Shown here: piece by piece, positions 1 through 42,934 of the stretch
Layout: every line of letters starts with the position of its first letter
How positions within the stretch are numbered: the stretch's first letter is position 1
Assembly (NCBI GenBank): GCA_002717805.1
Contig: PBBS01000004.1
Location: 20,613 to 63,546, forward strand
DNA length: 42,934 nt
Direction of reading: 5' to 3'
Origin: Chloroflexota bacterium
GTDB taxonomy: Bacteria; Chloroflexota; Dehalococcoidia; Lucifugimonadales; UBA2985
Program-made: the position numbers and the translations under genes
The notes under the pieces: model-generated
The model's input: the letters and a program-made list of their open reading frames with translations, nothing else
The model's database searches: none
Told to the model about the DNA's origin: nothing

Positions 1-1
1 A

Positions 2-28
2 AAGACCTCTCCTATATCGAGAGGTCTT
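2..28. terminator. Inverted repeat, probable tRNA-Pro terminator
   Basis: AAGACCTCTC at 2-11 pairs perfectly with GAGAGGTCTT at 19-28 around a 7-nt loop. Read leftwards it lies 17 bases past the 3' end of tRNA-Pro, and the window ends just after it, so only the first T of a tract is visible. Read rightwards it is followed by ATTTT, so it could equally end a gene beyond the left edge. Confidence 0.7.
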
Positions 29-45
29 ATTTTGTGCCTAGAAAC

Positions 46-122
46 TGGTCGGGGTGACTGGATTTGAACCAGCGACCCCTTACACCCCATGCAAGTGCGC
101 TCCCGAGCTGCGCTACACCCCG
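46..122 (-). tRNA. tRNA-Pro (anticodon GGG)
   Basis: The minus strand folds as a full cloverleaf. The acceptor CGGGGTG pairs with CACCCCG, the D arm is GCGC/GCGC, and the anticodon stem CTTGC/GTAAG has one G-U pair. The 7-base loop ATGGGGT carries anticodon GGG, and the T arm has the usual TTCAAAT loop. The discriminator is A and the CCA end is encoded at 46-48. It reads proline codons CCC and CCU. Confidence 0.95.
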
Positions 123-161
123 ACTTATACAAGAATATCATAAACCAAAAGCGTAAATAAA

Positions 162-191
162 GGATACATAGTATACATTGAAAGTGTATCC
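162..191 (-). terminator. Probable terminator of the purQ-purL-hydrolase operon
   Basis: GGATACA at 162-168 pairs with TGTATCC at 185-191. On the minus strand the stem is followed by TTTATTT. It begins 3 bases past the stop of the hydrolase gene that ends the operon, which fits a factor-independent terminator. The 16-base loop is rather long. Confidence 0.55.
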
Positions 192-193
192 CC

Positions 194-1081
194 TCAATTT
201 AAAAGCCGATTGTCCATATAATCCAAAACGAACTTTACGTACTCTGAAGTAGTTTCTTCATAGCCTTTTGCATGATCACAACCGCTTATAAACAAAGTTA
301 CCGTGTCTTCTGGAGCTAGTTCTAATATCCTCTCAGCATGTGAAAATGGCACTCTCTCCGAATCTTTACAATGTATTAAAGCTATTGGAAATCTGATTTT
401 ACTAACCTCTTCAGCTGGGGCGACTTTGGATATATCTGCACCCTTAAACCATTTTGCCGCAAATATAATACCTGGCTTTAAGAGACCTGCACCCCAAGCT
501 GGCATAGACGTCCTTGCAGCCACTTCTTCTTCTATCAATTCCGGAATACTTGCAAAAGAGCTATCAGATATTACACCTTTAATCATCGGATCTTCATCAC
601 CTGCGATAATTGCCAATGCTCCCCCAAAGCTTACGCCGAAAAGTATTATGGGGTCTTCTGGTGCTCTTGTTTTTACTAATCCTATAGCCCCTAGCATATC
701 TCTATGCTCATATACACCTGCGCCCATAGGCACTTTTTCTGATTCTCCATGCCCCCTTAGGTCAAATGCGAATAGTGAGTAACCATTTTCATAAATGTCA
801 CTTATCAAATCCATATTACTATCCCGAGTGGAGTCTAATCCATGCACCCATATGATTGTAGCTCTGGATGATTGGTTTTCCATCCACCAACCCTTCAGGT
901 TTATATCTTGATCATTACTAGGATGGAATGTTACATCATCAAATGGGATACCAAATTCCGAAGGACTTGTAGTCAGGTCCTTCTGCTTAGCAATAAGAGA
1001 TTGGTCCGCCACAATCCAACCTATGAATAGATATAGGAGGAGTAATACTATAGGCAATCCCATGCCTACAATTTTCTTCAT
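194..1081 (-). CDS. Membrane-anchored alpha/beta hydrolase
   Basis: This 295-residue protein has an N-terminal hydrophobic helix (about residues 5-25), likely an uncleaved anchor that places the enzyme outside the membrane. An alpha/beta-hydrolase domain of the serine aminopeptidase S33 / dienelactone-hydrolase type follows. Visible marks are the oxyanion region IIWVHGLD (about 76-83), FDLRGHGES (about 106-114), the nucleophile elbow GVSFGG with Ser151, and a late His in CDHAKGY (about 269). The substrate cannot be read from sequence. The ATG has AAGG seven bases upstream. The gene starts 17 bases after the purL stop on the same strand, so it is probably co-transcribed with purQ-purL, although no role in purine synthesis is known for such a hydrolase. 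Confidence 0.85.
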   Translation of the reverse strand: MKKIVGMGLPIVLLLLYLFIGWIVADQSLIAKQKDLTTSPSEFGIPFDDVTFHPSNDQDINLKGWWMENQSSRATIIWVHGLDSTRDSNMDLISDIYENGYSLFAFDLRGHGESEKVPMGAGVYEHRDMLGAIGLVKTRAPEDPIILFGVSFGGALAIIAGDEDPMIKGVISDSSFASIPELIEEEVAARTSMPAWGAGLLKPGIIFAAKWFKGADISKVAPAEEVSKIRFPIALIHCKDSERVPFSHAERILELAPEDTVTLFISGCDHAKGYEETTSEYVKFVLDYMDNRLLN

Positions 1082-1098
1082 AAATCTACCTTCGCAAA

Positions 1099-3309
1099 CT
1101 ATGAATTAATATGGACAGCTATTGCATTCTGCCAAACGTACGAAAGTTCAGCTATATTGGTATTTAATAATGAATTAACTATGAGTCTCTCACCACCAAC
1201 TATGCCAAGAACTACATAGGGGGTTCCTGTGGATAGGGCTAATTCCTGAAAAGATGCTATTTCATCTGGAGATACTGACAATACAATGCGTGACTGAGTT
1301 TCACCAAATAAAGCTGTATCCCATCTGCCTTTAATACCTTGATCGCAAACCAAACCTATATTGCCAGCTATGCAAGACTCTGCAAGTGCTACTGCTAAAC
1401 CGCCATCTGAACAGTCATGCGCTGATTTTATAATACCTGCTTGAATACCTTTTATACATGTATCCTGAACTATAGTCTCCAAAGCTAAATCTATGCTTGG
1501 AGATCCTTTTATTGTATTGTGTATAACCTCCAGGTATTCACTGCCAGAAAGTGATTCTATACCACTTTCGAGAGAGTTGCTGCCAATCAATATAACTATA
1601 TCTCCAGCATCCTTGAAAGCTGTATTTGTAGTTAACTTAGCATCTTCTAACAGCCCCAACGCTCCTATAGACGGTGTCGGCCATATGGCCGTACCCCTTG
1701 TCTCATTATAGAGACTTACGTTTCCACTTATTACCGGTATCCCAAAAGCTTTACAGGCATCGGATATTCCAGACACACAAGACTCAAGTTGATAGTAAAC
1801 ATCAGGCCTCTCTGGATTACCAAAATTCAGGCAATCTGTAATTGCTAGTGGTTCGGCTCCTACACAAGCCAGATTTCTACACGCTTCAGCCACAGAAATT
1901 GCTCCACCAGATAGAGGATCCAAGTAACAATACCTACCATTAGTATCTGTAGCCAAAGCTATAGCCTTAGATGTGCCTTTAAGTCTCAATACAGCTGCAT
2001 CTCCGCCAGGTCCTTGCATTGTATTCGTCTGCACTTGATGATCGTACTGTCTGTAAATCCATTCTTTACTAGCAATATTATCTGACGATAACAATCTTAA
2101 TAAGACAGAAGAAGGTGATTCTGTAGGCAACTGGACTTCACTTTCTTTCAAGAACCGAGTTGTATTCATGTAATCTGGTATCGTGCTCTGTGTGCGATAA
2201 AGTGGGGGATCCGTCAGAATGTTAATTGGTAGATATGCCTCAACATTAGTTCCATCCATAACTGTGATCGTATCACCATCTGTAACTTGGCCTATAACTA
2301 CAGCTTCCAGATCCCAATCAGTACATATATCCATCACCGCTTTTTCATTTTGGGGAGTTACTATTAGTAACATCCTCTCTTGAGACTCAGATAGCATTAT
2401 CTCGTATGGAGTCATCCCCTGTTCTCTCGTAGGAACCTTAGAAACATCAATCACTACACCGGACCCACCTTTTTCAGCAGCTTCAACAACAGAGCTAGTC
2501 ATACCCGCTGCCCCAAGGTCCTGCATACCAACCAACAGATCAGCAGCTGCAATCTGAAGACAAGCCTCAATAAGACTTTTCTCCATAAATGCGTTCCCTA
2601 CCTGTACTGTTGGGCGCATCTCTCTTTCTTCTTCAAACGTTCTAGAGGCTAAACCAGATGCACCGTGTATGCCGTCCCTACCTGTGGTAGATCCAACGAG
2701 AATAAGAATATTACCTTCTCCCGACGCTCTGGCTCTAACCAAATCTCCAGATCTTAGGAGACCAACGCACATAGCATTTACTAACGGATTGCCAGAATAA
2801 CAATCTGAGAAAGCGACTTCTCCACCCACGTCTGGCACACCGATACAGTTACCGTACCAGGATATCCCTCCTACTACGCCGTTAAATAGATGCCTGTTAT
2901 GTACATCTTCTAATGGGCCGAATCTTAGAGAATTTAGGAGAGCTATAGGCCTAGCACCCATAGCAAATATGTCTCTGACGATTCCCCCTACACCCGTAGC
3001 GGCGCCTTGAAATGGTTCAACAGCAGAAGGATGGTTATGGGATTCTATCTTCATAGCAATTGCCAAACCGTCGCCTATATCTACAACCCCTGCATTCTCT
3101 TCACCAGGATTAACCATCAAACGAGAACTCTCTACAGGCAAGTTTCTTAACAACAATTTGGAATGCTTGTATCCACAATGTTCGCTCCACAACGCCCCAA
3201 ACATACCCAATTCTACATGGTTAGGTTCTCTATCAAGTCGTCTAACTATCTCTAGATATTCTTCCTCTGATAATGCTATCTCATCCAATATTTCTCTTGG
3301 TATTTGCAT
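1099..3309 (-). CDS. purL: Phosphoribosylformylglycinamidine synthase subunit PurL
   Basis: This is the ATP-dependent synthetase subunit of FGAM synthase, the fourth step of de novo purine synthesis, converting FGAR plus glutamine-derived ammonia to FGAM. Its 736 residues match the small PurL form that works as a complex with PurQ and PurS, not the fused form of about 1300 residues. Visible motifs include [10 protein letters not shown] (about 42-51), [23 protein letters not shown] (about 87-109), [11 protein letters not shown] near 263-273, and a second AIRS-like half with [10 protein letters not shown] and [10 protein letters not shown]. purQ lies 30 bases upstream. No purS gene lies in the window. 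Confidence 0.97.
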
Positions 3310-3339
3310 TTTAGATATATCTCTACAATATCTCCATCT

Positions 3340-4032
3340 TCAAGATTGCATAGCCCTTACTATAGATTCGAAAAGAAGCTTGCCATCCTCTCCACCAAGA
3401 GAGGATTCGCAACAACGTTCCGGATGTGGCATCATACCCAAAACATTTCGCTTACTATTAACTATCCCCGCTATATTCCGAAGAGATCCATTAGGATTAC
3501 TGTCTTCAGTTACAATGCCATCCTCGTTACAGTATCTGAATACTATTCTATTCTCCTTTTCTAACACATCCAATACCTGATTATCTGCGTAATAATTCCC
3601 TTCACCATGAGATATCGGTATGCTCAGTACCTGACCACTATCACATGACATCGTAAATGGAGTCTCAATTGTCTCGACTCTAAGGTTTACCCATTCACAC
3701 CTAAATTGGACATGGTCATTCCTTATCAATACTCCAGGCAGCAGTCCTGATTCGCACAATATCTGAAATCCATTACAAATCCCTATAACCAAACCACCAT
3801 CTGCTGCGAATTTTTCGACTTGCCTCATCACAGGCGAAAATCTAGCAATGGCACCTGTTCTAAGGTAATCCCCATATGAGAACCCACCGGGTATAATTAG
3901 ACAATCTATATCTGATATATCCTCATCCTTATGCCATATGTATCGAGCTTCTTGTCCCAATACTTCTTTTACGGCATAATGGCAATCAACATCACTCCAT
4001 GTCCCAGGAAACACTATCACACCAAATTTCAT
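3340..4032 (-). CDS. purQ: Phosphoribosylformylglycinamidine synthase subunit PurQ (glutaminase)
   Basis: This class I glutamine amidotransferase supplies ammonia to PurL. Its 230 residues are normal for PurQ. The family start [10 protein letters not shown] and the [13 protein letters not shown] segment (about 46-58) are clear. The nucleophile Cys lies in GICNGFQIL (about 83-91), and the His-Glu pair in GMMPHPERC near the C-terminus. A GGTG Shine-Dalgarno precedes the ATG. It leads a three-gene minus-strand operon with purL and the hydrolase. It is separated from rpsU-yqeY upstream by a strong terminator, so its promoter should lie in the short gap just upstream. Confidence 0.97.
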
Positions 4033-4065
4033 ATCTTAGACACCTCAAGCTATAAAAACATCTAA

Positions 4066-4100
4066 TATAAAAATAGCACCTATCCTATGGAGGGTGCTAT
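4066..4100 (-). terminator. Rho-independent terminator of rpsU-yqeY
   Basis: On the minus strand ATAGCACC (4093-4100 as complement) pairs with GGTGCTAT (4073-4080) around a 12-base loop and runs straight into TTTTTATATT. It lies 30 bases past the yqeY stop and upstream of purQ, insulating the two operons. This is the most canonical terminator in the window. Confidence 0.88.
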
Positions 4101-4130
4101 ACATTCGCCATTACATTACAAGTATTCTTA

Positions 4131-4580
4131 TCATAGGTTCTCTAGTATACCCATAACAATCTTGTTGACGATTGCTCCATCTGCTTTACCACGGACCTGC
4201 GGCATGATCGCAGACATTACTTTGCCTTTATCACTTGGTCCTTTTGAAGCAGTTTCTTGGACTATTTTGATTGCCAGTTGAGATATCTCTTCCTCTGTGA
4301 ATTGCTGTGGTAAGTATTCAAGGAGAACTTGGAGTTCTGCCTCTTCGCGTTCTACAAGATCCGCCCTATTCCCCTTCTTGAACTCCTCTATACTCTCTCG
4401 ATTCCTCTTGGCCAGTTTATTTATAACTGCCATAACAGATTCTTCATCGAGAGATTTCTGTTGGTCCTTTTCCTCGTTGTGGAGCTCGGACCGTACTATC
4501 CTAAGCACGGATCTGCGAAGTTCATTCTGCTCTCGCATAGCAGACTTCAAATCTTCATCTAGACGTTCTGCTAAGCCCAT
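4131..4580 (-). CDS. yqeY: GatB/YqeY domain protein
   Basis: This 149-residue protein belongs to the YqeY family, which resembles the C-terminal tRNA-binding part of the GatB amidotransferase subunit. Its cellular role is not settled. Recognition rests on the length, the highly charged helical N-terminal half, LAKRNRESIEEFKKGNRADLVEREEAEL (described here by its ends, about 55-82), YLPQQFTEEEI and the C-terminal MGILE. The start ATG directly follows the rpsU stop codon with no gap, so the two are translationally coupled. rpsU followed by yqeY is a widely conserved gene pair. Confidence 0.9.
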   Translation of the reverse strand: MGLAERLDEDLKSAMREQNELRRSVLRIVRSELHNEEKDQQKSLDEESVMAVINKLAKRNRESIEEFKKGNRADLVEREEAELQVLLEYLPQQFTEEEISQLAIKIVQETASKGPSDKGKVMSAIMPQVRGKADGAIVNKIVMGILENL

Positions 4581-4781
4581 CTATGTCTTTCGATTGTCAC
4601 CACTGCTACGAGAACTCTTGCGTCTCTTGGCGGCAGCTTTCCTTTTTCGTTTAACACTAGGTTTTTCAAAATGCTGGCGTCTCCTGGCATCGGAGAGCAC
4701 TCCGTCCATTTGAACCTTACGAGTGAACCTCCTCAGCATGCTGTCGAAGTTTTCACCCTCTCTCACAGTAACTTGTGACAA
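4581..4781 (-). CDS. rpsU: 30S ribosomal protein S21
   Basis: The 66-residue basic protein matches S21: VTVREGENFDSMLRRF, then VQMDGVLSDARRR, and a long Lys/Arg-rich tail that contacts 16S rRNA in the small subunit near the anti-Shine-Dalgarno region. The start is TTG at 4779-4781, supported by AAAGGGG seven bases upstream. No ATG gives the full N-terminus. A consensus promoter lies about 50 bases upstream, and yqeY follows without a gap. Confidence 0.95.
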   Translation of the reverse strand: MSQVTVREGENFDSMLRRFTRKVQMDGVLSDARRRQHFEKPSVKRKRKAAAKRRKSSRSSGDNRKT

Positions 4782-4834
4782 ATCGTTCCCCTTTCAAAAT
4801 CACCCAGTGGGTTAGTTGAAGACCTTGAGCACCG

Positions 4835-4864
4835 ATTATATTAATTCGGTCAGGTTGGTGTCAA
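4835..4864 (-). promoter_or_regulatory. Sigma-70-type promoter of rpsU-yqeY
   Basis: The minus strand has a perfect TTGACA -35 (complement of 4859-4864) and a perfect TATAAT -10 (complement of 4835-4840), 18 bases apart. Transcription should start near 4828 and give a leader of about 45 bases before the TTG start of rpsU. Confidence 0.85.
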
Positions 4865-4901
4865 GTTGTAATCTATAGAAGATACATCATATAGACTATA
4901 T

Positions 4902-5369
4902 CTAGTTGTGCCGTGACCACAATGTGTGATAGTTATTACCTCTTATCACGGAAGATATCTCTTCCAACTCCATCGTATATATTTCTCTTAGCGCCTCTTC
5001 ACACTCAATCACCAGATCCTTGTGCCCCGAGTCAACGAACCTTTGAATCAGTATTTCCCATATGCCTAGTCTGACCAAACTCTCTGCATATCGAGTCCAT
5101 GCTACCAATGAAACCCCTTTAGGCCTTCCAAGAAGTGGCCTTAACCTTCTCAAAGATCTTAGCCTGTCTTCTATAGAATGAGCCATCGGTACGACTGCAA
5201 TAAAAGGAGAGCAGTCATCATTAAACCGAGTATCTACCAGAAGGGTTTTTCTAAACAATGGAAAATATATCAACAGAACTTCTGATGTATTTACTTTCCT
5301 TGCTATATCATCTATATCGAGGCGAAAATCTCCATCCATTTCAACTCCGATGCTAAGAAGAATAGCCAT
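4902..5369 (-). CDS. Hypothetical protein next to etfA
   Basis: I do not recognise this 155-residue protein. It looks soluble and mixed alpha/beta. The first half has short beta-like stretches (VLLIYFPLF, TLLVDTRF, FIAVVPMAH). A basic run SIEDRLRSLRRLRPLLGRP follows at about 85-103, then an amphipathic helical C-terminal half rich in Glu and Leu. There is no signal peptide, membrane helix or Cys cluster. It starts 66 bases after the etfA stop on the same strand with AAGGG just before the ATG, so it may be the last gene of the etfB-etfA unit. Confidence 0.7.
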   Translation of the reverse strand: MAILLSIGVEMDGDFRLDIDDIARKVNTSEVLLIYFPLFRKTLLVDTRFNDDCSPFIAVVPMAHSIEDRLRSLRRLRPLLGRPKGVSLVAWTRYAESLVRLGIWEILIQRFVDSGHKDLVIECEEALREIYTMELEEISSVIRGNNYHTLWSRHN

Positions 5370-5435
5370 GTACCCTTAGCTCAGAAGGAGCGTTCAGGGA
5401 ACACGGCTATACTTAGATAATTATGTTATGGATCG

Positions 5436-6431
5436 CTATTCGGAAACTAGTTCCTGAACTTTGGCTTGGAATGCAGGCAGTATATCTTCCCATCTGCCAA
5501 CGACCCCATATAGTGAATGCCTAAATATGGGAGCCTCGGCATCCTTGTTTATTGCGATTATGAATTTTGAGAAAGCTACTCCGGACATATGCTGGCTAGC
5601 TCCTGATATGCCAACTGCCATATATAATTCTGGTGCGACAGTCTTGGATGTAATACCAAGTTGAGTATCAAGTTCACAATACCCTTCGTCACAGGCTCCT
5701 CTAGTAGAGCCTACTGCACCAGACATTATGCCGGCCAACTCTTCCAATTTGCCCCAGTTCTCAATGCTGCCAATGCCCCTACCACCGCCAATAACTATCC
5801 TGGCATCTTCCAATCTAACACCTTCCACTTCTACCTGGACAGAATCGACGATTATTGACTTCGCTATAGATGGATCTAATCCTGCGTCTACCTTAACCAC
5901 TTCTCCTGAGCGTGATGAGTCAGGATCTAGTGCTTCCTGAGATTTTAGTCTGACTGTGGCCATTGAAGGCCTAACGGAACCACAATCAACCTCGGCCATT
6001 GCCTTTCCTCCGAACACCGGACGATTAGCAATAAGTCCTTTTGTCTCAGGAACGGCTGAGAGTTCCAGGCAGTCCATGGCCAAACCAGTCTCAAGACGAC
6101 ATGCTAACTTGGGTGCCAAGTCTCGCCCCATAGTTGATGTTCCCATCACTACTATATTTGGGTCCACTTGTTTCAACACTTTTTCAGCCACATCCGCGTA
6201 GCTCTCAGACTGATATAATCTAAGCGAAGGGTCGTCTACAACGTAAACTTTGTCTGCACCCATTGGAAATGCGCCAGACGCATCTTGGGCGATACCATCT
6301 CCGATAAACGCTGCGGTTAGCTCCTCGCCAAGGGAATCTGCTAATTTCCTACCTACGCCTAGAAGTTCCCCAGTAACTCCTGCTATAGCGCCATCTGCAA
6401 ATTCTCCGAATATTAATACTCCACTTGCCAT
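5436..6431 (-). CDS. etfA: Electron transfer flavoprotein subunit alpha
   Basis: ETF carries electrons from acyl-CoA and other flavin dehydrogenases to the quinone pool. The alpha subunit holds most of the FAD site. The 331-residue product has the N-terminal ETF domain (about 1-190). The C-terminal FAD domain (about 205-325) shows IGGGRGIGS, GAVGSTRGACDEG, GISGASQHMSG and INKDAEAPIF, the usual pyrophosphate, isoalloxazine and adenine-contact segments. AGGAGGT precedes the ATG. It lies 54 bases after etfB. The many enoyl-CoA hydratases nearby fit a role in acyl-CoA oxidation. Confidence 0.96.
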   Translation of the reverse strand: MASGVLIFGEFADGAIAGVTGELLGVGRKLADSLGEELTAAFIGDGIAQDASGAFPMGADKVYVVDDPSLRLYQSESYADVAEKVLKQVDPNIVVMGTSTMGRDLAPKLACRLETGLAMDCLELSAVPETKGLIANRPVFGGKAMAEVDCGSVRPSMATVRLKSQEALDPDSSRSGEVVKVDAGLDPSIAKSIIVDSVQVEVEGVRLEDARIVIGGGRGIGSIENWGKLEELAGIMSGAVGSTRGACDEGYCELDTQLGITSKTVAPELYMAVGISGASQHMSGVAFSKFIIAINKDAEAPIFRHSLYGVVGRWEDILPAFQAKVQELVSE

Positions 6432-6485
6432 AATATTACCTCCTGATACTTTGTAAGTAGGACCTAGGATAGATACCTTATTACC

Positions 6486-7283
6486 CTAGATTACCTTTAA
6501 GTCACGTAACTTCATTGCCAACTGCTCACCCGCTTCAGCAGGTGTATCAGCTTCTATCATTTCTACTTGAGATGACTTTTCTTCTAAGTAAAGCCTGTTT
6601 ACCTTAGTCAATGCTCCTGCGTCTCCGACTTTAGATGGATCAAGGCCTAAATCCTGAGCATTCCATACTTCCGGTTGTTTCCTACCGGCAGCCATTATGT
6701 CTCGCAGTTTTGGATATCTAGCGACACCTATTTCATCACCAGCAGTAATTATAGTTGGGAAAGGAGATTCGATTATGTCTCTACCATCCTTAGTGGTTCT
6801 TTCGACTCTTATTTTATCCCCATTCACCTCGAGTTTACCGCTGTTAATAACAATCGGAACACCCAACATTTCTGCAACGTACGAGCCCACTTGACCATTA
6901 TCCCAGTCACCAGCTTGGCGACCGCAGAGAATAAGATCAAATTCTACTTTCTTAGCCGCAGCGGCCAATACTCTCGCCGTCGTCATGGCGTCACCACCCT
7001 CGAATGCATCGTCTTGAAGCAATATAAGGTTATCAGAACCCATTGCTAAAGGCTTCTTTATCACATTCATCACAGGGTTGTTATTCAAACTAACTACAGT
7101 AACCTCGCCACCAACATCATCTCTGAGCCTTAAGGCAGCTTCCACAGCAAGCTCATCGTAAGTACTGACAGCTGGGGAAGAACCTTGCGGCGGAGCCACG
7201 GTGTTCTTCTCAGTATCTATCCTAAACTGAGCTGGCGGTATGTCGGGGTCCGGAATTTGTTTAACGAATACCAAGAATTTCAT
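6486..7283 (-). CDS. etfB: Electron transfer flavoprotein subunit beta
   Basis: This is the 265-residue partner of EtfA, which in the family binds AMP. It begins with the signature MKFLVFVKQIPDP. It has YDELAVEAALRL (about 43-54), LCGRQAGDWDNGQVGSYVAEMLGVP (about 119-143, the family signature region), and a C-terminal tail that would wrap onto EtfA. It is the first gene of the etfB-etfA unit, with a GGGAG Shine-Dalgarno and a good promoter about 50 bases upstream. Confidence 0.96.
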   Translation of the reverse strand: MKFLVFVKQIPDPDIPPAQFRIDTEKNTVAPPQGSSPAVSTYDELAVEAALRLRDDVGGEVTVVSLNNNPVMNVIKKPLAMGSDNLILLQDDAFEGGDAMTTARVLAAAAKKVEFDLILCGRQAGDWDNGQVGSYVAEMLGVPIVINSGKLEVNGDKIRVERTTKDGRDIIESPFPTIITAGDEIGVARYPKLRDIMAAGRKQPEVWNAQDLGLDPSKVGDAGALTKVNRLYLEEKSSQVEMIEADTPAEAGEQLAMKLRDLKVI

Positions 7284-7330
7284 GATGCTACTCCCGGAGC
7301 TAATATGCTTAAGTGTTCAAAACCGTCCCA

Positions 7331-7359
7331 AATTTATCACTCTCAACTAAGAGTGTCAA
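7331..7359 (-). promoter_or_regulatory. etfB-etfA promoter with inverted repeat in the spacer
   Basis: The minus strand has TTGACA (complement of 7354-7359), a 17-base spacer and TAAATT (complement of 7331-7336). The spacer holds CACTCT (7338-7343) and AGAGTG (7350-7355) as inverted arms around 6 bases. This is a plausible operator that would block polymerase. The regulator is unknown. Confidence 0.65.
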
Positions 7360-7429
7360 GAAACGAACTTACGCATATATCCTAGGTTATAGTATCAACC
7401 AATTTAGACCGATAGTAGTATCATATCAG

Positions 7430-7445
7430 TACTGGTTGACCAGTA
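7430..7445. promoter_or_regulatory. Operator-like palindrome upstream of the lipoprotein gene
   Basis: TACTGGTTGACCAGTA is a palindrome with 7-base arms (TACTGGT / ACCAGTA) around TG. It lies in the etfB / lipoprotein divergent region, ending 2 bases before the chosen start. The size and symmetry resemble sites of dimeric helix-turn-helix repressors, but no regulator gene lies in the window. Confidence 0.45.
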
Positions 7446-7447
7446 TC

Positions 7448-8497
7448 ATGATAACATATTCAACGATGAAAATGATAAACATATCACCAAGAATTATTTG
7501 TACACTAATCATAGTAACAATACTATTCACAACCTCATGTTCGGTAACTCCGAATACAGGAAACTCCTCTCACTCCGATAGTAATCTATCTAGTGATAAT
7601 GAAGAAAAATCAATCAAAGCTGATGGACTAACAAATATCAATATCAGCCTAATAACTACAGACATCTCCGTCGGTTCAAATAGAATAGCTTTCGCACTAG
7701 TAGAGGAAGAAAAGAATACTCTCATTAGGAAAGAAAACGTCAGTATCCAATTAGTTAGGATAGATAGTACATCTTTCTGGGACAATAATGAGGTGAAAAC
7801 TCTTGGTGAAAGTATTTCTGCCACAAGTCAATTAGCGGAAATAGACAGAGGATATTCACATCTTCATGATGATGGTAGCACTCATTTCCATGATTCCGGT
7901 TCTATACATGTGTATATTTCTGAAATCATGATACCAAAAGCAGGTGACTGGTTAATACAAATAGGGAGCATCAACGAATCAGAAGATATAAATATATATC
8001 CTGCATTGATACGTGTCAGAGAAAAAAGCCTTTCGCCAATAATAGGATCTAATGCTCCTCTATCAAAACAATTGCTACTTGAAGATGTCAAAGATATATA
8101 CGAAATCGACACCTCGAGCCCACCTAATCCGGCCATGCACAAGGTGAGTATTGATGAGGCGATAAAGAATAACATGCCCACTGTTATAGTATTCGCAAGC
8201 CCAGGTTTCTGCGTAAGCTTGACTTGCGGTACTACAAAAATTCTAGTAGATGATCTATATGAAAAATACAATGCCTCTGCTGATTTCATCCATATAGAAC
8301 CCTATGACCTAGATAAAGCTAGGAACAATCAGGGTTTGATACCTGTTAGTGTAATGCACGACTGGGGATTGCAATCTGAGCCCTGGGTCTTCTTCATTGA
8401 TTCGAATGGAAAGATATCATCTAAATTTGAGGGCATAGTAACCCAATCTGAATTGGAAACTGCATTTGGGAGCATACGAAATAATATGGTCAAGTAA
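7448..8497 (+). CDS. Secreted lipoprotein with a C-terminal thioredoxin-like domain
   Basis: From ATG 7448 the protein has 349 residues. It opens with a basic start and a hydrophobic segment ending in LFTTSC, a relaxed lipobox, so it is probably a lipoprotein. A middle domain of about 150 residues holds a His-rich loop, HLHDDGSTHFHDSGSIHV, that could bind metal. The C-terminal 110 residues look like a thioredoxin-fold domain: PTVIVFASPGFCVSLTCG with two Cys four residues apart, then FIHIEPYD and EPWVFFID. This CX4C variant occurs in a known family of extracytoplasmic thioredoxin-like proteins; a redox or metal-delivery role is inference. The reading frame is open to 7313. ATGs at 7466 and 7472 are also possible starts, and none has a clear Shine-Dalgarno. 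Confidence 0.75.
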   Translation: MITYSTMKMINISPRIICTLIIVTILFTTSCSVTPNTGNSSHSDSNLSSDNEEKSIKADGLTNINISLITTDISVGSNRIAFALVEEEKNTLIRKENVSIQLVRIDSTSFWDNNEVKTLGESISATSQLAEIDRGYSHLHDDGSTHFHDSGSIHVYISEIMIPKAGDWLIQIGSINESEDINIYPALIRVREKSLSPIIGSNAPLSKQLLLEDVKDIYEIDTSSPPNPAMHKVSIDEAIKNNMPTVIVFASPGFCVSLTCGTTKILVDDLYEKYNASADFIHIEPYDLDKARNNQGLIPVSVMHDWGLQSEPWVFFIDSNGKISSKFEGIVTQSELETAFGSIRNNMVK

Positions 8498-8581
8498 ACT
8501 GCTATCTGATAGACTTCCGCATTAGATACTTCGTGACCATCGCTAGATTCTAAACCTACATAATCATAGTAAGGAGCATCA

Positions 8582-9106
8582 ATGGCCAAACAATATAGTG
8601 GACCACCAGAAATGTCTATAGATACAGACAAGAATATCACTGCGGTTATGCATACGAGTGAGGGAGATATAACATTCGAATTATTCGCCTCAGAATGCCC
8701 TGTGACTGTAAATAATTTTGTATTCCTTTCAAATGAAGGGTATTACACGGACGTAGTATTTCATCGGATAATCAAAGGATTCATGATTCAGGGTGGCGAC
8801 CCTACCGGAACAGGCGCAGGCGGACCTGGTTACAGTTTCAACGATGAACCCGTAACCAGAGACTACCTTGCTGGAACGTTAGCAATGGCAAACGCCGGCC
8901 CAAATACAAACGGTAGTCAATTCTTTATCATGCATCAGGCAAACCCTCTTCCTAAGAACTACACGATCTTCGGCCAAGTTACAGATGGTATGGATGTAGT
9001 AAATCAGTTGGCAAACACTGAGGTAAAAGCCAGCAGAATGGGTGAAAGGTCAAGTCCTGTGGAACCTCCAGTCATATCAGGTATAGACATAACCACTGGA
9101 GATTAA
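8582..9106 (+). CDS. Cyclophilin-type peptidyl-prolyl isomerase
   Basis: This 174-residue enzyme interconverts cis and trans peptide bonds before proline. The catalytic core is intact: FHRIIKGFMIQGGDP (about 60-74, with the catalytic Arg, Phe and Gln), GTLAMANAGPNTNGSQFFI (about 98-116), and the IFGQVTDGMDVV segment. There is no signal peptide, so it is probably cytosolic. TAAGGAG lies just before the ATG. The Gfo/Idh gene starts 11 bases downstream, so the two are probably co-transcribed. Confidence 0.94.
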   Translation: MAKQYSGPPEMSIDTDKNITAVMHTSEGDITFELFASECPVTVNNFVFLSNEGYYTDVVFHRIIKGFMIQGGDPTGTGAGGPGYSFNDEPVTRDYLAGTLAMANAGPNTNGSQFFIMHQANPLPKNYTIFGQVTDGMDVVNQLANTEVKASRMGERSSPVEPPVISGIDITTGD

Positions 9107-9117
9107 TTCCATATATT

Positions 9118-10161
9118 ATGAGAGATAAATCTAACATACGTATTGGTGTAATTGGCGCAGGGGCGAACTCGCGGCTCCGGCACATACCAGGATTCCAATC
9201 GATACCCGGAGTCACTATCTCAGCAGTAGCTAATAGAAGTATTGCCTCAGCTAAAAAAGTGGCAGATGAATTCAACATAGATGGTTTATTCGATGATTGG
9301 ACCAAATTAATAGAAAACCCAGACATAGATGCTATATGCATAGGTACTTGGCCTTATATGCATTGCCCGATAACCTTAGCTGCACTGGAGTCAGGAAAGC
9401 ACGTTCTAACAGAGGCCAGGATGGCAATGGATGCAGAAGAAGCACGGAACATGCTGGATGCTTCCAGAAGACATCCTAAACTGATATGTCAGGTTGTACC
9501 ATCTCCACTTACTTTCAAAATCGACGATACCATAAATGACGTTCTAGCATCTGGATACTTAGGCTCCATAATATCTATTGAATTACGTGCTACTCAATCC
9601 AATTTCCCAGATTTCGGAGGTGATATGCACTGGCGCAACGATAGAATCGTCAGTGGCTATAACATTCTTAATATGGGAATATGGTACGAATCTTTAATGC
9701 GTTGGGTAGGTCCAGCATCTAGTGTCTACGCCTCAGGTAGTGTTACAGTAAATCGGCGCTATGATAATGATGGAACTATGAGGCCAGTTACAATCCCTGA
9801 TCATGTTGAAATAATATGTGATATGGCCATAGGAGCTAAAGCTCATTTTACATTCAGTGCAGTAACCGGTATGGACAATAAGAACGGACTATGGATATTC
9901 GGATCTAACGGTACTCTTTATGTAGACACACGTTCAATGTCAATATATTGTGCTAATAGAGACAGTACTGAATTAGATAGAGTTGATATACCCAGAAACA
10001 AACAGAGTTATTGGAGAGTTGAGGAAGAATTCATAGGTGCTATACGAGGCGAGGAGCCTATAAAGTTAACCACCTTTGAAGCTGGTCTTAGGTATATGGA
10101 ATTTTCAGAAGCTGTTTACAGAAGTATTCAAACAGGCACATCAATACATTTACCCCTCTGA
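9118..10161 (+). CDS. Gfo/Idh/MocA family oxidoreductase
   Basis: This 347-residue NAD(P)-dependent dehydrogenase has an N-terminal Rossmann fold (IGVIGAGANSRLRHIPGF, about 7-24) and a C-terminal alpha/beta substrate domain that begins after about residue 125. Family members act on sugars, inositols and related polyols; the substrate is not readable here. The usual EKP motif after GKHVL is replaced by TEAR (about 102-105), so the catalytic Lys is missing and activity may differ from typical members. Shine-Dalgarno support is weak. The gene follows the cyclophilin by 11 bases. Confidence 0.88.
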   Translation: MRDKSNIRIGVIGAGANSRLRHIPGFQSIPGVTISAVANRSIASAKKVADEFNIDGLFDDWTKLIENPDIDAICIGTWPYMHCPITLAALESGKHVLTEARMAMDAEEARNMLDASRRHPKLICQVVPSPLTFKIDDTINDVLASGYLGSIISIELRATQSNFPDFGGDMHWRNDRIVSGYNILNMGIWYESLMRWVGPASSVYASGSVTVNRRYDNDGTMRPVTIPDHVEIICDMAIGAKAHFTFSAVTGMDNKNGLWIFGSNGTLYVDTRSMSIYCANRDSTELDRVDIPRNKQSYWRVEEEFIGAIRGEEPIKLTTFEAGLRYMEFSEAVYRSIQTGTSIHLPL

Positions 10162-10265
10162 AGTTAGTACTACTCCTATAGGGCGGGCAATCTAGACTCG
10201 AATCAGGAAAATCCGTTTTATCAGGATAGGTACCCAAACATCAATTTCAATTATACCTAAGATTA

Positions 10266-10760
10266 TTACCCACCTATAGAACATGGCTTTATATCAATAT
10301 ACATAAATCCATCATATTCGTGAAATGTACCTGACACAGTAATCGAACTCCCTTTTCCTAAACCTGTAACTTCGGATGGCTTATCCAAAATACATCGGAT
10401 TTCATACATATCAAATAATTCATCAGTCCCTACACTTACGTACGTTTTCTCCGTCCATGTATCTATACCTATATCGCTGATTACACCCGTTACAGAAATA
10501 TCTTTATCCATATATTTTGTTGAAGCACTTACTGCATTATTATCAAATTCAGATATTATTTCGGATGCCTCGATTATCCCAGCCGAAACTTGTGATACTT
10601 GTGTGGAAGTTGTTGGTACAGGCGCAGCAACATTTTCAGTCTCCGATTTCTCTTTCCCAAGACCTGACTCATCAGTGCTATCAAGACTTTCTGTACTTGC
10701 AGAACAAGCCAATACTGATACTATTAATCCGGTTAGAAATAAATATTTTAGATATTTCAT
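10266..10760 (-). CDS. Lipoprotein with an OB-fold (tRNA_anti-like) domain
   Basis: The 164-residue product has a signal sequence ending in the lipobox SVLAC (Cys19), so it should be lipid-anchored. A Ser/Thr/Glu-rich linker spans about 20-60. The rest matches the tRNA_anti-like OB-fold pattern: NNAVSASTKYMDKDISVTG, VISDIG, the Cys in EIRCIL, GSSITVSGTF and DIKPCS at the end. In this family the name reflects fold only; no nucleic-acid role is implied for a secreted protein. It stands alone, convergent with the Gfo/Idh gene and upstream of nothing on its strand until tRNA-Pro's neighbours. Confidence 0.82.
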   Translation of the reverse strand: MKYLKYLFLTGLIVSVLACSASTESLDSTDESGLGKEKSETENVAAPVPTTSTQVSQVSAGIIEASEIISEFDNNAVSASTKYMDKDISVTGVISDIGIDTWTEKTYVSVGTDELFDMYEIRCILDKPSEVTGLGKGSSITVSGTFHEYDGFMYIDIKPCSIGG

Positions 10761-10821
10761 ACCTATCTCCTTAATGCTGTTTAGGTATAGAAAGGAATCC
10801 CAAATTCATAATCAAAATGTT

Positions 10822-10898
10822 TGGTGGGCCAACCTGGACTCGAACCAGGGACCTCAGTCTTATCAGGACTGCGCTCTAACCACCTGAGCTACTGGCCC
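10822..10898 (-). tRNA. tRNA-Ile (anticodon GAT)
   Basis: The cloverleaf on the minus strand is complete: acceptor GGGCCAG/TTGGCCC with one G-U pair, D stem GCTC/GAGC, and anticodon stem CAGTC/GACTG with loop CTGATAA (anticodon GAT). The T arm is CCTGG/CCAGG with TTCGAGT. The discriminator is A and CCA is encoded at 10822-10824. It reads AUC and AUU. The common AUA codon here needs another, lysidine-modified tRNA elsewhere. Confidence 0.96.
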
Positions 10899-10949
10899 GT
10901 ACAATATCCCGAAAAATACAAAGGGTACGTACCGGAAATGTACTCAAGC

Positions 10950-10979
10950 ATGATAGCTACGTGGTCAATTACATGTCAA
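10950..10979 (-). promoter_or_regulatory. Probable tRNA-Ile promoter
   Basis: The minus strand shows TTGACA (complement of 10974-10979), an 18-base spacer and TATCAT (complement of 10950-10955), about 50 bases before the mature 5' end of tRNA-Ile. Confidence 0.6.
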
Positions 10980-11034
10980 GAAATATAAGGCAAGAATTAA
11001 CATCTACTTTGTGATAAATATTAAGAGAGGATTA

Positions 11035-11391
11035 ATGGACAATATGAAAGCAATAAGCTGGGACAATATTGAGCAGGACAATCTAATAAATGGTATCAAG
11101 AGACGTATAGTTACTGGTGAGAAAGTCATGTTAGGTAGGATATATTTCCCGAAAGGAGCCAAAGTTCCATCTCACACTCATGAAAGTGAACAAGTAACCC
11201 ATGTGATAACAGGTTGCCTAAAATTCTTGATCAACGGCCAAGAGATATTTGTCAGCGCAGGCCAAACCCTTGTAATACCTTCTCATGAAGAACACAGTGC
11301 AGAAGCCATAGAAGAAACTGATGAGATAGACACTTTTAGCCCAATTCGAACCGACTGGCTGGATGGATCTGATGCTTACATAAGGGAATAA
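11035..11391 (+). CDS. Small cupin-domain protein
   Basis: A single-domain cupin of 118 residues. Motif 1 is PSHTHESEQVTHVITG with two His and a Glu as metal ligands. Motif 2 is GQTLVIPSHEEHSAEA with another His. Such proteins may be metal-dependent enzymes or small-ligand binders; no substrate can be named. The frame is open from a GTG at 11011, but ATG 11035 is preferred because AGAGAGG sits five bases before it. It converges on the enoyl-CoA hydratase gene with an 11-base gap. Confidence 0.85.
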   Translation: MDNMKAISWDNIEQDNLINGIKRRIVTGEKVMLGRIYFPKGAKVPSHTHESEQVTHVITGCLKFLINGQEIFVSAGQTLVIPSHEEHSAEAIEETDEIDTFSPIRTDWLDGSDAYIRE

Positions 11392-11402
11392 TGATAATGA
11401 AT

Positions 11403-12200
11403 TTATCGCCCTTTATATTCTGGTTTCCTTTTCTCTAAGAATGATCTAACTGCCTCCATCCTATCTTCACTATTCGCCGAAGGCGCGTTAGCATCTCTCT
11501 CTTGTTGATATATTGGATCCATATCTGGTGAATGTGAGTACATCAATTCTTTAATAGATTTTATAGCTATAGGTGGATTTGATGAAATCTCTTCAGCTAA
11601 TGAAAAACATTCCTCCATTAGTCGATCGCTGGGAACGACTTTGTTCAGTAAGCCTTTACCCAAAGCCCATCCAGAGTCGTATACGTTGCCAGTTAGGGCC
11701 ATCTCCATTGCTATACCTATCCCTGCCAATCTAGCGATAGTGTATGAGGTGCCCGTGTCCGGCACCAATGACCTCTTCACAAATACACATGAGAATCTGG
11801 CGTCCTCAGATGCTATCCTAACGTCACAGGCTAAGGCTATTCCTAGACCTCCTCCAGCAGCAACTCCATTTATGGCAGCGATAACCGGTTGGCGAATCCT
11901 TCTTATATGTCCCGCTATCGAGGAAACTATGTGAGGATATCTAGGTGGTTTATCATTTATTTTACCCTGTAATGAATCGGACATGCGATTAACATCGGCT
12001 CCGGCACAGAAACCTCTCCCCTCACCTGTCAGTATAACTACCCTGACATCTGCATTCTCTTGAATTTCATCGAGAACAAAATGCACATCATCTGAAAGAA
12101 CATTATTTATAGCATTGAGTCTTTCAGGTCTGTTTAACCTTATCACTGCTACATGGCCATAGACATTTAATTTGGCAGTGGTCCCTTCTGACGTGCTCAT
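11403..12200 (-). CDS. Enoyl-CoA hydratase/isomerase family protein (paralog 1)
   Basis: This 265-residue crotonase-fold enzyme acts on acyl-CoA thioesters. The oxyanion-hole segments are clear: GRGFCAGAD (about 61-69) and AAINGVAAGGGLGIAL (about 109-124). The two Glu of classical enoyl-CoA hydratase are absent (GGGLG and FVKRS in their places). The LVPDTGTSY segment instead carries an Asp as in PaaG-type isomerases, so isomerisation or ring chemistry is as likely as hydration. The start is ATG 12200, with AGGAGGG eight bases upstream; a TTG at 12221 lies before that Shine-Dalgarno. It closely resembles the gene at 17376-18188. Confidence 0.92.
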   Translation of the reverse strand: MSTSEGTTAKLNVYGHVAVIRLNRPERLNAINNVLSDDVHFVLDEIQENADVRVVILTGEGRGFCAGADVNRMSDSLQGKINDKPPRYPHIVSSIAGHIRRIRQPVIAAINGVAAGGGLGIALACDVRIASEDARFSCVFVKRSLVPDTGTSYTIARLAGIGIAMEMALTGNVYDSGWALGKGLLNKVVPSDRLMEECFSLAEEISSNPPIAIKSIKELMYSHSPDMDPIYQQERDANAPSANSEDRMEAVRSFLEKRKPEYKGR

Positions 12201-12271
12201 AAAAGGCCCTCCTAACGTCAAATCAACTTAGAATGAAATCCCTACTATAAATCAGTATAAATATAATTCCG

Positions 12272-12916
12272 TCACTTACTCCTAGGGTCGGGACCATATT
12301 CATTAGAACCTAAATCACCCTTCTTCACAAACCATATTATCCACCATACTAGCGTTACAAGAGATATTAATACCCCCAGAACCCCCAATAATACGAATAC
12401 CTCTAATGCCCCATCGGATGGATAGACACCAAACTCATCAGCAAATTCACTAAAGAGGGCTGCTATACCACCTAAAACTCCAAACGCTATAACCACCGTA
12501 GAAACAAAACCCAAAAGGTACCAAACCAACTGCCACCAGCCTGTTCTACCTATATCATGTAATCTTCTAGCAGTCACAGACAGAGATGGTATGAAAGTGA
12601 CCAAGAAGGCCCCAAAACTTACGATGCTACCTAATGGAGGGAATATAAGACTTGGTAACTGGGTCACAAGTTGCACAAACAAGAAAAACCACCAATATTC
12701 AGACCTTCTCGCCCTACCACTAAAGTCCGCATATTTGCTAAATGCTATCTTGATTGCATCTGGAAAACTAGTTGACGGAACCTCGCCTCTGGATATAGTA
12801 CTAGCTGCAGACTTTGGAATATCACTAGTCTCAAACCCAACTAATTGAGTTCCACAATTACCACAAAATCTCACACCTTCTTCTATTTCAGATCCACAGT
12901 TACTGCAGAATTTCAA
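12272..12916 (-). CDS. Zinc-ribbon DUF805 membrane protein
   Basis: The 214-residue protein begins with a zinc ribbon, Cys4, Cys7, Cys18 and Cys21 (FCSNCG and FCGNCG), then a short linker. A DUF805 membrane domain (about 48-205) follows, with SGRARRSEYWWFFLF and ARRLHDIGRTGWW, both typical of that family, and about four hydrophobic helices. The function of DUF805 proteins is unknown. The ribbon should lie in the cytoplasm. It is divergent from yccA. Confidence 0.88.
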   Translation of the reverse strand: MKFCSNCGSEIEEGVRFCGNCGTQLVGFETSDIPKSAASTISRGEVPSTSFPDAIKIAFSKYADFSGRARRSEYWWFFLFVQLVTQLPSLIFPPLGSIVSFGAFLVTFIPSLSVTARRLHDIGRTGWWQLVWYLLGFVSTVVIAFGVLGGIAALFSEFADEFGVYPSDGALEVFVLLGVLGVLISLVTLVWWIIWFVKKGDLGSNEYGPDPRSK

Positions 12917-12951
12917 TTAACGACCTCCCAAACACTCAAACCTTTATGAAT

Positions 12952-12980
12952 TTGATGGCAGTGCCTGAATATTATAATAT
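12952..12980 (+). promoter_or_regulatory. Probable yccA-family gene promoter
   Basis: TTGATG at 12952-12957 and TAATAT at 12975-12980 are 17 bases apart, in an AT-rich stretch that also reads TATAAT on both strands, so it may serve both divergent genes. A small inverted repeat, GATGTT / AACATC (12991-13009), lies in the presumed leader. Confidence 0.5.
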
Positions 12981-13036
12981 AATCACTCTAGATGTTTAAG
13001 TAGAACATCAGCGAAATATAAATCATGGAGATTTAA

Positions 13037-13810
13037 ATGTTAGGAAACAGAAACATGTCAGGCAATAGAGGTGGGCATCTTAACTTAAGATCCGCTAATC
13101 CTGCCCTGTCATCAAAAACTTTCGAGGATGCTCGAATTAATACATCGTCATCTGATGTAATGACTGTCGATGGAACTGTCAACCGAGTCGGTATAAGTCT
13201 CTGCCTCTTATTACTCACCGCTTATATCACATTCGCATGGGGTATAACTTCATTCATGTTTGTAGGATTTATAGGTGGACTCATAGTGGCACTAATCACG
13301 GTCTTCAAGAAACATCTTTCTCCAATCACTGTCCCAATATATGCACTACTGGAAGGTCTAGCATTAGGTGGCATATCATACGTTTTCAACGAAATGTATG
13401 ATGGTATCGTACTACAAGCCATAGCATTAACACTCGGAATACTTATATCACTACTAATAGCTTATAAATCCAGATTAATTAGGGCTACAGAAAACTTCAA
13501 ACTGGGCATAGCTGCCGCAACAGGCGGAATATTCATGGTTTATATGCTTAGTTTTGTAATGAGCATGTTTGGTAGCGGATTATCGATAATGAATGTCAAC
13601 AATAGCTCTCTAATGAGCATAGGCTTTAGTTTAGTAGTTGTTGTTATAGCATCATTAAATCTTGTCCTAGATTTCGACTTCATAGAAGAGGGTGCAGAAA
13701 AAGGAGCACCTAAGTATATGGAATGGTACGGGGCATTCGGATTATTAGTCACGCTGATATGGTTATATATTGAAATATTGCACTTGCTTGCCAAATTACA
13801 ACGCAGATAA
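13037..13810 (+). CDS. Bax inhibitor-1 / YccA family membrane protein
   Basis: The 257-residue protein has a polar N-terminus with the family mark SANPALSSKTF (about 19-29). About seven membrane helices follow, between residues 55 and 250, with FIEEGAEKGAPKYMEWYGAFG near the end, typical of bacterial YccA-type proteins. Family members are linked to calcium leak or control of membrane proteases; the role here is unknown. GGAG precedes the ATG. The flavin reductase gene follows by 13 bases. Confidence 0.9.
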   Translation: MLGNRNMSGNRGGHLNLRSANPALSSKTFEDARINTSSSDVMTVDGTVNRVGISLCLLLLTAYITFAWGITSFMFVGFIGGLIVALITVFKKHLSPITVPIYALLEGLALGGISYVFNEMYDGIVLQAIALTLGILISLLIAYKSRLIRATENFKLGIAAATGGIFMVYMLSFVMSMFGSGLSIMNVNNSSLMSIGFSLVVVVIASLNLVLDFDFIEEGAEKGAPKYMEWYGAFGLLVTLIWLYIEILHLLAKLQRR

Positions 13811-13823
13811 TGGATTTTAGTTT

Positions 13824-14339
13824 ATGTCAATCAATGCTGATGACTTGCGCGATGTACTAAGTGAATTTGCATCTGGTGTTACCGTAGTAACCGGACACTA
13901 TGAACATAGTAACCACGCAGCTACCATGACTGCTTTTTGCTCAGTATCATTGTCCCCTCCGAGAGTACTTATATGTGTCACAAAGGATTCAAGGAGCCAT
14001 AGAATCATCTCATCCGGAGGCATATTTGCAATCAACATGTTAGATTCTACTCAAAGTAAATTAGCGAGGGACCTGGCTCAGACTGAATCAGAAGAACAGG
14101 AACCCTACGATAAACTCAAGGACGTGCCTTTTACTACTGCTATTACTGGAGCTCCAATATTATCGGAAAGCCACAGTTTTATCGATTGTGTAGTAATCGA
14201 ATCGGTAGATATCGGAGATCACACTGTATTCTTCGGTGAGCCAAAAGCAGTAGGCAGAGGAAAAGATAAACCACCTTTAGTTTACTATAAACGACAATTT
14301 GGCCAATTTATAATTAATGAAGACGACGTTTCTATATAA
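13824..14339 (+). CDS. Flavin reductase domain protein
   Basis: This 171-residue protein matches the FMN-binding flavin reductase family, which supplies reduced flavin to two-component monooxygenases. Visible are FASGVTVVTG (about 13-22), MTAFCSVSLSPPRVLICV (about 35-52), SGGIFAINMLD and a C-terminal GRGKDKPPLVYYKRQFG. The partner oxygenase is not obvious in the window. It lies 13 bases after yccA and upstream of the VOC gene, but an own promoter for the VOC gene suggests the unit ends here. Confidence 0.9.
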   Translation: MSINADDLRDVLSEFASGVTVVTGHYEHSNHAATMTAFCSVSLSPPRVLICVTKDSRSHRIISSGGIFAINMLDSTQSKLARDLAQTESEEQEPYDKLKDVPFTTAITGAPILSESHSFIDCVVIESVDIGDHTVFFGEPKAVGRGKDKPPLVYYKRQFGQFIINEDDVSI

Positions 14340-14421
14340 ATCTAGACACCTATAATCACTAGCCCACAAAATGTGATTTATACATCTTTCTAGAATCTAG
14401 TACTTTAGTTTTAAATACTCA

Positions 14422-14450
14422 TTATCTTAATCTGATAATATAGATATAAT
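14422..14450 (+). promoter_or_regulatory. Probable promoter of the VOC gene
   Basis: TTATCT at 14422-14427, a 17-base spacer and a perfect TATAAT at 14445-14450, 31 bases before the GTG start. AAGGGAGA lies between. Confidence 0.6.
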
Positions 14451-14481
14451 GTTATGGAATTCTTACAAGGGAGAATAAAAA

Positions 14482-15453
14482 GTGGCATTTACAAAAATAC
14501 ATCACGTCGGATTAGTGACTGGAGACTTGGACCATGCCAAGCATATATTGGTAGAGGGTTTTGGATTATCTCTTGACGAACATAGAACTCCATGGCCTGG
14601 GAAAAAGGGTCATGATGGATCGACTATATTGGAATTCCCTATAGGGGAAATGTATTATGAAGTCGCCAAACCTTCACCAGTAGAACCTTTTGTAGACAAT
14701 GTGACTGGTGGAACAAGCGCATTCAATCTTTCTGAAGAATCGGGATCAAGTAAATTCCTAGAAGGAACCAAAGGAAGAGGTGGCATATATTACATATCTA
14801 TCGCTTCCGATGATATCAAATCAGATATAGAAGGGATCATATCTAGAGGTGGAAAACTGGATGGAGAATGGAACGGAAGCAGTTCAGTATTCCTTGATAC
14901 AAAATCCGCATTGGGACTCAATATTCAAATAGTCCAAGATGACGGCTATTTTGTGCATCCTTACTTTAAAGGTAACGGTACATGCACAGGAATGGCACAT
15001 ATAGGAATAGCCGCCAGAAATCCAGATGAATCCAGATGGTTATGGGGACACGTGCTAGGGCTCAAAGAAGACCCGTCTGGAGAACATGGCCAAGAAGGTC
15101 CAGACCCGGACCGAGAACTTGGAGCAGCGGATGACCCTGTCCACCTACTAGAATATCCCATAGGTGGAACGGTAATAGAAATAAGTCATCCAACCACAAG
15201 TGATAGTGGCACGGCACGTTTGGTAGCATCGAGAGCGGCCCATGGTGCAGTTTTCCATCATACTGCGCCGTTTGCACCGGACGTCCATAAATTCGTAGAT
15301 CAGGCAGTATCTGCAGGGATGGAACAGATAGGCAGCATACCCCCAAAAGGGACCGAGAGTTTTGTCATAGGATGGTTTCACCCAAGAGCGTGTTTAGGAA
15401 TGCTCCTTGAACCCTGGAATAGGCCCCCTGGAGATTACCATTACAGAGGATAA
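14482..15453 (+). CDS. Two-domain VOC (glyoxalase/dioxygenase) family protein
   Basis: The 323-residue product has two vicinal-oxygen-chelate halves. The first begins IHHVGLVTGDLDHAK (about 6-20), the second MAHIGIAARNPDESRWLWGHVLGL (about 173-196). The early His of each half are likely metal ligands. VOC members include glyoxalases, epimerases and extradiol ring-cleaving dioxygenases; the class cannot be chosen from sequence alone. The start is GTG with AAGGGAGA just upstream. Its place among flavin reductase, CMD and enoyl-CoA genes fits degradation of cyclic compounds, but this is inference. Confidence 0.82.
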   Translation: MAFTKIHHVGLVTGDLDHAKHILVEGFGLSLDEHRTPWPGKKGHDGSTILEFPIGEMYYEVAKPSPVEPFVDNVTGGTSAFNLSEESGSSKFLEGTKGRGGIYYISIASDDIKSDIEGIISRGGKLDGEWNGSSSVFLDTKSALGLNIQIVQDDGYFVHPYFKGNGTCTGMAHIGIAARNPDESRWLWGHVLGLKEDPSGEHGQEGPDPDRELGAADDPVHLLEYPIGGTVIEISHPTTSDSGTARLVASRAAHGAVFHHTAPFAPDVHKFVDQAVSAGMEQIGSIPPKGTESFVIGWFHPRACLGMLLEPWNRPPGDYHYRG

Positions 15454-15467
15454 GGCACATAGTACCA

Positions 15468-15647
15468 ATGAATAGAGAAGATCTGCCCGACGCAGTATGG
15501 AAAATAATACAACAGGAAGCTGAAGGTACTGATGAGTTCTACGATGAACTTAAACGTGAAAACGCAGAATTATTCGAGATCATCGAGCGAATTCAGAAGA
15601 AGGATAAAGAGAGAATTAGGAAGATCTCAGGGGAAGAGAATAATTAG
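15468..15647 (+). CDS. Small charged protein, unknown function
   Basis: An ATG 14 bases after the VOC stop opens a 59-residue frame to TAG. The product starts MNREDLPDAVWKI, then has a long run of Glu, Lys and Arg with Ile and Leu every three to four residues (about 20-55), which suggests a helix or short coiled coil. It has no Cys, signal or membrane segment. Codon use (ATA, AGA, GAA) is like the neighbours. The Shine-Dalgarno is weak, so expression would depend on coupling to the VOC gene. It could be a spurious frame. Confidence 0.5.
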   Translation: MNREDLPDAVWKIIQQEAEGTDEFYDELKRENAELFEIIERIQKKDKERIRKISGEENN

Positions 15648-15743
15648 GATGGTCATGAAATAACTAGCACGACAAAAGTCTAGTAGTGAACTAAGGCATA
15701 TGTGTAAACAGTCCAAATTGATTTATGTGGAAGACATGCGTTT

Positions 15744-16517
15744 ATGGATTTTGTGAATGAAATTATCAACAGTGCACCGGAACTATCTGACGTAGCATTC
15801 ATATCGCTATGCTTATTTAGCTTTTTCACTTCTGTGATATCAGCTGCTTTCGGATTGGGTGGTGGTGCCATGCTAGTTACTATAATGGCATCCCTACTAA
15901 ATCCCATAGCCATTATTCCAATACACGCAGTAATACAGCTCAATTCAAATTTTTTCAGAGCATTGATGATGTGGAGATACATACAACTAACATGGATGCT
16001 TCCATTCGTTATAGGGTCAATAATTGGTGTTGCAATTGGAGGTCAAGTAGTATTCGCACTACCTAAATACATATTACAAGGCATTATAGGCCTCTTTATA
16101 CTGTGGACTCTATGGGGTCCTGCTACCAAAGCAATGAAAGCTTCATGGATAACATTCACAAGCGTAGGAATATTCTCTTCTTTTGCAACGATGTTTGTCG
16201 GAGGCACGGGACCTCTGGTAGCACCTTTTGTCAAGTCAACAACTGATGAACGCCAAGCCACAGTCTCAACACATGCGGCTTTCATGTCGTGGCAACATGG
16301 CATAAAAATCCTTACTTTTGGTGTCCTTGGCTTCACTTTTACACCGTATATACCACTCATGCTAGGCATGATAGTATTCGGCATAATGGGTACCTGGTCT
16401 GGAAAGAACATACTTACATGGATGCCAGAAAAGGCATTCAAAATAGCATTCAACACCGTTCTTACAATATTAGCAATAAGATTATTGTGGGAAGCTACTA
16501 AAAGCTTTCTATCCTAA
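15744..16517 (+). CDS. TSUP family membrane transporter (TauE/SafE-like)
   Basis: The 257-residue protein has about eight hydrophobic helices in two repeats. The family marks are AAFGLGGGAMLVTIMA (about 34-49) and the second-repeat FVGGTGPLVAPF (about 152-163). TSUP proteins export or import small organic sulfur or carboxylate anions such as sulfite, sulfoacetate or taurine-related acids; the substrate here is unknown. Its stop codon overlaps by three bases the stop of the convergent hydrolase gene. Confidence 0.9.
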   Translation: MDFVNEIINSAPELSDVAFISLCLFSFFTSVISAAFGLGGGAMLVTIMASLLNPIAIIPIHAVIQLNSNFFRALMMWRYIQLTWMLPFVIGSIIGVAIGGQVVFALPKYILQGIIGLFILWTLWGPATKAMKASWITFTSVGIFSSFATMFVGGTGPLVAPFVKSTTDERQATVSTHAAFMSWQHGIKILTFGVLGFTFTPYIPLMLGMIVFGIMGTWSGKNILTWMPEKAFKIAFNTVLTILAIRLLWEATKSFLS

Positions 16518-17398
16518 AGCCTAACCTCTACCAAAGATTCCAACATTTCCTTTAGGTTATCTATAATCCAGTAGTGCCCTTCGCCATCTACAATATTCAA
16601 ATGAGAATTTGGTATTAATTCCGCCATATACTCGCCCATTGAACCAGTATATCTATCATCGGAACCTTGCCATATATGGACTTCAGTTGATATCTCTTCT
16701 AGGGGAACAGGCCAATTACGTGCCAAAGATATGTCATAAGTAGAGGCCCTGCCACCTTGTCTGAATCCCTCAAGTCTATCCGACACAATACCCTCTGGAG
16801 GGCTCAACTTTGAATGCAGAACCTGCTCAGTTTCCGTAAGTCTGGAGCGCAGGAGCTTATTATATAGCGAGAAATTCTTCCTGATCAATATGCCAACAGA
16901 ATCCATGATTCCACTAGCAACAGTAGGCATAATATCGGACACCCAGTAAAGTAGCTTTAAGGGCGGTATTATTCCCCTATTAGACACTTCATTTAGAGGC
17001 CCTACACCTGCATATATCCCTACATTTAGAACCCTATCTGGCATTCTCCAAGCACAAACCAAAGAATAGGCTGCCGCACCAGAAAAAGCGAAAATAGAAA
17101 ACTTATCTAATGCCAGATAGTCAGCTAATTCTCTAATATCTTTATAGTAATCAATTACAGCAAACCCATGTTTATAAGTATCAGACATCCCATAGCCAGG
17201 TCTATCAGGCACTATGAACCGCGCTTTGTCACTAAAGGGAAATCCAGGTATAAGACCAAACATCAACCTGGAATGATGTATGCCATGTAGCAGAATTACA
17301 GGTTTACCTTTGGAGTCGCCATATTCCAAGTAGGAGATACGGCGACCATCAGTCAATTTAAAGAACTTTGTTTCTTTATCTTCCGTAGAATGTGGCAT
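16514..17398 (-). CDS. Alpha/beta hydrolase
   Basis: This 294-residue soluble hydrolase shows the oxyanion segment VILLHGIHHS (about 34-43), PDRPGYGMSD (about 64-73), a late Asp in WQGSDDRYT and a catalytic His in GEGHYWI. The nucleophile elbow reads AFSGAA with Ser106, so the usual first Gly of GXSXG is Ala. The ATG at 17398 overlaps the end of the upstream enoyl-CoA hydratase gene by 23 bases, so the two are translationally coupled. It may hydrolyse a product or thioester made by that enzyme; this is inference. Confidence 0.87.
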   Translation of the reverse strand: MPHSTEDKETKFFKLTDGRRISYLEYGDSKGKPVILLHGIHHSRLMFGLIPGFPFSDKARFIVPDRPGYGMSDTYKHGFAVIDYYKDIRELADYLALDKFSIFAFSGAAAYSLVCAWRMPDRVLNVGIYAGVGPLNEVSNRGIIPPLKLLYWVSDIMPTVASGIMDSVGILIRKNFSLYNKLLRSRLTETEQVLHSKLSPPEGIVSDRLEGFRQGGRASTYDISLARNWPVPLEEISTEVHIWQGSDDRYTGSMGEYMAELIPNSHLNIVDGEGHYWIIDNLKEMLESLVEVRL

Positions 17399-18188
17399 CA
17401 CGCTTCTCTAGGAAAGCTTTTACAGCCTCAGCATGATCTTCTGTCTTAGTTGCACGATCAAATATATGTCTTTCCATTAGAAGTTGCGAGTCTAAGCTGC
17501 CATCCAAACCTTTAAACATCAAATCCCGAGACCATTTGACAGCTAAAGGAGCATTTCTACTAATAGTCTGAGCCATCTCTCTAGCGGCAGGAATTAGCTC
17601 ATCATCAGGATACACATGTTGAACCAATCCTATTTCAGCTGCTTCTTGACCACCTACCATTCTACCTGTAAGAACCATTTCCATAGATTTACCAAATCCT
17701 ATTAATCTAGGCAGATTATACGAAGAACCGGCCTCAGGGGTTAACCCTCGCCTAACGAATATCGCACTCATCCTAGCACTCTCAGATGCCAACCTAATAT
17801 CACAGGAAAGTGTCATTGTGAACCCTATTCCTACTGCCACTCCATTGATAGCAGCTATAACTGGAGTGCTCATACTGCGAATTAGTTGAGGGAAGTTGAT
17901 ATTCTCAGGACTAAACGCGTGTGGTTGTGATTGTGGTTGAGCAGACGAACCTTTTTTATTATTATCAATCCTCTCCTGAAATCCGCCCATATCTGCACCA
18001 GCGCAGAATCCTCTTCCGGCACCGGTCAATATAATAGCTCCTATCTCAGGATCTGCATCCAATTCAAGAAATGATTGACGTATCTCCCTAGACATTTGAC
18101 GGTTATGCGCGTTCAGTTTCTCTGGTCGATTCATCGTAACAGTTCCAACACCGTCACTCTTATCCACCAATATAGCTTCGTATGTCAT
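17376..18188 (-). CDS. Enoyl-CoA hydratase/isomerase family protein (paralog 2)
   Basis: A 270-residue crotonase-fold protein with GRGFCAGADMGGF (about 58-70) and AINGVAVGIGFTMTLSCD (about 114-131). As in paralog 1 at 11403-12200, both classical Glu are missing; FVRRGLTPEAGSSY places a Glu where PaaG-type isomerases have Asp or Glu. The C-termini of the two paralogs are alike (FLEKR then GR at the end). GGAGG precedes the ATG. It overlaps the downstream hydrolase by 23 bases. Confidence 0.92.
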   Translation of the reverse strand: MTYEAILVDKSDGVGTVTMNRPEKLNAHNRQMSREIRQSFLELDADPEIGAIILTGAGRGFCAGADMGGFQERIDNNKKGSSAQPQSQPHAFSPENINFPQLIRSMSTPVIAAINGVAVGIGFTMTLSCDIRLASESARMSAIFVRRGLTPEAGSSYNLPRLIGFGKSMEMVLTGRMVGGQEAAEIGLVQHVYPDDELIPAAREMAQTISRNAPLAVKWSRDLMFKGLDGSLDSQLLMERHIFDRATKTEDHAEAVKAFLEKRDATFYGR

Positions 18189-18295
18189 AAATCCTCCATT
18201 TTTTGTATTGGACTATCCACAGAGTAACTGCATTCTATATCCTAGTATGTCAGTGTTACAACCGATACCCCACTGATTCTGACTATGAATATATA

Positions 18296-19162
18296 TTAAT
18301 CCTTTAGCTTGCTTCTTGGACCAAATGCCTCTGGCATAAATGGAGCGTCTCGAGCTTCCAAGAAAGCTTTGAATCCTCCTGCTTCCCTAGCTTTCTCCAA
18401 ATGTTCCACATCTGATCTGTCTGACAAACCCCTTACAATAGTGCTAAGGAATTCGTTAACGTTAAGAGCATTCCTGAGACCCATAGCCTGCAATGCATAA
18501 GTGGTCATCATCTTATTTACTTTAACAGAATCACGAGGAACATTTGAAAGGCGAGTTGCAATAGACTTCGCCCTAGACATTAGCTGATCCTGTGGAACGA
18601 CTTCGTTGACGGCACCAATACGAAGCGCCTCTTGTGCGTCAAAATGATCACCAGTTAACGCGTAGCGATGTGCATTTTTCCACCCACATAGTAATGCAAA
18701 TAACACCGAAGAATTAGATATCATTCTGACCTCAGGCTGAGCGAACACTGCCCTATCTGATGCAACTGTTATATCGCATGCAAGTGAATACCATAATCCA
18801 CCACCTATACACCAACCATCCACTGCAGCAATCACAGGTTTAGATAATTCCATTATATGCAACATTAGGTTGGGGTTTCTCAAACCTGAATGCCAACGTT
18901 TTACGCTGAACAAATCTGGTGTACTGTTATCCCCACCACCTTCCTCACCTTTCTTTGAGATATCGTATCCAGAGGAAAACGCTCTCCCAGCGCCGGTAAG
19001 AATAATTGCACGAACGGAATTTTCTATATCTCCTTGCTCAAGAGCGGCATGCAATTCTGCCTCCAGGGCTGGTGTAAGAGCATTCAGTGACTCCGGCCGA
19101 TTAAGGGTAATTGTTAGTATGGATCCATCCTGTTCGTACTTCACTTCTTTATATTCAGGCAT
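18296..19162 (-). CDS. Enoyl-CoA hydratase/isomerase family protein (paralog 3)
   Basis: This 288-residue crotonase-fold protein is more distant from the other two. It has GAGRAFSSGYDISKKGEEGG (about 54-73) and AAVDGWCIGGGLWYSLACD (about 112-130). Trp replaces the first classical Glu, while the second is kept in FAQPEVRM (about 140-147). A hydratase with only one Glu is unusual, so the reaction may differ. AAGGAG precedes the ATG. It is divergent from the MFS gene and 107 bases upstream of paralog 2. Confidence 0.91.
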   Translation of the reverse strand: MPEYKEVKYEQDGSILTITLNRPESLNALTPALEAELHAALEQGDIENSVRAIILTGAGRAFSSGYDISKKGEEGGGDNSTPDLFSVKRWHSGLRNPNLMLHIMELSKPVIAAVDGWCIGGGLWYSLACDITVASDRAVFAQPEVRMISNSSVLFALLCGWKNAHRYALTGDHFDAQEALRIGAVNEVVPQDQLMSRAKSIATRLSNVPRDSVKVNKMMTTYALQAMGLRNALNVNEFLSTIVRGLSDRSDVEHLEKAREAGGFKAFLEARDAPFMPEAFGPRSKLKD

Positions 19163-19302
19163 ATATAACTCCTTATTTGATTATATATTGGTCAGATTCA
19201 TGTAATTATAATGTATACAGGTATATTATTATTTATGTAGAACATCCCTTCCAAATAACTTCGAAAACAGTTAAATTAATTACTGTATAAACTTATCCAG
19301 GC

Positions 19303-19310
19303 TTAGGAGG
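19303..19310 (+). promoter_or_regulatory. Shine-Dalgarno that decides a CTG start
   Basis: TTAGGAGG lies six bases before CTG 19317-19319 in the transporter frame. No other start codon in that frame lies between the upstream stop at 19272 and TTG 19524. Confidence 0.75.
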
Positions 19311-19316
19311 CTAGAA

Positions 19317-20567
19317 CTGTCATATCCCAGCCGTAAACCCAAGTTATTCTATGGGTGGTATATAGTAGGAGCTAGCATAGTCGTAAACTCTTACATTGCA
19401 CTAGCCATATGGCAAGGCTTCACAGTCTTCTTCCTGTCTATACTCAGAGATTTTGGTGTTTCCAGAACCGTATTATCCGGAGCATTCTCCCTACGTCAAG
19501 TAGAATCAGGTTTTCTATCTCCATTGGTTGGGTATTTAGTAGACCGGGCCAGTGCCAGAAAAGTGATACTTGTTGGCGTAATAATAGCAGGCCTAGGCCT
19601 TATACTAACGGGGCTTTCTCCAAACATCTGGGCTTTCTACCTAGCATTCGTACTTATGTCAGCTGGTGTAAGCGCTTCATCTCATGGGGTATCCTGGTCA
19701 GTTATGGTCGCTCGCTGGTTTACCAGGCAACGTGGTAGGGCTACTAGCCTAGCATACATGGGAGGTGCTTTCGGAGGACCTGGTGTAATTCTAGTCGCAG
19801 CACTTCTTGAATCTGTAGGATGGCGCACCTCAGTAATAATACTTGGCATTGGCATGTGGATAGTATGCATCCCACTAGCCATGGTAGCTCGTTCAAAACC
19901 TGAAGATTACGGACTTCAACCTGATGGAGATACCATAATACAAAACTCTAGTGATACCAATGCAAGCAATACAACAAAATCATCCCCATCAATCACCCTG
20001 AAACAAGCCGTAAAGAGCAGATATTTCTGGGCACTTGTCGCTATACTGGGAACACAGCACGTAAGTATGGGTGGCATACAGGCACATCAAATAGCCTATT
20101 TCGAAGACATAGGGTTTAGTACTACCAAAGCAGCATCGACTGTAGCAATTTCATTTACAATCAGCGCTATAGGGAGATTAGTAGTAGGAATACTCACAGA
20201 CTGGACCGATTGGCGCCGGGTATTTATAGCGATAATTATCGGCCAGATCATTTCTCTATTAATATTAGCAAATGTATCTACCTACTGGCATGCTGTAGTA
20301 TTCTCATTGATCCTAGGATTCAGTCATGGAATGATGGTACCCATAAGACCTATAATAGGCGGCAGATTATTTGGGACCAACAATTTGGGCTCCATATGGG
20401 GAACGATAGACGGAGCAGTAGTAGCTACCGGAGTTGTAGGCCCTGTTTACCTTGGTTGGACATTCGATACATTCAACACTTATATACCAGCTTACTACAT
20501 CCTTTCAGTGGTACTATTCACCGCAATACCAATTGTGCTTTTTGCCTTTGAGAGGAAACCCAATTAG
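19317..20567 (+). CDS. MFS transporter, probable CTG start
   Basis: This is a major facilitator of the monocarboxylate-transporter-like kind, with 416 residues and twelve predicted helices if read from CTG 19317. The frame opens after TAA 19272-19274. The first ATG, GTG or TTG is TTG 19524, which would delete about 69 residues. Those 69 residues are typical N-terminal MFS sequence: FYGWYIVGASIVVNSYIALA, helix 1, then QGFTVFFLSILRDFGVSR and helix 2. The helix 2-3 loop VGYLVDRASARK and the central hydrophilic loop (Ser/Asn-rich, about 205-220) are also present. The substrate is unknown; relatives carry organic acids. It is upstream of the CMD and FAD/Fe-S genes. Confidence 0.88.
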   Translation: MSYPSRKPKLFYGWYIVGASIVVNSYIALAIWQGFTVFFLSILRDFGVSRTVLSGAFSLRQVESGFLSPLVGYLVDRASARKVILVGVIIAGLGLILTGLSPNIWAFYLAFVLMSAGVSASSHGVSWSVMVARWFTRQRGRATSLAYMGGAFGGPGVILVAALLESVGWRTSVIILGIGMWIVCIPLAMVARSKPEDYGLQPDGDTIIQNSSDTNASNTTKSSPSITLKQAVKSRYFWALVAILGTQHVSMGGIQAHQIAYFEDIGFSTTKAASTVAISFTISAIGRLVVGILTDWTDWRRVFIAIIIGQIISLLILANVSTYWHAVVFSLILGFSHGMMVPIRPIIGGRLFGTNNLGSIWGTIDGAVVATGVVGPVYLGWTFDTFNTYIPAYYILSVVLFTAIPIVLFAFERKPN

Positions 20568-20654
20568 TAGCTAAATTAACGGTCTTATTTAACTGTTTGT
20601 TATAGTAGAATAAACTGTGTTTGTAATCTGTTGGAATCATATGAGGGAGCCGTA

Positions 20655-21215
20655 ATGACCAGAGTACCTTTGATAAAAAAGCAGGACTTGCCTCAAGAAA
20701 AACAGCATCTCTACGAGAGTATATCTAGCAGTCGTGAGCACGTAGCCAGACCGTTTGAGGCACTGCTTAACAGCCCAGATGTTGCATCAAAAGTCGCTAT
20801 GCTCGGAGAGCAATTACGATATCTTTCCCCAACTATCTCACCTGAGATCAGAGAGATAATAACCCTTACTATAGCCAAGGTATTTAACTGCCAATACGTA
20901 TGGACTCATCACTGTGAAACGGCTAAAGAAATTGGGCTAAGAACCGAAGTAATAGAAGCGATAAAAAAAGGCGGACCTCCTAGAAGACTTATGCCCAAGG
21001 AAGCCGTATTCATTCAGTTCACTAAAGAAATCCTTGAAGAAAAAGCTGTTAGAAGCCCAACCTATGCTGCAGTAGAGCATTTGCTTGGACAGCAAGCTAC
21101 AGTAGATTTAATAGTTAGCATAGGCTATTACACTATGATGTGTATTTCAATAAATGCTCTCGATTTAGAACTCGAGGAAGGTATTGAACCGATACCATTA
21201 AACGATGAAGATTAA
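20655..21215 (+). CDS. Carboxymuconolactone decarboxylase (CMD) family protein
   Basis: A 186-residue AhpD-like helical protein. The core is REIITLTIAKVFNCQYVWTHHCETAKEIGL (described by its ends, about 66-95), with Glu, Gln, Trp and His in the positions of the decarboxylase-type CMD motif rather than the CXXC of peroxidases. The C-terminal VDLIVSIGYYTMMCISINAL is also typical. Function could be decarboxylase-like; not certain. ATG 20655 is preferred over TTG 20631 because GAGGGAG lies just upstream. Confidence 0.87.
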   Translation: MTRVPLIKKQDLPQEKQHLYESISSSREHVARPFEALLNSPDVASKVAMLGEQLRYLSPTISPEIREIITLTIAKVFNCQYVWTHHCETAKEIGLRTEVIEAIKKGGPPRRLMPKEAVFIQFTKEILEEKAVRSPTYAAVEHLLGQQATVDLIVSIGYYTMMCISINALDLELEEGIEPIPLNDED

Positions 21216-21255
21216 TACAGTATACCTGAATGAATATTGTTGCTAAGAGGGATAT

Positions 21256-24147
21256 ATGGTAAGTCTAAGTGAGAAAACCCAGGTAGAGCACGAATTAAGA
21301 AAAACAATTACTGGTGACATCAAATTTGATAGTTATTCCAGGATGTTATACAGCACTGATGCCTCTATATACCAAATGGAACCCATAGGTGTTGTGTTAC
21401 CTAGAAACACAGATGATGTAATAGCCACTATGCAGATATGCTCTGATAGCAAAACTATATTCCTCCCGAGAGGTGGCGGAACTAGTCTCGCAGGTCAAAC
21501 TGTTAATCATGGCGTAGTCGTTGATTTCACAAAATACATGAATCGTATTCTGTCCATTAACCCCGAAGAACGTTGGGCTATTGTAGAGCCTGGTATCACT
21601 ATAGATGCCTTGAACGCAGGTCTCAAACCTTATGGACTGTATTACACTCCAGATCCTACTACTAAGAGTAGGGCTACAATTGGCGGGTCCTTGGGCAACA
21701 ATTCCTGTGGTGCTCATTCAGTTGTATACGGTAAAACTTCTGATCAAGTTCTGGAGTTAGATGTAATACTCTCTAACGCCGAGCATGTCCATTTTAATAC
21801 TATTGAAGAGAATGCCTTGCAAAGTATTCTCTCATCAAAACCTGACTCATTGGAAAAACGTATATACACAGAAACCTTGAGACTGGCAAGTGAACACAGA
21901 GAAGAAATAGACCGTCGATATCCAAGAATTCAGAGGCGAGTATCCGGATACAATCTAGATTTCCTACGAGATAACAAACCAGTAAATCTGTCAAATATGA
22001 TAGTCGGTTCAGAAGGGACACTTGGAACAATCACGGCAGCAAAAGTCAAGCTGGAACCTATACCTACCAACATAGGTCTGGCTATTGTTCATTTCAAAGA
22101 CTTATTCGAATCCATGGAAGCAACGGTAATGATACTCGATCACGGCCCGTCTGCGGTTGAACTAGTAGACAAAATGATACTTGATAGAAGTAAAAGCTCC
22201 TTAGGGCTATCCAGGCAGACAACCTTCATAGAAGGTGATCCTGAAGCAATCTTGCTCGTGGAATTCTTTGGCGAAAACATGAAAGAAGTTGAATCTAAGA
22301 TAGATAATATGAATCAGGCATTGCAAAAAAGAAATCTATCTTACGCTTGTTCGAAAGCGCTGCGCCCCGAAGAACAGAGAAGTGCTTGGGCTATAAGGTC
22401 AGCTGGCCTTGGACTTCTGATGAGTGTTAAAGGTGATTCTAAACCACTTCCATTCGTCGAAGACACAGCTGTGTCTCCTGAAAGATTACCCGAATACGTA
22501 CGTAGATTCGATTCCATTGTGAAGAGCCATAACACTTATGCCGGATACTATGGACACGCAAGCGTAGGATGTTTGCATATAAGACCCATGATCAATATAA
22601 AAACTCAATCTGGATTGAGAGATCTGGTTTCTATATCTGACCAAATCAGCGACTTAGTCCTCGAATTCAATGGTTCGATGAGTGGGGAACACGGTGATGG
22701 CATTGTAAGAGGAGTTTGGACAGAAAAAATGCTTGGTCCTAAGTTATATCAAGCTTTTAAAGATCTTAAGAATAGTTTTGACCCTGATAACATATTGAAC
22801 CCAGGCAAGATAATAAACACCCCACCAATGACAGAGAATTTACGTCTTGGCCCAGACCAAACAGTGAATGAGCCAACTACGGTATTTGACTTTAGCAAAG
22901 ACCAAGGATTTACCCGCGCTATAGAGATGTGTAACGGAGTTGGGGAGTGCAGAAAATATATGTCTGGGACTATGTGCCCATCATATATGGCAACTTTGGA
23001 TGAAGAACATTCCACACGAGGACGAGCAAATGCGCTAAGGTCTGTGTTATCCGGGAAAATACCATCAGCTACTTTCGCCAGCAAGGGCCTCTTTGATGTC
23101 ATGGATCTATGTCTCGAATGCAAAGCTTGCAAAGCAGAATGTCCTTCTCAAGTCGATATGGCAAAGCTAAAATACGAATTCCTCAACATCTATTACAAGG
23201 AGAATGGCTATCCTCTACGGGCCCGAATATTTGCCAATATTGGTGATCTGAGTAAGATTGGCAGTGCTCTCGCTCCAGTTTCCAATTGGTTATCTAATCT
23301 CGGAATAACCAGATGGATTCTGGACAAATATCTTAATATAGATAAACGACGGCCATTACCCAAATTCGTTAATAAGTCTTTCCAGAAAATCTTCGAATCA
23401 AATTTGGGACCGGGTGAAACAACAACACGAGGCAAGGTAGTTCTGTTCAACGATACTTTCATGAATTATAACTATCCAAATGTTGGTAAAGCAGCAGTGA
23501 AAATTATCGAAGAAGCAGGCTTTGAGGTGAATCTTGTCGACCGCAAATGTTGTGGACGCCCAATGATATCGAAAGGTATGTTAGATGCTGCTAAGGAAAA
23601 TGCCAGATATAATGTAGACCTGCTTTACCCATACATAGAAGATGGGGCATATATTGTAGGATGTGAACCTAGTTGCCTGCTGTCGTTTCGTGATGAGTAT
23701 CCGGAATTATTGCAGGATGAGAAATCGAAGAAAGTATCCGAAAAATCATTCCTGCTTGAGGAATTTCTGGATATGCTCAACAAAGAAAATAGTTTGGATT
23801 TGGATTTCCAAGAAACCGAACAAACCGTTCTTTTCCATGGTCACTGCCATGAGAAAGCTTTAGTGGGCAACGGTCCAGCTCTTTCAATATTAAATATGGT
23901 TCCAGGTTTGACTGTGCGAGAAATAGACTCAGGCTGCTGCGGTATGGCAGGAGCCTTCGGTTATGAGAAAGAACATTACGACATATCTATGACTATCGGG
24001 GCCCAACGTCTATTCCCTGCCGTTAATGAAGTTGGTCCTGGTACAAAAATAGTTGTAACAGGGACATCTTGCCGGCAACAGATACAGCACGGTACAAACC
24101 GAGAGACTACGCATATAGCAGAATTGCTGGCAAGCCTACTGGCATAG
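21256..24147 (+). CDS. FAD-linked oxidase fused to Fe-S and CCG domains
   Basis: The 963-residue protein joins a GlcD-like oxidase with a GlpC-like part, as in large D-2-hydroxyacid dehydrogenases of the YdiJ type. It has an FAD-binding PCMH domain (about 40-275) with PRGGGTSLAGQTV and GSEGTLGT. The FAD-oxidase C domain (about 280-540) shows YYGHASVGCLHIRP and SGEHGDGIVRG. Two 4Fe-4S motifs follow (CNGVGEC..MCPS near 559, CLECKACKAECP near 622), then two CCG domains with KCCGRPM, GHCHEKA and SGCCGMAG (about 730-960). It probably oxidises a hydroxyacid and passes electrons to quinone. It follows the CMD gene by 40 bases. Confidence 0.92.
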   Translation: MVSLSEKTQVEHELRKTITGDIKFDSYSRMLYSTDASIYQMEPIGVVLPRNTDDVIATMQICSDSKTIFLPRGGGTSLAGQTVNHGVVVDFTKYMNRILSINPEERWAIVEPGITIDALNAGLKPYGLYYTPDPTTKSRATIGGSLGNNSCGAHSVVYGKTSDQVLELDVILSNAEHVHFNTIEENALQSILSSKPDSLEKRIYTETLRLASEHREEIDRRYPRIQRRVSGYNLDFLRDNKPVNLSNMIVGSEGTLGTITAAKVKLEPIPTNIGLAIVHFKDLFESMEATVMILDHGPSAVELVDKMILDRSKSSLGLSRQTTFIEGDPEAILLVEFFGENMKEVESKIDNMNQALQKRNLSYACSKALRPEEQRSAWAIRSAGLGLLMSVKGDSKPLPFVEDTAVSPERLPEYVRRFDSIVKSHNTYAGYYGHASVGCLHIRPMINIKTQSGLRDLVSISDQISDLVLEFNGSMSGEHGDGIVRGVWTEKMLGPKLYQAFKDLKNSFDPDNILNPGKIINTPPMTENLRLGPDQTVNEPTTVFDFSKDQGFTRAIEMCNGVGECRKYMSGTMCPSYMATLDEEHSTRGRANALRSVLSGKIPSATFASKGLFDVMDLCLECKACKAECPSQVDMAKLKYEFLNIYYKENGYPLRARIFANIGDLSKIGSALAPVSNWLSNLGITRWILDKYLNIDKRRPLPKFVNKSFQKIFESNLGPGETTTRGKVVLFNDTFMNYNYPNVGKAAVKIIEEAGFEVNLVDRKCCGRPMISKGMLDAAKENARYNVDLLYPYIEDGAYIVGCEPSCLLSFRDEYPELLQDEKSKKVSEKSFLLEEFLDMLNKENSLDLDFQETEQTVLFHGHCHEKALVGNGPALSILNMVPGLTVREIDSGCCGMAGAFGYEKEHYDISMTIGAQRLFPAVNEVGPGTKIVVTGTSCRQQIQHGTNRETTHIAELLASLLA

Positions 24148-24252
24148 GATCTACCAACTCTAAAACCTATATTTCTGACATACTTGCTGCTTATATTAAT
24201 AGTCTGATCAAAGATAAAGTCCATTCTTAATTTATTAATTTGTATTCATAAC

Positions 24253-24281
24253 TTTACGAATTCAGTAAATTGGTGCATAAT
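24253..24281 (+). promoter_or_regulatory. Probable promoter of the membrane protein gene
   Basis: TTTACG (24253-24258), 17 bases, CATAAT (24276-24281). It sits about 60 bases before the start of the next gene. Confidence 0.55.
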
Positions 24282-24343
24282 GTCGCCGCGGTTCAAGGTT
24301 AACCTAGCCTAGAGCCGACAAAAGTTTCATGGAGGTAATTAAC

Positions 24344-24991
24344 ATGAACACTCGTAGTTTAACCTCATGGTTATTGATACTGGGTCCGATAGGTATGTTT
24401 TTGATATGGTTCATTCTCGATCCAATGGTGATTGGGGAGGCTCCAGAAGGGCTAAGCCCATCAGAAACGGCAATCGCAAGCTTGCAACTTGATCTCGATC
24501 AAGAGGCATTGAGCAACGTTATGAATATGACAGGTGGATTTGCTTTCATAGGAATATTTGCCGGACTTGCTATGCTGTCGAGGTCCCTCCAAGGCGGAGG
24601 CGCTGCATTTGGAACACTGGCCGGTATACTCTTCCCTGCAGTAGTTGCTATTGCTGTCGCTGGATTTGGTCTCTCTGTAGAAGCTCAAAGTCATCTCGCA
24701 GATGGCCATAGGGATATTGCAGCTACTCTAGAAATTACTAGCGACGGTTTATTTGGGGCAATGCCAATGATATTGGGCCTTGGATTAATACTACTGGGGT
24801 TAGGCATAGCACGCGAGAATGGATCCCTACCTGCACCATTAGGTTGGGTGATATTCATATTTGGAATTGGCATGATGACCGGTATGTTCCTCGATTTTAG
24901 TGGGGGTAATCCAATTGGCATGGTAGTATGGCTGGGTTGGATGATTATAACGGTTGCAACAGGAGTCGTTAACCTTAGGACTTCAGAATAA
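24344..24991 (+). CDS. Six-helix membrane protein, unknown function
   Basis: The 215-residue product has about six hydrophobic segments: SWLLILGPIGMFLIWF near the start, GGFAFIGIFAGLAML, GILFPAVVAIAVAGFGL, MILGLGLILLGLGIA, WVIFIFGIGMMTG and MVVWLGWMIITVATG. The segment between helices 1 and 2 is acidic (EAPEGLSPSETAIASLQLD). I do not assign a family. ATG 24344 is preferred over ATG 24329 because GGAGG at 24331-24335 lies between them at the right distance. A strong hairpin follows, so it is probably a single-gene unit. Confidence 0.72.
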   Translation: MNTRSLTSWLLILGPIGMFLIWFILDPMVIGEAPEGLSPSETAIASLQLDLDQEALSNVMNMTGGFAFIGIFAGLAMLSRSLQGGGAAFGTLAGILFPAVVAIAVAGFGLSVEAQSHLADGHRDIAATLEITSDGLFGAMPMILGLGLILLGLGIARENGSLPAPLGWVIFIFGIGMMTGMFLDFSGGNPIGMVVWLGWMIITVATGVVNLRTSE

Positions 24992-25078
24992 CAACAATCA
25001 CTCAAGACATCATGCATCCAAAATTATAACAATCTAGAGTTAGTTCCCTTGCATTGGGAATTAGCCAATAAGATATCT

Positions 25079-25119
25079 ATGAAAAGGACTCCTAGCTCCA
25101 CGCTAAGAGTCCTTTTCAT
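25079..25119. terminator. Long inverted repeat, probable terminator
   Basis: ATGAAAAGGACTC at 25079-25091 pairs perfectly over 13 bases with its complement at 25107-25119, around a 15-base loop. The right arm contains TTTT. It lies 88 bases past the membrane protein stop and 130 before the next gene. The rest of the gap (24992-25249) shows only AT-rich sequence and the Shine-Dalgarno of the MDR gene. Confidence 0.65.
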
Positions 25120-25249
25120 GTAATATATGATATGTTGCACGAAAATGTTTAGTTAACCTTATACTCATACTAATATATTCCGACTATGATAAAGTTATCA
25201 GGTCAACGATTAGTACGTACTAATTTTAATTCACCAGCTAGGAGGATTT

Positions 25250-26212
25250 ATGAGAGGAGTCAGACTCACTGGATACAAACACCTCGAGTTTGTGGAGGCT
25301 CAAACACCTACCCCACAAGAAGGACAAGTCTTAATAAAAACCGAAAGGACATCTATATGCGGCTCTGACCTTAGAACATATGACAGGGCCCATCCAGAAG
25401 AGAATTACCCTTTTGGTCTAGGTGCCCCATGTCATGAATGCCTCGGGGAGGTCGTTGAAACCCAATCTGACGAATTAAAAGTCGGTGACAGAGTAATAGT
25501 CATACCAGTAAATTCAGGTGGCCTAGTTGAATACATGGCAGAATCACCAAACAGATGTATTAAGATCCCAAACGAGGGGGATCTATCAGTCTGGATGATG
25601 TGTCAGCCTGTTGGGACTGTTATGTATGCACTACAAGAATCCGATAACGTCCTGGGGAAAAGTGTAGTTATTTTGAGTCAAGGTCCTATAGGTCTTGCCT
25701 TCACTCAATTAATCGCAATGGCAGGTGCGCGTCAAATAATAGTAACTGATCTCTTAGATTACAGACTGGATATGGCAAAGAAATTGGGAGCAACCCATAC
25801 CCTAAATCCTTTAAGAGACAATATTGAAGAAGCTGTCGCAGAAATTACTGGTGGCCATATGGCAGATATAGTTATAGAGGGATGTGGAAGACCAGAGACT
25901 TGCAATCAAGTATTCAGAGTAATCAAGCAAAGGGGCCAGGCAATACTATTTGGTATGACTCATACTGAAGACTCATTTATGTTTGACTACAATGCTATGT
26001 ATCTAAAGGTTCCTAGAATAAATGTTACTAACTCAGCCCGAGCAGGAGAAAATATCCGTTCCATAGCTGAATGTGTAGACCTAGTAGGAACTGGTAGATT
26101 GGACTTATCGCATTTAGTCACACACAGGATGCAATTTGATGATGTACAAAAGGCCTACGATACCTATAGCGAGAAACAAGATAACTCGCTAAAAGTCGTA
26201 ATGGAAATATAA
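25250..26212 (+). CDS. Zinc-type MDR dehydrogenase without the structural zinc lobe
   Basis: This 320-residue medium-chain dehydrogenase/reductase resembles threonine or sorbitol dehydrogenases. The catalytic-zinc ligands Cys37 (SICGSD) and His62-Glu63 are present. The region of four Cys that binds structural zinc is absent, replaced by VIPVNSGGLVEYMAE. The third ligand position reads QPVGT. The NAD domain starts with VVILSQGPIGLAFTQLIAMAGA (about 142-163). AGGAGG lies just before the ATG. The enolase-superfamily gene follows by 34 bases, so the two probably act on one sugar or hydroxy-acid pathway. Confidence 0.88.
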   Translation: MRGVRLTGYKHLEFVEAQTPTPQEGQVLIKTERTSICGSDLRTYDRAHPEENYPFGLGAPCHECLGEVVETQSDELKVGDRVIVIPVNSGGLVEYMAESPNRCIKIPNEGDLSVWMMCQPVGTVMYALQESDNVLGKSVVILSQGPIGLAFTQLIAMAGARQIIVTDLLDYRLDMAKKLGATHTLNPLRDNIEEAVAEITGGHMADIVIEGCGRPETCNQVFRVIKQRGQAILFGMTHTEDSFMFDYNAMYLKVPRINVTNSARAGENIRSIAECVDLVGTGRLDLSHLVTHRMQFDDVQKAYDTYSEKQDNSLKVVMEI

Positions 26213-26246
26213 GAACGATCATCCGAAACTTTGAGGAATTAAATCC

Positions 26247-27347
26247 ATGATAGTAACTGATGTAAAAATAGAAGTTTATCAATGGCAGCGAACCAAACCT
26301 ATACGTAATGGTCGATATGTCTATCCTACTGATGGATTAAATGTCATAAAAATAGAAACTGATGAAGGCATAACTGGCATAGGTTTATGCGGTGGGGTTA
26401 TGGGGGATAATGGTGAGATAGTAAGCAGCATACTTCAACACATGAAGCAATATGTAATTGGACAAGACCCGTTTAACAACGAAAAAATCTGGGACGAAAT
26501 GTGGCAGCCAAAACTTGTTGGCAGGAGAGGCATAACAACTCGGGTTATAAGCGGAATAGACATAGCCATCTGGGATATAAAAGGGAAGGTTGCAAATCGA
26601 CCTTTATATAAACTACTTGGCGGATTTACAGATAAATCTCCAGTATATGTGGCTGGAGGATACTACGAAGAAGGAAAGGGACTAGATGACTTAGCCCAGG
26701 AAATGATCGAAAGTCTGCAAACAGGTGCAAATGCAATAAAGATGAAAATAGGTGGGGCACCTATAAGAGAAGACGTCGAAAGAATTAGAGTTGTCAGGGA
26801 AGCTGTAGGACCCGACGTAAAATTAATGGTAGATGCGAACTGCGCCTACAAATACTACGAAGCCATAGATATTGCACGGAAGATGGAGCCATATGACATA
26901 TTCTGGTTCGAAGAGCCAATTAACCCCGACGATTATGCAGGACATAAACTTATAAGTAGCTCTACATCTATCCCAATTGCTACCGGTGAAAATGAATACA
27001 CCAGATATGGCTTCAGGGATCTCATAGAGAACAGATGTGTGGCAATATTGCAGCCTGATGCATTGATAATGGGCGGAGTCACAGAATTCATGAAAGTGGC
27101 GGCCCTAGCACAAGCCCATGACTTGACTATAGCTCCTCATGGCAATCAGGATGTCCACGTACATCTGGTTTCAGCCATACCAAATGGGCTCACAGTCGAA
27201 TACTACAGGGGGTCTACGAACCCTATGTGGGGGAAAATGTTCAAGCACACCCTACAAGTAGATGATGGGCACGTCAGCCCTCCTGACCGACCTGGAATAG
27301 GGATTGAGCTTAACCACGAAGCTTTAGCTGCCTACAGGATAATATAG
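26247..27347 (+). CDS. Mandelate racemase / muconate lactonizing enzyme family protein
   Basis: The 366-residue protein is an enolase-superfamily enzyme that abstracts a proton next to a carboxylate. It has the N-terminal capping domain (1-125) and a barrel. Visible catalytic residues are Lys165 and Lys167 (KMK), metal ligands Asp196, Glu222 and Glu248, Asp271, and His298 in APHGN. The Lys-X-Lys plus His-Asp set puts it in the mandelate-racemase subgroup, which contains many sugar-acid dehydratases. It follows the MDR gene by 34 bases and converges on an IlvD/Edd dehydratase with a 2-base gap. Confidence 0.92.
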   Translation: MIVTDVKIEVYQWQRTKPIRNGRYVYPTDGLNVIKIETDEGITGIGLCGGVMGDNGEIVSSILQHMKQYVIGQDPFNNEKIWDEMWQPKLVGRRGITTRVISGIDIAIWDIKGKVANRPLYKLLGGFTDKSPVYVAGGYYEEGKGLDDLAQEMIESLQTGANAIKMKIGGAPIREDVERIRVVREAVGPDVKLMVDANCAYKYYEAIDIARKMEPYDIFWFEEPINPDDYAGHKLISSSTSIPIATGENEYTRYGFRDLIENRCVAILQPDALIMGGVTEFMKVAALAQAHDLTIAPHGNQDVHVHLVSAIPNGLTVEYYRGSTNPMWGKMFKHTLQVDDGHVSPPDRPGIGIELNHEALAAYRII

Positions 27348-27349
27348 CA

Positions 27350-29212
27350 TCACTTGATGGTGTCTAGTCTGAATTTATTCGAAGGCACAAAATCGGTTTT
27401 TATTGGATCACGCTGATCATTTACCCATATCTTCCTGTCTGGATGCATACCTGCACCAAATTTTGCAGAAACGGCAGAAAGTCTCATTCGGTTTAATAGC
27501 CTAGTATCTGCCAATCCAACGGATGGATGTATACCTCCATTTAAGTCGACAATCTTTTGCCAATCCTGTTTCCTTGCACTAAACACAGAGTTGTCCTGCA
27601 GTTCAGTGCAATTGATCTCGTTAGTATTTAGATCAACTATTATCTGATCTCCATCTTGTACCAGGCCTATTTCTCCACCCAATGCTGCTTCTGGTCCAAC
27701 ATGGCCGATGACAAGGCCAACTGAGCCGCCGGAAAAACGAGCGTCAGTCATAAGGCCAACTATTATATTCTGTTGTCGGCACAAAGTTGTTATTCTAGAG
27801 GTCGAGTCCAACATCTCTGGCATACCGGGAGCTCCACTTGGGCCTTCGTAACGAACTATAACCATATCATGATCCTGAAATATATGTGGCTCCTTCTCTA
27901 GGGAGTCTAGTAATGCCCTTTCTCCATCAAATATTCTGGCTTTACCAATGAATACGTTATCCTCCAAGCCTCCTTCAACTCCGGCAAGCTTCAAAACTGC
28001 AGTATATTCAGGTGACAGGTTTCCTCCAAGAACTCTCAGCCCACCCGTATACTTATAGGGATCCTTAACTGTATATATCACTTCTCCGTCTGGCGTAGGA
28101 GGGTTCAGCCTATTGATCTGTTCTGCTAAAGTCTCCCCTGTACACGTAAGTGTTTCTCCGTTCAACAGGCCAGCATCCAGCAATTCCTTCACAATAACCT
28201 GCACACCCCCCTTATCGTCTATATCAATCATAGAATATTTTCCAAATGGTCTGGCATCCACTAAAACCGGCACTACAAATTGAGAAAGATAATTGAATTC
28301 TTCAGCAGACATTATCTCATCGAAAAAATACGCATAACCGGCAGCTCTAGCGATTTCAGGAGCATGAAGAAGAACATTCGTAGAACCACCGATAGCCATG
28401 GCCACAATCACTGCATTCCTGATCGAATCCCTTGAAACGATATCTCTGGGAGTGATCCCTTTATCTATAAGTTGCCTGAGGTATTTCACAAGTTCACCAG
28501 GGAATTGTTCCACTCTCCGTGCATCTTCTGAAGCTGGAGAAACCATATGGAGTGGCTCCATCCCTAATACACCCATAAAGGTTTGCATGGTGTTGTAAGT
28601 AAACATGCCGCCACAACTACCAAAACCAGGGCAAGCCTCACAAGCGATCCTTTTTTTCATATCCTCATCATCGCTTCCGGCAACCTGAAACCCAGAAATT
28701 ATATCTAATCTTTCGTTAGTTACCGAATCTATTCCTGGACGAATTGTTCCGTCTGACATTAGAATTGCTGGTCTATTATGTTCCAGTATGCCTGCTAATG
28801 TTCCAACCGGTGGTTTATCACAAGCTACAACAGCAATAGTACCTTCTAATCCACTTGCACTCAGATGCTCACAAACTGAGTCATGTGTGACCTCCCTGCC
28901 AATCAAAGAGTACCTCATCTCCCTAGTTCCATTTCTCATACCATCAGATGTTGCTATGGTGTATTCGGGTTGTATAAGACGCATGCTCATCTGGCCAGAC
29001 CCACTACCTATCTGACTCCTTAGTTCTTCATGAATTATTTCAACCTTGTTCTGAACTCCCAGATAACACTGAGAATCACCTTTAGTACCGATCACACCCA
29101 CTGACGGTTCATGAATAAGCTCCATATCTGTACCGAGTTGCCGGGCGATTCCGTATGTTTGTGCATTTCTACCCGGATTGTTATCAATAATGACTGTTCT
29201 AGAATTTCTCAC
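27350..29212 (-). CDS. IlvD/Edd family dehydratase
   Basis: This 620-residue Fe-S dehydratase removes water from dihydroxy acids. Cluster Cys candidates are Cys49 (GDSQCY), Cys131 (ACDKPPVG) and Cys200 (GFGSCGGMFTYNTM). GGSTNVLLHAPEIARAAG and GLMTDARFSGGSVGLVIGHVGPEA are the other family blocks. It may be dihydroxy-acid dehydratase for branched-chain amino acids or a sugar-acid dehydratase. The context with an MDR and an enolase-family enzyme, and no ilv gene nearby, favours the latter, so I give no gene symbol. The start is GTG with GGAGAA six bases upstream. Confidence 0.9.
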   Translation of the reverse strand: MRNSRTVIIDNNPGRNAQTYGIARQLGTDMELIHEPSVGVIGTKGDSQCYLGVQNKVEIIHEELRSQIGSGSGQMSMRLIQPEYTIATSDGMRNGTREMRYSLIGREVTHDSVCEHLSASGLEGTIAVVACDKPPVGTLAGILEHNRPAILMSDGTIRPGIDSVTNERLDIISGFQVAGSDDEDMKKRIACEACPGFGSCGGMFTYNTMQTFMGVLGMEPLHMVSPASEDARRVEQFPGELVKYLRQLIDKGITPRDIVSRDSIRNAVIVAMAIGGSTNVLLHAPEIARAAGYAYFFDEIMSAEEFNYLSQFVVPVLVDARPFGKYSMIDIDDKGGVQVIVKELLDAGLLNGETLTCTGETLAEQINRLNPPTPDGEVIYTVKDPYKYTGGLRVLGGNLSPEYTAVLKLAGVEGGLEDNVFIGKARIFDGERALLDSLEKEPHIFQDHDMVIVRYEGPSGAPGMPEMLDSTSRITTLCRQQNIIVGLMTDARFSGGSVGLVIGHVGPEAALGGEIGLVQDGDQIIVDLNTNEINCTELQDNSVFSARKQDWQKIVDLNGGIHPSVGLADTRLLNRMRLSAVSAKFGAGMHPDRKIWVNDQRDPIKTDFVPSNKFRLDTIK

Positions 29213-29400
29213 AACGTATTCTCCAATGGCTATAATGGATAATCATAGCATATAAAGTACAAGTCATATGGTTTGTCACCAAAGGAATTATCTAACAGAC
29301 ATAATAGAAATTAATGCTGTAATCCGACCATAGAGATAAGCAAATTAGAGGAATCCGGAGCACTGAAATAATTCTAATCGATCGCAGCCAGTAAAATTGA

Positions 29401-30339
29401 TTAGAATACTATCACGCATCTACCTCTGGTTCCTCGTGCCTCAAGACGCCTATGAGCTTCACTTGTTTCCTCAGGGTTATATGTTCCTGCCACTCTTAGT
29501 GTAATAACTCCTGATTCTGCAAAATCCCGCAATTGGTCTAGTAGATCACTTCTATGGTCATAATCCCGAACGGAAGTACGATGGAAAGTGATATCGCGTT
29601 CACCTGTACCTCTCCAACCTCTTACTGAAGCAAATGTTCCCCCGTCCCGGACTGCCCCAACCGCCAATTCAGTGAGAACCGCCCCATCTGCAAGTCCATC
29701 TACTCCTTCTGGCATCACTCTCCGAACCTGCTCAGAGAAGTCATCACCTCTTGGAACTATGATATCAGCTCCAAGAGAATTCACGAGGGCTTCGTCAGTG
29801 GGAGATGCATCTGCGATTACTCTAAGTCCCTCATGCTTAGCAATTTGAATTACATATCCTCCGTATATACCTGCAGCTCCAGTCACTGCAATTGTCTGAC
29901 CAGTAGTAAGGCCCAATTGGTCCAAGGATTGTCGAGCGGTTAAGCCATTCATTGGAAGTGTAGAAACCTCAGGATGAGAAAATCCGTTCGGTGCTTTAGT
30001 GACCGCATCAATGCTTAATACAATGCTTTCACGATATGCACCATGACTTCCAACTGGTACCACCATAGCCATTACAAGTGTACCTACGGACAGATCTGTT
30101 TCTGACCCAGGGCCGATTTCATCTATAACTCCTGCTACATCCATGCCTGGTATATATGGAGGGGTAACAGTGCTAAGCGCTTCGGCTCTCGACCCATTTC
30201 TCAGCATCAAATCAGTGGGGTTGACTGCAGCTGCATGCACACGGATTCTTACTTCACCTTGTGCAGGATGAACCTCAGGTAGATCTACAACTTGCAATAC
30301 ATCTGGGTCTCCGAAATTTAATATACCTACAGCTCGCAT
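29401..30339 (-). CDS. Quinone oxidoreductase-like MDR protein
   Basis: The 312-residue protein is a zinc-free MDR enzyme like NADPH:quinone oxidoreductase. It has HAAAVNPTDLMLRNG (about 35-49), PYIPGMDVAGVIDEIGPG (about 61-78), the Rossmann start TIAVTGAAGIYGGYVIQIAK (about 149-168) and a C-terminal GRCVIVF. No catalytic Cys or His ligand is visible. GAGGAG lies ten bases before the ATG. The 188 bases between it and the dehydratase upstream hold no gene. Confidence 0.88.
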   Translation of the reverse strand: MRAVGILNFGDPDVLQVVDLPEVHPAQGEVRIRVHAAAVNPTDLMLRNGSRAEALSTVTPPYIPGMDVAGVIDEIGPGSETDLSVGTLVMAMVVPVGSHGAYRESIVLSIDAVTKAPNGFSHPEVSTLPMNGLTARQSLDQLGLTTGQTIAVTGAAGIYGGYVIQIAKHEGLRVIADASPTDEALVNSLGADIIVPRGDDFSEQVRRVMPEGVDGLADGAVLTELAVGAVRDGGTFASVRGWRGTGERDITFHRTSVRDYDHRSDLLDQLRDFAESGVITLRVAGTYNPEETSEAHRRLEARGTRGRCVIVF

Positions 30340-30415
30340 CTAATTCACACTCCTCTTATAACTGATTCTCGTGATTATACATTAAAAAAATTGAGGTCTA
30401 TGTCAATTCGAACAA

Positions 30416-31381
30416 CTATTTGAGGTTATTAGTCGTGAGGAACCTTATATGGTCTGGAGTAGTTCCACAACAACCACCAACTATTATTGCCCCACATCTA
30501 ACCCATTCACGAACATACTCTAAATATTTCTCAGGATCAGTAGCCCCAAGAGCTCGGCGGTATTTCTCCCATTGGCTTCCCTGTTCTTGGTTCTGTGTTA
30601 TTCCTCGTTCATCGTCAATACTACCTCCATGAGCATAAGCACCCATAGGAAGTGATGTACAATTCCTCAATTCCTTTAAGGCATCGGCTGTCACTTTGGG
30701 GGGAGAATGCATTATGCAAAATGCTTTCACATTTGGGGATGAGCTAGCAATAACGGCATCAGATATTGTTTCACCTGCATACCTTCCTGCAATGCCCAAA
30801 TAAATCTGACCGTCATGATTCTCGCAGGACAAACCCACCCAGATTGGTAGTCCTGTTTCTGTAGCTGCTTGGACTGCAGCCTTCAAATCCACGGTACGAG
30901 AAAACATTTCTAACGCTATTAGTTGTATTCCTGATTCAACAAGAATCTTAACTTGTTCTCTATAATCTTGTAGAGCTTCTTCATACGAAGGAGTAACTTC
31001 AGGATGTCCTTTTGGCTCGAATGCTGACATGGATCCAGCTATTACCACCGTTTCAGCCCCATCGCAATGTTCCCTGGCTTCTATAGCTAGTGATACGGAT
31101 TTTTGATTGATTTCTTCTGTCTGTGCAGACAATCCCTCATTTGCTAATGTAGCTCGGCTAGTTGAGAAAGTGTTCGTAGTTATTATTTCTGCCCCAGCAA
31201 GAATATAGTCTATATGTATCTGTCGGACCATATCCGGAAATTCTGTATTGGTGTTGGCTGACCAAGAACCTCTGGGATCTATTGTAACCCCGCGCCTTGA
31301 GATCTCTGTTCCAGTGCCACCATCCATTACTATGATACGTCCAGAATCCAACTTGTTCTGCAAGGAACTAATAGAATCCAT
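30416..31381 (-). CDS. Homocysteine S-methyltransferase family protein
   Basis: A 321-residue barrel enzyme that transfers a methyl group to homocysteine or a related thiol (MHT/MMUM-like). It shows VMDGGTGTEISRRG (about 19-32), ITTNTFSTSRATL and the zinc-binding Cys residues: GLSCENHDG and VGGCCGTTPDHI near the end. The chosen ATG 31381 is the first Met that does not overlap tRNA-Gly. The Shine-Dalgarno GGAGG is 12 bases before it, but only 6 before an in-frame CTG at 31387, so the start may be CTG. Confidence 0.9.
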   Translation of the reverse strand: MDSISSLQNKLDSGRIIVMDGGTGTEISRRGVTIDPRGSWSANTNTEFPDMVRQIHIDYILAGAEIITTNTFSTSRATLANEGLSAQTEEINQKSVSLAIEAREHCDGAETVVIAGSMSAFEPKGHPEVTPSYEEALQDYREQVKILVESGIQLIALEMFSRTVDLKAAVQAATETGLPIWVGLSCENHDGQIYLGIAGRYAGETISDAVIASSSPNVKAFCIMHSPPKVTADALKELRNCTSLPMGAYAHGGSIDDERGITQNQEQGSQWEKYRRALGATDPEKYLEYVREWVRCGAIIVGGCCGTTPDHIRFLTTNNLK

Positions 31382-31413
31382 ATCCAGTTGTAACCTCCAA
31401 TGTAAAGTTAATA

Positions 31414-31488
31414 TGGAGCGGGTGATGAGGATCGAACTCACGACAACTTGCTTGGGAAGCAAGAGCTCTACCACTGAGCTACACCCGC
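31414..31488 (-). tRNA. tRNA-Gly (anticodon CCC)
   Basis: Complete cloverleaf on the minus strand: acceptor GCGGGTG/CACCCGC, D stem GCTC/GAGC, anticodon stem CTTGC/GCAAG with loop TTCCCAA (anticodon CCC), T loop TTCGATC. The discriminator is T and CCA is encoded at 31414-31416. It reads GGG. It lies 32 bases upstream of the methyltransferase gene and may share its transcript. Confidence 0.95.
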
Positions 31489-31580
31489 TAATCGTCTATT
31501 TTCGTGCCTGAAAACAACCTTGGCATTATAGCAGAGGTCTATGAATTTGTCTTAGGACAGAGGTTAGGGCACCAGTAGGA

Positions 31581-31611
31581 TTGCATAATGTGCTTATAGA
31601 TTTAGTATAAT
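31581..31611 (+). promoter_or_regulatory. Possible promoter of the CoA-transferase gene
   Basis: TTGCAT at 31581-31586 and a perfect TATAAT at 31606-31611, with a long 19-base spacer, 30 bases before the GTG start. Confidence 0.5.
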
Positions 31612-31641
31612 GGGCTAGCGGCTTCGATAGAAGGAGTACTA

Positions 31642-32841
31642 GTGAATTCAGGACCTCTAAAAGGCATGACGGTAATCGACCTTAGCAATATGATCGCTGG
31701 TGGAACAACTACGAGTCATCTAGCAGACTTTGGAGCCCGTGTAATCAAAGTAGAAAGGCCAGATATCGGCGATCCGATACGAGCCTGGGGACCATTTAAA
31801 GATGGGGAATCAATCTGGTGGAACGTTCTCTCACGGAATAAAGAATCTATCACCTTGAATCTAACCACAACCCAAGGCCAAGAGATTCTAAAAAAACTAA
31901 TCGCTGAAGCTGACATTCTAGTGGAATCATTCAGAGCTCACACATTAGAAAAATGGGGATTGGACTATAAAACCCTGTCCAACATTAACAGATCCATAAT
32001 AGTTGTCCACATATCTGGGTATGGACAAACAGGCCCATATAGCGACCGTCCCGGTTTCGGATCCATAGCGGAAGCAATGAGCGGATTTGTAAACGCTAAT
32101 GGATTTCCAGATCAATCCCCAATCTTGCCACCAATGCCACTAGCAGATGAACTAGCGGGAACTTTCGCTGCTATGTCAATACTAATGGCTACATACGAAC
32201 TCAATAAAGGCAATTCGGGCATGGGACAAGAAATAGATGTGAGCCTATACGAGCCTTTGTTCCGCCTTCTTATACCCAATGTCAGCCAATTTGATCAACT
32301 AGGAATACTAGTTTCTAGATTAGGGAATCGATTCCCAGATGGAGCACCTCGTAATTTATATATATCCCAAGATGGCAAATGGATCGCTTTATCCGCGAAC
32401 ACTCAGGGAGTATGGGAACAACTTGCAAAAGCAATCGGACGAGAAGATCTAATTATCGATCCTAGATTTACCACCAACAGTCAAAGAGTCACTAATGTTG
32501 AACACTTAGACGCAATTATTCAAGGTTGGTTTTCCTCCAAGACTATCAGTGAGATACTGGACATACTTAATCGTGCGGGGGCAGTAGTTTTCCCCATATA
32601 CAATACTGACCAAATTATGGAAGACCCCCAATACAACGCACGTGGTAACATTGTGGACGTCCCCCATGAAATTCTAGGTAACATCAAGATGCCATCCCCA
32701 ATACCAATAATGAGCAGAACCCCAGGAAGCGTACACAGACCAGGCCCAATACTAGGTGGTGATAACATCAATGTATATCAAGAATTCCTGGGAATTTCCG
32801 AAACGGATATAACTGACTGGAAAGAAAAGGGAATAATATAG
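31642..32841 (+). CDS. Class III (CaiB/BaiF) CoA-transferase
   Basis: The 399-residue enzyme moves CoA between carboxylic acids through an aspartyl-anhydride intermediate. It begins with GPLKGMTVIDLSNMIAGG and has ADFGARVIKVERP (about 28-40), the typical N-terminal blocks. The expected nucleophile is Asp169 in PLADELAGTF. ISGYGQTGPYSDRPGFG (about 124-140) is another family block. GTG start with AAGGAG seven bases upstream. The acid substrate is unknown. It converges on selD. Confidence 0.93.
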   Translation: MNSGPLKGMTVIDLSNMIAGGTTTSHLADFGARVIKVERPDIGDPIRAWGPFKDGESIWWNVLSRNKESITLNLTTTQGQEILKKLIAEADILVESFRAHTLEKWGLDYKTLSNINRSIIVVHISGYGQTGPYSDRPGFGSIAEAMSGFVNANGFPDQSPILPPMPLADELAGTFAAMSILMATYELNKGNSGMGQEIDVSLYEPLFRLLIPNVSQFDQLGILVSRLGNRFPDGAPRNLYISQDGKWIALSANTQGVWEQLAKAIGREDLIIDPRFTTNSQRVTNVEHLDAIIQGWFSSKTISEILDILNRAGAVVFPIYNTDQIMEDPQYNARGNIVDVPHEILGNIKMPSPIPIMSRTPGSVHRPGPILGGDNINVYQEFLGISETDITDWKEKGII

Positions 32842-32867
32842 GAAATTAGGATTCTAATTTTATTTCA

Positions 32868-32885
32868 GATCACACTGCTGTGATC
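32868..32885. repeat. Inverted repeat between convergent genes
   Basis: GATCACA and TGTGATC form a perfect 7-bp stem with loop CTGC, midway between the CoA-transferase and selD stops. There is no T tract directly after it on either strand, so terminator function is possible but not shown. Confidence 0.55.
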
Positions 32886-32906
32886 GTAAAAAACCATAAG
32901 AATATA

Positions 32907-33956
32907 CTAAGGCAAAATGTTTATGTGAAACTGTCCTTCTAGATCAACAACATCCCCAATCACTGACGAAATATTGTTGCCGGATTTTCCGAGTTGACCA
33001 ATCAACAGTTCTAATTTAGATTCATCCACAGAAATAAGTAACCCACCCGAAGTCTGTGGGTCACAGAGAATCAATTTCATATGATCCTCCAGAGATGGAT
33101 CCCAGCTTACCAAATCTGCCACATAATCTATATTCCGATTCGTTCCGTCGGGGAAAATGTTTGATTTTGCTAACTCCAGAGAACCATCCAGAATTGGGAC
33201 TTTAGACGAATATATATTGGCAGCAACACCAGAACTAGTCATCATATCTTTCATGTGACCCAATAAGCCAAATCCGGTAATATCTGTACAAGAATTAACT
33301 CCAACATCCATCATAGCTTCAGATGCATCTTTGTTAAGCAGACTCATAGACTCTAATGCTTTATCCATTGTCAGCTTATTCACTACATTCTGCTTGCCTC
33401 CCGTGGTTATCAACCCTGTGCCTATAGGTTTCGTCAAAATCAATTTGTCTCCAACCTTAGACCCAGATTTGGTTACCTCCTTACCAGGCTCCAAACTACC
33501 TATCACAGCCATTCCATACTTGGGCTCTTCATCATTTATAGTATGCCCACCTACAATTATTACTCCGGCTTCGGCGGCTTTTTCTTGTCCACCTTTCTGG
33601 ATCTCAGACAGTATTTCTATAGGCAGATCGCTAGGGAAACAGGCTATGTTTAAAGCCAAAAACGGCTTACCTCCCATAGCATAAATATCGCTAATAGAGT
33701 TAGCAGCAGAAATAGCCCCATAAAACCATGGATCATCTACTATTGGCGGAAAGAAATCAACAGTTACAACTAATGCCTGACTTTCAGACATCTTGTATAC
33801 AGCGGCATCATCGCCGGTGGCAGAACCCACGATTAAATTCGGGTTTTCCGGTATATTCAGTTGACGCAGAACCTGAGCCAAGTCACTTGGACTAAACTTG
33901 GCAGCTCAACCTGCGCACTTTGTTAGATCTGTAAGCCGTATGCTATGGTGATCCAT
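32907..33956 (-). CDS. selD: Selenide, water dikinase SelD, itself a selenoprotein (Sec17)
   Basis: SelD makes selenophosphate from selenide and ATP, the selenium donor for Sec-tRNA and for selenouridine. Read from ATG 33956 (AGGAAGG seven bases upstream), the frame gives MDHHSIRLTDLTKCAG, then TGA as codon 17 (complement of 33906-33908), then AAKFSPSDLAQVLRQL and the rest of a normal SelD, 349 residues in all. Codon 17 is where E. coli SelD has catalytic Cys17, and Lys20 follows at its known place, so the TGA is read as selenocysteine. GSATGDDAAVY, GGKPFLALNI and ITGFGLLGHM are family blocks. An internal start at 33881 would remove the active site. Confidence 0.94.
33874..33905 (-). promoter_or_regulatory. 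Candidate SECIS hairpin after the selD UGA
   Basis: Just after the UGA, GCCAAGU and ACUUGGC can pair around a 12-base loop, and UGA itself can pair with the UCA beyond. Another fold pairs GCCA/UGGC and AGUC/GACU with a CAAGU loop 16 bases after the UGA, nearer to bacterial SECIS spacing. Neither loop clearly shows the G expected at its start. Confidence 0.5.
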
Positions 33957-34054
33957 AAACTACCTTCCTATCCTAATATTAGTACTGTAATCAATATTAA
34001 CACACACTTAATTAATCAAATAAAGAGTTGCAAATACTATACGAGTTTAACAAT

Positions 34055-34084
34055 TGAATCAGGTTCCGAAATGAGACCTATTCA
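34055..34084. promoter_or_regulatory. Imperfect inverted repeat upstream of trpA promoter
   Basis: TGAAT-C-AGGT (34055-34064) pairs with ACCTATTCA (34076-34084), nine pairs with one bulged C, around an 11-base loop. It ends 6 bases before the presumed -35 of trpA, so it could be an operator for trpA or selD. Confidence 0.35.
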
Positions 34085-34090
34085 GACTGG

Positions 34091-34119
34091 TTGCCTGCTG
34101 CTGTGAGAGCATGTTATAT
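34091..34119 (+). promoter_or_regulatory. Probable trpA promoter
   Basis: TTGCCT (34091-34096), 17 bases, TTATAT (34114-34119); a one-base shift gives TATATT with an 18-base spacer. The trpA ATG is 40 bases downstream. Confidence 0.55.
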
Positions 34120-34159
34120 TCAAATGCAATGCTAAAACACACGAGGTATTTACTCTGAT

Positions 34160-34957
34160 ATGGGCAGACTCAAAGAAACCTTCGACAATATATCGGAAGC
34201 CGGCAATCCAGGAGTGATACCATTCCTAACTGTAGGTTTCCCATCTATAGAAGACACTATCTCGATTGTTCGAATACTGGAGGAAAGCGGTGCCTCTGTA
34301 GTAGAACTCGGAGTACCGTTTAGCGACCCTCTAGCAGACGGCCCCACAATACAAAGATCAAGTTTCTACGCACTTGAAAAGGGTATTACAGTTGCCAATT
34401 GCCTAGAAGTCTGCAAAGAACTGCGAAAGGAAGGCGTGAAAGTACCTCTGGTTTTGATGGGTTATTACAATCCATTCCTGTCTTATGGGATAGAAAACTT
34501 TGCACATGATGCAAAGGACTCAGGAGTAGATGGTGTGATAGTACCCGATCTACCACACGAGGAATCTCATAAATTAGCGAAAGCCCTGCGTAACAATCAA
34601 TTGGACCTAATTCCGCTTTTAGCCCCCACCAGTACTGACAATAGAATAGCCAAGTCATGTGAGTCAGCAAGTGGGTTTATATACTGCGTAAGTCTAAACG
34701 GGGTAACAGGAGTTAGGGAACAAATGCCTGAAGGTGTGTTAGATATAACGAAAAGGATTAGACAACAGACTACCCTACCTATCGCTGTTGGATTTGGTAT
34801 ATCTAAGAGACAACATGTTAAGTCTGTTGGAGCATCTGCTCAAGCAGCAGTTGTTGGCAGCGCCCTAATACAAATCATAGAAAATAATCCTGATAAACAA
34901 GACAGGGAAAAAGCAATAAGAAAGTTCGTTTTAGAGCTCACAGGGAACTTGCATTAA
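34160..34957 (+). CDS. trpA: Tryptophan synthase alpha chain
   Basis: TrpA cleaves indole-3-glycerol phosphate to indole and glyceraldehyde 3-phosphate, and passes indole to TrpB. The 265-residue barrel has the catalytic pair Glu49 and Asp60 in VELGVPFSDPLADGPTIQ, numbered just as in the well-studied Salmonella enzyme. PFLTVGFPS, VIVPDLPHEE and VSLNGVTGVRE (loop 6) are also clear. trpB is not in the window. GAGG lies 12 bases before the ATG, so initiation may be weak. aroH follows by 16 bases. Confidence 0.97.
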   Translation: MGRLKETFDNISEAGNPGVIPFLTVGFPSIEDTISIVRILEESGASVVELGVPFSDPLADGPTIQRSSFYALEKGITVANCLEVCKELRKEGVKVPLVLMGYYNPFLSYGIENFAHDAKDSGVDGVIVPDLPHEESHKLAKALRNNQLDLIPLLAPTSTDNRIAKSCESASGFIYCVSLNGVTGVREQMPEGVLDITKRIRQQTTLPIAVGFGISKRQHVKSVGASAQAAVVGSALIQIIENNPDKQDREKAIRKFVLELTGNLH

Positions 34958-34973
34958 GAAAGGTAGGTATTAC

Positions 34974-35333
34974 ATGACCATAGCATGTCGAGGTCTCAGG
35001 GGTGCCACCACAACAGAGGAAAACACCAAGGATGCTATATTCGAGGCCACGGAGGAACTACTAACCTCTATGATAGAAACAAACGATATAGATACCTCTG
35101 ACATAGCAGCCGTATTCTTTACTACAACTATCGACCTTAATGATGCTTTTCCGGCTGCTGCAGCACGTAAGATGGGATGGAATACAGTGCCGCTCATGTG
35201 CTCCCATGAAATGCAAGTCCCAGGCGGCTTGGGCATGTGCCTTCGAGTCATGATCTTAGTAAATACAAGTAAATCACAAGAACAAATGTCACATGTATAC
35301 CTCAGGAACGCCATAAATCTTCGGAATACCTGA
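34974..35333 (+). CDS. aroH: Chorismate mutase, AroH type
   Basis: This 119-residue enzyme converts chorismate to prephenate, the first step towards phenylalanine and tyrosine. It is the trimeric AroH class. By alignment with the B. subtilis enzyme the active-site residues are kept: Arg9 (RGLRGATT), Cys76 and Glu79 (MCSHEM), Arg91 (CLRVM) and Tyr109 (HVYLRNA). AGGTAGG precedes the ATG. It follows trpA by 16 bases, and a separate promoter lies before the next gene. Confidence 0.95.
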   Translation: MTIACRGLRGATTTEENTKDAIFEATEELLTSMIETNDIDTSDIAAVFFTTTIDLNDAFPAAAARKMGWNTVPLMCSHEMQVPGGLGMCLRVMILVNTSKSQEQMSHVYLRNAINLRNT

Positions 35334-35365
35334 GACCCACATTGGTATCTAATATAGACTTGGAC

Positions 35366-35394
35366 TAGACATATTCACAAATGCAGATTATAGT
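35366..35394 (+). promoter_or_regulatory. Probable promoter of the DAHP synthase gene
   Basis: TAGACA (35366-35371), 17 bases, TATAGT (35389-35394), each one base from consensus, about 75 bases before the ATG. Confidence 0.6.
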
Positions 35395-35469
35395 TGAATC
35401 TCCCTTTACAATCCTGTATTGAATTTATTAAAAGTTAAAGTTTTTCGGGAAAGATGTTTTAGGTGAGAT

Positions 35470-36513
35470 ATGACACAAATTCATGATTTGAATATACAAC
35501 GTATCCAACCCCTACCTTCTCCATCGGACTACCTTGAGAAGTTGCCTATTTCCAAGGAAATAGAAAACTTGGTAAGACAGGGAAGAAAAGAAGTATCAGA
35601 TATAATGAACGGTTCTGATGATAGGCTACTACTAATCGCTGGTCCTTGTTCCATACACGATGTAGAAGCCGGATATGAATATGCAGAAAAATTCAAAGTG
35701 CTATCAGAAATGGTAAGTGACAAAATACTATTGGTCATGAGGGTGTATTTTGAAAAACCTCGGACCACAGTAGGTTGGAAGGGATTGATATACGATCCGC
35801 AACTCAACGGTAGTTGCGACATAACTAGTGGGTTGCAGATAGCCAGAGAATTCCTAATAAGGGTTGCTAACCTAGGTTTGCTGTCAGCAATAGAATTTGT
35901 AGACCCTATAACACCACAATACATAGCAGATTTGATATCTTGGGCGGCTATTGGGGCACGCACATCTGAAAGCCAGACCCATAGACAGATGTCTAGTGGG
36001 CTAAGTATGCCAGTAGGATTCAAGAATGGCACAGGCGGAAGTATCCAATTAGCTGTTGACGCCACTATAGCTGCAAGTTCAGCTCAAGCTTTCATAGGCG
36101 TTGATTATAACGGGAAAGCATCCGTAGTAGTAACTAACGGAAACCCAAACTGTCACATAGTGCTTAGAGGCGGCAGTGACGGACCTAATTATGATGCTGA
36201 ATCTGTGTCTAATGCTACAGAAAGACTAACTAACTCAAAAGTGAATACACGATTGATCGTTGACTGCTCTCACGCAAACTGCAATAAAGACCACAAATTG
36301 CAAAGAGTCGCTTTCCTCGACCTACTCGAACAACGCTCCTCAGGTAACAAGAACATAGCAGGGATAATGCTAGAGAGTCACTTAAAATCCGGAAATCAAA
36401 AACTGGACGAAAGCAATCCGTCCAATCTTGAATATGGGGTATCTATCACAGATCCCTGCATAGATTGGGAAGAGACTGTAGAACTTGTTCAGGAGGCTTA
36501 CAGAACACTCTAG
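35470..36513 (+). CDS. 3-deoxy-7-phosphoheptulonate (DAHP) synthase, class I
   Basis: This enzyme joins phosphoenolpyruvate and erythrose 4-phosphate, the first step of the shikimate pathway. The 347-residue protein is the AroF/AroG/AroH-like type Ialpha. LLIAGPCSIHD (about 54-64), MRVYFEKPRTTVGWKGLIYDP (about 91-111), SWAAIGARTSESQTHRQM, PVGFKNGTGG and VDCSHANCNKDH carry the metal and substrate residues. The subtype, and so which amino acid inhibits it, cannot be read. AGGTGAG precedes the ATG. ribF starts 30 bases after the stop. Confidence 0.96.
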   Translation: MTQIHDLNIQRIQPLPSPSDYLEKLPISKEIENLVRQGRKEVSDIMNGSDDRLLLIAGPCSIHDVEAGYEYAEKFKVLSEMVSDKILLVMRVYFEKPRTTVGWKGLIYDPQLNGSCDITSGLQIAREFLIRVANLGLLSAIEFVDPITPQYIADLISWAAIGARTSESQTHRQMSSGLSMPVGFKNGTGGSIQLAVDATIAASSAQAFIGVDYNGKASVVVTNGNPNCHIVLRGGSDGPNYDAESVSNATERLTNSKVNTRLIVDCSHANCNKDHKLQRVAFLDLLEQRSSGNKNIAGIMLESHLKSGNQKLDESNPSNLEYGVSITDPCIDWEETVELVQEAYRTL

Positions 36514-36543
36514 TAATTCCTAATGGAAATGGAGAGTCTTCTC

Positions 36544-37464
36544 ATGAGAGTCCACGACGAATTACCCATTCTCAGCAAAGATCAGGATACCGTAGTTACT
36601 ATCGGCGTCTTTGATGGGGTTCATCTGGGCCATCAAGAGGTAATCAATCAGGTCAAGACAATCGCTGAATCAAGAAAATCTCTAAGCTCCCTTATAACCT
36701 TTACCGAGCATCCAAGAGCGGTGCTCTCCAATAATTCTGATATTAAATATATAACTTCATCTGACCGAAAAGTTTCCTTATTACAATCCAGTGGATTGGA
36801 TTTGGTAATACCATTAACTTTCGACATAGACCTTTCGAAATTACGAGCTGGAGAATTTTGCCAGCTACTAAAAGATAGGCTAAGAATGGGGAAGCTGGTA
36901 ATTGGCCACGATTTTGTAATGGGTTTCCAGCGTGAGGGGACACCAGATGTGTTGAGGAATATTGGAAACGACTTAGGATTCTCTGTCCAGATTGTAGATC
37001 AAGTATCTGAACGAGACACCAGAATCAGTAGTACTGCAATCAGAAAAGCTATAATCTCTTCGGATGTCGCAGAAGCAGCTCGATATCTAGGAAGATTATT
37101 CTCACTAGATGGAACCGTGGTGGCAGGAGATAGAAAGGGCAGAATATTAGGGTTTCCGACCGCAAATATCTCAATAAATGAGTCCAGGCTAGTTCCGGGG
37201 GACGGTATCTATGCAACCTGGGCATACGTAAATAACAAGAAGTATGTCTCAGCAACAAGTATTGGTAACAAACCAACTTTTGATGGAATCAGTAGACTTA
37301 TAGAGGTCTACTTACTGGATTTTGATGGTGATATTTATGGAGATACTATAGAGATAGAGTTCTCGGAACATATAAGAGGCCAATTTAAATTCGAGAACCA
37401 AGAGCAACTCATTGCTAAAATGAATGAGGATATAATAAAAGTCAGGGATATTATGTCTTTATGA
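36544..37464 (+). CDS. ribF: Riboflavin kinase / FAD synthetase
   Basis: This bifunctional enzyme makes FMN and then FAD. The 306-residue protein has an N-terminal nucleotidyltransferase domain with GVFDGVHLGHQEVI (about 22-35) and VIGHDFVMGFQREGT. The C-terminal kinase domain (about 180-305) shows GTVVAGDRKGRILGFPTANI. ATG 36544 is preferred over ATG 36523, since GGAGAG sits seven bases before the former and no Shine-Dalgarno precedes the latter. It supplies cofactors for the many flavin enzymes here. Confidence 0.95.
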   Translation: MRVHDELPILSKDQDTVVTIGVFDGVHLGHQEVINQVKTIAESRKSLSSLITFTEHPRAVLSNNSDIKYITSSDRKVSLLQSSGLDLVIPLTFDIDLSKLRAGEFCQLLKDRLRMGKLVIGHDFVMGFQREGTPDVLRNIGNDLGFSVQIVDQVSERDTRISSTAIRKAIISSDVAEAARYLGRLFSLDGTVVAGDRKGRILGFPTANISINESRLVPGDGIYATWAYVNNKKYVSATSIGNKPTFDGISRLIEVYLLDFDGDIYGDTIEIEFSEHIRGQFKFENQEQLIAKMNEDIIKVRDIMSL

Positions 37465-37516
37465 GCACAGATTGTCATAATTAGTTATTGGAAATCAATA
37501 TATTAGTGATCTGGAA

Positions 37517-38782
37517 ATGGAAAATAATAATATTAACAACATATTGACTAGGGGAGTTTCAGAAATAATAGTTGAAAAAGAGCTACGGGAACTTCTAGTT
37601 ACCGGTAAGCAACTCCGCCTCAAAATGGGATTTGACCCCAGTAGGTCAGATATACATCTTGGGCATGCAGTGGGCCTCAGGAAGCTAAGAGAATTTCAAG
37701 ATATAGGGCATAAAGTAATCTTAATTGTTGGTGACTGGACTGCTCAGATAGGGGATCCAAGCGGTAGATCAGCCACAAGACAAATGTTAAGTGCAGACGA
37801 AGTTAGAGCAAATGCAGAAACTTACATGACGCAATTTTTTAAGATAGTTGATAGGGATAGAACTCAAGTCGTCTGGCAAAGCGAATGGTTCGGCGACTTC
37901 AATCTTGCTAATGTATTCGATTTGACGAAAAGATTCACAGTTGCCCAATTCCTCGCAAGAGAAGATTTCGCTAAGAGATTCCGAGAACAAAGACCAATAG
38001 CCATAACTGAACTACTTTATCCTTTGCTTCAAGCTTACGATTCAGTAGCTATAGAATCGGACGTAGAATTCGGTGGCTCTGATCAGAAATTTAATCTGCT
38101 TGTTGGAAGAGAACTCCAAGGAAATATGGGGCAAAAACCTCAACAATGTCTAATAATGCCCATATTAGTTGGCACGGATGGAGTTCAAAAAATGAGCAAG
38201 AGCCTTGATAATTATATAGGAGTTGCCGAAAACCCAAATGATATGTATGGAAAAGTAATGTCCATACCTGATTCATTGATCACAAATTATTTCGAATTAG
38301 TCACGGACGTAAACAACGAAGAACTCCAAGATATAAAGCAATCACTCGAGCAATCCCACGTTAACCCGATGGATTTAAAGAAGAAATTAGCTCATAACTT
38401 AGTATCACAGTTCAATTCTCAGGAGATTGCATCTCTTGCCGAAAAAAACTTTGAAAGTACGGTACAGAGAGGGGAAACACCACAAGATATTCCGGAATAC
38501 AAGGTCAGCTTTCATAGAGACACGCAGATCTTCTCAGAAGTAGCTTCGAATCAGGAATTCCACTTAGCCATCAAAGAGGGCAATTCCGTTAGTGTATTCG
38601 ATCTATTTCATAATATTGGGCTTGTAGAGAGCCTAAGTGAAGGTAAGCGTCTTCTAAGTCAAGGAGCTCTCACTGTAAATGGAGAGCCATATTCAAGTAG
38701 CCTTATAGAAATCAGAGAATCAATAATATTAGGTAGGGGTCGAAGGAGATTCATACGACTTATTACACAAACAATGGACTGA
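37517..38782 (+). CDS. tyrS: Tyrosyl-tRNA synthetase
   Basis: The 421-residue class I synthetase charges tRNA-Tyr. The ATP-binding HLGH is at residues 47-50 after FDPSRSDI, and KMSKS at 225-229. VGDWTAQIGDPSGRS and YPLLQAYDS belong to the tyrosine site. The FDPS/R..HLGH form and length match the TyrZ-like bacterial subgroup. A C-terminal S4 RNA-binding domain (about 355-415) ends the protein. Only 52 bases separate it from ribF, too short for a T-box leader. Confidence 0.97.
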   Translation: MENNNINNILTRGVSEIIVEKELRELLVTGKQLRLKMGFDPSRSDIHLGHAVGLRKLREFQDIGHKVILIVGDWTAQIGDPSGRSATRQMLSADEVRANAETYMTQFFKIVDRDRTQVVWQSEWFGDFNLANVFDLTKRFTVAQFLAREDFAKRFREQRPIAITELLYPLLQAYDSVAIESDVEFGGSDQKFNLLVGRELQGNMGQKPQQCLIMPILVGTDGVQKMSKSLDNYIGVAENPNDMYGKVMSIPDSLITNYFELVTDVNNEELQDIKQSLEQSHVNPMDLKKKLAHNLVSQFNSQEIASLAEKNFESTVQRGETPQDIPEYKVSFHRDTQIFSEVASNQEFHLAIKEGNSVSVFDLFHNIGLVESLSEGKRLLSQGALTVNGEPYSSSLIEIRESIILGRGRRRFIRLITQTMD

Positions 38783-38977
38783 ATATCCCTGCAGTCCAAT
38801 ATTAAGAATTAATTAAATACAGATATAAACAAAAAAAGACCTTCATACCACTTGGGTTAGAGAAACCAAAATGGTAGAATAGGCTTCTGTAAAGTGACCT
38901 GTAGATTAAATAAGTCAAAACTATGACTAAAATCACAGTTTTTTGTATTCCAGTTACAACAGAAGGCATCCATACTA

Positions 38978-39007
38978 TTATTTCTGTCAGTATACTGACA
39001 GAAATAA
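38978..39007. promoter_or_regulatory. Perfect 30-bp palindrome upstream of the aminotransferase gene
   Basis: The 15 bases at 38978-38992 (TTATTTCTGTCAGTA) are the exact reverse complement of 38993-39007, with no spacer. It ends 60 bases before the aminotransferase start, in a 285-base gap with no gene. Operator or cruciform is more likely than terminator, since a long T tract is lacking. A smaller hairpin, TGGACTG / CAGTCCA, overlaps the tyrS stop at 38774-38798. Confidence 0.8.
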
Positions 39008-39067
39008 AATAACACACAAGAATAGATTAAATTCTTGAGAAATCAAAGCTATCGGGAGGAAGCTAAA

Positions 39068-40174
39068 TTGAATCTAAGAACACCAGGGCCAATACCAATT
39101 CCGGATGAGATACTCCAAGCGTCTGCTAAACAAATGATAAACCACAGGGGTCCTGAATTTCAGGATCTTGTTAACAACATAACTCAAGGGCTGAAGCAAG
39201 TATATAGAACCAAGAATGATGTCCTAACACTCACAGGATCCGGCACGGGCAGTATGGAAGCTGCGATAGTTAACACATTGTCCCCAGGAGATACAGTCCT
39301 ATCGGTATCTATAGGTGTATTTGGTGATAGATTTGCTCAAATAGCAGAAGCTTATGGAGCAAGAGTTGAAAAACTCACATTCCCTTGGGGAACTGCAATA
39401 GATCCAAATGTGCTTAAGGAAACCTTGGAGAAAATGCCTAATGTAAAGGCAGTGCTAGTAACACATAATGAGACATCCACTGGCGTGACAAACGATTTGG
39501 AGTCAGTTGGCAAGGTAATAAAGGATGCCGATAAATTACTAATTGTAGATGCAATCAGTAGCCTATCTTCTTTGCCATTCTACACAGATGACTGGGGTTG
39601 CGATGTAGTAGCGGCTGGATCTCAAAAAGGCTGGATGGTAGCACCAGGTCTATCATTCTTGAGCATGAGTGAAAGGGCATGGTCAGCATTTAAAGAGTCC
39701 CGTATGCCTAAGTTTTACTGGGATGTGGGCAAGGCAAAAAGTTATCTTGACAGAGGTCAGACACCTTGGACACCTGCTATAGCCATAATGTACGGATTAG
39801 AAGTGTCCCTCAAAATGCTAATTGATGAAGGTCTGGACAACGTCTATGACAGGCATAAGGCTATGGGTGATAAAGTTAGAGAAGGCGTAAATAACATAGG
39901 GCTTGAACTATTTGCAGCCGAGTCATGTGCCTCCAATACAGTAACATCAGTACACATACCTGATAGCATAGAGGCCAAGGAACTACTAGGTTCACTGAGA
40001 ACCGATTACGATGTAGTCATAGCAGGAGGACAGGGTAGCCTGGACGGTAAGATTATGCGCATTGGTCATATGGGATACGTTCCAGATAAAGATCTAACTG
40101 AAGCCCTAGGATCCCTGAAATCCGGCCTAGATAAGGCAGGATTCCAGCCGAAGTACTCGGGTGCCAGAGGTTAA
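39068..40174 (+). CDS. Class V aminotransferase (alanine-glyoxylate / serine-pyruvate type)
   Basis: This 368-residue PLP enzyme begins LRTPGPIPIPDEIL, keeps the phosphate-binding GSGTGSMEA (about 58-66) and the PLP-binding Lys187 in AAGSQKGWMV. Relatives transaminate serine, alanine, glyoxylate or, in some lineages, phosphohydroxypyruvate. The serA gene starts 3 bases after its stop, which suggests it serves as the transaminase of serine synthesis. The start is TTG 39068 with GGGAGGA seven bases before it; the frame is open to TTG 39035, but that one lies ahead of the Shine-Dalgarno. Confidence 0.92.
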   Translation: MNLRTPGPIPIPDEILQASAKQMINHRGPEFQDLVNNITQGLKQVYRTKNDVLTLTGSGTGSMEAAIVNTLSPGDTVLSVSIGVFGDRFAQIAEAYGARVEKLTFPWGTAIDPNVLKETLEKMPNVKAVLVTHNETSTGVTNDLESVGKVIKDADKLLIVDAISSLSSLPFYTDDWGCDVVAAGSQKGWMVAPGLSFLSMSERAWSAFKESRMPKFYWDVGKAKSYLDRGQTPWTPAIAIMYGLEVSLKMLIDEGLDNVYDRHKAMGDKVREGVNNIGLELFAAESCASNTVTSVHIPDSIEAKELLGSLRTDYDVVIAGGQGSLDGKIMRIGHMGYVPDKDLTEALGSLKSGLDKAGFQPKYSGARG

Positions 40175-40177
40175 GAA

Positions 40178-41758
40178 ATGCCCAAAATCCTAGTAAGTGA
40201 CCCAATAGCCAATGAGGGTGTTGAACTACTCCAGAGCCAAGGAGAAACAGACGTTAAAACTGGATTAAGCCCTGACGAGCTTATATCGATCATCGGCCAA
40301 TATGACGCGCTAGTAGTGCGCAGTGAAACGAAAGTTACATCAGAAGTAATAGCAGCTGGCGATAAATTGCAAGTTATAGGCAGAGCTGGCGTAGGCGTAG
40401 ACAATATAGACCTGGACGCGGCCACCAGAAAAGGAATTTCGGTGGTTAACGCCCCAACTGGCAATACGATAGCGGCGGCAGAGCACACTATAGCCATGAT
40501 GCTAGCACTATCAAGGAACATACCTCAGGCAAATCAATCATTAAGAAGCGGAGAGTGGAAGAGAAGCACATTCACAGGTGTAGAGCTACGTAACCGATTA
40601 TTGGGAGTTATAGGTATAGGAAAAGTAGGACGAGAGGTTATACAAAGGGCCCAAAGTTTCCAGATGAAAATACTAGCTTATGACCCTTTTGTTTCAGCAG
40701 AACATGCCACTCTGTTAGGAATAGAGCTAGTTCCGCTAGAAAGGCTTCTTGCAGAGTCTGATTTCATATGCTTGCATACACCACTCACTGAGTCCACTCG
40801 AGGAATGATAAATGACGAGAGGTTATCTATAGTAAAGCCATCTGTAAGGATACTAAATATAGCTCGTGGAGAGCTAATCGACGAAAATGCCCTTGCCAGG
40901 GCGGTAGAAGAGGGTCGAGTAGCAGGGGCAGCCATAGATGTTTTCTCTAGTGAACCCCCCAAAGATGATAATCCCCTTCTAAAGAGTGAGCGTATTATAG
41001 TTACTCCTCACTTGGGAGCCTCTACACAGGAGGCACAAGAAGAAGTTGCCCGCGAAGTCGCAGAGCAAATAATCTGTGTACTACAGGGACAATCGGCTAG
41101 ATACACCGTTAACGCTCCAATAGTTCTACCTGATTCCCAAGCTACCCTTTCTCCATATATACCGGTAGCATCTCAAGCAGGTAGGCTGGCCACTCAACTC
41201 TCGAACGGCCAAATGTCATCTATAAAACTAAAATTTGAAGGTGATATATCTAACTACGAGACCAATATTCTGAAGGCGGCTTGTGTAATGGGGCTACTCG
41301 GACCTATTAGTGATCAAAGGATCAACCTAGTAAACGCCGACTTCATAGCTGCAGAGAGAGGGCTTAGGATTACTGAAGAAAAAGGTCCTGGGCCTGAACA
41401 GTATGGAAACTTGATTACTGTAGAAGTTGAAACTTCCGAAGGAATCACTATTGTGTCAGCCACACATATGCGAGGTGAAACACATATCGTCAGAATCGGT
41501 GAATATTGGATAGATATAGTACCAACTGGTGGTTACCTATTATTCACTGACCATCAAGATAAACCAGGTATGATAGGAGCGGTAGGAACTATAATTGGTC
41601 AGCACGATATAAACATAGGTTTCATGGAAGTAGGCAGAATGGAATCCAGGGGGCGGGCCACAATGATACTTGGATTGGATGATGACGTTCCAGAGGCGGC
41701 CCTAGACGAGGTCAGAAAACTCGACGATGTTTATACCGTTAGAATAGCTCTGCTCTAG
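40178..41758 (+). CDS. serA: D-3-phosphoglycerate dehydrogenase
   Basis: SerA oxidises 3-phosphoglycerate to phosphohydroxypyruvate, the first step of serine synthesis. The 526-residue long form has the catalytic and NAD domains (NAD loop GVIGIGKVGREV, about 147-158; NIARGELIDE, then HLGAST with the catalytic His near 283), an intervening domain, and a C-terminal ACT domain (about 452-526, DKPGMIGAVGTIIG) that in relatives binds serine for feedback control. It is 3 bases after the aminotransferase and surely co-transcribed. Confidence 0.96.
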   Translation: MPKILVSDPIANEGVELLQSQGETDVKTGLSPDELISIIGQYDALVVRSETKVTSEVIAAGDKLQVIGRAGVGVDNIDLDAATRKGISVVNAPTGNTIAAAEHTIAMMLALSRNIPQANQSLRSGEWKRSTFTGVELRNRLLGVIGIGKVGREVIQRAQSFQMKILAYDPFVSAEHATLLGIELVPLERLLAESDFICLHTPLTESTRGMINDERLSIVKPSVRILNIARGELIDENALARAVEEGRVAGAAIDVFSSEPPKDDNPLLKSERIIVTPHLGASTQEAQEEVAREVAEQIICVLQGQSARYTVNAPIVLPDSQATLSPYIPVASQAGRLATQLSNGQMSSIKLKFEGDISNYETNILKAACVMGLLGPISDQRINLVNADFIAAERGLRITEEKGPGPEQYGNLITVEVETSEGITIVSATHMRGETHIVRIGEYWIDIVPTGGYLLFTDHQDKPGMIGAVGTIIGQHDINIGFMEVGRMESRGRATMILGLDDDVPEAALDEVRKLDDVYTVRIALL

Positions 41759-41850
41759 GAATACAAATAGTGGCACTAATCTCTATCTCGAAGCTTATTT
41801 ACTGACCATTAGCCTGCAATATTTATCTAACTAAGAGAGGGGATTTTATA

Positions 41851-42696
41851 TTGGACACATCCATAGGTATCGTAGGATCCGGAATAATGGGTTCTGGTAT
41901 AGCCCAAATAGCAACTCAAAACGGATATCCTGTAATTATGACGGACATCTCCCAGACCCAACTAGATTCCGCCGTAGCTAGGATAACCAATGGTCTTAAT
42001 CAGGGTGTAGAAAGAGGTTTTGTAGAAGCTTCTGCAAGAGATAAGGCTCTGGACATATTAAAGACTACTACAAAAATAGAAGATGTTGCACAGTCATCTA
42101 TCGTAATAGAGAACATATGGGAAGATCAATCAGCAAAAATCAAATTATTGGAGACGCTTGACTCAGCTTCTCCAGAATCCACAATTTTTGCATCTAATAC
42201 TTCTACTATACCCATAACAGAACTTGCGATAGCAACAAAACGGCCTGACAAGGTAGTTGGTATGCATTTCTTTAACCCACCATATGCAATGCAACTCGTT
42301 GAAGTGATTAAAGGTTATCACACAAGCCAAGATACTTTGGATGCAATATTGGATCTTTCCAGAGGCATGGGCCGAAAACCAGTAGTAATGGAAGATTCAG
42401 CTGGGTTCGTTGTAAACAGACTTATAGCTCCATTTCTAAATGAAGCTACTTTCCTCCTTCAGGAGGGTGTCGCAACCAAAGAAGATATAGACGAATGCGT
42501 TCGATTAGGACTTAACCATCCAATGGGACCTTTCCAATTAATGGACCTTGTAGGGCTCGACGTAATATTACACGAGATTTCTACAATACATAATAAAACT
42601 GGAGACTCTAAGTACCGGCCTTCTCAACTACTGAAGAGAATGGTGGCTGCTGGACAACTTGGTAGGAAAACTAAATCAGGATGGTATGATTATTAG
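41851..42696 (+). CDS. 3-hydroxyacyl-CoA dehydrogenase (3-hydroxybutyryl-CoA type)
   Basis: This 281-residue NAD enzyme oxidises 3-hydroxyacyl-CoA in beta-oxidation, or works in reverse. The Rossmann start is IGIVGSGIMGSGIAQIA (about 5-21). MHFFNPPYAMQLVEVI holds the catalytic His, with the Glu partner shortly after. LNHPMGPFQLMDLVGLDV belongs to the C-terminal helical domain. It is the stand-alone form without a hydratase domain. The start is TTG with AGAGAGGGG just upstream. It can act after the enoyl-CoA hydratases of the window. Confidence 0.94.
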   Translation: MDTSIGIVGSGIMGSGIAQIATQNGYPVIMTDISQTQLDSAVARITNGLNQGVERGFVEASARDKALDILKTTTKIEDVAQSSIVIENIWEDQSAKIKLLETLDSASPESTIFASNTSTIPITELAIATKRPDKVVGMHFFNPPYAMQLVEVIKGYHTSQDTLDAILDLSRGMGRKPVVMEDSAGFVVNRLIAPFLNEATFLLQEGVATKEDIDECVRLGLNHPMGPFQLMDLVGLDVILHEISTIHNKTGDSKYRPSQLLKRMVAAGQLGRKTKSGWYDY

Positions 42697-42728
42697 ACGG
42701 TAAGAAGTTAAACCGAATATGATACTGT

Positions 42729-42802
42729 TGGCTGCCCGGCCAGGATTCGAACCTGGGTTAAGGGATTCAAAGTCCCCTGTGCTACCACTACACCACCAGG
42801 CA
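42729..42802 (-). tRNA. tRNA-Gln (anticodon TTG)
   Basis: Cloverleaf on the minus strand: acceptor TGCCTGG/CCGGGCA with one U-G pair, anticodon stem GGGGA/TCCCT (one mismatch-like G-T) with loop CTTTGAA (anticodon TTG), T arm CCAGG/CCTGG with TTCGAAT. Discriminator G, and CCA encoded at 42729-42731. The remaining 132 bases to the window end hold no gene I can support. Confidence 0.94.
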
Positions 42803-42934
42803 ACTGTACAAATGTATCATATACGATGTAGATTCTCCACAGAAAAGTTGAGTAATTTGAGGAATTGTACACGAATAAATGCGCCTACAATTGACACTCA
42901 AATGGGTATAGAATTATAATTTACAGTGAGTAGA

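Follow-up and report, generated by a model that had tools for sequence, protein, structure and literature searches.

The selD locus

The window, by which we mean the whole stretch of 42,934 nucleotides analysed here, carries on its minus strand a selenide, water dikinase gene (selD) with an in-frame TGA codon close to its start. The neighbouring genes are ordinary (trpA, type I chorismate mutase, DAHP synthase and family III CoA transferase), and an Rfam scan of the window returned four tRNAs only. The features of interest are as follows.

32907..33956, minus strand: selD, selenide water dikinase, 349 aa with a predicted selenocysteine (Sec) at residue 17
33906..33908, minus strand: codon 17, an in-frame TGA predicted to encode Sec and lining up with the catalytic Cys17 of E. 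coli SelD
33915..33917, minus strand: Cys14 codon, giving a CAGU (CxxU) motif
33963..33969, minus strand: Shine-Dalgarno-like AGGAAGG, 6 nt 5' of the selD ATG
33861..33881, minus strand: bSECIS-like hairpin UUGGC-U-CAG-GUU-CUG-C-GUCAA, with covariation in relatives and one U.C mismatch in the stem

Translation of positions 33956-32907 on the minus strand with TGA read as U gives a protein of 349 aa with a single U at codon 17 (33908-33906) and the N-terminus MDHHSIRLTDLTKCAGUAAKFSPSDLAQVLRQL..., confirming the in-frame TGA reported at 33906-33908 by an earlier, sequence-only reading of this DNA. The product matches the NCBIfam model TIGR00476 over its full length (362.2 bits against a curated equivalog cut-off of 125, E 2.2e-108), and both AIRS domains were found by profile search. 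That reading had also placed the TGA at Cys17 of E. coli SelD with Lys20 following, and alignment with chain 3u0o_A agrees: there is no offset, U17 falls on Cys17 and K20 on its Lys20. The segment U17-A-A-K20 therefore presents the catalytic Cys or Sec followed by Lys three residues on, as is required of members of the SelD family.

Conservation of the TGA codon in related genomes

Codon 17 is TGA in all 15 of the closest related loci, which are 52-69% identical to the window SelD; three of them come from the same family and the others are mostly named Chloroflexi, SAR202 or Dehalococcoidia. We use the label SAR202-like for this marine-type lineage on the basis of the names of these closest SelD loci, not of a species tree. 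SelD is present in four of the five family genomes, this one included, and each of the four has one TGA, while in the fifth (G004) the SelD profile meets only a distant kinase-type match and a tRNA-Sec was not found at the threshold used. A scan of public genomes found TGA at the codon in every named Chloroflexi, SAR202 or Dehalococcoidia SelD retrieved that covers it. Among the distant bacterial SelDs compared, the codon is TGA, TGC or TGT and nothing else, with TGC or TGT only in the 16 non-TGA SelDs. In addition, the residues upstream of the TGA (IRLTxLxxCAG) are kept in the alignment of relatives. A CxxU motif occurs in 19 of the 34 TGA-type SelDs compared, including all those from SAR202 and Dehalococcoidia. 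The motif, CAGU in the window, is uniform in the SAR202/Dehalococcoidia set and in three Anaerolineales SelDs and is absent from the other Sec-SelDs compared.

Genes for selenocysteine decoding

A tRNA-Sec, selA and selB had been predicted from the TGA, and all three are present in the genome, which is a single draft assembly, 87% complete. The tRNA-Sec lies at C10:66875-66968 (65.5 bits with Infernal, over the cut-off) and is called tRNA-SeC(tca), that is, with anticodon TCA, by ARAGORN. A Cys-type thioredoxin gene (67017-67316) adjoins it on the same strand (G000:C10:66875-67316; L017, L114). Profile search placed selA at C10:45248-46582 with 516.8 bits. The selB gene was recovered as a 538-aa C-terminal piece at C2:22188-23780, on a contig of 23,781 bases; its start is missing because the gene runs off the contig end. 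This piece aligns to profile positions 81-573 and, at 229.9, stays under the cut-off of 242, the shortfall being most likely due to the missing first 80 profile positions, and all other elongation-factor models score far under their own cut-offs on it. The genome thus holds the tRNA-Sec, SelA and SelB genes that go with a bacterial selenoprotein, selB being represented by this piece.

A candidate SECIS hairpin in selD

According to the published bSECIS model, the element has an apical loop of 3-9 nt with an early G, a stem of 4-16 bp, a distance of 16-37 nt from the UGA and a minimum free energy (MFE) of <=-7.5 kcal/mol (PMC13188914). The hairpin in the window starts 24 bases past the UGA and its GUU apical loop starts 33 nt past it; its loop, early G and spacing fit that model, and its apex, GGUUC, conforms to the loop pattern published as N1-G[G|U]N-N2. 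At -6.0 kcal/mol it is weaker than the published -7.5 limit, whereas the same hairpin in close relatives (-10.5 to -18 kcal/mol) is within it.

Eighteen TGA-SelDs could be aligned gap-free. In this alignment the nine-pair hairpin (columns 28-48) has 95.7% of cells paired and four pairs with double changes, and its covariation score is 0.248, where shuffling gives a mean of 0.085 and slid versions reach 0.075 at most; the rows were picked partly for showing the hairpin, so these values lean towards structure. The 18 rows exclude both copies of one Dehalococcoidia genome (L026, L036) and the majority of the remoter TGA-SelDs. In a synonymous-codon test the window hairpin was not significant (z -0.58). 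Mean z was -1.6 for the SAR202-type set (16 sequences, window included), -1.1 for 34 TGA SelDs and -0.45 for 16 Cys SelDs, and the difference between TGA and Cys SelDs is suggestive only (p = 0.067). It is likely that this downstream hairpin is the SECIS of selD.

Other selenoprotein candidates

In this genome, a search with the AhpC-TSA family picked out three genes that contain a single TGA each. The sequence-only reading had expected further genes with in-frame TGA, and two Prx-like genes and one thioredoxin/NHL (Trx/NHL) gene were indeed found, each carrying its single TGA in the place of a redox Cys. One Prx-like gene, at C19:25252-25632 on the plus strand (L117), reads SFTGGUTHQC and has the same TGA in two other family genomes (L121, L122); the other, a UxxC gene at C16:50773-51144 on the minus strand (L118), reads YRGHWUSYC and likewise shares its TGA with two other family genomes (L125, L126). 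A formate-dehydrogenase-type TGA (TUHAP) was seen in the relative G001 (L127, G001:C48), and none turned up in the genome of the window, which is 87% complete. There was no Rdx/SelW match in this genome, and its carboxymuconolactone decarboxylase and thioredoxin families had no TGA copies. Three relatives (G001-G003) have SelW-like genes with one TGA (L104-L106). A coding-potential screen of the window and 44 kb near selA, selB and the tRNA-Sec gave apparent adjacent-gene pairs only; this screen is blind to Sec near the N-terminus and missed SelD itself. The list of selenoproteins comes from targeted searches and selected stretches of the genome and is incomplete.

The third gene, at C5:41132-42559 on the minus strand (G000; L119, L131), encodes an NHLRC2-like protein with thioredoxin_8 and NHL repeats and reads WTYCUVNC. 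Matches occur in 72 of 294 genomes of the class, many of them with one TGA. Thirty loci were retrieved; in 11, this genome included, TGA stands exactly where CCxxC has its second Cys (the ten relatives are L133, L134, L138-L144 and L149), and the others have TGC or TGT there. All 11 TGA loci share the hairpin CUUCCGC-AGUU-GCGGAAG, with z values of -3.2 to -6.3 against synonymous codons; two of them have U-A in place of a C-G pair, a double change. A comparable hairpin was found in one of the ten Cys versions tested (L137). The 119-family table consulted in the 2026 catalogue (PMC13188914) does not list the CUxxC Trx/NHL family by name, and fragmentary relatives could have been filed under 'Trx-like' in an ocean survey. 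It is somewhat more likely than not that thiol-redox chemistry in the SAR202-like lineage involves a network that uses Sec, comprising a Sec-SelD of the CxxU type, selenoproteins of the Prx-like kind and an NHLRC2-like CUxxC Trx/NHL selenoprotein family, so far uncatalogued, with a strongly conserved SECIS-like hairpin. The CUxxC Trx/NHL protein may be more interesting than SelD itself.

Interpretation of the in-frame TGA

A TGA within a coding frame might be an artefact of sequencing or assembly, or might mark a Cys-type SelD that is decaying through a nonsense mutation, and the use of one incomplete draft assembly leaves room for such a fault. Nevertheless, the same codon is TGA in independent family genomes and in named SAR202 and Dehalococcoidia genomes, which argues against random error or a decaying stop, and the SelD frame is otherwise unbroken and earns the full SelD score, making this explanation extremely improbable. 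Nor is it credible, save as a very slim chance, that translation starts downstream of the TGA. A mechanical open reading frame of 324 aa does begin at TTG 33881, but its product would be a SelD without the catalytic loop, lacking residue 17 and Lys20, and the conserved pre-TGA residues and the Shine-Dalgarno-like motif 5' of the upstream ATG would be left unaccounted for. The frame that stays open through the TGA would also be compatible with a genome-wide change in the meaning of UGA, to Trp or Gly for instance, instead of its recoding to Sec. However, hardly any coding continuity across TGAs emerged from the screen of the window and the stretches near it, and its strongest cases look like adjacent genes with a normal end at TGA, such as an hsdS-like/hsdR-like pair. 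Moreover, the in-frame TGAs that were found sit at Cys or redox-motif positions and the genome has a tRNA-SeC(tca), so reassignment too has a negligible probability.

A separate matter is whether Sec-SelD is right but the signal for SelB lies elsewhere, for example in a stronger CCAAGU/ACUUGG hairpin directly after the UGA. Of the folds of the 57 nt from the window, this hairpin has the lowest energy (-14.8 to -16.7 kcal/mol). It was set aside because it is not conserved in relatives, which retain the downstream hairpin with compensatory changes. A signal other than the downstream hairpin is therefore unlikely, though less remote than the preceding alternatives.

The gene, its conserved TGA and the decoding genes are observed, and from them we conclude that the selD product almost certainly works as a selenophosphate synthetase and is a selenoprotein in its own right, with UGA codon 17 read as Sec; both Sec insertion and enzyme activity are inferred. 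In the mechanism that we propose, SelA would make Sec-tRNA-Sec and SelB would bring it to the hairpin just 3' of the UGA, where the ribosome would read codon 17 as Sec. Sec17 and Lys20 would then work in the N-terminal selenium-binding loop, turning selenide and ATP into selenophosphate. As selenophosphate would feed SelA, SelD would need its own pathway to be made.

Very probably, this lineage decodes UGA as Sec, and gene callers that treat UGA only as a stop would therefore shorten or miss SelD, and several redox enzymes with it, in the genomes of this lineage. The analysis may thus serve better annotation of an uncultured group and gives a lead to an apparently unlisted CUxxC Trx/NHL selenoprotein.

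Comparison with known systems

Sec-SelD is listed as experimentally verified and as second among prokaryotic selenoproteins in breadth of distribution (PMC13188914). Both forms of SelD, with Sec and with Cys, have been mapped across life, with a Cys-to-Sec conversion in Pasteurellales (PMC4561486), and SelD is among the commonest selenoproteins of sea water (PMC2398784; PMC1088965). The window SelD with its predicted Sec is a further case of this well-known and common bacterial form. Like the Sec-SelDs of bacteria and archaea (TIGR00476, UxxK), it has a predicted Sec in the catalytic loop, Lys three residues on, and selA, selB and selC in the genome; it differs from them in lineage only. SAR202 and Chloroflexota are not discussed in the texts searched. 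No description of selenoproteins of SAR202 was found in the literature searched, which is weak evidence of absence. Single-domain Sec-SelDs with an active-site CxxU make up about 5.6% of the marine Sec-SelDs in the Global Ocean Sampling data (PMC2398784). The window protein, with its CAGU, resembles these in its active site, but CxxU is uniform in our SAR202/Dehalococcoidia set. Finally, the window SelD and the Cys-SelD of E. coli (3u0o) belong to the same family, share the active-site layout and align over most of their length, whereas the E. coli enzyme has Cys at residue 17 and therefore does not need the Sec pathway for its own synthesis.
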